From assembly GCA_022605425.2 (NCBI GenBank), contig CM061250.1, forward strand, positions 186,001-250,000: 64,000 nt of DNA, in the 5' to 3' direction. Below, piece after piece: positions 1 to 64,000 of the stretch. The translations under genes were made by a program, and so were the position numbers. Position 1 is the stretch's first letter; each line of letters opens with the position of its first letter. The DNA comes from Hamiltosporidium tvaerminnensis. Its lineage: Eukaryota; Microsporidia; Dubosqiidae. The notes below the pieces were generated by a model. The model was not told the DNA's origin and did no database searches. It saw only the letters and a list, made by a program, of their open reading frames with translations.

Positions 1-457
1 AATATTTTTAGGGTGTTATATATATATATTGTTATAGGTGTTATATATAATGAATAAGGATTATAAGGAATATAAGAGGTATAAGAGTTATAATGAATAT
101 AAGGGTTATAATGAATATAAGGGTTATAAGAGGTATAGGGTTAGTATAGTATTAGATATAGGGTTATATATAAGGGTGTTAATTGATGTAGAATTATAAG
201 AAAAGAAATAGGAAGTAGTAAAATATAAAAAAGTAAAAAGAAAGATAATAAGAAATAGAAAAATATTAAAAGTAAAATACTAAAAGCAAAATACTAAAAG
301 CAAAATACTAAAAGTAATAGAAAGTAGTAGAAAGTAATAGAAAGTAGTAAAATATTAAAAGCAAAATACTAAAAGTAATAGAAAGTAGTAAAAAGTAATA
401 GAAAGTAGTAAAATATAATAGAAAGTAGTAAAATATTAAATAAATTTAATTTTCTTT
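1..457. repeat. AT/purine-rich minisatellite arrays 3' of the Cac1 gene
   Basis: No gene is visible. Bases 1-180 are degenerate repeats of GGGTTATAATGAATATAA and GGTGTTATATATAA types. Bases 200-440 are an array of short units such as AGAAAGTAGTAAAATATTA and AAAGCAAAATACTAAAAG, with nearly all purines on the plus strand. The array runs to within about 20 bases of the Cac1 stop codon (minus strand). Slippage-generated sequence; no function inferred. Confidence 0.8.
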
Positions 458-2608
458 TTAAGATTTTAAATCTAAAGAATCATTTTGAAATTTTTCTGGG
501 AAAAGATCTTTTATTTTTTTAATGACAATTTGATATTTAATATAATTTTTTTCGGAAAATATTTTTGCAAATTTAAATACATCTATTTGTTTTAAGGGGG
601 AGTCTTTAGTAGATGTTTCATTTGGAGATGGGTCATTTGTAGATGGTTTTTTTAGAGATGGGTGATTCTGAGATGGTTTTTTTAGAGGGGGATCATTTGT
701 AGATGGGTGATTTAGAGATGGGTCATTTGTAGATGGTTTTTTTAGAGATGGGTGATTCTGAGATGGTTCTTTTGTAGATGGGTCACTCAAACTTGATTTA
801 CTCGAACTTGGTTTACTCAAACCTGATTTACTCAAACCTGATTTACTTGAATCTGATTTACTCAAATCTTCTTCCTTAAAATCTTCTTCCTTAAAATCTG
901 ATTCCTTTATAAGGGATTCTTTTAAGAGTGGAATTAATTCTTCTGGGAATTTGGAAAATTCAAAAAGTGGAATTTTAAGAAAATTTTGGTCAAATTCTGT
1001 AAATTTTAAAAAGATAGAATTAGGAAATACCAAATACGGTTTTTTACCTATAAATCCTTCTTCTTCACTTTCACTATTACTATCTATCCAGTCATTATTA
1101 CTATAAGAGTCTTCTTCTTCCTCTTCGTCTGTAGATCCTATATCATCTGCATCTTCTGTATCTTCCCATTCTATTTCAGAATCAAATTCATAATCTATTG
1201 AATCTGAAAGTTTTTGTAGTGAATTTTTACAGTTTATTTTGTCTTTAAAACCGTAAAATGGTGGTCGTATGGAATCGTGGAATTTAATAAATGTAAGTTT
1301 TTTTGGATTTTCTATATCTTTTGGTTTTCTTAATGTAAATTGTCCTTGGAATCGTGGATCATTTCTTTTATAAACAGTTACGTTTTCATCAAAAATTAGG
1401 GGAATAAAACGACCTTTAAATTCTGTATTTGTAGATTCTTTTTTGTTTTCTTTTTTTGCAAATAATAATAATGTTTGATTGTTTTTAATTTGTGAAGATT
1501 TTGAATTGCTTGTGGATTTTCTTTTTTGATCGTTGTTTATGGTTTTTTCCTTTTCTTTATTATTATTTGAAGATTTGTTCAATAATTCATTCTTCTGATA
1601 TTCAAGTAGGCTTTTTTCCTTTTCTTTATTATTATTTGAAGATTTGTTCAATAATTCATTCTCTTGTTCGTCAAGTAGGCTTTTTTCTATTTCTTTATTA
1701 TTTAAGGATTTGTTCAATAATTCATTCTCTTGTTCGTCAAATAAGTTTTTTTCCTTTTCTTTATTATTTAAGGATTTGTTTAATAATTTATTCTCTTGTT
1801 CGTCAAGTAGGCTTTTTTCCTTTTCTTTATTATCTTTCATTGAATTATCTAACGTTTTTCTTTTTTGATCTTCAAGTATGATTTTCTCTAATATTTTATT
1901 ATCATTAATTAAACTATCTAATAATTTCTTCTTCTGATCTTCAAGTAAGCTTTTTTCTATTTCTTTATTACTATTTAATAAATTATCTAATGATTTGCTT
2001 TTTTGATCTTCGAGTATGGTTTTCTCTAATATTTTATTATCTAAATTATTTTCACAAATAATATTTTTCTCGTCTGTTTTTAATAAAGATTCTTCTATTT
2101 CTGTATTATTTTTAGAGTCTGTATTACCAGAACTATCAATCTCAATCATTTGTAAATTTTTTGATTCTGAATTTTCTAATTTCTTATATTTTTCATATTT
2201 AAATTTATATTCTTCTAAAATATTTTTACGTTTTTTTTGTACATCAAATAAAAATATTTCTTCCAAAATAATAATATCTTTACACTCAAGAAACCATAAA
2301 CCTCCATTATTTCTTTTATTAAGATTTTTATGATATAAAGTAGGTCTACTCTTAACATATATATTACTATCTTCAAATCTATAAAACCTCCATTCCATAC
2401 TTTCATCCATCACATTTTTTATAATTTCTATTCTTTGATTTTTATCTAATAATGTATTTACATGATCAAAGAATAATGTGTCAATATCATCATAAGTGTA
2501 TGAAAGTCTTAAATACAAACAGTATGGTAATATTTCTTTTAGATTTTCTAATTCGTTATTTTTTTTAAAAGCTAACAATTTTTTGAGTGAGAATGGATGG
2601 TTTTGCAT
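458..2608 (-). CDS. CAC1: Chromatin assembly factor 1 large subunit (Cac1/CHAF1A-like)
   Basis: Large subunit of CAF-1, the nuclear chaperone that delivers new H3-H4 to replicated DNA. The identifying segment is residues about 438-482: KFHDSIRPPFYGF followed by DYEFDSEIEWED and then a long Asp/Glu tract to about 530. This matches the family signature (K-F-x-E-N-x-R-P-P-Y-x-G, then DYE-x-DSD-x-EWEE plus acidic tail). Residues 1-140 are a unique globular N-terminus. Residues about 160-376, where other CAF-1 large subunits carry the charged KER helix, consist of about ten 22-23 residue repeats built on NNKEKEKSLLDEQENELLNKS. Residues 566-673 are Ser/Pro-rich repeats (SKSGLSKSG, PSTNDPS, LKKPSQNHPS). 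A short basic C-terminus (673-716) may be a reduced winged-helix domain. The start is supported by TCCC 9-12 bases upstream (2610-2620). Length 716 residues. Confidence 0.85.
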   Translation of the reverse strand: MQNHPFSLKKLLAFKKNNELENLKEILPYCLYLRLSYTYDDIDTLFFDHVNTLLDKNQRIEIIKNVMDESMEWRFYRFEDSNIYVKSRPTLYHKNLNKRNNGGLWFLECKDIIILEEIFLFDVQKKRKNILEEYKFKYEKYKKLENSESKNLQMIEIDSSGNTDSKNNTEIEESLLKTDEKNIICENNLDNKILEKTILEDQKSKSLDNLLNSNKEIEKSLLEDQKKKLLDSLINDNKILEKIILEDQKRKTLDNSMKDNKEKEKSLLDEQENKLLNKSLNNKEKEKNLFDEQENELLNKSLNNKEIEKSLLDEQENELLNKSSNNNKEKEKSLLEYQKNELLNKSSNNNKEKEKTINNDQKRKSTSNSKSSQIKNNQTLLLFAKKENKKESTNTEFKGRFIPLIFDENVTVYKRNDPRFQGQFTLRKPKDIENPKKLTFIKFHDSIRPPFYGFKDKINCKNSLQKLSDSIDYEFDSEIEWEDTEDADDIGSTDEEEEEDSYSNNDWIDSNSESEEEGFIGKKPYLVFPNSIFLKFTEFDQNFLKIPLFEFSKFPEELIPLLKESLIKESDFKEEDFKEEDLSKSDSSKSGLSKSGLSKPSSSKSSLSDPSTKEPSQNHPSLKKPSTNDPSLNHPSTNDPPLKKPSQNHPSLKKPSTNDPSPNETSTKDSPLKQIDVFKFAKIFSEKNYIKYQIVIKKIKDLFPEKFQNDSLDLKS

Positions 2609-3417
2609 TTAAAAATGGGAATGAAAAAATTTTTTTTTTATAAATGAGAATTCTTTTAATAAAATTGTAGGTTTACTTTTTTTATTTTAGTTGGAAATAT
2701 ATTGTGAGAATAAAGATTCATCCTTATAATAAATTTGTATTTTTACTTTATTTTATAATAGAAATCTGATTAGATAGGAAATATATTGTGAGAATAATTT
2801 TTTTGCAATTTTTAATCGTATATAAAAAAACAGGTTGATTTGGAATAAACTAAATCTAAATTAAATAAAATTCTAAGTTTAATTATTTAATGAATTTTCT
2901 TTCTCTTAAACTAGTAATACAAGTAAGAAAATATAATTAAAAATAACCGAGTATTAAATTAATTTAAACTTATTTCTTATCTAAATATGAGTGGAGTCTT
3001 TATTTAAAAATATAATATCATCAATAATTATTTTCTTATAAATTCACTTTTTATTTTCTGTTATAAGTTAAAATATATGGTTTATAATTTATAGATCTTT
3101 AATAAATGTTTTATTAGAGTGAATATTAATTGTATTATTGTAGGTATTTAAGGTATATTAAGAGGTAAAATATTTTGTAATTAAAATGAAAAATAAATTG
3201 TATTATCATAAAATAAACTAATAAATAATTGTTTTATTGAAGAAGGTTCCATTGAGTTACTTCAATGAATGTATGAAGGATATAATGTGTAGCCTAGGTA
3301 TTGCCTTTAGTATGCATACGGGATGAAATGAAACGGAATGATACGCAAATATGATAATAAAAAATATTGTTGGTTATGAAAAATTTATACAGAGGAACAT
3401 TATTATTATTTATTAAC
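2609..3417. other. Intergenic, no gene seen
   Basis: AT-rich spacer between the Cac1 start and a SINE-like copy. It holds the C-run before the Cac1 ATG and likely its promoter. About 3240-3350 is slightly richer in G+C (around GTAGCCTAGGTATTGCC) but gives no readable frame; it may be an old repeat remnant. Confidence 0.6.
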
Positions 3418-3632
3418 TTGTTCCCTTCCCTACCGATGTAACACAATCTAACGATAAATCATAGCTTTGCCAATTTATAGGCGTTCCAAAGACAATTTTC
3501 TTTTGATAGGTTAGGTTGTTCGCCTCACGCAAACTTTCCGAACGAAAGATATAGAGTGCACTAACCGGAGATCGAACCCGGCCTTTGGGATTTAAATTCT
3601 AATATCCTCATCACTAGATCATTAGCGACATT
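3418..3632 (-). mobile_element. tRNA-derived SINE-like repeat, copy 1
   Basis: On the minus strand the element begins with a tRNA-like head (about 3632 down to 3553): acceptor-like CGCTAA pairing with TTAGTG, a D-arm ATC-TAGTGATGAG-GAT, a broken anticodon stem, and a T-arm CCGGG-TTCGATC-TCCGG that keeps the internal promoter B-box core GTTCGA. A body of about 135 bp follows down to the segment around TACCGATGTAACACAATC. A second copy at 41005-41208 shares the whole layout, head and body. A tRNA head joined to an unrelated body in dispersed copies is the definition of a SINE. No clear target-site duplication was found. Alternatively it is a tRNA pseudogene carried in a segmental duplication. 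Confidence 0.6.
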
Positions 3633-4239
3633 TTCAGACATTATAGAGTAAAAAAATACAACAACTGAAGATTGAATTATTTTTCGATTTATTTTTACTG
3701 AAAACAAAATCATAATGAAAAAACTTTGACTTGAATAATGCGTTGAAGAGTGTGATTTGAATATTTTTACATAAATTCGATTTTAATAGAATACATTTGT
3801 GTTGATGGCTAAGGTTAAGTTAAAAATATAGAATAAATATTGAAATGTCTATAATTACATAGTAAAGTGTATTTATCTTTAGTTTTTTATAAAATGATGT
3901 CTGAAAATTTTTTTATTGTCGAGATATCGTTATAAAATTAAAAGATTCTTATGAAGGAAATTGAAAAATGTGAACTCTTAAGAAATTCTATGTCTGATTT
4001 CAAATCAATGTAAAAAAAAACCTCAATTTATCTAAATATCTGTTGGGTTTGACGTGGAGTCTGATATTAAAGAGTGGTGTATAAATCATTAGAGATATGG
4101 AAGAATTTTTAAATTTCAAAAAGTATTGGGATTATAGGTGTTTATAAAATAAAACTGGGTGTATTATAAATAAGGGGGATGCATTATAAATTGCGACATT
4201 AAATAAATATTCAATTATTTAATATTTTTTAGACCCCTT
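3633..4239. other. Intergenic, no gene seen
   Basis: AT-rich sequence with stops in every frame. It separates the SINE-like copy from the R2-like retrotransposon fragment. Confidence 0.6.
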
Positions 4240-4790
4240 CTAAGATTCACTTCAAATAGTTGAAACAGGGAAACTTAAGAAGTATGACCTATTAGCAAAT
4301 GAGTTAGGTCTTATTTATAAATGCAGTGTAGAGATAATTCCTTATGTGATGACCTGGGACGGTATTGTGACAAAATACCATAAGACGTATGTTAAGAGAC
4401 TGCAAATACCCATGAATGTAGAGGCATATATACAATCCATAGTACTCAAGAAGACAGTCGAAACAATTTCTTTTGATCGACGAAGAGGACTTGAGTCTGG
4501 TCCAAATGCCAAAGAGAGCTGGGTGAGAGCATCATTAAGTTCTATTTTATGAGCAGAGATGAATGAGGAACCACATTTCGTTCAAAACAAGGAAGTAGAC
4601 AACGAGGAAGATGATTTTAAAGCGGAAAATACAAAAAATATTTTACCCCTTATTTCGGATGGCATAAATAACCACAGCAAAGCAACCAACAACTAATACA
4701 AATGAAGAGTTGGAGAAAGAGATAGAAGTTGTTGAACTGGTTGAAAGAATTATTTTAGAAAAGAGAAAAATTTGTTAACCCAGAATTTTA
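4240..4790 (+). mobile_element. 3' fragment of an R2-like non-LTR retrotransposon
   Basis: An open frame from about 4240 to 4552 reads KKYDLLANELGLIYKC, then VMTWDGIVTKYHKTYVKRLQ, then IQSIVLKKTVETISFDRRRG and ESWVRASLSSIL before a stop. The same peptide, in broken form, is encoded by the minus strand at 48.4-48.7 kb and about 45.2 kb, where it lies just downstream of the Cys/His motif that is intact at 63.8 kb. It is therefore the C-terminal end of the same reverse-transcriptase polyprotein, 5'-truncated here. A stop at about 4237 closes the frame upstream. The tail to about 4790 encodes acidic residues in interrupted frames and ends near TTTGTTAACCCAGAATTTT, resembling the 3' end of the 726-bp repeat family. 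Confidence 0.75.
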
Positions 4791-4900
4791 TTAAATAAAA
4801 TTTCTAGTCATAGATAAATTTACCATTACAATACTTCTAAAATATTTCCTTACAACCCTTATATCACCTATTAAAGTAAAATAGAAAAACAACTATAAAA

Positions 4901-4972
4901 GGGCAACACCGGGGATCGAACCCGGGACCTTCTGCACCCTAAGCAGATGCCATACCACTAGACCATGTCACC
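4901..4972 (-). tRNA. tRNA-Pro (anticodon AGG)
   Basis: The minus strand folds into a full cloverleaf of 72 nt without CCA. The acceptor is GGTGACA with TGTTGCC (7 pairs, two G-U). The D-arm contains GTC-TAGTGGTATG-GC. The anticodon stem is TCTGC with GCAGA around the loop TTAGGGT, giving anticodon AGG, which reads proline CCU (CCC too if A34 becomes inosine). The T-arm is CCGGG-TTCGATC-CCCGG. No intron is seen. It lies between the Cac1 and Ctf4 genes on the same strand as both. Confidence 0.93.
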
Positions 4973-5099
4973 TCACTAATTATTCTAAATAAAAAATTAA
5001 ATAAATATAGAATATAGAATGTGAAATAAAAAAAAAGTGAATAATTTTTATTCAGAAAGAGATAAATCAAATACGAAGAAAAGAGAAGAATATAAGAAA

Positions 5100-5320
5100 G
5101 TTTTTTAATTATTTCTTTACTTAATTAAACCCTAATCCCCCCATAAGAAATATATTTCTATCTTATAAATCATTACTAATTCCTAATCTCACGATGAGAC
5201 ATATATTTCTATCTTATAAATCCTTACTAATTCCTATTTCCTATTCTCACCATAAGAAATATAATTTTATCTTTTAAATAATTCCTAATTCCTATTCTCA
5301 CTATAAGGATTGTATTTTTT
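5100..5320. repeat. Minisatellite of about 60-bp units across the Ctf4 stop codon
   Basis: Three to four imperfect units of the type TTCCTATTCTCACCATAAGAAATATAtttCTATCTTATAAATc-TTACTAA (shown in part). The last unit runs into the 3' end of the Ctf4-like gene and supplies its final codons (NPYSENRN) and stop on the minus strand. Confidence 0.75.
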
Positions 5321-8300
5321 ACTTTTTATTTTCTTTAAATTTTCAGTTTCAAATTCAAATAAATTTTGTGATTTACTTACACTATCACCCAAAGAAGTAT
5401 AATTATTAGAAATATTATTAGAAGTATAAATACTAAGATCATTAGAAATACTATTAGCATTAGAACTATAAATACTATTAGAACTATAAATATTATTAGA
5501 ATTATTATTATTATTAGAAATACTATTAGCATTAGAAGTATGAATACTAGGATCATTAGAAATATTATTAGAACTATGAATACTATTATTATTTGAAGTC
5601 TTATAAATACTATTATAACCTATAGGGTTACTTACACTACTATCATTAACACTCTTATATTCTCTAAAATGCTTTACCTCTTCACTACTCTCTTCTCTCT
5701 CTTCTTTATATCCTCTTCTATACAATATATCCTTACAATACTTTATATTCTCTTTATTACTCATCAAACCTAGTAATTCAACCAAATCATAATTTAAATT
5801 TTTAACATTTCCTCCATCACTTCTTATATCCTTTATATTACCTCTACTTATACCTTTTATATCTTTTATATCACACCCCACACCCACATCACACCCTACA
5901 CCCACACCCACACCTTCTATTATATTTTTAAATTCCTTTAAAATATTCTCTTCATTACCAGCAAGTCTTTCATCAACAATTCTTATATATTCTACTTCCA
6001 ACGGATAAACACACATACCTTTCCCATACACAATACAACACCCCCCTCTAACACAAAGAACAACCCCTTCTATTCTCTGTAACAACACACACAACTTATC
6101 AACAACTTTATACAAAAATCCATTTCCCCATACAAAAATATACCCTTCTTCACTAAAATAACACCTCTCTATATTATAAAGTAAATTTATATTTTTACTT
6201 TTTAATGTTCTTATATCTAACACCTTTAATATATTAGTATTGTAAATAACACCTAATTTATATTCATATGAATTAACACCCTTTATATTTACTAATCCTA
6301 TTTCTATTATTTTTTTACCTTTTAACATATAAATAGATATTATATAATTAACACCCTCTAATTTACTTACAATACTAATAAAACGATTACTTACTGTTAT
6401 TTCAGTAATAACACCCACAGTAGAAACAGACCAGTCATTACAAGAGATATTGTTAGTATAGGTGTTGTTATAGGTGTTGTTATAGGTGTTGTTATTAGTA
6501 TTAGTATATGTGTTAGGGTTAGTATTAGTATTAGTATATGTGTTAGTATATGTGTTAGGGTTAGTATTAGTATTAGTACTAGTATAGGTGTTAGTATAGG
6601 GGTTACTTATAATATCATCCCTATTATAATCTCTATTATCACCCACCCCTCCATACCCCCTACTATCCCCCCTATTACTATCTCCATTCATAAATACCTT
6701 TAAAATATTTTCATTACTAATAACAATTCTATTTTCTGTAAAATCTATTTTATTTATTTTTTCTTTAAATTTCCTTGAAGGTCTTTTACTGTTATGATAG
6801 ATAACCTCAGTAATGACATTACAAGTAGATTTGTTAGTAGATTTGTTATTACTATTGTTATATACTGATTTGTCATATACTGATTTGTTATATACTTCAT
6901 TCTCTTCTATCTCCTTACCTCCATCTACCCCCCCATCCACCCCACAATCCCCACAATCTATATATTTATCTTCTTTTATTTGTATTACATAACCTACTTC
7001 ATTATAAAATATTAAAGAAATACCATTCTTAGTAATAGGAAGTCTTAATTTATCATAAGTATTAGATAATATATAAGAAGGGTGTTCTATATCTCTCTGC
7101 TCTCTCCCATCTATATCCTCTCCCCCCTCTATCTCATCACTACTGTATTCTACCACACTTCTTATATCACTACTACACTCATTCTCAAATAAGTTTAAAT
7201 GGTCTCCTTTATATTTCTCTGAAATATCAGTAATTCTACTTTTATTTTTAATTGTAAATTTATTATTTTCATCAGTAGAGTCACAAGAATTATAAGAAGA
7301 GTCTTCACACTCATCCTGTATGAATTTGTTGTTATTAGTATGTTTGATATTAGTATTAGTATGTTTGTTGTTAGTATTAGTATGTTTGATATTAGTATGT
7401 TTGATATTAGTATTAGTATGTTTGATATTAGTATTAGTATGTTTGTTATTAGTATGTTTGTTATTACTCTTAGTACTAATATTACTCTTACTACTAATAT
7501 CACCCTTACTCTTATTACTAATATCACCCTTACTACTACTACTACTAATATCACCCTTACTACTAATATCACACTCACTATCTTCCTCCCCACTCTCCCC
7601 ATACTCATCCTCCCCATACCTCTTCTTCTTACTCTTCTCTTCCTTTTGTTCTACAAACACTTTTTTTATTTCCATTTTACTTTCTTTAAACTTAATATTT
7701 GTCATTTCACCTTCTAAATTATTTATTTTATAAAAATATATTTTATCTTTAAAAATTAATAATCTGTTTCTATCTTCATCGAATATAAAGTTAATAAGGT
7801 TATAAGAGGTATAGTTATCTATAGTATCTATAGAGTTATAGGTATTATTATCTATAGTATCTATAGTATCTATAGTATTAGTATCTATATTATTATTATC
7901 TCTATCTATATTATCACATATAATAGTATTATCACATATAGTATTATTACTATTATCAAATTTAATATTATCACACCCATCTAAACTATTCAATATATTA
8001 CTATCTAATTCTTTGGTGGTGTCTATTTCTTTAATTAATATTTTATTATTAAAATCATACACCTTAATACTATTTCCAACTTGTAAAAACATAAGTGTTC
8101 CATTTTTATTAAATTTAATTTGTTTAATACGTTTTTTATAAGTAAAAATAACAGCAAATGCTTGTTTAGTTTTACAATATAAAAAATTATTTTCAATTAT
8201 AAATAAATATTTGTGAAAAATCATAAAATTTGAGAAAATATCGAAAGATATTTTTGAGGGGAGAAGTGTTAATCTACCTTTTTGTTCTAAGACGTATAGT

Positions 8301-8908
8301 GTTGTTGGGGAGGTGGAGATATGTAGAATTGGAGAGGATTGTTTGTAACTTATTAGGTGTTTAAAGGCATAAGGTGTATTTTGAGTATTATTTTGGGTAT
8401 TAGTGTATAAGCTACTATCTAATCTATCTAAGATATCCAATCCATCTGATCTATCCATTCTATCTAAGTTATGCATTCCATCTAATCTATCCATTCCATC
8501 CATTCCATCTGATCTATCCATTCCATCCATTCCATCGTATCTATCCATTCCATCTAATCTATCCATTCCATCCATTCCATCCATTCTATCCACTGTTGAT
8601 ATAAGAATACCTTTAATTGTGCCTGACTCATCACCTGCATATAAAAGACTGTCTTGTATTGCAATACACCGTACAGAAGAAAAAAACTTACAAATAAAAA
8701 AATCAGTTTGTGTGATAAAATCATGGAGATATATGTCACCAGATAAAGTACCTATATATATGTGTGTAGGTACTGTGTGTACACAGGTGGGTGGTGATTT
8801 GTATGTATGTGTGTATAAGTGTGATATTTGTGTGTCTAGGTTGTATAATTGGAGGTTGTTTTTGTTGTCTATGTGTGCTATTATTGAGGAAGTGTTTGAT
8901 ATTTTCAT
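5285..8908 (-). CDS. Ctf4/And-1-like replisome adaptor with WD40 and SepB-like regions
   Basis: Ctf4 (WDHD1/And-1) is a trimeric hub that joins CMG helicase to DNA polymerase alpha. Residues 1-105 and about 185-290 are beta-propeller blades (YIGTLSGDIYLHDF, LLYAGDESGTIKGI, GTLMFLQVGNSIKVYDF). Residues 611-986 follow the order of the SepB domain: a start like KNGISLIFYNEVGYVIQI, a strand-rich propeller, IERCYFSEEGYIFVWGNGFLYKVV, then PLEVEYIRI and an EE-x-x-LKEF helix, resembling the domain end in animal Ctf4. Low-complexity inserts break it up: MDGMDR repeats (106-166), KHTNTN repeats (443-530), YTNTNTN repeats (769-823) and Asn/Ser repeats (1089-1180). The start is preceded by CCCC at 8926-8935. 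Length is 1207 residues, which is long for a microsporidian. Identification is by pattern order, not strong identity; another WD40 scaffold is possible. Confidence 0.6.
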   Translation of the reverse strand: MKISNTSSIIAHIDNKNNLQLYNLDTQISHLYTHTYKSPPTCVHTVPTHIYIGTLSGDIYLHDFITQTDFFICKFFSSVRCIAIQDSLLYAGDESGTIKGILISTVDRMDGMDGMDRLDGMDRYDGMDGMDRSDGMDGMDRLDGMHNLDRMDRSDGLDILDRLDSSLYTNTQNNTQNTPYAFKHLISYKQSSPILHISTSPTTLYVLEQKGRLTLLPSKISFDIFSNFMIFHKYLFIIENNFLYCKTKQAFAVIFTYKKRIKQIKFNKNGTLMFLQVGNSIKVYDFNNKILIKEIDTTKELDSNILNSLDGCDNIKFDNSNNTICDNTIICDNIDRDNNNIDTNTIDTIDTIDNNTYNSIDTIDNYTSYNLINFIFDEDRNRLLIFKDKIYFYKINNLEGEMTNIKFKESKMEIKKVFVEQKEEKSKKKRYGEDEYGESGEEDSECDISSKGDISSSSSKGDISNKSKGDISSKSNISTKSNNKHTNNKHTNTNIKHTNTNIKHTNIKHTNTNNKHTNTNIKHTNNNKFIQDECEDSSYNSCDSTDENNKFTIKNKSRITDISEKYKGDHLNLFENECSSDIRSVVEYSSDEIEGGEDIDGREQRDIEHPSYILSNTYDKLRLPITKNGISLIFYNEVGYVIQIKEDKYIDCGDCGVDGGVDGGKEIEENEVYNKSVYDKSVYNNSNNKSTNKSTCNVITEVIYHNSKRPSRKFKEKINKIDFTENRIVISNENILKVFMNGDSNRGDSRGYGGVGDNRDYNRDDIISNPYTNTYTSTNTNTNPNTYTNTYTNTNTNPNTYTNTNNNTYNNTYNNTYTNNISCNDWSVSTVGVITEITVSNRFISIVSKLEGVNYIISIYMLKGKKIIEIGLVNIKGVNSYEYKLGVIYNTNILKVLDIRTLKSKNINLLYNIERCYFSEEGYIFVWGNGFLYKVVDKLCVLLQRIEGVVLCVRGGCCIVYGKGMCVYPLEVEYIRIVDERLAGNEENILKEFKNIIEGVGVGVGCDVGVGCDIKDIKGISRGNIKDIRSDGGNVKNLNYDLVELLGLMSNKENIKYCKDILYRRGYKEEREESSEEVKHFREYKSVNDSSVSNPIGYNSIYKTSNNNSIHSSNNISNDPSIHTSNANSISNNNNNSNNIYSSNSIYSSNANSISNDLSIYTSNNISNNYTSLGDSVSKSQNLFEFETENLKKIKSKKYNPYSENRN

Positions 8909-8961
8909 GATTTTTGTATGGAGAAGGGGAAGGGGTTGTTATATAAGTGTGATGGATAGGG

Positions 8962-9060
8962 AGTAGAAAATAAAGGGGAGTTAGTAGAGTATAAGGTGTT
9001 AGTAGAAAATAAAGGGGAGTTAGTAGAGTATAAGGTGTTAGTACAGTATAAGGTGTTAAT
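8962..9060 (+). repeat. 39-bp tandem repeat upstream of Ctf4-like gene
   Basis: The unit beginning AGTAGAAAATAAAGGGGAGT starts at 8962 and again at 9001 (period 39), followed by partial units carrying AAGGTGTTAGTA. The array lies within 60 bases of the Ctf4-like start and so occupies its promoter region. The rest, to about 9240, is more degenerate GGTTATAATATATTAGAA-type repeat. Confidence 0.75.
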
Positions 9061-9250
9061 AGATAAGTGTGTAAGATAAAATTATTATTGTAGTGTTAAT
9101 AGATATATTAGGGGTAATAGATATATTAGGGTTAATAGATATGTTAGAGGATTTAGTAGAAGAGATGTTATAATAGGTTACTAGATATATATTAGAAGGG
9201 TTATAATATATTAGAAGGGTTATATATTATAAATGATTAACGGTATGAAA

Positions 9251-9594
9251 TAACACTCTCTTACATTATAGAATATATTATATTATATAATAACACTCTC
9301 TTACATTATAGAATATATTATATTATATAATAACACCCTCTTACATTATAGAATATATTATATCATGTAATAACACCCTCTTAGTATATAGAATATATTA
9401 TATTATATAATAACACCCTCTTAGTATATAGAATATATTATATTATATAATAACACCCTCTTAGTATATAGAATATATTATATTATATAATAACACCCTC
9501 TTACATTATAGAATATATTATATCATGTAATAACACCCTCTTAGTATATAGAATATATTATATTATATAATAACACCCTCTTAGTATATAGAAT
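9251..9594. repeat. 40-bp minisatellite, about 8.5 copies
   Basis: The unit is TAACACCCTCTTAGTATATA followed by GAATATATTATATTATATAA, 40 bp. Variants differ by TTACATTATA versus TTAGTATATA and by TATCATGTAA versus TATTATATAA, and the variant order itself repeats, suggesting multi-unit duplication. It lies between divergent regulatory sides: upstream of the Ctf4-like gene and downstream of Sub2. Confidence 0.9.
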
Positions 9595-9639
9595 AGTTAA
9601 TAAAACATCTTAGTAGTAAGAAAATATAAATCCTTTAAT

Positions 9640-9880
9640 AACACCCTTTAGAGAAGTAAATCAAATTACATATAAATAACACCCTTTAGAACTATTAAAT
9701 ATAAATACCTTTAATAACACCCTTTTAAGAACCAAATTAAAATATAAATAACACCCTTTAGAACTATTAAATAGAAATACCTTTAATAACACCCTTTAGA
9801 GAAGTAAATATAACTACATATAAATAACACCCTTTAGAACTATTAAATAGAAATACCTTTAATAACACCTTATAGAACCA
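9640..9880. repeat. Dimeric 72-76-bp minisatellite 3' of Sub2
   Basis: Alternating short units share the core AATAACACCCTTTAGA. One type continues ACTATTAAATAGAAATACC and the other GAAGTAAATATAACTACAT; pairs recur at 9678, 9750 and 9826. It ends about 130 bases before the Sub2 stop codon. Confidence 0.8.
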
Positions 9881-10016
9881 ATCCCTAATAAAATACTTAT
9901 CAATAAGAAAAATCCTTATCAATAAATATAAATCCTTATAACTCAACCAATAACACATCAAAATAATACCAACATCAAACAAATACCAACAACAAAATAA
10001 CCCAAACAATACCTAT

Positions 10017-11258
10017 CTAACAAACTAACATATCCTTATCTCCTGTAACTTCATAATCAGAAATAGAAACCTCAAATCTAGATTGTACTTGATTAAGAAT
10101 AACACTATCAGTAGAATCACTAACAAAAGAAATAGCTTCTCCTTTAGTTTCAAACCTACCTGCTCTACCAACTCTATGTAAATAAGTTTCAGGACAATCA
10201 GGCATATCATAATTAATAACAATATTAATATCTTGTATATCAATACCTCTACTCATTAAATCTGTAGTAATCAGTATTCTGTGTTTCATAGATTTAAATT
10301 CTAAAAATCTTTTTTTTCTTTCTTCTGTTATTATATCACTGTGGATATCTATTGAAGGAAATCCTCTTTCTTTTAGGTAGGTGTTTAAGTTTCTGGCTTT
10401 TATTTTGTCTTCGACAAAAATTACTAACTGACTGTAATTTCTGGTGTCTAAAATTTGTTCAAGTTTTTGTTTTTTGTTTTCTTCTGAGACATTCAAATAT
10501 AACTGTTTTAAACCGTGAAGAGTTAGTTTAGATTCGTCACCAACGTATACTTCGTGGGGTTGGTTGAGGAAAAGAAGACATAATTTTTTCTTGTCTTCGT
10601 TTAGGGTGGCGGTGAACATCATAACTTGTTTATTGCGAGGTGTTTTGACAAATATTCTTTGAATGACAAATCTCATTGTGTCTTTTTCGAGACACTTATC
10701 GACTTCGTCGATAATGAAGTGTTTGACGTGTCGGAAATGGACGATTCTTCGGGTCAAAAGGTCGAGGGTTCGGCCGGGTGTGCCGACAAAAATGTTGGGT
10801 TGGCCTATTTCAAGACGTAACCGATCGTCTCTAAAATCGGAACCTCCATGGAAACAATCAACGGTGACATTTTCAAAGAACTTTAAAAATCTTAAAAATT
10901 CGCCGTACACTTGTTGGGCAAGCTCATGTGTATGTACGATAACAATGGCACTGGTTTCTTTGGGGATAGGTTGTATCTGCTGAAGAGTGGAAAGAATAAA
11001 AACAGCGGTTTTTCCTGAACCGCTTTTTGCTTGGCAGAGAATGTCGGCACCAAGAATCGCACGTGGGATGCATTGCTGTTGGACTTCGCTTGGATGTTCA
11101 AAATTTATGCTGGCTAACACTTTATTTAAAGGATCGATGAGTAAAAAATCTTTGAAGAATGATGTGTGAGTTGTAACTGGTCTTTCTGTTTTCTTGGGTT
11201 CTTTTGTAAGAGTTTCGTCGTATTCAATAAGTTCCTCGTCACTTGGATTTCTTCCCAT
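10017..11258 (-). CDS. SUB2: Sub2/UAP56-type DEAD-box RNA helicase (mRNA export and splicing)
   Basis: Nuclear ATP-dependent RNA helicase of the TREX complex; it loads export factors on mRNA and acts in early splicing. The core is complete: motif I AKSGSGKT (77-84), Ib TPGR (160-163), II DEVD (184-187), III TAT (216-218), V TTDLMSRGID (331-340) and VI HRVGRAGR (361-368). Family-specific stretches match Sub2/UAP56 rather than eIF4A or Ddx6: FEHPSEVQQQCIP, LCQAKSGSGKTAVF, KQVMMFTATL, DESKLTLHGLKQ, INYDMPD and ISFVSD plus VQSRFEVSIS. Length of 413 residues is close to yeast Sub2. Unusual residues: motif II is DEVD, not DECD, and motif Ia reads HTHELA where HTRELA is usual. The start has CCC at 11262-11264, 4-6 bases upstream. 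It is one of the least AT-rich genes in the window. Confidence 0.93.
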   Translation of the reverse strand: MGRNPSDEELIEYDETLTKEPKKTERPVTTHTSFFKDFLLIDPLNKVLASINFEHPSEVQQQCIPRAILGADILCQAKSGSGKTAVFILSTLQQIQPIPKETSAIVIVHTHELAQQVYGEFLRFLKFFENVTVDCFHGGSDFRDDRLRLEIGQPNIFVGTPGRTLDLLTRRIVHFRHVKHFIIDEVDKCLEKDTMRFVIQRIFVKTPRNKQVMMFTATLNEDKKKLCLLFLNQPHEVYVGDESKLTLHGLKQLYLNVSEENKKQKLEQILDTRNYSQLVIFVEDKIKARNLNTYLKERGFPSIDIHSDIITEERKKRFLEFKSMKHRILITTDLMSRGIDIQDINIVINYDMPDCPETYLHRVGRAGRFETKGEAISFVSDSTDSVILNQVQSRFEVSISDYEVTGDKDMLVC

Positions 11259-11520
11259 GAAGGGTTAGATTTTATGGGAAATAAAAATTAATTTTTAAGG
11301 AGGATATTATGAGGGATTGTAAGGAGAAGGATAAGTAGAATTCTTTAGCAGGAGGAAGGTAATAATTTATTTGTAAGAAGATAATGGTATAAGGAGAAGA
11401 TATGTAGGATATTGTACATAGAAGGATAAATAGGAATTATTGAAGAGGAGGATAATAATTTATTGGTAAGAAGGAGATATTAAGTGAAAAGGATAAGTAG
11501 AAATGTTGAAAAGAGGTAAT

Positions 11521-11660
11521 TTCTATTTTATCAGTAAGAATGAATTAATAAAAGGGTTTGTAAAGATAAGGATAAGTAGAAATGTTGAAGAGCGAGAATT
11601 ATTATTTTATCAGTAAGAATGAATTAATAAAAGGGTTTGTAAAGATAAGGATAAGATGAA
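11521..11660 (+). repeat. 79-bp direct repeat upstream of Sub2
   Basis: A unit starting TCAGTAAGAATGAATTAATA is present at about 11531 and 11610 (period 79), each with TAAAGATAAGGATAAG. Looser GAAGGATAA-type repeats fill 11280-11520. It lies about 270 bases upstream of the Sub2 start. Confidence 0.8.
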
Positions 11661-11920
11661 AAATTAAATTAAATATTAAATCTAGAAATAATTTGATAAG
11701 AATTTAATTATATTTAGATTGGAAGAGATAATTATAAATTAAAAAAAAAGTAAATTTTATTGTAATTTGATTTAATCTCTATTATTAATATTATTATTTC
11801 AAATATAAATTTATTGAAGAAGAAAGTAAATATTTTTATTTAATACTGATTATTCTTATGTGATTATTTTTTTTTATATTACAGTTACTCTTTCTTTTTT
11901 AATGGTTTTTTAAATTTTAT

Positions 11921-12018
11921 TGTAATTTTATATTAGATTGTGATTTTATATTTTATTGTAATTTTATATTAGATTGTGATTTTATATTTTATTGTAATTT
12001 TATATTAGATTGTGATTA
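11921..12018 (+). repeat. 36-bp tandem repeat
   Basis: TGTAATTTTATATTAGATTG starts at 11921, 11957 and 11993, so the period is exactly 36 bp with about 2.7 copies. No gene overlaps it. It marks the end of the minisatellite-rich part of the window. Confidence 0.85.
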
Positions 12019-12149
12019 CATTCAAGGTTTTAACTAATATATTCGTTTAATTGCTTAAAATTTATAATCTGTATTGATATAATCCTAAGAGTTTGGGTTT
12101 TTAAACACTATCGTTTCTTCTAATAAACAATAAATATTTCTTAATACGG

Positions 12150-12270
12150 GTACTCATGGGAAGAATTAAAGAAAATAAATCTTTTTGTGTACTATCGACT
12201 GAATATGTGTTCCTATTATCATGGGTATTTTATCTTCTAAAGGTATGCTTTATAGTATTCAGGTTTAATA
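12150..12270 (-). mobile_element. Short relic of the R2-like retrotransposon
   Basis: Read on the minus strand, this resembles the segment of the element encoding VEAYIQSIVLKKTVET at 4.4 kb and the decayed copy at 48.5 kb; the plus strand shares TGTGTACTATCGACTGAATATGTG and CATGGGTATTT with them (with mismatches). No frame remains. It directly precedes a copy of the 726-bp family. Confidence 0.5.
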
Positions 12271-12296
12271 TAATTTCAAGGAAGTATTGCGAATTT

Positions 12297-12998
12297 TTTT
12301 GGTGGTTGAAGAAAAACCAGCTAAGAAACGTTCTGCTTGGCGATGAGTATGTGAAGCAGGTGTGAAGATCGTTGTTTTGATTTTTGGTAGGAATAAAAAT
12401 ACACTAGGCTAGGTGTTTTATGGTTGCTTATATGAGGAGGCCTATGAAACATGGAAAATTTTCTATAAATATATTTTGTAGTTTTTTATGTAACCAGATT
12501 GCAGACAGCAGCTGAAATTATGGGCAATTGCCATTTAAAAGCATGGAAACCTATCCTGACCTACTTCGGTAAAAGGCCCGGTGCCTGTGAGATATAAAAA
12601 TAAAAACATTTAAAGCCGAGAAAGTTAAGTAGCAGGTTATACCTATTCGTAAGTCTTTGCACTGTCTAGGTAGACCCCATGTAAGTCTCTAAATATATCC
12701 TAGCTATAACTTTTTGGGTTCGGAAAGGGTAGAGTAAGTGGGAATGCTGCTTAGTCTTGGGGGGGGGGCTAGGTTGGGTTTCTGCCTTCGATCACACACT
12801 ATGCAACAGACATTAAAGAACTCTGAGCAACTGCCTCGCCCATTAATTGGTTCTATAAAACTTTCAGATGAAAGGCTTTGGGATGTAGGTATCATAGGAA
12901 GTACCAGTGTAGTGCTGGGGAAGCAGGTACTTGTTAAACCCAGAACTGGGTTAATGTCATAAAAACAATTTTAGGAAATAATCACTACACTTATAAAT
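12297..12998 (+). mobile_element. 726-bp repeat family, diverged copy
   Basis: Aligns along its length with the copies at 15.45, 41.9, 50.4 (reverse) and 58.7 kb. Shared blocks include TTCTGCTTGGCGATGAGT, TATGTAACCAGATTGCAGAC, AAGTAGCAGGTTATACCT, GTAGAGTAAGTGGGAATGCT and GATGAAAGGCTTTGGGA. It differs from the others in many places, including a run of nine G near 12762 and the end TTGTTAAACCCAGAACTGGG. Non-coding; an old subfamily member. Confidence 0.85.
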
Positions 12999-14488
12999 AT
13001 GAAAAACCATGGTTGCTGGTAAATTTATTTACTTTAAAAATGTGAAGCAAATAATCAGTGTATAGGGCATTAAATAGATGATGAAATAGATACCTTTTAG
13101 TTTAATTGGCGTAATCTTTTTTAATTTCTTATATAATACAAATATATCTGGCCCATAATTCTAAAATTTTAGGATAGTTTTTATTCAGGTGTCCACGCTT
13201 ATTTCCGGATACAAATTACTAGGTTTTTTAAGGGTGGTCACTTTTAATTAATTTTTAGAATTAAATTTGTGTTTATTTATAATAAATTGATTAAAACTCC
13301 AAACCATTCATATATTTCTTACTATTTTTGTATTAAAGTAAAATATTATTACATTTTTGTATATAAATACATTGATATGGTTTAAACGTGTAAAGTAAGA
13401 AGATTCAGAGTTTTGGAATCAACCAGATCAGTGATAATATTGATGATTTGGCATATGCAAGAATCAAAGCTGTAATATGTATAAATTATTGTGTTTTTAA
13501 TTTAATATTTTTATTATTAGTAACTCGTTTTTATAAACATGTGAAAAATATTTCAATTTAAATTAAATTGGTTGGTCGAAATATGCTTATGTTGTATTTT
13601 GTTACATATTCGTGTAATTTTTGAAATTCTTAATTTATATTTTTTCACTATTTTTGATTTGAATATTGGAATGAAATTATAAGTAGGATTTACAGCAAAG
13701 CCATTTTGTTTTACTTGTCCTGGAACGGATTATTGGTATGTATTGATTATATTTAAAATGGGTTTTTTTTAACTTTAAGATTTAAGTAAATTGTTTGATT
13801 TATTTTCTAAATTCAGATAGAAATAATTTAAGATCAAAGTATACTTCTTGTGAAATTTTTATAGTTATTTGATGGTAAAAGAAAATATTATTTGATATTT
13901 ATGTTTTATTAGAATAGAAAATTCTTTAGAAACAAGATATATTCAGTATTATTTATTTACAAAAAATAATTTAATAATAATTGCAGTATTTAAGAATTAG
14001 ATTTTTTGGTAATTCGAATGTCCTAGAAAAGAATATCGATTGCCTTTTAATTTTTCCAACTTAAAAATTTTTAGTTAAAAAATGACTAAAAAGTAAAAAT
14101 TAAATCTTAGATATAAAAACATAAAATTTACTTAATTATAACAAATAAGACACAATAATTTTAAACATTTTAGACAAAATTTTCATTGAAATTTTATTAT
14201 AACTTACATTATTAAAATATAAAAAAATTAATACGTTGTTATTACTTTAATCATTCTCTAATCGAAAATATTTTCCACTATAAAAAGAAAAGATTTTAAG
14301 ATTCATTTTTATTTAAAAAGTATGTTATGTTTGTGTATTTAGAATTGTGATTAAAGAATCATTCTAATATTTAAATGTTCATTTCAAAATTAAAAAATAT
14401 TTTCTTATCTTGATTATCTGAAAATGGTAAATTATTTGTCTAAAAATAGAAATTTAAAATTCTTTTTCTGTGAATGAAATTTCTTGTT
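12999..14488. other. Intergenic, no gene seen
   Basis: About 1.5 kb of AT-rich sequence with stops in all frames. No repeat family recognised elsewhere in the window was found in it. Confidence 0.6.
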
Positions 14489-15193
14489 TTAAACTTTTTT
14501 TAATTCCTCTGTTGTTCTGTCCATAATTTGTTCAGAATTTTCATTTACTTTTGATATTTTTTTTATGTCGCCTTTTTGTTTTTTTAATTCGCTTTTTTGA
14601 ATTTCTGCTTCTGAATTCATTCCTTTTAATTTGTTAGATATTTTATACAATTCTTTATTTGTCATTCCTTCTCCTTTAACAACCTCGTCATCACTATTTT
14701 GATTAAACTGCTCATCATCTGAACTAATTTCTTGAATTCTTTCAGTACTTCGATTTTTTTTATGTTTGAGTCTTTCTTTCTCTACTTCTACTTCTTTTTC
14801 TATTTTTCGATCCGAACTAAAAAGATGCTTGATTTTTCCGATAAGTGGTACATGAAACCCAAAAAGCTTTCCTTCTCGTTTTATGTCTTTGGTAATCTTT
14901 GCTCCTTTCACAGCTCCTTCATGAACTTCAATAGCTTCACCTTTAATATTTCTTAATTTTTCTCCTTGCGACTTAAGTCGCCCGGTCGTATCTTTTTGTT
15001 GTGTACCAGATGCTTCTAACTTCATACGTGCTTGTTTGGCCACATCATAATTCTCTGCTTCTAATTCTTCTGCTCTTCTTTTAATCTCTTCATCTATACT
15101 ACTCTGTGCACTGTCCGATTGTCCTTCCTCTTTTTTCTCCTTTTTTCTGTCTAAAAATTTTTGATATTGTTCTTGAGAATAAATATCTTTCAT
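14489..15193 (-). CDS. SNAP-25/Sec9-like SNARE (Qb and Qc helices)
   Basis: t-SNARE light chain that pairs with a syntaxin and a VAMP to fuse vesicles with the plasma membrane. Two SNARE helices are visible. The Qb helix spans about 44-105, with the zero-layer Gln in LKSQGEKLRNI (Q76). The Qc helix spans about 178-232, with its Gln in ELKKQKGDIKKI (Q206), aligning with NEIDTQNRQIDRI of SNAP-25. A basic and then acidic linker lies between (LFGFHVPLIGKIKHLF, EISSDDEQF). Length 234 is near SNAP-25 and far below yeast Sec9. There is no cysteine in the whole protein and no membrane segment, so palmitoyl anchoring is impossible; like Sec9 it would be held by its partners. The start is preceded by CCC at 15202-15204. 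Confidence 0.78.
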   Translation of the reverse strand: MKDIYSQEQYQKFLDRKKEKKEEGQSDSAQSSIDEEIKRRAEELEAENYDVAKQARMKLEASGTQQKDTTGRLKSQGEKLRNIKGEAIEVHEGAVKGAKITKDIKREGKLFGFHVPLIGKIKHLFSSDRKIEKEVEVEKERLKHKKNRSTERIQEISSDDEQFNQNSDDEVVKGEGMTNKELYKISNKLKGMNSEAEIQKSELKKQKGDIKKISKVNENSEQIMDRTTEELKKV

Positions 15194-15434
15194 ATTTTAA
15201 AGGGTTTTTTGTTATAAAATATTCATCGTTCTAATTGTATTTAAATATTTGAATTAAAGGAGATAAATGTAAATTATTTATGATATTAAGGAGGTTAATG
15301 TATGGAATAGAAAAGAATGAATGTTTAAAACATTTTTATTGTTTCTAAGAACCGATTGAATTTTATAAAAATATTTTATTTGAACATAAATTTTATTTTA
15401 TTTGTAGAGTGTCCATTTAAATATTCTAAATATT

Positions 15435-15450
15435 ATTTTATTGTATGAAA
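15435..15450 (+). repeat. Left target-site duplication of the 15.45-kb repeat copy
   Basis: ATTTTATTGTATGAAA immediately before the element; ATTTTATTTATGAAA follows it at 16184-16198. The two differ by a single extra base, consistent with one old duplication. Confidence 0.5.
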
Positions 15451-16183
15451 TGGAGGGAGTATAACCACATAAGAAACTTTCTGCTTGGCAATGAGTGTGT
15501 GAAACTGGTGTGAGGTCATTGTTTGGATTTTTGGTGGGAATAAAACCACACTACATCCTCGATCGTAACATGGGAGTTGTTATGGGGAGGAGAGGTCTAA
15601 GAAATGGTGAAACTTTTTCTACGAATTTATTTGTAGCTTTTTATGTAACCAGATTGCAGACCGTAGCTGAACATGTGGGTAATCGCCATGTAAAAACATG
15701 AAAACATAGCCTTGCTCACTCGAGTTAGAAGACTTAGCTCTGGGAGATACAAAACAAAAAACCATTAATAGCCGAAAGAGCTAAGTAGCAGGTTATACCT
15801 GTTGGTATGACATTGCACTATCTAGGTGAACTCCATATAAGTCTCTGAAATATATCTTAGCTAGAAGTTTATTAGATTCAGAAAGTGTAGAGTAAGTGGG
15901 AATGCTGCATAGTCTTGGGGAAGCCCAGGGGGGCTTCGACCTTCGATCACACTCCATGCAACGGACATTAACGAACTCCGGGCAACTGCCTCGCCTATTA
16001 ATTAGGTTCTACACACCTGGTAGATGAAAGGCTTTGGGACGTTGTTATAACAGGAGGTACGGATGGAGTGTTGGGTAGCAGTTATTTATGTTAAACCTAG
16101 AACTGCGTTAATGTCATGAAAACAAATATAACACTTGCCACTGTTTTAAAAAGATGTGATACTACAAATAAAGTTATAATTAA
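15451..16183 (+). mobile_element. 726-bp repeat family, well-preserved copy
   Basis: Starts TGGAGGGAGTATAACCACAT and ends with AAGATGTGATACTACAAATA plus a short AT tail. It is close to the copies at 50.4 kb (reverse) and 58.7 kb throughout, including the G+C-richer middle (GCCGAAAGAGCTAAGTAGCAGG, GTAGAGTAAGTGGGAATGCT). The imperfect duplication ATTTTATT(G)TATGAAA flanks it. A frame of about 68 codons at 15495-15701 has no ATG start and is not treated as a gene. It sits about 240 bases upstream of the SNARE start. Confidence 0.9.
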
Positions 16184-16198
16184 ATTTTATTTATGAAA

Positions 16199-18948
16199 TG
16201 TACATTTTGAAATATTTAAGATTTACAAAGTATACAGAGTTTAATATTTATAGTTAATCAAACAAAGAGCTTGGAAAATTGTTTTTTATTCGTTAATTTT
16301 CTATATTTGGTTGTTTTTTTTATTTTGAAAAGTTTTCATAGAATAGATTTATATTCATTGCTTAGTTATAAGAGTCATATTTTATTTCATCAGGTACCAA
16401 AGAAGAGTTCGTTCCTATAAGCACATTATTGAAATAAATTTGTAATTTACAGAAATATCAATAATATATGTAATTAAATTACTAATTCTTGGGATTCGTA
16501 TTTGTGGAAAGAATCATTTTAAAAATGAAATTATCAACCAATAAGAAATCAATCTTTAAAATCCTTATAATTAATTAATTGAAAAATTCATAAATTTAAA
16601 CATGGAAACATAAGAAAGAAATTTTGTTATTTGGTTGTGCAGTGGTATAAATCATAGGTGGAAACATATATCTATGGCCGATTTTAATATAATTCAATCA
16701 TAAATTTTAAGAATATATGTAGGTATGAATAATAGCCAATAAATTTCACGGAATATATACGAATATGGGAATTCATTCACTTTTTTTAATTTCAATACGA
16801 ACATTTACTTTAAATCAAAGCTATAAATATTTTGAATTATTACATTTAAATTATTTTATATGGGTTTTCAGGCATGTAGCGTAAATCATCAAAAACAAGA
16901 CATATTAAGCCAAGTAAAACCAACGGCGAATTAGATATGGCATATTTTATTTAACACCACTTAATATCTAATTATGATATCAAATAATGAAACAGCAGAC
17001 GACGTATTAAGCTTTTACTTAAAAACTACATGTTGCAAAAAAATCAGGTTAAGGCAAGAAGTTTTGCGTTTCTACTACTAGCTTCTTTTATATAAATGAA
17101 ATATTTTTAAATAAGCTACTTTTATTTAAAACTTAAATATATTTAAATTTATACGAGACCACTGAAATAACATATAATTTATTTTCATATTCATCTACGT
17201 CAGATAAGTTAATGTAGATCAAAGGATTTGTAACTTGGGAATAAAATAAAAAATATATTTCAATATTATAAGTTGCAACACATTTCATTTAAAATATATC
17301 TCTGACTAACCATGTCGACTCAGTCTTTGAACTGATCGGGCATCCTGTAAGATTCCCTATTCTTACCTATTATGTGCTATAGATTTCTATCGCAATACAT
17401 TAAGTTTTTTAGATCATTTTACACTTAGTATAGTTATCTTTTCGAAGTCTACCACATCTTCTATTAGATTTAGGTGGAGATCTAAGAAGCATACTAACAG
17501 CCTTTCAGGTATATCCTAGATAATAAATTTTATTTTGTTAACTTGAATCGCACTATCAAAAATTTTGTAAATCATGATAGCTGAAAAAGCCTTCTTTGTT
17601 ATTATGAACATACTTTGGGATACAAATGAAATTCTTAGATTTTGCATCAAAGATAATGAATCATTAAAATAAGTATTTACTTAATATTATATTGCTCATT
17701 CTAGAAAAAATAATTTATTTAAATTGAATATCAAAGCAATTCGCTAGAATGAAACAGTTTAAAAGTAAAAAGAATAGATTTTAAAACAATTGAACGGTGA
17801 TTTTTGTTTAAATTCTTCTTTACATACTGCTGTTGGATCGTATTCTATAAAAAATAAAAATTTAACATTTGTACTATATATAACAGTATAATATATGGCA
17901 CAACCGATGAATCCACAGGTAACTTAATTGCATGGTTCTACAATAAAATATTTTACGTTTTTATATAATATATTATGTCATATTCAGGCTTTCAAACTTT
18001 GTATTTAAGATTCAACAACGAATTAAAATATTTTCAGGATCTACAGAGAAAAGTATTTTGATTTATTATCTGTAGAAGCAGAAATTGATGGCTATTTTTC
18101 TAACAAATTAATAACCAAAACGTGTAACCAAAGCTATACATACTAATGCAAGAAAAAAAGGATTTATTTACTTCCACACATATCCGATTTTAAAAATATA
18201 ATTGGTTAATATAATACATTTGGATTTAAAGTATTGATTACTTTAAAGCTCAAAACATTAATTGAAAAAAAATAGAATCATTTAACGAGAACAAAATGTA
18301 AGAATCTAAATGAAAAAAGGTGATTCCACGAAAAATAAAATAATTTTGCTGTGTTCTTGATCATTGAAGAATCTACAATATATTTTTTTATTTTAACAAT
18401 TTTTTTACAAATTGCAAATATATTATACAAATAGATTTTTTTTGGTATTATAAGACAAAGAGATAAATAAAATTTTTATCTAACTTTTTTAATGAATATT
18501 ATATTGAATATATGATCAGCCTTGGTGTGCAAATACATTAAATTTTAGTAAATTTATTGTTTTTATATTTTCTGAGATACGTGTATTGAAATAGATATCC
18601 TACTATGGATTTTTGAATTCAAGTTTAAAAAATCTTTATCAGTTAATTTCTAGTATAATTATTATATTTTAGTTATATTGTTCAGGTTCGTATAAAATAC
18701 GTTAAAATATTGTAATTGTCCACCAAATTTAAATTATACTGAAAGAATACCTCAAATGCAAAAATTTTTTATAGAAACGAAGATTAGAACAATTATATTA
18801 TAAAATTATTTAGAAATCAATAAAATTACAGAAGAAAAACCAATTTTATAAAGGACTGGATATGCAAGAAATTTTTACGTATAAAAAATTGCTTATAGAC
18901 CAAAAAATCTAACTAAATTTAAGCTTAAAAAGTTTTTATCATTGTAAT
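16199..18948. other. Long non-coding stretch
   Basis: No gene or known repeat family is recognised in about 2.7 kb. The interval 17290-17660 is somewhat richer in G+C (around GTCGACTCAGTCTTTGAACT and GGTGGAGATCTAAGAAGC) and may be a decayed mobile element or an RNA-like remnant, but no frame or fold could be confirmed by reading. Confidence 0.55.
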
Positions 18949-19752
18949 TTAATTTTTCAACAATCGTTTTAAGTAAAACGGTCGATTTTTAGAAATATAA
19001 TTTTTAAGTTCATCAACAGAAAATACATAATTATATTTTTTATCTAAAAAACCCAAGTCTAGAAGATCGCCGAGAGCATCTGAGATATCTTTATCTTTTA
19101 TATTTCGTAATTCGGGATGTTTAAAAACAAATTTTCTGTATTGTTCTATCATTTTATGATTTTTTATATTACAATTCAGTATCATAATTAATAGAGAGAT
19201 ATGTATAGAATTAAGTATATTAAATAAAGACTCAAAATCAAAATTGATTTTGTATTTTTGCATGAGATTGTTTTTTAAAAGAGCTGAAAATCTCGGATCA
19301 ATTTTGTGAGCCTTTTCATTTACATATTGCTTAACTGATTTATATGGAAGAACCGGTAAAAATATAATATTATGATTCAATCGAGATTTAATTCGTTTAT
19401 CCAAGTTTTCTAACGCCATACAAGAAATTGTGGTTAAAATTAAATGAAAATCGTCTTGGGTTTTCGATTTTTCTAATAGAAAATACAATTCAGATGTGCT
19501 TTTCTTTTTATCCAAATAGTAGACCAGATAAGAGTTCGAAAAATCTATATTTTCATCAAAATAATTATTTTCTTCGATAGATTTTTTATATCTTTGTTGG
19601 TTAGATAGAGAAATCTTTATTATTTCGGTCAATAAATATATATCCATGCTTGCCACAAGAATATGACCGTTTTTTAATGAGAAAAAATCTTTTAGTTTTG
19701 ATATTTCGTTGCCATATTCCCCTTTTATTGTTTTGCTTAAATATTTTTCCAT
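18949..19752 (-). CDS. ORC4: Origin recognition complex subunit 4 (Orc4), reduced
   Basis: Orc4 is part of the six-subunit complex that marks replication origins. The match lies in two places. LDKRIKSRLNHNIIFLPVLP (about 117-136) corresponds to the LEKRVKSRFSH segment of Orc4, which carries the arginine finger serving the Orc1 ATP site. Residues 180-240 (SLLIMILNCNI, IEQYRKFVFKH, DALGDLLDLGFL) follow the Orc4 winged-helix pattern. The protein is 267 residues, against 430 or more in animals and yeast. The place of the P-loop reads GHILVASMDIYLLTEII, with no GxxGxGKT, and no Walker B acidic pair is visible, so it probably does not bind ATP itself. The start is preceded by CCC at 19767-19769. 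No other replication gene is adjacent. Confidence 0.7.
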   Translation of the reverse strand: MEKYLSKTIKGEYGNEISKLKDFFSLKNGHILVASMDIYLLTEIIKISLSNQQRYKKSIEENNYFDENIDFSNSYLVYYLDKKKSTSELYFLLEKSKTQDDFHLILTTISCMALENLDKRIKSRLNHNIIFLPVLPYKSVKQYVNEKAHKIDPRFSALLKNNLMQKYKINFDFESLFNILNSIHISLLIMILNCNIKNHKMIEQYRKFVFKHPELRNIKDKDISDALGDLLDLGFLDKKYNYVFSVDELKNYISKNRPFYLKRLLKN

Positions 19753-20469
19753 TAAGAAACCGTCTTGGGCAATTTATAAAGATATTTATTTCTAAATATA
19801 AAAGTGTTTCTAATACAAGTATTTATATAGCAAAAAAATGAATTTTAATAGGTTTTATAGAATAAAAAATTTTAAAACTTTATTCAAATATATTTATGTC
19901 ACAGCAAATATATATGAAACAATTAACAAACCAATTACAAATAAATATTTCAATATTTAACAATATATTCAATCTGTTATAAATTAAATTTTTTGAAAAA
20001 AAAATTCTCACGAACTTGAATATTTATATTTTATTATATTCTTCTACACATAAATCAAATAAAGATGTAAAACTTATTGTCCCCGGGAGAGTAAAACAAA
20101 TATATATAAAAATTATAGAAGAACTAAAAATTATAATGTTTAACAAACTTATCGAAAGTGATGAATAAAACAACAAATTGAAACTCTTTTTTCAATATAA
20201 GACATATAGAATAATTTAATTTCAGGCAGATAACATAAATTCTGTTTTTTTCACAATATTTGAGAATAAGATCTCGAAGCAGTTTTTACAAGGCTAAAAA
20301 CCCATAATGTTTCCATTTTGCTATTCAATAAAAATTAGAAGAAAAAAACACACGATAAACATTTATAATCCAAAGAATATTTAATTACAAATATCCTTTT
20401 TATTAGAATGATTTTTCTATTCTGGTTTATAAACATAATTGAGGTAGAAATTAATATTTATAAATTTAA
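19753..20469. other. Intergenic, no gene seen
   Basis: Contains the Orc4 start-proximal C-run and otherwise AT-rich sequence without a supported frame. No repeat recognised. Confidence 0.6.
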
Positions 20470-21180
20470 TTTATATCGCATTTTTTCAAATTTAAGGATT
20501 TCAAGTGTATTCATGACCTTAGTAATTTTACGTTATATATATTCTTTAACCTCTAAGACTCCATCTGTATCTCGTAGGATGTATAAATCCCAAAGCTTTT
20601 TATTCAAAACAATTATAGAAGAGTTTTATGGACAAGAAATTACCCGGGAAACGCTAATTTCCTTTGTTTGGGGTCTTATCGTAGGAAGAAACTTATCTTG
20701 AGCTTCCAAAGACTAGCAACATTTCTTCCTACTCTACACATCCTGAACAGAATATACTTTCAGCTAATATATATCCTAGTGACTTATATGGAATTTACTT
20801 AGAGGTTCAAGTGTTATATCAGCAGGTATACCCAGTCATTTAGTACTCATGGTTTTTAAAATTATATGTTTTTTTTTTATATCTTCCAGGTGCCGAGTCT
20901 CTGTATCGGTGTAACGAAGCCTCTAAGCCTTTGGTGGTAATTACATACAATCAAAACTATAAATTCTAATCTAGTTACATAAAAAACTACGAGTTTTTCT
21001 GGAAAAAAGGTTACTCTTTTTTGTTGATAAGCTTCTTCTATAAAATTTCCCATGGAAGAACCGAAAGCTAGTGTGGTTTTAATTCAAGTTAAAATCAAAA
21101 TAGGGATTTCAAGCTCCTATTTTTTCCAATCGTTGTCGAATAAAAGGTTTTTAATGTGGTAATACTTCTCTACATCACTT
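20470..21180 (-). mobile_element. 726-bp repeat family, decayed reverse copy
   Basis: On the plus strand it shows, in reverse-complement order, TTCATGACCTTAGTA, CTCCATCTGTATCTCGTAGG, CAAAGCTTTTTATTC, TTCCTACTCTACACATCCTG, ATATCAGCAGGTATACCC, TAGTTACATAAAAAACTACG, CCATGGAAGAACCGAAAGC and AATGTGGTAATACTTCTC. These match the 3' to 5' order of the copy at 50.4-51.1 kb. Many substitutions and indels; an old insertion. It ends about 400 bases upstream of the Spc25-like gene. Confidence 0.75.
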
Positions 21181-21584
21181 TAGAATCAAATAAAAAAAAA
21201 TAAAAATTCAAGTGTCATTCATAGGTTTGCTATAGATATTAAAAAGGCTGATTTTTTCTTAAATTTATTGCCGTTTCAAAACCATAGAGATAAATCAATC
21301 CTATACCTGATACAAATAACGTTAGATTTATTTCCTTAGCAGGAATCGAAAAAAAATAAGTAAAAATTAAAAACCATCTTCAAGTATTTTAATTCTAATA
21401 TTTATATGGCTTGAAGAATTAAAAAGGTAAAAGGTTATGCTAGTCAAATTATTTTGTTTTTAGCAATATAAACACCATAATATTGTTTAAATACATCGAA
21501 ATAAAACGTCAGTTAAAAAATTTTTACTTTTAAAAAAAGTTGTCTTAAATTTTTTACATTTAAATAATTCTTAGGTCACCCTAA
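21181..21584. other. Spacer upstream of the Spc25-like gene
   Basis: AT-rich, no other gene. The last bases, TCACCCTAA before ATG, carry the C-run that supports the start. Confidence 0.6.
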
Positions 21585-22178
21585 ATGGTTCATAACGCTT
21601 TCGAAATACCTTTAAATTCTCTTAACGATTTTATAGTTAGTTATGAATTTCATATTCCCACAAATTTAATCCAAAAACTTAAAGAAATTCATTTTTCTTT
21701 GCAAGAAACTATCAAGAAGAACGAATTATGTCTAGAAAATAAAGAAAATGTTATTAAGAACAACGATGATAATGGCGGTTTTTTAAAAGAAGAATTTGAA
21801 AATAATTTTAATAAAATTTCTAAAGAAAAAGAAAATTTAGAAAACAATTTGTTACAAAACAGTATTAATAATAAAAATGATTCTATGATTGAATTAAGAA
21901 CTTTATTGGCTAAAATGTATTTAGTGACCAAATCAATGCTTGGATATGAAATAACATTCAACGAAAACAATGTTATTCTACATTCATCCTATGCTTTTGA
22001 TGATGAAGATATTTTTGTTTTCGAAATTGATGATAATAATAGCTGTACACTTAAAAGCAATGAGTTTGTGGCTAATTGGAAACGTGAAATAGACTTATAT
22101 TTATTAAATGGTAAATCTGTACCGGCATTTCTATCAGCAGTTACTCTTGAATTATATAATCAAAAAACTTATGGATAA
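21585..22178 (+). CDS. Coiled-coil protein with Spc25-like globular end (kinetochore Ndc80 complex)
   Basis: Probable Spc25, the Ndc80-complex subunit that tethers microtubule-binding heads to the inner kinetochore. Residues about 30-115 are a charged coiled coil. Residues 118-197 resemble the Spc25 RWD fold: MLGYEITFNENNVILHSS, then DEDIFVFEIDD (family: a beta strand with F-x-F-x-L), a loop, a helix (FVANWKREIDLYLLNG) and a final helix SVPAFLSAVTLELYN matching the family's F-x-x-FL-x-x-x-R ending. Length 197 is near yeast Spc25 (221). The start is well placed, with CCC at 21579-21581. The evidence is the order of coiled coil and small C-terminal domain rather than high identity; Spc24 or another RWD kinetochore protein (Csm1, Mcm21) are alternatives. 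Confidence 0.5.
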   Translation: MVHNAFEIPLNSLNDFIVSYEFHIPTNLIQKLKEIHFSLQETIKKNELCLENKENVIKNNDDNGGFLKEEFENNFNKISKEKENLENNLLQNSINNKNDSMIELRTLLAKMYLVTKSMLGYEITFNENNVILHSSYAFDDEDIFVFEIDDNNSCTLKSNEFVANWKREIDLYLLNGKSVPAFLSAVTLELYNQKTYG

Positions 22179-24774
22179 TTAAATATTGAAGATCTTCTTA
22201 TATTTTAGTTTTTACATAATTAAAATGATTTTAAATGAATAAAAGTTGGATTTATAGATTTGTTTGGAATTTATATTTTATTTATTAGTATCTATGAATT
22301 TTCTTGCTATCAAATTATCAAAACAAAATTTAAATCTTATAATATTTATAGTACTTTGAATTTTTATTTGGTTTATAAAATAGGTTGAAGTTTTATGAAG
22401 ACTAGAAAGGAGAAGAGATTTTTTTAACGAAAATATTTTTCATTACCTTGTAACAAATTTGTTATAATATCCATATCTAAATAAACCCTTTTAAAAAAAA
22501 TCCACTCGATTTAATTTAAAGTTCCAATGGTTTCATAAATTGGTTACTTCGAATGCACTGCGGTGATTCTTGCTAAAAATATATTATTAGGTCTAATAAT
22601 TCAACTTAAGCCTATTCTTAAATTTATGTTTTGTTTTAAACCATTTAAATGTCCTCAAAAATTTTAAATTACGTTTACATGAATATTTGATGGATTATGA
22701 TACAAAATTTGTTGAATGATTCACATAATCATAAGAAAACCCTTGGTTCTCTCTATATATTGATAGTCATGAATAGTATGTATCAGTATAGATTCTAACT
22801 CTCAAAGAATTGGATTCATAAACAGCAGTGTTTAATACGCTCACTGTTCTAATTAGAAGAATTTGCATATTCACCTTCTTCACTGTTCTTGAAATAGCCT
22901 AAACACTCATTGTTGATCAAAAAGACGATCTCTATTGTAATTTTTCCTGCCAATAAATGTTTCTACTATTCAAATACTTTCCCAGTTTCACCAATTTTTT
23001 CGAATGAATAAAAACAATTGTTCTATATTAGCAATCTCGGGTTCTTAATAAAGTCTGCTATGGTTGCATCTGAAAAATCTTGCATTAATCTGATGGGATT
23101 ATATGAAAATTTAAATATAAATACCTAAAAATATGAATTTTACTATGGATTGCATCTCGGGGGTTTCAATTACATTGAAATATCATTGAGTATATTTTTT
23201 ATCCCAAAACGAACAGCGGAAAATATTCTTTCCTAGAGAAAAAATTAGGCCGATTATAGAGTCCTATTAGAATCAGAAAAATAAGTTAGCAAGCCAGATT
23301 GTTCTAATGGAAACTGTTCTTCTGGGTCACTGTAATTTTTTATTTGCATTTTGAAGAATTCGATAATTACATCTCCGCATTTTACAATATACATATGAAC
23401 AAAAAATTTACTCGCTTTTAAGTTGAAAATTTAATGCAAAATTTAAATCTTTATAAAAATTGTATATATTTTACCATATTTTAATTAATTAATTTAAAAT
23501 TCGGGCTGAGATAGAATAACGGGTTTAAAACCTATCTTGTTGGCCAAGAGTGAGTGAAGTTGCTATGAAATCATTTTTGACATTTTTGTAAGATATAAAC
23601 CATTGTAACTATACGCCAATCTCCTATCATTTCGAATTACAACATATTTAAATAAGCAACTGAAAATGCCTAGTTTTCCGTTCTCTAACCTGAGAAGTAA
23701 CGCCGAATAGAACAATAGATAAGTAAGACAGATTTCAAATTTGCCAATTAAGAGTAAAAAATTGTTCTTCCCTAAAATTTTTTACCCTTTTAGACTTGAT
23801 CGAAAGTTCAACTGAACTTCTTTTAGTATTATTATTACAAAAAAGCCTTAATCTCATCAAAAATATTGTTTTCAGAAAAATTATTTTCTATTTTATAGAT
23901 AAATACCTTTCCAGAAATCTAAAACGTAATTATTGTAAAACTATTTTCTAAATAACTATTAATCGGGTTTTAATTAAGCATATTTTCAACTTTTCTATTT
24001 AATATTTGAAGAAATCTAAGAAATAATTTGCCATGAATATACCGTTAGCGTGTTTATTCCTCGTCCAAATAGAATGTAAAATGATATCTCTATTATATAT
24101 CAAATGTTTACATTTGATTGTAATCTAAAATACTCAAATAAACATCTATATGTCTTTGCATTTCCTTGATGCGTATTTCTTTTCGGTCTTCATGATAATC
24201 TTACTTCGTAATATTAAACGATAAGGCTTTTTTTTGATAATTCTTATAAACTGATTTTAATGTAAATTTAAATTTGTTTTTAATCTTGCTGTTAAAAGTT
24301 AAAAAAATCATTATCTTTATACATTTTATATATTTTGTCGTCTAAAAAGAAAATTTATCGTGTTGTCTTAATATGCATATTAAAATTATTTGTATTGATA
24401 CTTCGATACTATCCATATGAATACTAGAGATTAATGCGGTTCTTATGTGTGATTTTTATTATTAATACGAATTTTTTTCGCGATTTTTATTTAGTAGTTT
24501 AAAATGAAGGAAAAGCCTAAACTCTCTAATAATAAAGATAAAGAGTATATAAATCTCATCGAAACGGGCTATATAATTTAGAGTCAGATAGTAGGAAACT
24601 ACACATTCAATAAAAATCAAGCCTCTATATATGAAAATAAAAGTTTATTTTAATACAAGAAAAACTTAATCTAGCGTTCTCACCGTATTCTATGTTATTT
24701 TACATGTGCTATCTATATTCTAGATAATAATTTACCTCATATTATATTCGCTCTGTATTCTTAGAGGGTTTTTC
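22179..24774. other. Long non-coding stretch
   Basis: About 2.6 kb with no supported gene. On the minus strand 22750-23010 gives short coding-like pieces (TIEIVFLINNECLGYFK) broken by stops, perhaps an old transposase or gene relic that I cannot name. No copy of the other repeat families was seen. Confidence 0.55.
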
Positions 24775-26232
24775 TAGCAATATGATATCTTTGCAATCAA
24801 TTCCATAATTATTCGATCAATATAATGCTCCTTGCAATCGATATAGTAAATATTTTTAGCAAATAAAAATTTGCTCCCATGTCAAACTTTTTTTTACAGG
24901 TCAAAATACCAACGAGAACGAATATCGTTTGCATATCGGTGAACCACCAGAATGTATAGAGGGAGGAAATAATAATGGTTTGAAGTATCTTGCGGAAACA
25001 CCGTAATCACGAGATAAAATTCCCCACTAACCAACATTCCAACTCTGAGGAAACAAATAGTTTCAAATGATGATCGAGAATCCATAATTGCAAAGACATT
25101 AGAGGGTCATTATATTTTTGCAATTGCCTCGAATTTCTCGAATAAATTACAGAGGGTTAATAGTGTTGTTCTACGATATTTAAAAACCTGCCTGGCATTT
25201 GCCAAGAAAAAAGAGGTGGGAATGAGCTCTCAATGTTAACTTTGGATCAAAGAGAGCTTACTAACCTATGTTGATTTGGAATGTACAAAAATCCTGCGTT
25301 AGTTTGCAGAATGAATCAAAACTACATTTAATGTTAATATGTATACAAGTACAATTGACCGCGCACTAAGGGGGTTCCAACGCATCCTAAAGCGTGTAAC
25401 ATTGGAGCCTGAGCGTAGAAATTAACCTTTTACGACTGATATCAGGACCAATTACATACTAAGTTTTTGTGAGTTGAGGTTGACAACGAGGACAAAAACT
25501 TTGTCTTTTTAGATGAAGTTAGGTTTGCGGTACTAAAACACCCCAATAGAGACTGTAATATAAGTGGCGCTTCGGAATACATATTTGTGACTGCAGACCG
25601 AAGTAGAAATATTTTGGTGGTCGCATCAATAACAAATATGGTATGAATATAATAAGATTCATGAGAGAGTCGAAAATAGAGAGGAATTCAAATTATCCAT
25701 TAAGAAGATTTATGAAAGTTGATAACGGTATGGAATGTGAGTCTTATCTTTATATAGACGATGCGAGAATTCATCCCATCGTGGATTGAATGATTATGAA
25801 GAAATTGCCTCGTATCGAATAATATACCTTTTTATCTACGCTTCTTTTTTTAATCCAATTGAGAATGTATTCTCAGGCTATTAAAATAAGGTTTTTAAGG
25901 GGTTTCCAGTACCGAGCCTCAGTTGAGAATATTAACTTGTGAAAATTTTGATGAGATCAAGAGAAAATTGTAGTTCCTTTTATCGAAAAATGTTAGGGAA
26001 CTTGCAGAAGGCTGAAGTAGGACAAGTAATTCTTGAATAATAAATTCACTGTACAATTTATACTTTTATTTTTTAAATTTTTACTTTTTAAAAATATTTA
26101 TTATATTGATTGCAAATATTCTGATAGGGATTGCAAAAAATATGATATTAATCGAAGAATTATGATTCAATTTCAAGGATTATGATATTAATCGAAAAAT
26201 CCTATATTGTGCTAAAAATATCATATTTTTTA
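24775..26232 (+). mobile_element. Tc1/mariner-type transposon relic with long inverted repeats
   Basis: Both ends carry related inverted sequence. The left end reads TA-GCAATATGATATCTTTGC, ATTATTCGATCAATATAAT, TTGCAATCGATATAGTAAAT. The reverse complement of the right end reads TA-AAAAATATGATATTTTT, TTCTTCGATTAATATCATAT, TTGCAATCAATATAATAAAT. The outer limits fall on TA (24775-24776 and 26231-26232), the target of this superfamily. The right repeat is longer because of an internal duplication of the CGATTAATATCATA segment. Between them lies a decayed DDE transposase. Confidence 0.7.
24898..26040 (+). pseudogene. Decayed DDE transposase (IS630/Tc1/mariner superfamily)
   Basis: Catalytic blocks can be read in different frames. 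DNEDKNFVFLDEVRFAV (about 25475-25530) holds an Asp of the DDE triad, followed by VTADRSRNILVVASITN. Then SYLYIDDARIHP (about 25745) matches the (M)DNARIHH block, and NPIENVFS (about 25858) matches the LNPIENVF block before the last acidic residue. Stops and frame changes occur between and within the blocks, so it cannot make an active enzyme. The 5' part (24900-25200) is more decayed. It is enclosed by the inverted repeats of the element. Confidence 0.8.
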
Positions 26233-28465
26233 GCAGATAAATATTTTTCACCTAAAAGGAAATATTGAATCATAAATTTTGAATCCTTTGAAATTCGACT
26301 TGTAACAATCCAAATATACTCATCAAATAATAGAATATATCAATATAATGATAAATATTAGAAGTAATTATTACATTAAAAAACTTCTGACTTAGATTGA
26401 AGAAATGGTTTGTTCGCCATAAATGAGTGCTTGTTGGTTGTAATCTGCCATCTCTATCAAATTTAAGTTTTTTATACATTTTAGATTTCTTATCGCTGTA
26501 GAAGCACTGTTTGGTGGCTGCCCTTTCTTTGTAGATGAACCAATTTAATGTAAAATAAAATTTATTTTTATACTTAGGGTTATGCCTGATGTATGTTATG
26601 AAAGAAATCAAGATTTTAACCAGGGAAGAGTATATTAATTGATACTCGGCTCATCCCCTGCTAAAAAATTCTTAGATCAAATAATGCTCTAATTAACCCT
26701 AAAATATAACATGTAAAGTAGATAGGATTTAATAAGTGTGGAATATTTTCTTGTTTATTTCTTTCTCTATAGACGGAACACTATCCCCAAGTGAATTAGG
26801 CATTGTTAAGTTATAGGCTTTCAAAGCCTTTTTCTTTTTAATGATTAGATTCCAGCTCATTTCTAAAGTGTAGAATATACTTTTCTAATATGTCTTATTC
26901 AATGTTTGCCACAAATTTACATTAATTTTTTCTGTTTACGCAGTTATTTAAAAAGCCAGGGTTAAGATCTAAATAAATTAAATTTTCAATGTATTATTTT
27001 ATGATATTATCTATTGAAGTTTATGCTTTAAATATCTACTTTTCGAAACTAAATCCTTCCAGCGTTTTTCTTTTCAAGGCAACTCTCCTTTGCGCCGCAT
27101 ATCTATTTTCATATACATTTTATAGTTTTGATTGGTTTTCAAGCAGATCAACGCTGTTAGATTCAGGGATAAACTAATATCTTAATTACTGGAATCCTTG
27201 ACTAAAAAAAATAAATTTACAAGATTCTTAAGATAAACAAGTCATATAAATAATATAAATATAGATCATTCTGTTTAAGATTTTAAAATTTTTTTGGAAG
27301 AATTTTAAAAAAACTTACCATTTGATTGTGTATTTATCTAAAGTTTTAAAAGCTTTATTGAGATTATAGTAAGAACTTAAATATAGACTTACTAAAAAAC
27401 TAGTTTTACTATTTTTTTAATAGAATAATATTCTAAATAATTTTTGGAGGGAAATATTAATAGATTTAAGATATATGTTTATAAATATCTGCTTGGTTTT
27501 ATAAGCAAGTTAAATCTAACTTCTTTAAACCAGAAAACCTTATATTAAGTGTTAAATATCTATTATATTATGCCCTGAGAAAATAGATAAGTTCATAGTA
27601 ACTTAAATTGCATGATTTTGTAAATTAAGACTCATTAGGTTCAGAGAGCCAACTTTATAGTGATACTCTAGGTATATTTTTTTTTACCGCTTTGATAATA
27701 TTTAATATGTATCACGAAATTCTTTGTTATAATCACATATAAACTATTTCTAACATAAAAACATGGTAAATGTGAGATATGTGAACAAATATAAATTTTA
27801 GCTAGATCTCTTTATAAATTCAAGATTTATCTCCATTTCAAATTCCTTTAACCAGCTTTTTTAGGAATATTAAAAATTATATTAAGAAAAGCAAATGTTA
27901 AAGCAGTTCATACGCTCTTTCTGGTTTCTAGGACATCATACATTTTTGTTGCAGGCTAAAAATATTTCATTTAAAAGTCACATTTAACCTAAATTTCTGT
28001 GTCTTACTAAGTCTGAATAATTTGTAAATGCAATTGTACGAACTTTTATCTTTACATAATGAAATATCTTAAATAAAAAAAACTTTATAATGTATTAAAT
28101 TAGATATTCGTTTAATTAAAAAGTTTGGCAATTTTTTAAATTAATTTAATTGTTTGCTTTTTCATAAATAAATTTCTTGTAAAAGATTGTAAAAAACCGA
28201 AAAATATTGCTTTTTATGATTGTATATTAAGATTTCATTCATTATATATGGTAAGTTATATTTTGGATTTTTATTGCAAGATTTTGCAGTTGAATTTATC
28301 TGATAGTTAAATTAATTGCAAACAAATGTATAAAGTTTAAAGGCATAAAGAATATCAAATATCATTTTATACATTTCCTTGGCAAAAATAATATTTTGAA
28401 AAAAGACTATAAATAAATGTAAAGAAAAAAATATAAGCAAATCTCTTTAATTTCTTATTCTACTT
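26233..28465. other. Long non-coding stretch
   Basis: No supported gene. A 113-codon frame on the minus strand (26270-26611) lacks an ATG at its head and has no C-run, and a 62-codon frame at 26989-27177 is mostly hydrophobic by AT-bias; neither is called. An AT-rich decay landscape like the rest of this half of the window. Confidence 0.55.
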
Positions 28466-28600
28466 TTAGTCCTCTATTTCGGACTCTTGTTCAAATCTTC
28501 CTCCTTCACAAATTTTTATAATCATAAAAGCAATATAGTTATAAGCCTTAAATTTGTCGTTTTTGTCAATATCAAATTCAAAATCTTTTATTTTAACCAT
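28466..28600 (-). other. Overlapping -1 frame that looks like the tail of the 28.6-kb membrane protein
   Basis: From ATG at 28600 the frame reads MVKIKDFEFDIDKNDKFKAY, then NYIAFMIIKICEGG, then RFEQESEIED and a stop, 44 codons. Composition is charged and codon use natural, unlike random AT-rich frames. It overlaps the last codons of the upstream frame in the -1 phase. Either a one-base sequence change separates it from the membrane protein, or ribosomes shift -1 at the T-run, or it is a separate small protein. It has no C-run before its ATG, which argues against independent translation. Confidence 0.4.
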
Positions 28601-29166
28601 ATTCCTAGTACAATGATGAAAAAAATATGATATCCATATAATATAACTCTTTTTTCCTTTTTTATGTTAATAAAAATATGATAAATAGAGTTATGTATGA
28701 ATTCTTGCTTTAAATTTATTGCGATGCAATCTGCTATTTGTTCTAAAATTTTTAAATTGTTACGTATTTTAGATGTTTGGTTTTGTTCTAATAGCGAAGC
28801 AAGATGGTTTTTAAAGGATGAAAATTTTTCAAACTTTAAATGAGTAATATAGATAAGTTCTTTTGGATGGTCCGATTGTGAAACATAATCCTTAATTGTT
28901 GTCTTTCCTACCTTTAAAAAATTATCTATAACACTTTTATCTTGTTTAGGATCAATAATAAAAAATGAAAAATAATTTACGTAACCTCCCCACGTAAAAC
29001 AAGCTAGTTGTGATTCTTTGAGTGCCCTTAGTTGATTTTTATATTTAAAAGCTTCGAAATCTTTTTTATACTCGGCTTCAAAACTTTCAGATGCACTACT
29101 GGCTTTTATGTATGAAAAAATAATTGCCATCGCAAAAACTAATGAAGAACTTTTTCGCATTTTCAT
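28588..29166 (-). CDS. Unknown secretory-pathway protein with signal peptide and C-terminal membrane segment
   Basis: I do not recognise the family. Residues 1-26 (MKMRKSSSLVFAMAIIFSYIKASSA) have the basic, hydrophobic and small-residue parts of a signal peptide. Residues 27-165 are a hydrophilic, mainly helical domain with cysteines at ACFTWGG and ADCIAINL. Residues about 173-191 (VILYGYHIFFIIVLGIWLK) form one membrane span, giving a type I topology with a lumenal or exterior domain. The frame then stops, but a second frame directly overlapping it (28466-28600) reads like a cytosolic tail. The switch would be a -1 shift at a T TTT TTC heptamer about 35 bases before the stop. The start has only CCAATCC nearby, a weak version of the C-run. 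Confidence 0.6.
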   Translation of the reverse strand: MKMRKSSSLVFAMAIIFSYIKASSASESFEAEYKKDFEAFKYKNQLRALKESQLACFTWGGYVNYFSFFIIDPKQDKSVIDNFLKVGKTTIKDYVSQSDHPKELIYITHLKFEKFSSFKNHLASLLEQNQTSKIRNNLKILEQIADCIAINLKQEFIHNSIYHIFINIKKEKRVILYGYHIFFIIVLGIWLK

Positions 29167-30239
29167 GGATTGGAATTTAAAAATTTAATTTAAATAATTA
29201 ACTTTTTGTTTTTACACAAGAAACCAATGAAATCAAACATAATTACAGCTGTGTGATATATAATTTTCACATGTCATTTTTATAAAAAATAAAATTCGAA
29301 TTTCATTGGTAGCTTTTTCCCTACAAAAAATCATCACATAATTTTATAGGTCTTTATATATTTCTGCTGTCATACAATCTCTTGGGCATACAACTCCCTT
29401 AATTTCCATATAGATTTTAATTGGTTTAAAAAAGTTATGAGAGGAAACAGAAATATCAAGAATAAACATCAATTTGACTTAAAAGGATTTTTCGTCTCAC
29501 ACCTGTTTTACAGATCTATCTGTCAGAATATTATTTCTTAGACAAAAATTTTGTAAATATGTCAAAATATTCCCTTTTACCGTAAGCCATAAGATCCTCC
29601 ATAATTTCTTAAAAGTTGATGATCAATTTCGTATTTTCTTTGATTCTAGATATTAAAGTAAAAAGGAATAATGAAATAGATTATAATTCACCAAATATAA
29701 ATAAAGAATTTAAATTTTTAAACAGTATTGTAGTAGTTAATATTTTATTTTTTGAAATTTTTATTAAAATATTAAAGCGATGTCATATATACGTAGAGCC
29801 GTAAAAAATAATAGTTTGATTGTATCAATCACAAAATATATAAAAAAATATATTGGATTGCATGATTTTTTAATCATCTTAAAAATTTTACAATTCCTTT
29901 TTTAAACTTAATAATGCTGTAATTTTATTGAAATTTTTTATTTTCCGTCGAAAACAATCGTTTCCCGGTAAAAAAAAACATTAATATTAAATCTTTTGAG
30001 CTAGCAGTATTTATTAGATTTAAATATCTGCTTGGATATCATCTTCGTATTGAATATAATCTTTAAGAAAGAACTAATAGTATAATATAATAAAATAGAA
30101 AGTTTCGGTAACTATCTAGGTTTTAGAAAAAAAAATATAAAATAGATGATGAGGTCAATAAATATCCAATATTTTGAACCGTAACCTTTAAATATTCTTT
30201 TTATAGCATATATTCAGTCCTAAACAATCATAGAGTAGT
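29167..30239. other. Intergenic, no gene seen
   Basis: About 1.1 kb of AT-rich sequence without a supported frame or recognised repeat. Confidence 0.6.
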
Positions 30240-30780
30240 GTAATCAGAATAAATTGATGATTTAAAATACCTAGATTACAGAGTTTTTCCTCAAAAAGGT
30301 TTCTATACCCCATTTACTGAGCACCACATTCCGGTGTTGATTAATGTCTGATGGAATATGTGATTAAAAATTTAAAATCACGTTTACTCTTCCTCTCCTC
30401 AAGACTAGCAGCCTTCTTATTTACATTTCAACTTCAGAACGGAATATATTTTTAACTTAAATTTATATCGACAACTAACATAGTGGTTATCTGCCTGTTT
30501 CAATATCATAGTAACAGATATAATCTGCAACTCTGCTTTTATAAATTAGAAAGTATTTTTTCCGTATAGAAAAGTATAAATATTACAATATAAATGCACA
30601 AGGCATAATACCATGCTTTTATGTGGCAACGACTTACAATTGAAAATTGTTTCAATTTAAGTAAACAAAACTACAAATTAACTTTGCAAACAAAGTTTTC
30701 ACTGTTTTTAGATCTTTCTCTTCGTATATAACTTCCGTAAAACAGTAGATGATATTCAATCGGTTTGAATTTTGAAAAAC
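30240..30780 (-). mobile_element. 726-bp repeat family, strongly decayed reverse copy
   Basis: In plus-strand order it keeps CAGAACGGAATATATTTT, a 5-10 base block near GTGGTTATCTGCCTGTTT, ATCATAGTAACAGATATAAT-CTGCAACTCTGC and CCATGCTTTTATGTGGC-AACGA. These occupy the same relative places as CTGAACCCAATAAACTTCT, GTCATACCAACAGGTATAAC-CTGCTACTTAGC and CCATGCTTTTACATGGCGATTA in the 50.4-kb copy. Ends are not definable. Confidence 0.5.
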
Positions 30781-33700
30781 ATTTAAATATTTATTTACAT
30801 CGATTACACATAAACATTATCGAGAAGATAGTTTTTAATGGAAAAATCTTTCATCTACGCATCATTCAAATAAAAAAAATATTTAAGTCATAATCAATTT
30901 AAATCTGTTTTTGTTCTCGGGTTTAATTTATTTTTCAATATGTTCATTCTAGAAAATTTCTATGCAAATTATATCAATTGCTTTCAAAAACCTAGATTCA
31001 AATTTCTTCTGAGAAGTATTTATAGGATGAAATCTTCTCATTGTGAAATATTATAGTCATAAAAAGACCTTTTTCATATAATTTTTTTAAGAATCTGCTA
31101 ACTTTAGATTCAAACATGTTCTAAGTATTTCTTCTAATGTTTAAGATACATTTATCTCCTGAGTGTAGTAATGTTTCTTTCGCGTTAGTTTTCTTTTTCC
31201 GGTCCAAAGAACAGATATTGCAACACCAAATTAAGAATAATTTTATTTTTAATATATTATTCCCAAGGTATTTCAAGATCTAAATATTTGGCTTTCAATT
31301 CTCATTTTTGTATGTAAACACCTTTATTGTGGTATACAATTCGAATTACGGCTTTTTATTGAAACGAGCCAATATAATTTTTAAGTGGTGAGTTTTATAC
31401 GCGACAGTTCAGTATCTTGTTTGAGCCACCTTGGGATTGTAGAAGCATCCATTTGCTTTTTAATCCCAAAAAAAATGTTGGCAATTTCGAGTATAGAGGG
31501 AGTTGGTCAGAAAGTTTGTTGCAAACAGGTTCGTTGTAAATTATTTCTTGATCAAGTTCAACAAACAGCATCATTTAACGATGAGAAACAGCAGATGTAA
31601 TTCGAATTACAGACCATTGTAATTTTTTTTCGAATTTGAATATTTATTTATTTATTAAATCGAAACAATCTTGATATTCAGAGTAATATACATATATTTT
31701 ATAGTTTAAGTGATTTTTTTCGAAAAGAGGCAGTTTTAGGTTGTTTCAAATTTTTTTTTATACGCGTTTTTATGAGCAAATTTTGATATTGGAAGATTCA
31801 ATTGAATGAGAGTAATTGTATTCATCTAAAAAAAATTTATGATGTATATCATAGTTTGGGTTTTTTCGTCGCGAAAAATTTAAAATATCAAAAAAGTGGT
31901 TTAAAAATTTTAATGGCCAAAAATATTACGTATGCTGAGAACTTTAAGCTAATTTCAAGGATGTCACAGTTTGGGATTTTGAATCCAGAAGGCCTATGCC
32001 AGAATAATATAAAACGCAAATAAAAAACCGAAAAATTAAAAAACAAAAGATATTTCTTGAAAATGATGTAGATTGTATTTTTTCAGATTATTTTGCCATA
32101 TAAATTATTCATTGCTAACTTTGATTTAAATAACTCAATAATTTAATTAGGAAAGCTCGGTATTAAATGTCCTTTATAAAACAAGCAAAACCAGAATGAT
32201 CATTGGGATTTTAGATATTAAATCATATCGTATATATGTTGTTTGTAATCGGCAAAATTAGTCATAATTGGTTCTTTCGCTTGTTTTGATCGCATATTAC
32301 ATGCATTCGTTTTAAATCACAACTTCGTATCTCTTCAAACAATGCCAAATAAATTTTCATGAGCAATGTAGCACACTTATAAAATTATGAGGTATTGGTA
32401 TTTGCACAGATTTTGCATATTTGCGCGTGATTTCGGTTCAACATGCGAGCCGGGAGTAAAAGAAACAATTCTTTTTTTTAATAAATGATTTTCGCAAAAT
32501 GTATTTTTTTTCTGAAAATTCGTAAGTTTCTTAATCAATGAATAAAAAATATTTTTTTCGATTAGTTTCCAGTTTAAAAATTTAATTAATGATATTAATA
32601 AAATTAATGTAAAAATAATTATCTGGTTTTTAGGCAGCAAGAAGACTTAAACAATAATTAAAAACACTTTTTTGGTCTTTTAATTTGTGGAAATAAAAAA
32701 TTACGGTTATTAATATGTTTTTATCAACGTTTGAAGAGTAAATACTACAATATATACTATAATAGCTTTAAATTTTCATTATTTTTTGGATTCTGTTTCA
32801 TTTATCTGTCCATGTTGTTAAAAATAAATAAAATGATTATAGTGGTTTTATATAAGTTTAAAATAAACAATCACTGTTGTTTATCTTTTATTAAATTAAA
32901 TTAATATTTCTTAAAATTGTTTTGTACAAGAACGTTTTTCTTTTTTATACATGTCCTCGCAGAATATCATCAGACATAATATCTTCCGGCCTTTTACTAA
33001 TAATACTTTTCTAATAATCTGATATACGCTTCTCATTATGTATTGCCTGGCTATATATACCCTTACAGCTCTTATTACAAGCCCGAATTATAATTTTCCA
33101 GTGCAAAAGAAGCTCAAAAAAAATATCCGGTTTTAGATTCCAAGATTCTGTACTCAAGGATCTAGGGATATCTTTCAGTCGCTCATCTCTTAACGTTTAG
33201 AAAATCTTAAATTTCACTGGTTTTAGTTTTGATAAAATCCGAGCGAGTGATTTACTAAGCATTCTCAGTCAAAAAATATAGCCCCGTAAAACAAGTATCG
33301 AAATTATTTTGTTTTTCACTCTCTCTTGCGATATTTCATTGCAAGCTAAGTTTTTTATAAGACATGAAGAGTAGTGGAACGATAAAATTTCCTTTTTTAA
33401 TGCTCCGTAAAGTATTTCATAGCGCTTTTTAAGTCTTATCGCTACAATAAAAAATGTTGAGTCATTTTTGCATATCGGATAAACGAAATCAAGTATAGTA
33501 ACAACGCGATGCGCAAATTTACTAAATGAAAGCCAAATCATCGGAGTATTCCATGCTATGTTTTGACTCTTCCCCTGTGGTTTCAACCAGGCGAGGATGT
33601 TTATGTGAATAAGCAAAAGTATTGAGCAAGTAATTTATGTGTTATCTGTGTTTGATTTAGTGATGAGATTCCTTATATGTATTAGAAAAAAAGAGTATGG

Positions 33701-34771
33701 CTTTCAGATGGAAGTAACTTATAATTTCGCACCATATTTCCGCTTTTAATTGCCCCATCCGCGTTATTTGCAATCCTAAGTTGTTTCGTGTAACGAAATG
33801 TACGAAAATTAAATTTATAAAAATATTATATTGCGAAATCCAATCAGATATTTTACAATATTCTTCGTTGATATAAAATATTTTAAGTCCTACAGAAAAA
33901 AAAGATGGAAGAATATTTTTATACAAGTAATATAAGAATATTTATCATAAACAGTATTTAAATTGAATATAATTTCTCGTTACATATTTTTATATTTTTG
34001 ACAATTTTTGTAAATTGTTTTCATGTCTTCTTATCACCTTAGTAGTTTAATATTAAAATCAAATCGCTAGCAGTATAATTGATTTGTAAAATATAACTTC
34101 ATATTTAGGCACAGAAGACTGTATTCTAAATATTTTATTCTAGGTCTTAATATTGTTTTCTTTTCCATTTTTTTAGTGTTTTCACTCTATTTTGTTAGCA
34201 AGCTATTACGATTTCAATATCAGATACTCATTTTCGAGTATAATTATGAAATTATATTTAAAAAAATATTTAATTGTATTGATGGGAATCATATTGAAAC
34301 ATATTTATTTATAATCAGCAGATACTTTTACATCTCGAGTCTTAAAAACAACGATAACGAACTTATACTTATAAACAATACAGAGTTATTTCGTAAAAAA
34401 AAGATTGTAAAATATTAAATAAAGGAAGAATTTAATGTAGGAATTATTAAGTTGTAAGAATTCTTAACACACAGTATATATAATTTATATGCTTTAATCA
34501 TGAAGGAAGTGATTTTGTTTAAAGCGATAGAAATCACAATCCATAAGGTAGTAACACAAAAATTAAAAACCATTTTATTAGAAATACAACGATAAATAAG
34601 AGACAAATAAAAATAGGAAAATTAAGATAAAAATAAAACAATGTTAGATTGAACCAGTATTACCTGTTTTATTTGAACATTTAAAAACCTATTATTTAAA
34701 AAATTATAAAAAAAACGCAATAAATAATTAAAATGTTTTTTAGCAATAAAATTTTACAAAAATATATTTTG
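30781..34771. other. Long non-coding stretch with scattered decayed frames
   Basis: About 4 kb with no gene I can support. Two AATTCGAATTAC-containing palindromes (about 31338-31349 and 31597-31610) bracket 270 bases that are open on both strands; the minus frame reads SKLPTFFLGLKSKWM. From 33260 to 33930 the minus strand holds two medium frames (115 and 89 codons, the first containing HRVVTILDFVYPICKND) separated by stops, perhaps one decayed transposon gene. None has a C-run at its start. Confidence 0.5.
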
Positions 34772-34794
34772 CATGAAAGTTGAATTACAGAAAG

Positions 34795-34811
34795 CCCCAA
34801 AGAAAAGCGCT
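34795..34811 (+). promoter_or_regulatory. C-run deciding the Top3 start codon
   Basis: CCCC at 34795-34798 lies 14-17 bases before the ATG at 34812. The earlier in-frame ATG at 34773 has no C-run upstream. Across the window this signal lies 3-30 bases before nearly all recognised starts, so the later ATG is preferred. Confidence 0.6.
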
Positions 34812-37313
34812 ATGTCTTTAAATGCACTAAATATTGCAGAAAAACCAAGTGTTGCAAAATCAATATCCTTTACATTTTGTTCTTCAGCAAAAAATATTAA
34901 ATCCAGACATCCAACCTATGTATTTCCATATTCATCATATAACATGACATTTACTTCGGTGCTTGGCCATCTTTTTACTTTAGATTTTGGAAATGCTCCT
35001 TGGTCCGTTGATCCATTTATTTTATTCTCTGCTCCCATAATTCAAAAACCGATGCATTCAAATCTTCTTTCGCACATAAAACAACAATTACATTCAAAAG
35101 ATTTAGTAATTATTTGGACAGATTGTGATAGAGAAGGAGAAAATATAGCGGATCAAATACAAAAATTTATAAAAGAACAAAACCAAACAATTCCTATACA
35201 TCGTGCTAGATTTTCTTCTATCGATTCTGCAACTCTTAATTATGCTATTTCGAATTTGACAATAATAAATCAGAATGAATCAAATGCTGTCAATACACGA
35301 CAAGAACTTGATTTACGTATTGGTGCAGCGTTTACCCGATTTCAAACACTCGCTATAAATAGTAAAAGTGTTATTAGTTATGGCCCTTGTCAAATTCCTA
35401 CTCTTGGTCTGGTTGTCGAACGAGGAAATCATATTAAAAATTTTGTACCAGAAAATCAACAAGAAATTCTCATAAAAATTGAAAATAATTCTTCAAACAA
35501 AAAAAGCGAATATTTATTTGGTTGGAAGAAAAATAATATTTATGATAAATCATTTTCTAAGCTTATTTATAAATATTTTTTAAAATATCCATTTATAATA
35601 CAAAATACTATTTCTACACCTAAAACACGTTTAAGACCGTTGCCAACAAGGACAGTCGATATGATAAAAGCACTTACATCTTATCTTAAACTACCTTCAC
35701 ATAAAATTATGGAAATGGCTGAAAGTATGTATACAAGGGGATACATTTCATATCCAAGAACAGAAACCGATTCATTTCCATCAAATTTCAATTATAAAGA
35801 AATTTTAAGTGAATTGGAATGTGAAGGAGAATATAAAAATTATATTTGTAAAACGTTTTGTCAGGATAATAATTCTAAAATTAAATATGCGATAGGAAAC
35901 ACTGCTAAAAATTATTCATTTAAATATCCTAGACCTGGTAAAAATAGTGATATGGCACATCTTCCTATATATCCACTCAAGGCATCAAATGGTCTTTCTG
36001 GTAGTGAAAAAGCGATTTACGATTTTATTAGTCGTAGATTTTTAGCTTGTATTAGTGAAAATGCTACTGGAACAGAAAAAATTATTTATGGAAAAGTGGA
36101 TGAAGAAATATTTACGTGTAGAGGTTTAGAAGTACTAACGAGAGGATATCTTGATATTTATAAGTATGAAAATTGGGAATCTAATATTAAAGAAGAAATA
36201 AAAGAAGGCACTCAATACATTTTATTTGGTAATGAAATTAATAATCATTCAGAAGTAATCAATATAATTATAAAAAATAAAACTTCTCAAAAAAAAGCAG
36301 AATTAATTTTAAGAAAATCTTTGACAAAACCACCTGACTATTTAACGGAAGCAGAATTGATATCACTTATGGATAAAAATGGAATAGGAACGGATGCAAC
36401 AATACATGAACATATAAAAAAAATAATAACACGTTTATATGCTAAAAAGTTTAATAATAAAATAATTCCATTGGATTTAGGAAATAGATTGATTCAATTT
36501 TATGAAGAAATGAAATTAAGCGTAGGTAAATGTCATTTAAGAAGTGAAATGGAAAAAAAGCTGGTAAAAATTTGTAAAGGAGAAATAAGAGATTCTGATG
36601 TTCTTAAAGAAGAAATAGAAAAACACATAAAAATTTATAAAATATTAGAAAATGGGAAAGATAAATTCAAATCTATAATTAATAATTTTAATTCTAATAA
36701 TAAAGATGACGGTGATGATAACGATTCAGGAAGTGGCTATGGAAAAGAAATAGAAAACAAAAATGATTTTTCATATTTCAATAGAAACAACGAAAACACA
36801 ACAAATAATGGAAGTAAAGAAAATTACAATGTAAATTTTAAGAATAGAAATGAAAAAACAAGATTATCAAATTTTAATAACGAAAATGAAAAAAACACAA
36901 AAAAATATTTGAATATTAGGGATAATAACGATGATGAGAATGGGGTTTTATGCCATTGTGGAATTATATGTAAAATTTCAAAGGTAAAAAAGGGTAAAAA
37001 TGTTGATAAAGATTTTTTTTCATGTGAAAAATGGCCCAATGGCTGTGATTTTTTTCAATGGTGCGATGATAAATCAGATGAAACTAAACGAAAAAAAGTA
37101 CAGAAGAATTCATACCAACAAAAATATTCTTCTAATTCTAAAAATACTGAATATACGAATACACATAAAAGTAAAACTGATGTTTTATGTCATTGTGGAT
37201 ACGAAACAAAATCAGTCAAAGCCAAAACAAAACAAAATTCTGGAAGAGAATTTCTATGCTGTAAAAAATTACATAAACCATGTAAATTTTTTGCCTGGAA
37301 AGATGAACTTTAA
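34812..37313 (+). CDS. TOP3: DNA topoisomerase III (type IA) with two GRF zinc fingers
   Basis: Nuclear type IA topoisomerase that, with a RecQ helicase and Rmi1, dissolves recombination intermediates. Numbering from 34812 (833 residues): Toprim domain from residue 1 (LNIAEKPSVAKSI, then SVLGHLFTLDF); metal-binding TDCDREGENIADQI at about 103-116; catalytic Tyr314 in MYTRGYISYPRTETDSFP; then PTRTVDMIKAL just before it and GIGTDATIHEHI (about 530) as in all Top3. A charged, Asn-rich linker (about 630-710) precedes two GRF-type fingers starting at Cys714 (LCHCG, then FFSCEKW-x-GCDFFQW) and Cys793 (LCHCG, then FLCCKK-x-CKFFAW). GRF fingers occur in animal Top3-alpha but not in yeast Top3. An in-frame ATG 13 codons upstream is possible but lacks the C-run. 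A 71-bp tandem repeat starts at the stop codon. Confidence 0.95.
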   Translation: MSLNALNIAEKPSVAKSISFTFCSSAKNIKSRHPTYVFPYSSYNMTFTSVLGHLFTLDFGNAPWSVDPFILFSAPIIQKPMHSNLLSHIKQQLHSKDLVIIWTDCDREGENIADQIQKFIKEQNQTIPIHRARFSSIDSATLNYAISNLTIINQNESNAVNTRQELDLRIGAAFTRFQTLAINSKSVISYGPCQIPTLGLVVERGNHIKNFVPENQQEILIKIENNSSNKKSEYLFGWKKNNIYDKSFSKLIYKYFLKYPFIIQNTISTPKTRLRPLPTRTVDMIKALTSYLKLPSHKIMEMAESMYTRGYISYPRTETDSFPSNFNYKEILSELECEGEYKNYICKTFCQDNNSKIKYAIGNTAKNYSFKYPRPGKNSDMAHLPIYPLKASNGLSGSEKAIYDFISRRFLACISENATGTEKIIYGKVDEEIFTCRGLEVLTRGYLDIYKYENWESNIKEEIKEGTQYILFGNEINNHSEVINIIIKNKTSQKKAELILRKSLTKPPDYLTEAELISLMDKNGIGTDATIHEHIKKIITRLYAKKFNNKIIPLDLGNRLIQFYEEMKLSVGKCHLRSEMEKKLVKICKGEIRDSDVLKEEIEKHIKIYKILENGKDKFKSIINNFNSNNKDDGDDNDSGSGYGKEIENKNDFSYFNRNNENTTNNGSKENYNVNFKNRNEKTRLSNFNNENEKNTKKYLNIRDNNDDENGVLCHCGIICKISKVKKGKNVDKDFFSCEKWPNGCDFFQWCDDKSDETKRKKVQKNSYQQKYSSNSKNTEYTNTHKSKTDVLCHCGYETKSVKAKTKQNSGREFLCCKKLHKPCKFFAWKDEL

Positions 37314-37470
37314 TCTTTGTTCAAAAACTACATTTTACTTTCATTTTATAGGTAAGAATTTATATAAATTTTTTAATCCTTTAATCTTTGTTTAAAAACT
37401 ACATTTTACTTTTATTTTATAGCTAAGAATTTATATAAATTTTCTGATCATTTAATCTTTGTTTAAAAAT
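37311..37470 (+). repeat. 71-bp tandem repeat starting at the Top3 stop codon
   Basis: TAATCTTTGTT(C/T)AAAAACTACA occurs at 37311, 37382 and (shorter) 37453, period 71. The first TAA is the stop codon of Top3, so the gene's 3' untranslated region has been duplicated from the stop onward. Confidence 0.9.
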
Positions 37471-39413
37471 TTAATGGTTCATTTGATTCTCACTGTAATT
37501 TTTAAAGTGTAAATAATTATTTTTTTATAAAAGTATTTACAAAATACGCTATTATCAATTATATTTAAACTAAAATATTCCATAAATTATTAGTAATTTT
37601 TAAATTAAACTTGTTTTTCCTATTTCTTTTATCTTTAAAAACATAAAGAATGTTTTAGAGAAATATCTATGAAAATTTTGGCTGTTATAGTATATTTAAA
37701 ATCATATTAAAGTTGCAAGAGTATATATACTAGTTATTTTAGTGGTACTGCGAAGCAAAAAATCCGAAAAATACCCGAAAAGTCTCACATATACATATTT
37801 TTTTAGTTAAAAAATACACACGCCGCGTAGAAAAACACCAATGCTTAAAAAATGTAGTCATCATGATACATACATCAGTATTTTATTAAAAAAGTCTCTA
37901 TTGCTAAACCTTCGACAAAATTTTCAACCCTATTCAATTGATCGAAAGTAAAAAACTAGTTTAATGTACTTAAATATACTCAAGTCTATTAAAACTCACT
38001 CAAACATAAAATAAGGCAACACTTTTTCATCATTAAATATAAAATTTATAAAATGTCAAAATAAACTACAATAGTTTTCGAAGTAATATATAATAAAATT
38101 CAGATCTTATATTATTCTTGAGGTATTAAAAACCTTAGTAATAAATTAGATTAAAATATTATTCTGGCGAGATAAACCGATTAGAACATGAAATCACTTA
38201 TATTACACGTTTCCTTGTTTTTTTATTTGAAACCAACTTACAAATAATACACAAAGAGCATTATTTACAATTACAGTAAAGAAATGTTGGAAACTAAAAC
38301 AGAAAAGGAGATGTTCCAAGTAAAAAAGCGCAAATATATTATGTAATAACGAAATTATATATCAATGTTAAAAATATTGACAAATATGCATATTAAAAAT
38401 TAGCAGATAAATTTCAAAAGTCATAAATATACTGCAAGTTACTCTGTTATGTTATCAAAAGGTAAAGCAAATCAAATCAGATTGTTCAAAATATAGGTAA
38501 AGAAATATTATTTAACTACCATCCTAGTGATTTTAAAATAAAAATAAAGCGATAAGATAAACCTATCGATTCTGGAAAAGAAAAGTTAAAAAATCTAAAT
38601 AAAAATCAAAAGTTTTTTTTTGGAATTAAACAAATCAAAAGATTTAATTGGTCATATTTGATATTTGAAATTAAATTTTTAGGTTTCTAAAACTTATAAT
38701 GCATAAAATAGAAAACCGCTATGAAAAATATTTGCATTTTTGATCAATTTGAATCTTAATGATATCTTTGGGCAATCAGATTTATTAAATCAAAACACTT
38801 AGCTCGTCATAATAAAATTTTGAGCTTATAATTTGTCTTACTAAAGTGTGAAGATCTAAACCAATATGAAGATTATTTTATAATATTTGTACCAAATTAT
38901 TTAAGATCAGGTTTTTAGATTTTATATGTTTCTAAATAGTATTGATTTACTTAGAAAAGGAATATCGCCGAATTTGTGGTGTTTAACATTTTTCAAAATT
39001 TCTAAGTTATTTTCATAAATATCTATTTATAGATAAAAGTAATTTGTTTAGAAAAATGATTTTGTATGATTAGGTTTTCAACTTAACTATATATTTTATT
39101 TCTGAATGCATAGCATGAAATCCTTAAAGATCAATCAGCTGTATGTTAAATTTCTATAAAAGGTCATATATAAGAATCAGAATTGGCTTAATATGGTAAA
39201 TAAAAGAATAGAGTTCTTACTGAAAGCAAAGCAAGAATATTAAAAGCTCTTGAAAAGACTAAAGAGCATATTTTGAATGTGCTATTAATAAAGAGTATGG
39301 AAACGCTTTGAATGTGTAATTGAGTAAGATTTTTCGATTAGTATTTATATATTTATATAAAAATTTAACTACGTAAATTATTCCAATCAAATACAGAAAT
39401 ATCTTTTATTAAT
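37471..39413. other. Long non-coding stretch
   Basis: No supported gene or recognised repeat in about 1.9 kb of AT-rich sequence. Confidence 0.6.
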
Positions 39414-39745
39414 AATCATTTATACAATTCAGTAATGTTTCGACGACGACGACTCGCCTCAAAATGTAGAATTGGTTAAAAGACTATAAGACACCAATCA
39501 TTTATATAATTCAGTAATGTCACTACGATAGCAACAACTCACCTCGAAATGTGAAATTGGTTAAAAGACTATAAGACACCAATCATTTATATAATTCAGT
39601 AATGTTTCGAAGGCGACGACTCGCCTCAAAATGTTTAATTGGTTAAAAAAATATAAGACACCAATCATTTATATAATTCAGTAATGTCACTACGATAGCA
39701 ACGACTCCCCTCGAAATGTGAATTAGTTAAAAGACTATAAGACAC
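39414..39745 (+). repeat. Higher-order satellite: two monomer types alternating (A-B-A-B)
   Basis: Four monomers begin with AATCATTTATA(C/T)AATTCAGTAATG at 39414, 39496, 39581 and 39663 (82, 85, 82 bp). Monomers 1 and 3 continue TTTCGA(C/A)G(A/G)CGACGACTCGCC-TCAAAATG. Monomers 2 and 4 continue TCACTACGATAGCAACGACT-CCCCTCGAAATGTGAA. All end GACTATAAGACACCAAT. The true unit is therefore a dimer of about 167 bp present twice. It is markedly less AT-rich than its surroundings. Confidence 0.9.
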
Positions 39746-41004
39746 TAATAAGAATCCTCTAATTAAGATATGTCTCTTTCTATTTTTTTCATAAAACTTA
39801 CATAACCAATAATAGTGAGTAGAACTGAACATAAAACAGTTAAAAAGATTCTATTGGTTAAAAAAAAATTGAAATAAAATTGTAAATTTTCTTCTAAATT
39901 GTATTATTTGTCAAGAATAACATAATAAATTTGTTTTTATGATTTTACTTAAGTTTTCATTTTTGAAAAAATGTAAATCAATTTGTTCTGATTTCTTTTC
40001 TACGAATTTACAGTTACGTAAAAAATTTTATGATATAATTGATGCTTTCTACCAGTATTATGTGTAATAAATATATTTTATTTATATTCTCAATAATAAT
40101 TGCACAAAACAAATATTGCCTGAATAGCTTTATGTAACTTTGTACTTGATTAAATCAACTGATTTTTAATTAAAATCTATATGAATTTATGAATAAATAA
40201 ATCAAACAATACAGTATATCCTTAAAAAGAGCATTTGTTTCGGATTAAAAACACTTTACAATAATAAATTTCTTGGAGAAAAGCACAGAATTGAATGAAA
40301 ATAGGTGGAAGAGGAAAAGACGAAACATAAACTGCAGAGCTAAGCCCCGAAAACTTGAAAGTAAATAAAATAGAAGAAGAAGAATATGCCAATTGAAAAA
40401 TATTATAAAATTTCTTGAGAAATTTCTTAAGAAAGGCAAATAATCTAAAAATGAAGGACTGAAAAATATACGAGCTCAGACTAGGTGCAAACATGAAATT
40501 TTTATTGAAAATATAAAAAAACTATAGCTCATATAGTGAAGTTCAGGATTATTTTCGGGATTTTTTTTCTTAAGAATGTAAAAGAAAGTTCGTTTATACG
40601 AGCTTAACGACTTGTTATTTTATAATTCAGAGCAAATCAGCTTAAATATTTATGATATATTTAGAAAGGATTAGTTGTTTCAATTTGAATTAGCAATCAA
40701 TACAATGTACAGTTTGACATTTAGGTCTCTAATATTAATTTTTATGTCTTAGATTATGGAATATCTTTGATTTGTCTTTTATATTTGGTAAAGTTTTTTT
40801 TTTTAAATTCTTCTGTATTTTCATCTGAGCATGCCTATTAAACACCTTAATAATTAAAAAAACATTTTTATTCAATTGAATAAATTCGTTTTAAATTTTT
40901 TTCATAAACCAAGATCTAACAGATTTAAAATTTTAAATATAAAAAGGTATTTAAAATGTTGATCGTATTTCCACGAAAGAGTATTCTATAATCTTTTTTT
41001 TGGC
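39746..41004. other. Intergenic, no gene seen
   Basis: About 1.26 kb without a supported gene. The minus-strand frame at 40222-40494 (90 codons) is Phe/Ser/Leu-rich as expected of an antisense A/G-rich tract and is not called. Confidence 0.6.
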
Positions 41005-41208
41005 TCATTCCTTTACCTACGAATAGATCACAATCCAACAAGTTAATCAAAGCTCCGCCAAGTTTTAGGCGTTTCTTAGATTTTTTTTTTATGGTTAAGT
41101 TATCAGTCTAACTCAAACTTTGTTGTGCGAAATATTAAGAGTGCACCAACCTGTATCGTACCAGGCTCGTCAGAATTAAATTCTGATATCCTCACTTGAT
41201 AATTGCCG
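41005..41208 (-). mobile_element. tRNA-derived SINE-like repeat, copy 2
   Basis: Matches the copy at 3418-3632. On the plus strand it shares CCTTTACCTACGAATAGATC with CCTTCCCTACCGATGTAAC, CACAATCCAAC with CACAATCTAAC, CCGCCAAGTTTTAGGCGTTTC with TGCCAATTTATAGGCGTTCC, and AAGAGTGCACCAACC with TAGAGTGCACTAACC, ending ATATCCTCACTTGATAATTG. The tRNA-like head here keeps a good anticodon stem (TCAGA-atttaat-TCTGA) but has lost the B-box core (GGTACGATACAGG), the reverse of copy 1. Confidence 0.6.
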
Positions 41209-41880
41209 CATTTTATATTCATAGTTTTAAAAACTTCGATTTTTTTCTTTTAGTTATTGTCTTATGTATATTTTTATTATTCTAAATTTCGATGTTAAGT
41301 TGAAATTGGCATACGTGTAATTTGGCTCGTTAGATTAATTGTTTTAATATAAAGATATGTTTTTTTCGTGAATATTTTTTTATTATTTTTTTTTCGTTTC
41401 TCCTCAATTTGAAGTATAAAACTGTTGCATGTGTAGAAATATTCTCTGTTATATTTTTGGGCTTCTAATTTCGGAATAGAGAAAAGAAACCACAGGCTCT
41501 AATGTACATCATGGCCTGCATATGTTTAAAAAAACGTAACTAAAATGTCTCTGTGTCGAGTACAAGTGATTCTATATTTCTTTTTTGTTAAACATTTATT
41601 TTAATCAACGATAAAGTACAATGTATATTTTTTTCTTGATAAAGATTCACAGAAATTATCTCAGAATAGTACAAATATACTTTTATTATTTATATTGCAA
41701 GCTTAAATTAAATTCGAATGTTTATTTATATTTAAGAATTAATCTATATATATTTTATAAAAATTTTAATGAATATATCGGAAAGTAATACGGTTTCAAA
41801 GTAAACATGATATTTGCATAAAAATTAAAAGTATTACTAGATTTATATTCTAACTAATTTTAATTTTACATTAATATTGA
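41209..41880. other. Intergenic, no gene seen
   Basis: AT-rich spacer between the SINE-like copy and a 726-bp family copy. No frame supported. Confidence 0.6.
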
Positions 41881-42600
41881 AGTGGAGGGAGGATAACCAC
41901 ATAAAAAACTTTCTGCTTGGCAATGAGTATGTGAAACTAGTGTGAGGATCATTTTTTAAATTTTTGGTGAAAATAAAACTGCACCACCTCTTCGGTTGTT
42001 CCATGAGAGTTTGTTTGAGGAGGAGAGGTCTACAAAATGGCGAAACTTTTTCTACAAATTGATTTGTAGTTTTTTATGTAACCAGATTGCAGACCGAAGC
42101 TGAATATGTAGGTAATTACCATGTAAAAGCATGGAAACCTAGCCTTGCTCACTCGCGTTAGAAGACGTAGCGTCTGAGAGATATACAAATAAAAACGATT
42201 AAAAGCCGGGAGAGCTAAGTAGCAGGTTATACCTGTTGGTATGACATTGCACTATCTAGGTAGACCCCATGTAAGTCTCTGAAATATATCTTAGCTAGAA
42301 GTTATGGGGTTCAGAAAGTGTAGAGTAGGTGGGAATAGTACATAGTCTTAGGGGAGCCCATGGGAAGGGGCTTAGATCATACTCTATGCAACGAATATTA
42401 ACAAACTCCGGGCAATTACATCGCCTATTAATTGGGTTCCACACACCTGATAAATGAAAGCCTTTGGAATTTAGGTATCGCAGGGGTTACCGATGGAGTG
42501 TTGGGGTAGCAGTTATTTATGTTGAACTTATAAGTGCTTTAATTTCATAAAAAAATCCAAAACTGCTAATTTCTTAAAAAGTTGAAGTATATATTAAGTA
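41881..42600 (+). mobile_element. 726-bp repeat family, copy at 41.9 kb
   Basis: Starts AGTGGAGGGAGGATAACCAC. All internal blocks are present in order (TTCTGCTTGGCAATGAGT, TATGTAACCAGATTGCAGAC, CCGGGAGAGCTAAGTAGCAG, GTAGAGTAGGTGGGAATAG, CATCGCCTATTAATTGG, GGGGTAGCAGTTATTTATG). The 3' end is diverged, so no clear duplication was found. It lies downstream of the Rna14 gene (convergent side). Confidence 0.88.
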
Positions 42601-42975
42601 AATAGCTATTATTTTCTAATAATATTTTAAAAAATAGAGCATTACAGAAAAAATAATTAATTTTTCTAATAGGTATTCTATCTTAAGATGTTTTTTGATT
42701 CGTATATATTTTAATTCTATAAAACAAATCAAATTAATTTCCTTCAAATCAAATATTTTGATGTTCGAACTTGTAATAGTGTAATTTTGATGAATTTAAT
42801 ATTTTTTTAATCAAATTTATTGGCAATTTATAATTTTTAAAGAAAACTTTAATTGAATTACTATATAAAATGCTATAAACATGACATATATTGATGATAT
42901 TGTAAATATACTTGTTATTACATAATTTTTAAAATGTAAGAATTAAAAATATGTAAATAGAACTAAATTTAATAT
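42601..42975. other. Spacer 3' of Rna14, nothing recognised
   Basis: AT-rich, no frame. Holds the presumed 3' untranslated region of the Rna14 gene on the minus strand. Confidence 0.6.
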
Positions 42976-44568
42976 TTAAATCATTTCAACTTTCTTAAGA
43001 ATTTCAATTACTTCGTTTATATCGATAATTTTAAATATATTATTTTTATCTGGCAAACTAGGAATTTGCCTTTGAATTTCATTTATAGGATCTTTAGAAT
43101 AGATACGCATATCCAAGAAATCAAAGCTTTCCAATACTGCTTTATATCTCTTATAAGAAATTGTTGGGCTATCAAGTTCAGAATAATTATCGAGTGTGTA
43201 TGCTCTACTAGCGCATCGTTTTGAATCTGAAAACTTTTCAGATTTACCATAACACCAACAATCTAGAAGTTCACTTGTAAGGTATCTTTCCAGTATTTCT
43301 CTAAAATTCGATCCCCATTTGTTTTCAAAAGAAATTACGTTTTTGTATAAAATATCACTTTTTGTGATTCTTTCAAAAACGCTATCATTTTTTCCTGCCA
43401 TATTAAGTAAATTAAAATATTCATAACTGACAATACGACAATCCGGGAATCTTTCAAGAGCCAAATTAAAAATACCTTGACTTATTTCTAAATTTTGTGT
43501 TGTATAATATTCCGTGAGTCCAGCAAAAATATACGTATAAGGGCCTAAATTTTTGTCTTTTAACGAATTAAAAAGTTTTCTGAACGCTGTAATTCCGTTA
43601 TTTCGAACAACAAAAGATAAATAGTGAATGACAATTAAATCAAAATTGTTATTATAATATATTGGCTTATTTAACATAATAGAACCATTTTTAAAATTTC
43701 GTGATTGATTTTCTTTATTAATGTTGAATTCATTTGAATATTCTGCAATTAAGTTTTGATAAATGTTTGGAACATCTATTGTTGTTATTTTACTGTAATA
43801 AAGATATAAAAATATACTTTTTTTATTTTCATGTATTCCTTTAAAAATAATTTTACTTGCTTCATCAGTTTTATTTTTGGAAATCAAATATTCGGAATAT
43901 AAAAAATATGGTTGATCGGTATAATAAAATCGATCAATCATTACGTTAAAAAACATGTCTAAACGTTGGTCTAGTTCTGTAGATGGTAAATTCAAAGGGT
44001 TTTTAAGTTCAAAATCCGTTAGCTGAAATAAAATTTGTAAATTTATATTTTGTATTTTGTGCTCTTCAAAATCGATTATCGATGAAAGAATGGTATATTG
44101 GCGATGTGCATGTTGATAAAGAGGAAGAATATCAGATACGAGTTTTTTTGCAGTTAACTTGTTTAAACCATTTTCATATTCCTCGTAGTCCTTAAAAAGT
44201 GTATTTAATTCGGAATGTGGAACAATTAGCGCATTCTTAAATGCTGTACGAACTTTTAGAGGATTATTTTTTTGCAAATACTCTATATAATTTTTATGAA
44301 GATCTTGAGAATAATAATGATTAGAAAAACGAGACAATGCATATTCATAAACAGCAGAAAGATCAATTTCTCTTTTATTTGATTTTACAAGATATTCCGT
44401 ATATTTTATATATAAATAAATTATATCTATATTATAATTATTTGGAAGATATTTTAAAAATAAAGACTCGAGTAATGTAAAATTTGAAGAGGAAAACAGA
44501 TGGTTAAAATAAGAAAGCTGCAATGCTGTATTATTAGGATCTTGAGATAATAGATGTTCGTAATCCAT
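42976..44568 (-). CDS. RNA14: Rna14/CstF-77-like mRNA 3'-end processing factor (HAT repeats)
   Basis: Scaffold of cleavage factor IA, acting in nuclear pre-mRNA cleavage and polyadenylation. The protein is made almost wholly of HAT half-TPR repeats from residue 1 to about 400 (W/Y-x-x-Y-I-x-x-E pattern: IIYLYIKYTEYLVKSN, LHKNYIEYLQKNN). The distinguishing segment is ALIVPHSELNTLFKDYEEYENGLNKLTAKKLV (about 123-140 and following), matching the family's L-x-x-P-x-x-x-L-x-x-L-W-x-DYE-x-FEN sequence, which also precedes a Y-x-x-A motif (LYQHAHRQY). Residues 400-530 lie past the repeats and are shorter than in yeast Rna14 (677 residues), so the C-terminal monkeytail that binds Rna15 may be lost or reduced. 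The start has CCC at 44577-44579. Confidence 0.85.
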   Translation of the reverse strand: MDYEHLLSQDPNNTALQLSYFNHLFSSSNFTLLESLFLKYLPNNYNIDIIYLYIKYTEYLVKSNKREIDLSAVYEYALSRFSNHYYSQDLHKNYIEYLQKNNPLKVRTAFKNALIVPHSELNTLFKDYEEYENGLNKLTAKKLVSDILPLYQHAHRQYTILSSIIDFEEHKIQNINLQILFQLTDFELKNPLNLPSTELDQRLDMFFNVMIDRFYYTDQPYFLYSEYLISKNKTDEASKIIFKGIHENKKSIFLYLYYSKITTIDVPNIYQNLIAEYSNEFNINKENQSRNFKNGSIMLNKPIYYNNNFDLIVIHYLSFVVRNNGITAFRKLFNSLKDKNLGPYTYIFAGLTEYYTTQNLEISQGIFNLALERFPDCRIVSYEYFNLLNMAGKNDSVFERITKSDILYKNVISFENKWGSNFREILERYLTSELLDCWCYGKSEKFSDSKRCASRAYTLDNYSELDSPTISYKRYKAVLESFDFLDMRIYSKDPINEIQRQIPSLPDKNNIFKIIDINEVIEILKKVEMI

Positions 44569-45149
44569 GGTTTGAAGGGTGAAAAATATTTCGATAAAAA
44601 TAAATTAACAACACTTTTGAAATGGCTTGTCTGTTTTTTTAAAAAAAAGAATAAAAAAAACGAATTGTAAGCAAATTTTATTAATTTATTGAATCTGAAA
44701 ATAATCCGAATAATTTTCGTATTCAATTCCTATGTTATAAATAAATTCAGTAGGACATAATTCTATAGAATATAAAGATTATAGTAAATATTTCTATTTT
44801 TTTTAGTTTAAATCTATAAAAACATTTTCGTAGCTTTTAAAATTTTTTTTCTAATACTTTAATGACTTTTTTTTGTCTTAAAAATCCTAATCTTCACTTG
44901 TGTTTTTTCTTGGTTCTTCAGTGTGGCCACTTCATCATAAATAGTAATTTTGTTATTTTTTTTGTTTTTATCTGTTTAACACAATCTTCTTTATCTCTTA
45001 ATTCTCTTAAAAATAATTTTGTTGTCAATGTCTTCCTGATTCTTAGATACTCTCGTCGATACTCTCTATAGTATTGCCCATAACACAAATCCTTTTCTTA
45101 TATCAAAATAAATAGTTTTAATTTTTTATCTGCTATTAAGTATATATAT
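44569..45149. other. Intergenic, no gene seen
   Basis: Contains the C-run before the Rna14 start. About 45000-45070 may be the 3' end of the decayed R2-like copy that follows. No gene. Confidence 0.55.
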
Positions 45150-45610
45150 TTCTCTGCCTTAATAGGTATTTAAAATATTTTTTTATACGTCTTATGGTAT
45201 TACTTCTACATACCGATACAAGTTAAAATATAAAAGATTTTTTTAACATTGAAGTGATATTAAAACTCAACTGGTTTTTGTTAGGTTATGGTTTTCAAAT
45301 TTTCTGTTTCAATTATTTTAAAAGAACTTTATTTATCGATTCTAAGCAATGAGCGTTTTATTATTTTTATATATTTCTCTAATAAATATATCAGGTCTAA
45401 TATTACGAATTTTGGCATGAGTTTGAATCCTGATTTTCACTTTATTTCCATATATTGATGATTAAGAATTGCTTAAACCGAGTTACTCCCAGTTCCTTTA
45501 ATATAGTTTACTTGCCTATTCTAGAAGAAGCAATTTTATCTATTCAAATGCTATTAAAAGTCGTCGGATGTAGCCATGCCTATGATTTCTTAAATTAAAT
45601 TAATAATTCA
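45150..45610 (-). mobile_element. Decayed R2-like retrotransposon copy
   Basis: The plus strand at 45165-45225 (TACGTCTTATGGTATTACTT) is the reverse complement of the segment encoding TKYHKTYVK at 4.37 kb. At 45480-45600, GAGTTACTCCCAGTTCC and GTCGTCGGATGTAGCCATG match the reverse complement of the window-end element (GAGTGACTCCCAATGCG, GCCGTCTGTTGTAGTCATG). The order of the two blocks agrees with a minus-strand element. Heavily mutated; its 5' limit may extend toward 46.2 kb. Confidence 0.6.
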
Positions 45611-46564
45611 CTCCATTTTACTAGCTTATATATGTTTTGACACATTCTTTACGCATACGAGAACATATTTCTATCCTGGATATATCAGAGAATCTCTTCA
45701 TATATGCTAAACATTCTCCTTTATTTAGTCATTTTAAAGGCTTAGTATTAGATAGAAACTCGTTTCTCGAGGTTTGTATACCTTCGAATCAATTTTTAGT
45801 TTTTCTATTTCGTTATATATTTTCATTTGTTAAATTCTTCTTTCAATCTTTATTTTAGGTTTGAAAAGCCTTATATTAATGCTGATTGCTTAGCAAGTAT
45901 TTATATTCCGAATATTTTTATCTTTTTAGTTTTAATTTGTTTAAATTACACCAGACAATTCAATGGCGCCATAATAAAGTGTTCACATCACAAGTGACAC
46001 TATCTTAGTCTCTTTCAAGTTTTGATCTAAGAGTATAAATGTTTTCAAAATTTTAGGCAAATATGTTCCTTATATTCACCAGTATCTCATTCAACGTACC
46101 ACTAGGCTTAGATAAGTCAGTTAATAACGTCGAAATACGCATGGATGATATTCGGTTCATGATATTGCATTTTAATTGATTTCAATAAATCTTTTTTTTG
46201 GTATTTGATCCAATAGAATAATACCTTTCAATTCTTGGTATAAATTTGCTTTGTATTTATTTGTATGAGCTACGTTTCAGATTACATTTACTATTTTTTT
46301 TTATTTCCAAATATTTTAAACATCAAAAACTTTTTAGAAGATCAGAAGTATTTTTCCAAAAAGTATCATTATGGGCAAATAAATTCCAAAAACCAAATTA
46401 AGTTGTTTTATTTGCAATTTATCAAAATATCCCGTAATATCACTGTTTTTACAATCTATAAATATGATTTTTTTTAATTTTAAAAAACTAAATTACTTCC
46501 ACCTATTTTTCTCGGTATAAATAAAAAAAAAATTAAAAAATTATACAAAAATACAAATATTTTA
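45611..46564. other. Non-coding, possibly more decayed retrotransposon
   Basis: No supported gene. The minus strand may continue the reverse-transcriptase relic, but no catalytic block (YxDD) was read. Confidence 0.5.
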
Positions 46565-46915
46565 TTACTCATCATAGAAAGAAGACATAATACTATATAA
46601 ATTACATACAGTTTCATATTTTCTATTTCTATTTTCAATATTTGCTTCAATTTTACGAACTTTACAAATTGTTTCTTTTAAAGCATTTTCAAATTCATTT
46701 TTTGATATCAAATGTCGTTTACAATATTTATTCTTTCCACCTTTTACATCACAAACGAAATAAATAAACGCATATTTATATATTTCAACCATATGATCAT
46801 TAAAATATTTTAGTTTTGAAATATGTGACTCATAAAAACCATCAAATTCTTTTTTTATTATTTTATAATCTTTGATATACATTTCACATAATTTTTCTAA
46901 AATATCGTTTTTCAT
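46565..46915 (-). CDS. Small protein of unknown function
   Basis: 116 residues, not recognised. It is predicted all-helical and charged, with a possible coiled coil at 1-45 and 78-110 and three spaced cysteines (VCDVKGGKNKYCKRH in the middle, KETICKV and TVCNLY later). There is no signal peptide or membrane span. It is believed real because ATG is preceded by CCC at 46922-46924 (7-9 bases upstream), the frame has balanced amino-acid use unlike random AT-rich frames, and it is compact between decayed mobile DNA and eL33. It points away from eL33 with about 410 bases between starts, so the two may share a divergent promoter region. Could be a fast-evolving kinetochore or transport subunit; no function assigned. 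Confidence 0.6.
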   Translation of the reverse strand: MKNDILEKLCEMYIKDYKIIKKEFDGFYESHISKLKYFNDHMVEIYKYAFIYFVCDVKGGKNKYCKRHLISKNEFENALKETICKVRKIEANIENRNRKYETVCNLYSIMSSFYDE

Positions 46916-47325
46916 TGAACAGGGAAATAATTATTAAAGTATTTTTTATATTCATTGATTATAAATTATGTGTAATATATAAAAAGAGGTAGATATAAAG
47001 AACAGGTCAGTTTATACTTGAAATGTATTAATAAAACAACTAAAAGAAAAAATTAAACTGTAAAAAATTAAATTCTAAAATTATTTTAAGACATTTATTT
47101 GTGTAAATTTTATAAAAATACAAACAACTTTAAAAAAAAAAGTAAATTCTAAAATTATTTTAATAAAACCGTTGTTTTTATAAAGAAATATAATCAATGA
47201 TAGCAAAGCAGAGGAAATTAATTTTTTTAAATTTTATTCTTGAAATTTTTTTAAAGACAATTTTTGCGTAATAAAGTCCATTTTTTATTTTTTTTTTTTA
47301 AAAACGTAAAAAAATAAATACCCAT

Positions 47326-47661
47326 ATGCAAGCTGTAACAAGAGAATACGATGCTCTACATAGGACATGTGTACCTGCCACCTTCTTTTCTTATAAACGT
47401 AGTTTGAGAAAAATATATCCTAAATACGCACTTCTTAGATTACCGTGTGTAAATACACGAGAACAAGCTTCAAAATACGTAGGACATGCAGTTGTTAGTA
47501 TGTGTAAGGGTATTGAAAATAAAGGAAGAATCAGTAAAGTGCATGGTAATTCTGGTGTTGTTGTGTGCAGATTTAAAAAGAATTTGGCACCAAGAGATAT
47601 TGGATCTGAAGTTTTTGTCAGACTTTATAAAGTTGAAGAAAATGAGGTCTTTAATGATTAA
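47326..47661 (+). CDS. RPL33: Large-subunit ribosomal protein eL33 (L35A)
   Basis: Structural protein of the 60S ribosomal subunit. The family signature is clear: SYKRSLRKIYPKYALLRLPC (about 22-41), then REQASKYVGHAVVSMCKG (matching Q-D-A-x-F-Y-L-G-K-R), RISKVHGNSGVVVCRFKKNL (residues 71-90 approximately; HGNSGVVRA-x-F in yeast) and DIGSEVFVRLYK at the end. Length of 111 matches the usual 107-110. No intron is evident, though ribosomal protein genes are the ones most often keeping introns in microsporidia. ATG follows CCC (47321-47323) by two bases, the closest spacing in the window. Confidence 0.95.
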   Translation: MQAVTREYDALHRTCVPATFFSYKRSLRKIYPKYALLRLPCVNTREQASKYVGHAVVSMCKGIENKGRISKVHGNSGVVVCRFKKNLAPRDIGSEVFVRLYKVEENEVFND

Positions 47662-47894
47662 AAATTGATTTCTATTTAAAAAAATGTATTTCTATTTTAT
47701 TATGTCTTTGTTTTAAAATACATTTTAAACACCAATTTAAATCAATTTCTGTTTTTCATTTGAAATGTGAAATTTGAAAAGAATAATGTTCGATTGTTAT
47801 AATTACTTATAACTAACAAGATTCTTTTCTTTCTAATAATATTTTATAATGAATTAAAATTTAAATAGTGTGTGTTAAAAATAAATATTTTAAG

Positions 47895-48175
47895 AAAAAA
47901 AATACTTAGGAATGATGAAAGAATAATTTTTAAAGAATTAAAATAATTATAAGTTGTTTTAAATTACAGTGAAAAATACACAGGAATGCTGAAAGAATAA
48001 TTTTTAAAGAATCAATCAATTTAATTATAAGTTGTTTTAAATTACAGTGAAAAATACTTAGGAATGATGAAAGAATATTTGTAAAGAATTAAAATATTTA
48101 ATTATAATATATTTGATTTGAACCAAGTAAAAATATTTAGGAACAGTGAAAAATACATTTTTATTGAATAAAATA
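47895..48175 (+). repeat. 74-78-bp tandem repeat 3' of eL33, about 3.5 copies
   Basis: AATAC(TTA/ACA)GGAATG(A/C)TGAAAG begins units at 47901, 47975 and 48053, with a more diverged unit from about 48137. Each unit carries ATAATTATAAGTTGTTTTAA. Periods 74 and 78. It starts about 235 bases after the eL33 stop. Confidence 0.85.
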
Positions 48176-48239
48176 TTTTATTTTTAAATTTTGAGTAAAA
48201 AAGGTTTTTTTTTTAAATGAATTTCTTCCTTCATTTAAA

Positions 48240-49000
48240 AACTTCAATACCTTCCTCCGAATCCGCTGTTTTGTTTAGGTTTATTGTCGGTTATTACCTT
48301 GGTTTCACCATTAAAATAAGGGTTGTATCATTTCTTGTTTTACTATTTATCAGCATCTTCCTGATTAATTTCTTGACTTAATGTGAGTATTGGTTTTTTA
48401 TGTATTTTGGATCCTTCAATAACACTTAATGACGCTCTCACCCAGCTCTCTTAATAATTTAATTCTGATTCAGATCTTCTTGATCGATGAAAATGAAATA
48501 TTCAAACTGCATTTTTTGTGCACTATCTACTGAATATATGTCTCTCATTCATAGGTATTCATAGTTTTTAAGATACATTCAATTATTTTGTCATAATACT
48601 GTCCTAGGTCATCAAATATAAAACTATCTCCATATTATGTTTATATATAAGATTAAGTTCTGGCTAATAGGTCATAATTCCTAAGTTTCTCTGGTTCAAC
48701 TATTTGAATTTAATTTGGGAAGTCATTCCTATTAAATAAGAGTAAGTCCTTTTTAATTTTGTCTAAAATAAAATAAGTCTATTGTTGCGAATTTTAGCAT
48801 CGGTTTTGATTCGGATGTTCCCTCTTTTTTTGCCGCAAACTCGTTATCAATAATTTTTGAAATGAGTGACTCCTATTTCATTTTGAGATTTAAGTTTATA
48901 TGAGTATAGAAGACGTGCACTAATATATTTGACTACTTTATTATGCCGTCGGATAGTCATGTTTATACCTTTCCTCACAATGAGTCATTAAATTCTACTG
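48240..49000 (-). mobile_element. Decayed R2-like retrotransposon copy
   Basis: Read on the minus strand from 49000 to 48240, it runs from the part encoding the (GH)DYxRRHxEV block through VTHF-like sequence to the region of KYDLLA, VMTWDG and ESWVRASLS (CAGAGAGCTGGGTGAGAGCG-type sequence near 48430-48450). This reproduces the order of the 63.6-kb and 4.3-kb pieces and so links them into one element. Frame is lost in many places. Confidence 0.8.
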
Positions 49001-50364
49001 TTTTACCAGATGTTTAGTCAAGGACAAAATTTTTAACTGTTTAAATAAAAAAAAGCAAAATTTGTAGTAAAAATAAATAAAAGATACATCATTGCTACTG
49101 ATTTAGCTCATTATTATATTTTTGTTTATTCTTGTCACATATTTTTATTGTTCTCCATTTTACATCATTAAATGAAGCAATATTTTTTTTTATAAATCTA
49201 GTAAATATTGCCCAATTATATAAAAAATATACTTTGATATATTTTTGTGTTCATTTGGCAATTACTATTTCTCAGATATATATCATTTCGAAAATTATGC
49301 TCTAGTATGTCTTGCTGGGTTTAAATAACTAATATTCAAGTTTTAACTGCAACATATTTCATTTTGGCTAAAAATCGTATTTTTTTCTTGAGTAATATAG
49401 ATATTTTAGACTGATTATGTAACTAAATCGATTAAAAAAGCATTTATTTACAGATGAAATTTTGATTTATAAGGCACGTCTTATCTTATTTGGCAACAAT
49501 ATATTTTTCTTTTAAACCCAGGGTAAGATGGAAATATAAAAGAAAGTTAAACTTACAGGGGGTTGAGATTCTAAAAATTAGAATTAATTGGAAAAATATT
49601 TCATTTAAAAAGATGTATATTGTCTAACACCTAAATACAATGCTAATATATTTGTTTAGTTACATTCAATGGAGATCTTTATACTGTAAACTTAGTTCGA
49701 TGCAGTTTGATTTAAAAAAATTCTCTTTATTTTAAATTTTTTTTATTTGCATTTATTAAGGATTTATATGTAGAAGCTTTAGATTTTAATTGTATTATCT
49801 TGTAATATAATTTTAAATATCCTTTTAAGAGAATCTCTAAATTTTCGAAGGATTTCTCAAGAATTATCGAAGTTTTTCTTATGTTTTATAGTTTCACACA
49901 GTTATATGGTTTTATAGGTTAAATGAATTTCGAAACTAATAATTAGATATTAAAGAAATAATAATGCGGTAATCTGAGCTATTAATTTTTTTTTCTTTAA
50001 ATATGCAATTCTAAAATCGAGGTAATTTACTATATAATTAAACCTCTTTCAACTCCAAATTTGTATTTTAGTATCATATTTCTTAAGATATCAATTAGTT
50101 TGTATTCTCAGTTCTTTGAATTCCGGAATATTTATTCTTATAGTTTTAATCGTTAATGACCAGTCTTTGAAAAATTAAGCATCTATTACGGTTTTAACAT
50201 AGAAAGACACAGTATAAATGCGGCATTATATATAGTGAATTACATTTAAACTAAAATTTTTGTGACTGTTTTGAATTTTTAGTGGACACCATTATAAAAT
50301 TCAAAAAAAGTGTTTGAATATATTTTGTGCTGTATCCATTTTAAATATCATTTAATTAGAAATA
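49001..50364. other. Non-coding stretch
   Basis: About 1.36 kb of AT-rich sequence, no supported gene. The first part may be a decayed 5' continuation of the R2-like copy. Confidence 0.55.
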
Positions 50365-51090
50365 CTTTATTTAAAAATATCACATCTTTTTACAATAGTG
50401 GCAAGTGTTATATTTGTTTTCATGACATTAACGCAGTTCTAGGTTTAACATAAATAACTGCTACCCCAACACTCCATCGGTAACCCCTGCGATACCTACG
50501 TCCCAAAGCCTTTCATTTACCAGGTGTGTAGAACCTAATTACTAGGCGAGGCAGTTGCCCGGAGTTCGTTAATGTCCGTTGCATGGAGTGTGATCGAAGG
50601 CCGAAGCCCCCTTTAGGCTTACCAAGACTATGCAGCATTCCCACTTACTCTACACTTTCTGAACCCAATAAACTTCTAGCTAAGATATATTTCAGAGATT
50701 TACATGGGGTCCACCTAGACAGTGCAATGTCATACCAACAGGTATAACCTGCTACTTAGCTCTCCCGGCTTTTAATGGGTTTTATTTTTATATCTCCCAG
50801 GCGCTAAGTCTTCTAACGCGAGTGAGCAAGGCTAGGTTTCCATGCTTTTACATGGCGATTACCCACATGTTCAGCTGCGGTCTGCAATCTGGTTACATAA
50901 AAAACTACAAATAAATTCGTAGAAAAAGTTTCACCATTTCTTAGACCTCTCCTCCTCATAACAACTCCCATGGAACAACCGAAGATGTAGTGTGGTTGTA
51001 TTCCCACCAAAAATCCAAACAATGATCTCACACCAGTTTCACACACTCATTGCCAAGCAGAAAGTTTTTTATGTGGTTATCCTCCCTCCA
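50365..51090 (-). mobile_element. 726-bp repeat family, well-preserved reverse copy
   Basis: The minus strand reads TGGAGGGAGGATAACCACAT at 51090 down to AAAAGATGTGATATTTTTAA-ATAAAG at 50365, 726 bp, the same length as the 58.7-kb copy. It is very similar to the 15.45- and 58.7-kb copies. A 77-codon frame (50813-51046) parallels the one at 15495 but starts at a non-ATG codon. Just upstream on the same strand lies the end of a LINE coding region (51150-51446), which may or may not belong to it. No target-site duplication could be found. Confidence 0.9.
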
Positions 51091-51149
51091 TCTAATGTCG
51101 TTTATACAATTAAAAATTTATAAAATGAATTATTTCCATGGGCTTTAGA

Positions 51150-51446
51150 TGAAGATGATTCAGTTTACTTACTTTCTTATTCCAGTCTTCTTGTACCTCT
51201 CGGTGTTGAGGATTATCAAATAAAACGCTAACATGTTCTGTCTCTAGACAATGCCCTGGTATTTTCTGGGTCTATTCTTTTTTCGTGGAAGACCGGTTTC
51301 AATGAGTCAAACAATTTCAACCTTGGTCTTCCTCTTTGTCGTTTTCCCTCACATCTTGCTTCATATGTTCGTTAGGAATTCTTATAGTTTGAATTCAGCT
51401 TATATGCCAGAACCAGAGCAATTTTTGTCTATCCATAGATGATTTG
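51150..51446 (-). mobile_element. 3' coding end of a second LINE type (GRPR motif)
   Basis: Minus-strand peptides, with one frame change, read RQKLLWFWHI, RIPNEHMKQ, then CEGKRQRGRPRLKLFDSLKP and LSRDRT. This is the order found at the C-terminus of LINE reverse transcriptases: R-x-L-x-WFGH, R-x-P, then G-(K)-R-x-RGRP(R)-x-x-W-x-D, and finally a LA-x-DR-x-x-WR block. Only about 300 bases are readable. It differs from the R2-like element of this window, which has a Cys/His motif instead. Confidence 0.65.
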
Positions 51447-51470
51447 GTTACAAAAATATTCTTTTTAATT

Positions 51471-54400
51471 ATCGTTTTCTTTGGTTTATAAAGGGAATTT
51501 CCATGTAATTTTATATTTCTTTGAGGTTAGTAGTTATTTTTTAATCATAACCTACCAAAATTAATCTTTTATTTTGTAACTTAAAACGTTTTTTTATTCC
51601 GATTTTATTAGAAATATCTTCTAATATTTTTATAATTTTAGCTTAAAATATTCAAGCTTTGTCTAAATTAAGGTGTTATAAGAATGGAATAGATTTTTTT
51701 CTTAAAATTTTAATGTAAATATTGGCTTGTATTCTTTTATTAATGTTATTTAGGATAATGAGCTTATTCTCTGAACTAAAATAATAAAAATTTATACTTA
51801 TATTTTCGCTTATCGTATAATTTTATGTCAAACTTAAGCCAAATTCACCATGGATAATTTATTTTGTGTTTTCTATAATTTATATTTATTTTTACATATC
51901 TTTCTTCCTTAGGAGCTTAATTGATAGTATGACTTCCGCTAAATTATCTATAAAATAGATATTTGTCATATATATTGACTATTTACTTCTTAATTTCAAC
52001 CTTCATATTTGCTAAATAGTAAGTTTATTTGTCATTTCTAATTTTTTCTGCAAAAATACATCAAATTTTTCTCGTGTATAATCGGTATTAAATATCTTGG
52101 TTCTAACCTTAATCAAAAATTAAAATTCTTCAAACACTTTTTATCTAAAATTAAGAAATCTATATCCTTGAAATGCACTTTCTGTGCATCTGTAAAAAAA
52201 TATACTTAAATAGTGATAAGTTCTTACAAGACAAAGTTCCTATAAAAAATGATTTTAAAACCCAAATTAAGAGTCAAAATTTTAATAATTCAGGTTTTTC
52301 ATTCGGTGTTGTCTAGAAGAAAATTTGAAATGAAATTCCTACCATTTTCTTGCCATTAAAAATGGAACGTTTATCAGGTTCTCAAATAGATCAATATAAT
52401 TTTTATTCCGCTACCAATCTATATTAAAATTTTTACAAACTAAGATTAAAGAAGAATAAAGTTATTAATTTTGATTAGAATGAGTTCATATTACACTAAA
52501 AAAAAATTATTCTGCTTTTTAAATAAAGCCTTCTTAATCACACCATTATGACGATTATTGTTGAAATGGTTTTTTGTTTCAAATAAGTGATGTTTTACAA
52601 TACCTTTATGAAATTTACTTAAATATAGATGTAAAATATGCTTGGTGGTTTTGACTCAAATATTTCTTAATTTATTTTTTTATATTTAACTTCGAATTTA
52701 TGTAAGAATATCTTTACCAATTCATTTATTTCAACGAATCTTCTGAAATATCATACAGGGTTTTTCGCTGTTTATCATGCCTTGTGAAAAGAAACATTTT
52801 GGCATTTCTAGATAGTTTTATTTCCAGATATTTGATTTGCATATGATAAGAAATAGATTACTGTATTAAACTTTGGTTGTTTTTATCGTATTATAACACT
52901 TTATACTAATTTGATCAAAACTAGCATAACTCTCTATTGAGCGAATCTAAAATTCCAAAAAAAACAACTTTTATTTAATTTTACATTTTTTTGCATTTTC
53001 AAGCTTAAGTGTACTCAAATTTAGAGGTTTTTGTATTCTGAGAAAATTTTTTCTTTTCTTAAGCAAATTTACATTTCATTTGAAAAATGACAGGCTAGAC
53101 TCAGAAAAAATATGATAAAGTTACTTCGATATAGAAGTCAATTAAAAATATAAAATTGTCGTCATTCCTTACTGAATTACTTGATTTCTATTTAAATTTA
53201 GAAAATTTTCTGCAATTAAAAGAGATTATTTTTACCCGTTTAAACCAAATTTGCATTGGATGCTCTTCAATTGAATCTAAATTCCTAATTTATAAATATT
53301 TACGATGTAAAAATTATATTAATATTTCTAAAACGTGCTGTTTCAATTTTTCTTTTATCGTTGAAAATTTTTGATCCTCGATAAGAAAAATTCGATTTTT
53401 TAACTCATAAATAAACACACGATACCTAAAAGACAGAAATTAATTATATAGACCAAAAAATAAACGATAATTTATACTTAGAAGTATACTTTCATGATAA
53501 ATCATGAGTTTATATAGCTTTTTGGGACTTATCCTAACGAAATCTTTAACAGAGAATTAGGTTTTCAAGGTGCTTTTGCATATATATCTTGTTTTAGTTT
53601 GAATATAATTCTTGTTTACATAAATTTGCTATTTTTGCATTTGATTCATTACAAAAAAAAGAGATCCAACACCAATATCAGTTTACAATGTGATTTATCA
53701 AATAAGCAAGATTTTCAAGATCATCAGAGTTAAAAAGTAATCTTTGTTTATAAAGTAAATTTCCGAAGTTTTTCAAGCGTTTGAGGCTACGTAAACTTTT
53801 TTATAGCTATCTGCGAATTTATAATAGCATCGAGAAATTATCTGGAATCATAACACCCATATTTCTACTTAAGATAATTAAGTAAAAATTATTATGGGTT
53901 CATATAGGTGAGGCCTACGAGTAAATTGCCTGAAGTGAGATTCTAAGCCTTTAATTTATTTTGTGATAATATTTCTTTATTTGAAAAATCAAATCAGCTT
54001 ATGACTCTTTTTTAAAATACGAATTTTATTATTTTATAAAATATTTATAGAGATATCTAAAATTGGAGTTAAAAAATAGTTGTTCCATCAATAGTAGTGA
54101 GATCCGATTGTAAAAACATATTTATAAATATTCTTATAATTGTCGTTTAAAAAAAATATTGGTTCTAACAATATAGTGATTCCTTAATACCTAATTTATA
54201 AATATTAAATTTTCACATAATTGCGAAAAAATTTAAATAAATCCGAAAAAAACGGATTAATTATTTCTATATGTGACGGATAAATTGTTATTACGGCATA
54301 TTGTGATTTATAGACGTAAGCCACCTATATATTATCTATTTGAAATGGACTCATTGATAGAAACAGAAATAACATTGTTGGAAAGTTAAAATATCATTTA

Positions 54401-56969
54401 TTTGAGAAATGTCTTCGGATTCTAATAAATCGCATTTCATGTAGAAAATAGAAGCTTTTCGTTTCTATTAACTATTAACAAATGATTTTTCCTTTATTGA
54501 TTGAATTAAATACGCGAAAATCCAATTTGCTTAGAAAATACACAGCTGCCTTATATACGTGTATATCATAAATATTTTAAAATTGCGTTATAAATAAAAA
54601 TCTAAAAATATGAATTTTTTGAAGTAAAATATTTTAGAAAAAAAGGTAAAAACCGTCATGTTATACACACAATTTGTATTATGAAAAAACTCCTCAAAGA
54701 CTCCGGATTAAAAATATTAAAAAAAACATGATTAAAGAGTTACAAATATACAAATTATTAAATATTTGCCTTTACTTTCGAACCTCATTTCATATTCCGT
54801 GAATAGATCTCTTTGAATTGCATCAATATTCATTATCGCAGCTTTAAAATATGGAGTCAATCAGAGTACTCATTATTGATGAGATAAGCTACAATTTCTT
54901 CTATTATTTATTAAAAATACTTTAGATATCGAAGCTAGTGAGAATGTGTTGAAATTTTTATAGAAATAGAAATATTCATACCGTTAAGCTCAAATATGTA
55001 CACTAGAATATTTTATTATTCATTTCAAAAAATCATTTAAAATCTGTTTTTATCGAAATGTCAAAGTAGGAAACAGTTTTTTTGGAAGAATCTGGTTTAT
55101 ATAAAAGAAAAGACAGTTTGAAATCAACGATTTTTTCCAAGAAATGCATAAAACACATGATTTTGCAAAAATACTTAATAATTGCATAAATATGCTGCAG
55201 ATTAGAAAATATACTATTTAATAAGTAAAAGAGCTCAGTTCATTATAGGCGATTTTCTGGGCTCAAAAATATTATATAGTTTCTATCAGCTTGTACAATA
55301 CAAAATTTTTCAAGTTATTCTCATTATTAACCTAAGTTATTTAACACCAACGTATGAGATTGATACTAGAAATTGAATGTTTTATTTTTACAATCTATAA
55401 AATCTCTTTTCTTCATATCGTAAGTGTTAAAAAACGGTATATTATAATTTAAATTTTACTCGTCTTTTAAAGTCACATATTTCTCGTTTAAAATATCCTA
55501 TATTTTATATATTGGGTTATAGTTGTAATGAAATAATAGATTTATTCTCAAAGCGTTTTTTAATTTAATGGAGATTATGTTTGCGATTACAGTTTGTATT
55601 TTTCTTATCTAAAAATTTAAATAAACTTGGTTTTTAACTTTCGAATATAAACTTACGATTTTATATAGATAATCGCTTCTAGATCATAGCGACATAACTT
55701 GTAGTTTATTTTGTATAAATTATTCAAATGTATAATTTTAGTTTTTTGTGATATTTAATTTAGTATTTCAAAGAACAAAAATTTCATCGCATTTTCACTT
55801 CAATTTATAAATTATCCAACAAACTTGGAATTGGGTTATAAACACAGTATTTTCATATTAAATAATTATTTCGCAGAAATAATGTATGTTTTTAAATTTT
55901 ACGAGACTATTAGTCAATCAAACGATGAATATGATTTTGAAAAATACTAATAGAAATGCAAAAAACTTCTCCCCGATTTTAACTTTTAATCTATAAGATT
56001 TTTATGGCGATAAAGCTATTAATACAGTCTCGTGATGCGCTCTTCCTAAACGAATTAATTTAGATTAAAGAAATGAAAAACTTTTAATTATATTTATGGG
56101 AAAAAATGTTAAAATGATTATAAAGCACCATTGCGATCGTTGCCAACCACTTACATATTTCGTCTTGAGATAAAGATTAAAATGTCTCGATATATAAAAC
56201 CACCGAAATCAAGTCGTAACAAATTATAAAATAATTCACAAACACCTTATAAAAGCAGTTACTAACCATATAAAGATTTTTATCTCCACTTTAAATTACT
56301 CATCGGATAGCAGGGAAGATGAAGGACAAAAATTTACTTCCGGCTCCTCAAAAAAACTTTAGGCAGATTTTCATAAAAATATAAGAATCTTTTACATTGA
56401 TTTCGCCCATTACGAGCTAAACCAAACCTCAAATTTTCGATTCTGATTTATATTTTGACTGCAAACTTAAAACCTCAATTGAATTTGCTTTTACGTCAGT
56501 TTCAAAACCCTAAAACTTGAAAAAGGAGATATCGTGTCATCACAAGCAATGCCATATTCCGCTTTTTAATCAAGCTACCAAACAAAAGGTTGATCAATCT
56601 CAAAGTAATTTAAATAAAGATAAACTAATATTTTCTTTATAATTCTATTATGAGCGAAAAATCTATTGATATAGTAATGACCAAAAAAACTAGTTTCGTT
56701 CTATCTCGGGATGTGAAATGAATTAAATTTTTTGCCAAATTTTTTATTATTATCAAATAAATATATACTTATTTTTTTATTAAAACAATTAACATATATA
56801 GACATAATGCATATATTTGTACAAAACGAGATTGACTATGAATGATCATATTAAAGTAATTTTTTTACGGATAAAAATTATATAATTTTTGGTTTCAAGA
56901 TATACGAATGAAGATTTTGAAAATTATAAAAGAACTTAATAAAACAAATAGCCAACCTTTTATTCTTTA
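51471..56969. other. Longest gene desert of the window, 5.5 kb
   Basis: No gene or recognised repeat. Frames are short and without a C-run at their starts (for example 53156-53374). Composition is uniformly AT-rich, consistent with very old, unrecognisable mobile DNA. Confidence 0.55.
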
Positions 56970-58627
56970 TTATCTTTTCTCGATGCTCATCCCCTTCTTC
57001 ATTCGAACAAAAAAATCAAAAGATTGTACAAGTGTCCATTCATTACTAAAATTTGCTGCTTTTATAGAAAATCCCGCGGATTTATAACAAGAATTATTAT
57101 TAAGCAAATCACGTATTAGGAATATAAAGATTGAAAATGACGCCTTTTTAAACTTTTCCATTATATCATCACGAGACATAGTAGTCTGGTTAGGGCTTAA
57201 ATCCCTGGATAAATCAAGAGGAAGCTCATACTTTTGAAAAATTTTATCACAATCAAATCTACTTATATCTTCAAACACTAAATATAAATCAAAATCGGAA
57301 GAAGAAATTTCATTAATGAGTTGTAATGAATTAGATATGGTTTTTAAAACCTGAATAATATCAACAAACCCTGAAGAAAAAGGTTCATCCAAAAATTTTT
57401 TTATCCAATCCATATCTTTAATATTGTTTAAAATATTTATATCATAGAAAGGCTCTAATCTTAATTTATCTAAATTATTAAGAACAATTTCTGAAAATTG
57501 TATGAGAATAAGGTTACAATTTAAAACAAAATAAATTTTGGTTCTCGAAATATCATTTTTTACTTTCTCAAATTTTTTTATTGTATTTAATTTTAAAAAA
57601 TCTATAAATTTTTGTTTAAAATTTTCAGCCGGTTCGGCTGTATTCAGTTCAAATAGATTGTATGTATCAAATCCATCAAAGAAAAGGTCAAATTGATCAT
57701 GATTTGCTTGTTTATTCAAACCGTTAAAACACATTTTTTCCGACAAATATACAGAACTATTGCAGATTAAAGCGGTAAGTTTGTCAAATAATACTAGATT
57801 ATCATATCCTTTTTCTAAAAACTCGGCATTGAAAATTGCTTTATTAAAAGTTATTTGACCATTTATACCACAAGTAGTGGATAACGATATACTTTCTCCA
57901 TTCTTTAAAAACTTTCGAGCCTTGTGATATTCATCAAAATATTTCAGAATTTTAAAAAGAATTTTAGTATATTTATTGAATAAATATGTGATAATCACAG
58001 CATTTTCATCTGAGTCAATATATTTTAATTTTGAAATGAATGATTCGACGAATTCTGAGTTTATTTTTTGTCCAACACTTTTTGCAAGAACTCTTTCCCT
58101 TTGATTGTAGACATATTCAGGCAGATTTGTTTCTATATCATCTAAATTAGAAAATGTAAAATTTTTCAAAAATTCAAACACTTTATCATAAAACATATTT
58201 GTGTTTAAATCCGTTTTTTTATAGAATAATTCTTCCTTTTGTTCCTTTAAAAATATATTGATTTCAATAAAACAGATAAGATATAATTTTCTTACATCCT
58301 TTTCAAAAATAATATCCTTATATTCATTTACCTTTGCTATCAATCTTGGAATTATTTTTTCTTTTAAATTCTCTACCGATATAATTTTGCAACATATTTT
58401 TCAGCAAAAAGCGTTGCGATAGAATTCAATTCTTTGTGATTTTCTATTCTAAAATGCAATGAATTACAACCTTTCAAATATATTGCAATATCGTGCAAAT
58501 ATGTGATTCTTGATTTCGTTTTCGGCTTAGGTGGTGTAGTTTTATTCAAAGCTTTGGTCGGTTTTGAATTCCTTCTTGCAGCCGATGCCATGTAATTTAT
58601 AAATACTATCCAATAAAATATAACCAT
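56970..58627 (-). CDS. Unknown helical protein, reading frame broken by one base
   Basis: Not recognised. Two frames together make about 550 residues. The first (58627-58373, 84 codons) starts after CCCCC, has a hydrophobic head (MVIFYWIVFINYMASAARR), a basic Pro/Lys stretch (KPTKALNKTTPPKPKTK), then HDIAIYLKGCNSLHFRIENH. The second (to 56970) continues without its own C-run: open from at least 58376, with ENLKEKIIPRLIAKVNEYKD, then long amphipathic helices. The join needs a -1 phase change inside GCAAAATTATATC (about 58380-58392), for example one more A in the A-run. All-alpha and without signature, it could be a vesicle-tethering or chromosome-structure factor; no function assigned. A decayed paralogue lies at 61.6-62.45 kb. 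A 726-bp element has inserted 82 bases before its start. Confidence 0.6.
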
Positions 58628-58635
58628 TATGGGGG
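58628..58635 (-). promoter_or_regulatory. C-run before the start of the broken 57-58.6-kb gene
   Basis: CCCCC (58631-58635, minus strand) lies 4-8 bases before ATG at 58627. The downstream frame's first ATG at 58343 has none. This supports translation starting at 58627 and makes the two frames parts of one gene. Confidence 0.6.
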
Positions 58636-58692
58636 AATTATTTAAATGGTTTTTAATATAAGTAGGTTCAAAAATATATTCACGATAATTAT

Positions 58693-58708
58693 ATTATATT
58701 TTGCCAAA
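58693..58708 (+). repeat. Left 16-bp target-site duplication
   Basis: ATTATATTTTGCCAAA, identical to 59435-59450, immediately flanks the 58.7-kb repeat copy on its left. Confidence 0.85.
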
Positions 58709-59434
58709 AGTGGAGGGAGAATAATCACATAAAATATTTTTGTTTGGCAATGAGTGTGTGAAACTGGTGTGAGATCATTGTTTATATTTTTGATGGTAAT
58801 AAAAGAACACTGCATCTTCGGTTGTTCCATAGGGGTTTTTATGAAGAGGAGAGGTCTGAGAAATGGAGAAACTTTTTCTACAAAGTTATTGTAGTTTTTT
58901 ACGTAACCAGATTGCAGACCGCTGCTAAACTTGTAGGTAATTGCCATGTAAAAGCATGGAAACCTAGCCTTGCTCACTCGGGTTAGAAGACTTAGCTTGG
59001 GAGATATAAAAATAAAAACCATTAAAAGCCGGGAGACCTAAGTAGCAGGTTATAACTGTTGATATGACATTGCACTATCTAGTTGAACTCCATATAGGTC
59101 TCTGAAATATATCTTAGCTAGAAGTTTAATGGTTCAGAAGTGTAGAGTAAGTGGGAATGCTGCATAGTCTTGAGGGAGTCCAGGGGGCTTCGGCCTTCGA
59201 TCACACTTCATGCAACGGACATTAAAAAACTCCGGGTAACTGCCTCGCCTAATAATTAGGTTCTACACACCTGGTAGATGAAAGGCTTTGGGACGTAGGT
59301 ATTACAGGGGTTACCGATAGAGTGTTGGGGTAGCAGTCATTTATGTTAAACCTAGAGCTGCGTTAATGACATGAAAACAAATATAACACTTGCACCTATT
59401 TTCTAAAAGATGTGATACTTTTAAATAAAGATGA
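58709..59434 (+). mobile_element. 726-bp repeat family, copy with perfect 16-bp target-site duplication
   Basis: Begins AGTGGAGGGAGAATAATCAC and ends GATACTTTTAAATAAAGATGA. It is bounded on both sides by ATTATATTTTGCCAAA. A duplication this long, with no inverted repeats at the element ends and no coding capacity, is what target-primed reverse transcription leaves (SINEs, truncated LINEs), not cut-and-paste transposition. Length agrees with the copy at 50.4 kb (726 bp). Inserted just upstream of the 57-58.6-kb gene in divergent orientation; the lack of differences in the duplication suggests a recent event. Confidence 0.92.
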
Positions 59435-59450
59435 ATTATATTTTGCCAAA
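59435..59450 (+). repeat. Right 16-bp target-site duplication
   Basis: ATTATATTTTGCCAAA, identical to 58693-58708; marks the 3' boundary of the inserted element. Confidence 0.85.
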
Positions 59451-59565
59451 TTTCGAAACTAGCTTTTAAAATTTAACGGTTTTAATAATATTAAAACGGG
59501 AAGGTTTATTGATCTTATCATTAAAGATTAAATCAAATATCCTATTTTGAGATATTCCATTATTT

Positions 59566-59750
59566 AGTGGAAGGAATGATGACCCCATTAAAACCATTTG
59601 CTTGGAAATATGTGTGCGAAATCGTTTTATAAACTATTGCTAGTATTTGATGGAATATAAAGCGTAACAAATCCGTGTTTTAATTCTTCTATGCTCATAC
59701 TTTTATGATTAAAAGCAACGATTTGAAGAAAAACAGCCTCAAAAGCCGAT
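59566..59750 (+). mobile_element. 726-bp repeat family, 5' relic
   Basis: AGTGGAAGGAATGATGACCC matches the family's 5' end (AGTGGAGGGAGAATAATCAC), followed by TTTGCTTGGAAATATGTGTG versus TTTGTTTGGCAATGAGTGTG and TTGATGGAATATAAAG versus TTGATGGTAATAAAAG. Similarity fades after about 190 bases. It lies 115 bases after the 58.7-kb copy in the same orientation. Confidence 0.5.
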
Positions 59751-61599
59751 TACCTGACATAGAAACAAGACCATAACTCATAGAACCTAAAAGTAAGAGA
59801 TTTAAGGAGAATAATAAAAGAAAGTGTGGATTTTTAAATGGCAGAACTCAAAAAAATGTAGAACATTGACTAGTGGTGGAATATATTGGTTCTTTGTTCA
59901 TCTTCGAAACTGAGAGGTAAAAGAGTATTTTATTTTCCAAATGAGTATATTTGAAGTCCACAATTCCTTGTTTTTCATAAAATGATTTTTAATTTTATCC
60001 TAAAATTTTATATTTTTGTTTCGATTGATTTTTACATTAATGGCGTTTGTTCTTCGTCACTTATTGTTTGTTAATTTTTTATTTAAAGTTGAAAATAAAA
60101 CTTAGCTGATATGTATTTCGGGTTTTAATCGTAAATTATTTGGATGTAATCTCCTTTGTCCAAGAAATAGCTATTTAATCTGTACATGTAATTCAACTTA
60201 TTCTTTAGTATATCATTTTTAATATTTTAAAAACAGAAAATAGTATTTTTAATTAAACAGTTCATTTATTAAACATAAACCTGATAAATTTTATGAAAAT
60301 AAAAATGGAATTATATATTCTAACACATTCTTTTTCATATTCGAAAAACTATTTTGATACATGAAATATTTATTGAACCTATGTATATTTATAATTATAC
60401 TAGATTGTGAGTCGGCATCATATATATTATAAGCATAAAGAATACCAAAGAAAAAAAACCAATCTTGAATATTTAAATGAAATAAAAACAAAACCGCTTT
60501 TAATATATAGGGAATATTAATTTACTTTTTTTATTCAAATATAATAACAAGGCGTTTTTTATTCTTTTTGTCGAACGAATTAATTAATCAACATAGTGCA
60601 AATATTTAGTAATAACATTATTATATAGTACATTTTTTTTTGTTTGAACATCTAACATAGATGAAGATTATAAATCTTTGGATTAAATTTTAAGTGATTG
60701 TATGTTCAAATTTAGGTATTTGCTGAAAAAAATTGTATTTTGATTTTTATCTACAAAATATAAATTAATAATTTTTATAAGTAATATGAGAAAAACTAGA
60801 TTCAAATAGTTGATTTATTCTTAACTTTTTCTTTACTATTTATTTTTGAACGTTTGTATAATAACTTTAAATGTGTGATACAATCTCATTTAATTCCTAA
60901 AAATATCTATTTTTATAGAAAATTTAGTTGAATTTCTGAAATATTAATTCACATAAAATAACGTATAAATAATACTAATAGTAAAAGTAATGCTTGTATA
61001 AACTCGCAGATTCTTGTTTTCACAAAACCATGCAAGTGATTACAGAGATTTTAAGATTTAAAAGATCGCTATGTAAATCATAAAATTATATTTCTCGTGC
61101 AACTTCCAGATTTTAAAACTAGCAGCATCTTCCGATACTACACGCATATTGTAATATGAAGTAATTTTATTTTAATATATTTTATAATTGCGAAAAAAAC
61201 GTTTAAAATATGACAAATTACAATTAAATCCAAGAAATTTTTCATCTATATTTTTTTTATGCGATAGCGACCTAAGAATTTTTTGAAAAGTAACAAGTTA
61301 GCTTGTAATAAAGGTTTGATGTTAATTTAGGCAAACAATAGAGAGATTCTGGTAAATCTAAGAAAACAATGTATAATTCAAACTGACTACATTTTAGTCT
61401 TTGAGTGTAAATCTATTGTTATTCAATTTTTTTTCGCATATTTAAGCTTAAAAGGCTTCAAAGTTGTTTATCTTAGATTTCAAGTTTTTATGAACTTTAA
61501 GCTAAAATATATTATTCGTAAAGAGACTTAGAGTAAATCTTATATTCACAACGATTGTTTTTATTCCTTACATTTTATGCTATTTTTAGTTTTACAATA
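59751..61599. other. Non-coding stretch
   Basis: About 1.85 kb without a supported gene. Its right part may be the fully decayed 3' half of the pseudogene that follows. Confidence 0.5.
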
Positions 61600-62450
61600 C
61601 CACAGATTTTTGTAGTTGTGTTTTCTATGTCATTTATAACAAATATGCGATGATAAAATTCATTTTCTGATATTGAGCATCAAATTTTCCTTTGTTGTAA
61701 GGAACTTTTCGATTGAAATTATGGTAAACAAATAATTTCTTGGTGTCATTACTCGCTAAGAAAGTGCTCATTCTGATATTCCCCGAACTATTATAAAATT
61801 TTCTGAAGGAATATCATGGAAGTGATATATAAATATAGTTTATAATCAAATTTTCTCTTATTTAAGATATTTTAATTTTAAATGAATGGTTTTATGCAAT
61901 ATCGTTCATATATGATGCTAAAGACTCACAAGAAATCTTTCCATTCTATTAAGAACACATAATTGCAGTTGGATTTCTATATTATCCAAATTTTACTTGT
62001 TATATTATCTAAAAAATACAAAAAAAATTGTTAAAAAATAGACTCTTAGCAATATGATACACTTTAAGCATTAATTACATGCATCCTTTGTTCTTTCAAT
62101 ATGTTATTAATTTACGCACAACAAGAAGGTAAATAATCGTTGTATTCTTTTCAAAAAGTTCATAATTAGACTTTATTTTATTTATGAATCTTCGAATATT
62201 TTTCTTTTTGAATTATCTTTTGATATGATTTTCAGAATATATTTTCCCGGAAAAATAGCTACAATTGAATTCACTGCTCTGGGATTTTTTATTCCTAAAG
62301 ATTTACAACATCACTTGATTTACATTGCAATATTGTCTAAATACGAGATTCGATGTTTCATTTTCGGTTTAGAAAGTGTATTTTGATTTGAAATTTTACA
62401 GCGTGACTTATTATTTTTTTAATCTAGAATGCCGTGTAAATCAATAATAT
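61600..62450 (-). pseudogene. Decayed paralogue of the 57-58.6-kb gene
   Basis: Plus-strand blocks run parallel to 57900-58600. GAATTCACTGCTCTG(G)GATTTT matches GAATTCAATTCTTTGTGATTTT; TTGCAATATTGTCTAAATACG matches TTGCAATATCGTGCAAATATG; GATTCGATGTTTCATTTTCG matches GATTCTTGATTTCGTTTTCG; AATCTTCGAATATTTTTCTT matches AATCTTGGAATTATTTTTTC; GGATTTCTATATTATCCAAATT matches TGTTTCTATATCATCTAAATT. Order and spacing agree from about 61900 to 62450; 61600-61900 is weaker. Stops occur in all frames. Same strand as the intact-looking gene. Shows that this unknown gene belongs to a duplicated family. Confidence 0.75.
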
Positions 62451-62734
62451 AATCAAATATTATTCGTTAATTTTATAAGTAGTTATTCTGACCGAATTTG
62501 TTAAAGTATAAGGATTGTAAATATTTTCTTTTTAGCTTAAATTTTGCCCAGACTATATACATAGTGTAATATTTTCCCGCGTCTCTCAGAACAAAAGAGA
62601 GAAGTCTGATATTTAATTTTGTTTTTTTTTGTTTAAAAAGAATAAAAAAAATGGATAATTATAGCGTTTCATCATTGTTGATTTAAATATAATTTTTATG
62701 ATTCAAATTATATAATAATACTATAGTGTGATTC

Positions 62735-63400
62735 TTTGGGTGTGCAGAGAAGATAATCGCATTTAAGATGTTAGCTGAGCAATATTTGACTAAATATATG
62801 TGAAAAAATTGTTTGAATTTTGGTAAGATAAAAATACCACTATGTTTTTAGTTGCCGTGGAATATCTATAAAAAAGAAATTTTTTAAAAACCCAACATAT
62901 ATATGTGCTCATTACTTTACAGTGTTTCATCATTAGATTTTCTGTCGAGTTATTAGGCAATATTTATGCAAAAGCATATAAATATAGTTTGGATTCTTTG
63001 TTTTAGAAGACTTAGCCCTCGTGTAATACAAAAAATCTACACTTTAAAAAGCTAGAAAAAGTAAGTGTCTGGTTATACTATTTAATATGAAATCATAACA
63101 TTTAGGTTGATATCTTGTAGAGACCAAGTTAAATTTTTATAAAAGGTTGATTAAACTAGGCATATTACTAGTCTTGGTGTGGCCAAAGATTATTTCTACC
63201 TAGAATAACAAATTTGATAACGAATCTTAACAAAAATCGAGAGAATATTCACCTTTAAATAGTTTTTACACATTGTGTATTGAAAGGCGTTTTTATCTAA
63301 GCCTTCCGAAGTTAACGGATGAGTTTTTACAACCAGATATCTATATTGAACAATGAAGTTAGTTGATATCATAAAAAAATTCAAAATGCGCTAATTTAAA
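62735..63400 (+). mobile_element. 726-bp repeat family, decayed copy at 62.7 kb
   Basis: Keeps the order of the family: AGAGAAGATAATCGCATTTA (versus GGGAGAATAATCACATAAA), GGTAAGATAAAAATACCACT, GGCAATATTTATGCAAAAGCAT, TTAGAAGACTTAGCCCTCGTG, GTAAGTGTCTGGTTATACTA and TTGAAAGGCGTTTTTAT. Heavily substituted. It lies upstream of the pseudogene as the 58.7-kb copy lies upstream of the gene. Confidence 0.7.
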
Positions 63401-63570
63401 CAACTTAATATTATTGTGTATAAAATTTAAACATTTTTAGAACTAAATTTGAACTTATTCAATTATAAACCAACTATACAGCAAATAATTAACTTAATTA
63501 AATCATTATCTCAAAAATTTATACTTTTTATTTATTTATTCGCGTATAATAGTTTTTATAACACGATTAA

Positions 63571-64000
63571 GTAAAGTATAGGTTAGTAGAAGAAGTCAAT
63601 AAGAAGAGTGTAGAAGATGCTCAACTTGCAAAACTATATAACGAAATAGAAAAACGAAAACTCCATTCAAAGTTGTATAATGCAAGGGGAAATGAGCTTG
63701 TAAGTGTTAATGACTCTTATAGATGGCTAAAGAAAGGGAATATTAGGTTACACGATGAAACAGTGTTCTGCTATATCCAGGATAGAAATGTATTCTGGGG
63801 AGCAGATGGTCTGTGTCAACGCTGCAATAAATCCGGTAAAGCTGTAGATCATATAGCAACTCGATGTGAAAAAATGCTGGGTCATGACTACAACAGACGG
63901 CATACCGAAGTGGCTAGATGCCTACACATACTTCTCCTGAATAGATATAAGTTTAAGTCCTTGAAACGCATTGGGAGTCACTCAGTTCAAGAAATTCTTG
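63571..64000 (+). CDS. R2-like non-LTR retrotransposon, C-terminal part of reverse-transcriptase polyprotein (partial, runs off the window)
   Basis: An uninterrupted frame begins after the TAA at 63568 and is open to the end (143 codons). It reads YRLVEEVNKKSVEDAQLAKL, then YNARGNELVSVNDSYRWLKKG, CYIQDRNVFWGADGLCQRCNK, VDHIATRCEKMLGHDYNRRHTEV and CLHILLLNRYKFKSLKRIGS. The Cys-x2-Cys-x(n)-His-x4-Cys followed by RRH is the zinc-knuckle-like motif before the endonuclease domain of R2/NeSL-type elements, which insert at specific sites. The sequence is 5'-truncated here (no fingers or palm). Codons look intact, unlike the copies at 45 and 48 kb. Its continuation is the KYDLLANELG segment seen at 4.3 kb. 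Confidence 0.8.

What the first reader, a model, noticed from the sequence alone, without database searches (positions are those of the whole stretch)
58693..59450. Non-autonomous 726-bp retro-family proven by a perfect 16-bp target-site duplication
ATTATATTTTGCCAAA stands directly on both sides of the element, whose two ends coincide with those of the 50.4-kb copy. No coding capacity, no inverted ends and a long duplication point to reverse-transcription-based insertion by another element's machinery. At least nine copies or relics of different age lie in this 64-kb window, so the family is likely very abundant in the genome. I do not know a described microsporidian family with these features.
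Basis: partly seen in the sequence, partly recalled or inferred. Interest (0 to 1): 0.75.

Follow-up and report, generated by a model that had tools for sequence, protein, structure and literature searches.

The report
SINE hitching on a microsporidian LINE
In a microsporidian parasite genome, a 0.73-kb repeat without genes sits in more than six hundred places and very probably spreads by borrowing the copying enzyme of a larger, equally common retrotransposon that leaves the same scars and, in one place seen, used the same insertion site.

Summary
The copy at 58709-59434 is flanked by an exact 16-bp duplication. The window lies in a 21.64-Mb, 17-contig genome that fits Hamiltosporidium tvaerminnensis. 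Of 30 well-preserved genome copies, 26 carry a direct repeat of at least 12 nt (median 13); none of 870 mismatched flank pairs exceeds 11. There are 657 five-prime ends (control 0). No ORF above 58 aa (4 copies), no terminal inverted repeats, no tRNA/5S/7SL head found.

A partner can be proposed: a 3.8-kb LINE with an R2-like endonuclease and 707 three-prime ends. It shares TSD length (median 13), target profile (r=0.60) and terminal TTAAATAAA. At C5:627-632 kb a LINE and a SINE used the same target: TTAGAGGGAAA stands before, between and after them; two other tandem pairs read do not show this. Two interrupted sites have uninterrupted paralogues.

It works like Entamoeba's EhSINE/EhLINE pairs: a new member of a known kind. 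The origin of its 727-nt body is unknown; trans-mobilisation is inferred.

The parts
58693..58708 (.). upstream copy of the 16-bp target-site duplication ATTATATTTTGCCAAA
   Evidence: read directly; script
58709..59434 (+). SINE-like element; conserved part 58710 (GTGGAGG) to 59429 (AAATAAA); 58709 and 59430-59434 are short junction extras
   Evidence: alignment with 30 genome copies and four window copies
59421..59429 (+). terminal TTAAATAAA, the 9 nt shared with the 3' terminus of the proposed partner LINE
59435..59450 (.). downstream copy of the 16-bp target-site duplication
50365..51090 (-). near full-length copy, 2.3% from the majority sequence, no TSD found by the script
15451..16173 (+). 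near full-length copy, 7.2% diverged; only a weak 9-nt TSD candidate
41881..42553 (+). older copy, aligned over element 1-669, 12% diverged
12331..12968 (+). old relic, aligned over element 30-672, 20.5% diverged
20709..20888 (-). fragment (element 290-463)
   Evidence: E 2e-17
23540..23588 (+). possible small fragment (element 36-84)
   Evidence: E 7e-5
30611..30698 (-). possible small fragment (element 161-251)
   Evidence: E 3e-4
4242..4800 (+). 3' part of a partner-type LINE (77-89% to L061-L064)
48176..49011 (-). relic of the partner-type LINE, about 70% identity
63569..64000 (+). partner-type LINE piece cut by the window end (88% to L061)

Best explanation
It is a SINE-like, non-autonomous non-LTR retrotransposon. 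A transcript of about 730 nt ending in ...UUAAAUAAA is taken up in trans by the reverse transcriptase/endonuclease of an abundant 3.8-kb LINE with an R2-like (restriction-like) endonuclease. That enzyme nicks the bottom strand of AT-rich DNA just left of the future duplication, primes cDNA synthesis at the AAUAAA end of the RNA, and a second nick about 13 nt away gives the duplication. Shown: the element, its ends, its TSDs, uninterrupted paralogues, the LINE's existence, domains and TSDs, and one doubly used target. Inferred: that this LINE's protein does the work. Also inferred: transcription by RNA polymerase II rather than III, since all 30 copies checked contain a run of at least six T (near position 190 in the three printed), and no tRNA-, 5S- or 7SL-like head was found.
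For: TSDs: SINE 30 loci, median 13, >=12 nt in 26 of 30; LINE 23 of 24 copies tried (L070 skipped), median 13, >=12 nt in 17 of 23; both nulls max 11. Shared terminal TTAAATAAA: 21 of 23 LINE copies have the last A; after it, 23 of 28 SINE loci have a G. Base profile around the first-nick site correlates between SINE (28) and LINE (19) insertions, r=0.60, reached in 0.15% of 2000 register-shifted controls. C5: TTAGAGGGAAA stands before the LINE, between LINE and SINE, and after the SINE. Same-strand LINE-to-SINE neighbours within 30 nt: one search gave 14 matches at 13 SINEs; 4 are LINE ends (C1:1178, C5:628, C14:86, C17:445), 5 are not, 4 were not read; 0.32 expected. LINE protein: RT; CX2C...H...C and PD-E-K-KY residues invariant or nearly so in alignments of 16 and 37 sequences; C-terminal model (pLDDT 84.6) has 7 PDB matches at E<=1e-3, all R2 proteins. 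Uninterrupted paralogues for L023 and L011. No TIR, no ORF above 58 aa in 4 copies.
Against: Only 9 nt are shared at the 3' ends (EhSINE1 shares about 100 with its LINE; PMC2996970, passage), and in an AT-rich genome that alone is weak. The target profile rests on 28 and 19 sites with uncertain registers. The LINE copies were picked for long open frames, the SINE copies for score. Of three tandem LINE/SINE pairs whose far LINE flank I read (C5, C2:1279, C1:1178), only C5 shows three TSD copies. The uniform expectation for neighbours ignores clustering in AT-rich DNA. 5' truncation, usual for LINE products, looks rare: 657 five-prime against 688 three-prime ends. Other RT families exist, including one whose ORF I read by eye as carrying a cellular-type (APE) endonuclease, L065 (no Pfam endonuclease hit); its insertions were not tested. 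RNA fold is not unusually stable (z -0.56).
Confidence: 0.87

Rival explanations
1. The element is a SINE-like retroelement moved by a different LINE of the same genome, for example the family in L065 that appears to carry a cellular-type (APE) endonuclease.
For: Several RT families exist (150 scored of 456 candidates). The shared 3' end with the R2-type LINE is only 9 nt. Variable 10-20 bp TSDs also fit APE-type LINEs in general (established knowledge).
Against: The R2-type LINE matches in TSD length, 3' terminus, target profile and one shared target. By match span most of the 150 listed RT hits look like this type, but I read only four of them in full.
Confidence: 0.08
2. It is an internally deleted fragment of a longer autonomous LINE whose coding part has been lost. 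Such a claim has been made for protozoan SINEs in general (cited in PMC2996970, passage).
For: Non-autonomous elements often arise so; the last 9 nt resemble those of the LINE.
Against: No part of the body matches the 35 RT-bearing loci held (some overlap each other) except pieces in L048 at E 1e-10 to 3e-8, read as a degraded SINE; the other hits have E of 1 or more. The 5' ends differ (GTGGAGG against ATGGGTA). The flanks of 30 copies show no common extension.
Confidence: 0.04
3. It is a DNA transposon derivative (MITE) or a solo LTR.
For: Short, non-coding, abundant, flanked by repeats.
Against: No terminal inverted repeats; TSDs vary around 13 nt instead of a fixed short length; ends are GTGG...AAATAAA, not TG...CA; 3' junction extras vary.
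Confidence: 0.01

Closest known systems
Entamoeba histolytica EhSINE1 with EhLINE1
   Same: About 0.5-0.6 kb, non-coding, no known precursor small RNA, only limited similarity to A and B boxes, TSDs commonly 9-24 bp, T-rich targets, partner LINE with CCHC and PD(X)10-14D endonuclease that nicks where a SINE inserted (PMC2996970 and PMC3118788, passages).
   Different: Different host, no sequence relation looked for; here 0.73 kb; the internal 26-27 bp repeats of EhSINE1 were not looked for here; EhSINE1 shares about 100 bp of 3' end with its LINE, here only 9 nt; its authors expect polymerase III, I infer II.
R2/R4/Dong-type LINEs with a restriction-like endonuclease
   Same: The proposed partner: one long ORF, RT, CCHC plus PD-E-K motif, C-terminal fold like R2. 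Dong-R4 LINEs are listed for Nosema bombycis (PMC3614468, passages).
   Different: Not site-specific like R2; in 6 of 19 copies the ATG follows the TSD directly; clade not tested by a tree.
Canonical SINEs (tRNA, 7SL or 5S head; Alu, B2 and others; recalled)
   Same: Short, non-autonomous, TSDs, depends on a LINE.
   Different: No such head found; internal T runs that should stop RNA polymerase III; longer than most.

Membership tests
SINE (broad sense: short non-autonomous non-LTR retroelement) | dispersed multicopy, under about 1 kb, no coding capacity | tested here: met
   657 five-prime ends; longest ORF 58 aa in the 4 copies checked
SINE (broad sense: short non-autonomous non-LTR retroelement) | variable target-site duplications about 7-20 bp | tested here: met
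   30 loci, median 13; >=12 nt in 26 of 30; null max 11 in 870 pairs
SINE (broad sense: short non-autonomous non-LTR retroelement) | 3' end shared with a partner LINE | tested here: inconclusive
   only TTAAATAAA, 9 nt, in common
Canonical SINE with RNA polymerase III head | tRNA, 7SL or 5S derived head with A and B boxes | tested here: not met
   Rfam best E 0.33, below every gathering score; ARAGORN none; box-like matches no better than shuffles in the copy scanned, T>=6 run inside 30 of 30 copies
EhSINE-type SINE | 0.5-0.6 kb, no clear A/B boxes, moved by a restriction-like-endonuclease LINE with which it shares its 3' end | tested here: inconclusive
   features match in part; length 0.73 kb; 9 nt instead of about 100 shared; movement by the LINE inferred; no homology claimed
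MITE / DNA transposon | terminal inverted repeats and fixed TSD length | tested here: not met
Solo LTR or TRIM | TG...CA ends and 4-6 bp TSD | tested here: not met
   ends GTGG...AAATAAA, TSD median 13
Restriction-like-endonuclease LINE (the partner) | RT followed by CCHC and PD-D/E endonuclease with R2-like fold | tested here: met
R4/Dong clade (the partner) | position in an RT phylogeny | not tested
   no tree with named reference elements was built

The most novel reading that the evidence does not exclude
The LINE enzyme recognises little more than a terminal UUAAAUAAA, which contains the polyadenylation signal, so priming starts at the signal itself and any transcript ending there can be copied. 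The SINE would then be an arbitrary, RNA polymerase II-made 0.7-kb RNA captured by that minimal signal, and target sites with a first insertion would be hot spots for the next one.
Probability: 0.2. Interest if true: 0.62.

Novelty: new member of a known kind. Interest (0 to 1): 0.45.

Why it matters
Published repeat figures for this genome leave 25.45% of it as 'other' repeats (PMC10542269, passages); whether this family was counted there I could not see, but one family of about 2% could be given a name and a mechanism. It gives microsporidia a defined SINE/LINE pair beside that of Entamoeba, with insertion markers whose ancestral state is known, useful for strain and population work. It also offers a pair in which the RNA requirement may be as short as nine bases, so the minimal signal for trans-mobilisation could be tested directly.

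Tried and rejected
Known RNA ancestry: Rfam with permissive threshold on the window copy and on a younger copy gave only chance-level hits; ARAGORN none on L005; fold no more stable than shuffles. Coding capacity: longest ORF 58 aa in 4 copies. Longer parent element: flanks of 30 copies compared; recurrent neighbours are LINE ends, plus one unexplained 60-nt match of L012 to window 51167-51226, 47 nt off the boundary. Sequence sharing between SINE body and RT loci: only pieces in L048. Three TSD copies around a LINE/SINE tandem: seen in one of three pairs whose far LINE flank was read; a fourth, C1:1630, was fetched but the piece did not reach the LINE end. L018 as an uninterrupted paralogue: low-complexity alignment, not used. 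Relatives elsewhere: a 26-mer of the body has no exact match in the prokaryote and viral contig collections, as expected for a eukaryote. Literature on microsporidian SINEs; no listed title or abstract start describes such a family, but I opened only one of the listed papers (PMC3614468, passages); most subscription papers are not held.

Full report
What was checked. The element at 58709-59434 and its flanks were read directly. ATTATATTTTGCCAAA occurs exactly at 58693-58708 and 59435-59450. The window is G000:C5:186001-250000 of a 21,638,905-bp genome in 17 contigs, 26.0% GC in the window. This fits the H. tvaerminnensis assembly: 21.64 Mb, 17 contigs, 26.6% GC (PMC10542269, passages). The best named protein relatives of the LINE are also from that species. 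The species is inferred; the genome itself is unnamed.

Copy number. The whole-genome search scored 40 copies of 1243 first-look candidates. A 22-base five-prime pattern with up to 3 mismatches has 330 + 327 = 657 sites, reversed control 0. A 22-base three-prime pattern has 353 + 335 = 688, control 6. The near-equal numbers suggest that most copies keep both ends; the ends were not paired one by one. With about 727 nt each this is about 0.48 Mb, 2.2% of the genome (arithmetic). Of the 30 loci cut out (the best 30 of the 40 scored), 29 lie 0.7-2.2% from the majority sequence. The window copy itself is older: 7.5%.

Target-site duplications. Thirty loci were tested with fixed search windows left of GTGGAGG and right of AAATAAA. 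The longest shared word has median 13 and reaches 12 nt in 26 of 30. The 870 mismatched pairs of left and right flanks give mean 4.7 and maximum 11. The four below 12 nt are L005 (10), L024 (9), L029 (7) and L004 (4). L004 does have a 13-nt TSD, outside a partial duplication of the element's own first bases. Five-prime junction extras are 0-3 nt in the 28 loci with a TSD of 9 nt or more; three-prime extras are 0-13 nt and differ among loci.

Empty sites. Joining flanks over one TSD and comparing with the DNA held gave two usable uninterrupted relatives. L023's target is an old LINE copy, and the LINE in L061 holds the 12-nt TSD once at the homologous place (68 of 96 columns identical around the junction). 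L011's target is a local, internally repetitive sequence present uninterrupted at two places in the window (24.8-25.4 kb, 69 of 90; 26.07-26.2 kb, 78 of 91), where the TSD counterpart differs by a few bases. A third candidate, L018, was low-complexity and is not counted.

No longer parent. Flanks of the 30 loci were compared with each other, with the window and with the RT-bearing loci. No sequence common to the copies continues across the boundaries. Five loci (L007, L013, L020, L029, L030) have a LINE ending within about 60 nt of the SINE boundary, L023 lies inside an old LINE, and L012 has one unexplained 60-nt match to window 51167-51226 starting 47 nt off its boundary.

The partner. RT domains are abundant (150 scored of 456 candidates). 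Four elements of one type were read in L061-L064: one open frame of 1258-1287 codons from stop to stop, 1253 from the first ATG in L061, with an RT domain in the two scanned. The ATG stands 0-14 nt after the TSD in 19 copies, and a short 3' tail ends in TTAAATAA, followed by A in 21 of 23 copies. In an alignment of 16 sequences the C-terminal residues C981, H993, C998, P1066, D1067, E1095, K1098, K1101 and Y1102 are invariant and C984 and E1082 nearly so, the pattern of a CCHC plus PD-E-K restriction-like endonuclease (motif recalled, and given as CCHC and PD(X)10-14D for the Entamoeba LINE1 endonucleases in PMC3118788). The C-terminal 541 residues were modelled with 37 sequences (mean pLDDT 84.6). 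All 7 PDB matches at E<=0.001 are R2 retrotransposon proteins. By sequence alone the best PDB matches to the whole frame are an entry named RNA-directed DNA polymerase (8c8j) and human-type L1 ORF2p, then R2, mostly over the RT part. The 3' end of the LINE has 707 sites at up to 2 mismatches, control 0. The 5' end of one subfamily has 146, which suggests but does not prove 5' truncation, since other subfamilies are not counted.

Why this LINE moves the SINE. (a) TSD length: 23 LINE copies, median 13, 12 nt or more in 17 of 23, null max 11 in 506 pairs; one of 24 tried (L070) was skipped for lack of an anchor; the copies were picked for long open frames. (b) Same terminal TTAAATAAA. (c) Same target profile: T-minus-A preference along 20 positions correlates at r=0.60 between 28 SINE and 19 LINE sites; 2000 register-shifted controls have mean -0.07, and 0.15% reach it. 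(d) One target used twice: at C5, in element orientation, the order is TTAGAGGGAAA - LINE - TTAGAGGGAAA - SINE - TTAGAGGGAAA; the word does not occur in the 64-kb window. (e) Same-strand LINE ends within 30 nt upstream of SINEs: one search gave 14 matches at 13 SINEs; 4 are LINE ends, 5 are not, 4 were not read. If both elements were placed uniformly 0.32 would be expected. Point (e) overstates the case if both cluster in AT-rich DNA. Two other tandem pairs whose far LINE flank I read do not show three TSD copies (C2:1279, C1:1178).

How it would work. By the target-primed model, which is established for R2, the first nick is at the left edge of the TSD and the RNA 3' end is copied first. After AAATAAA, 23 of 28 SINE junctions go on with G, often G or GT alone and sometimes up to about twelve further bases. 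That fits priming at or just after the polyadenylation signal. RNA polymerase III is unlikely: a run of at least six T lies inside 30 of 30 copies, and A/B box matches in the one copy scanned are no better than in shuffled sequence. This step is inference; no transcript data were seen.

Comparison. EhSINE1 of Entamoeba histolytica is the nearest described system in kind: 500-600 bp, TSDs commonly 9-24 bp, T-rich targets, no known precursor small RNA, only limited similarity to A and B boxes, partner LINE with CCHC and PD(X)10-14D endonuclease nicking at a SINE insertion site (PMC2996970 and PMC3118788, passages read). The first of these papers also says that about 100 bp of 3' end are shared with the partner LINE, that its authors expect polymerase III, and that by a strict definition with tRNA or 7SL head such elements are not SINEs. 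By that strict definition the present element is not one either. No sequence relation is claimed. For microsporidia, papers read in passages report LINE families (PMC4202319) and, in a Nosema bombycis table, 'Dong-R4' LINEs 1.04% and 'SINE' 0.18% without description (PMC3614468). A 2025 comparison of nine microsporidia that includes this species has no whole-word 'SINE' in its main text (PMC12449221); nor has a 2020 study of microsporidian transposable elements (PMC7313128). Searches for microsporidia with SINE(s), and for Hamiltosporidium with SINE, listed no description of such a family; of the listed papers I opened one.

Verdict. The element is a new member of a known kind. What stays open is the origin of the 727-nt body, the promoter, and how much of the RNA the LINE enzyme needs.

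Noticed in passing
L061-L064 and the LINE ends L066-L105: The LINE has almost no 5' untranslated part: in 6 of 19 copies the ATG of the long frame follows the TSD directly.
   Followed up: partly
L121 (G000:C1:1294280-1294480): Three head-to-tail copies of a 59-nt unit made of the SINE's last 43 nt plus a TSD-like 16-mer; either serial insertions of truncated copies in one site or a local tandem duplication.
   Followed up: no
L126 (C6:280700-280860) and L122/L123 (C2:170780-171660): LINE-to-LINE and SINE-to-SINE tandem pairs separated by 11-14 nt, suggesting that a first insertion leaves a target open to the next.
   Followed up: partly
L004 5' end: A full-length SINE copy preceded by a repeat of its own first 22 nt, with the TSD outside it: perhaps a 5' junction made by template jumping or slippage.
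   Followed up: partly
protein hits P0056-P0117: Relatives of this LINE (about 41-51% identity) are named from octopus, dust mite, wasp, Babesia and Theileria; either contamination or horizontal transfer.
   Followed up: no
L065 (C13:57000-63000); RT hits of similar span at C9:2559 and C4:7827: A second LINE family with a 939-codon frame that by eye starts with a cellular-type endonuclease before the RT; RT hits of similar match span lie near contig ends, kinship not checked.
   Followed up: no
L007 (SINE orientation, upstream LINE end): The LINE's last bases are doubled (TTATTAAATAAATTTATTAAATAAA), perhaps a slippage sign at the start of reverse transcription.
   Followed up: no
L012 right flank 47-103 and window 51167-51226: A 60-nt, 85% match between the upstream flanks of two SINE copies, 47 nt off the boundary; not explained.
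   Followed up: no
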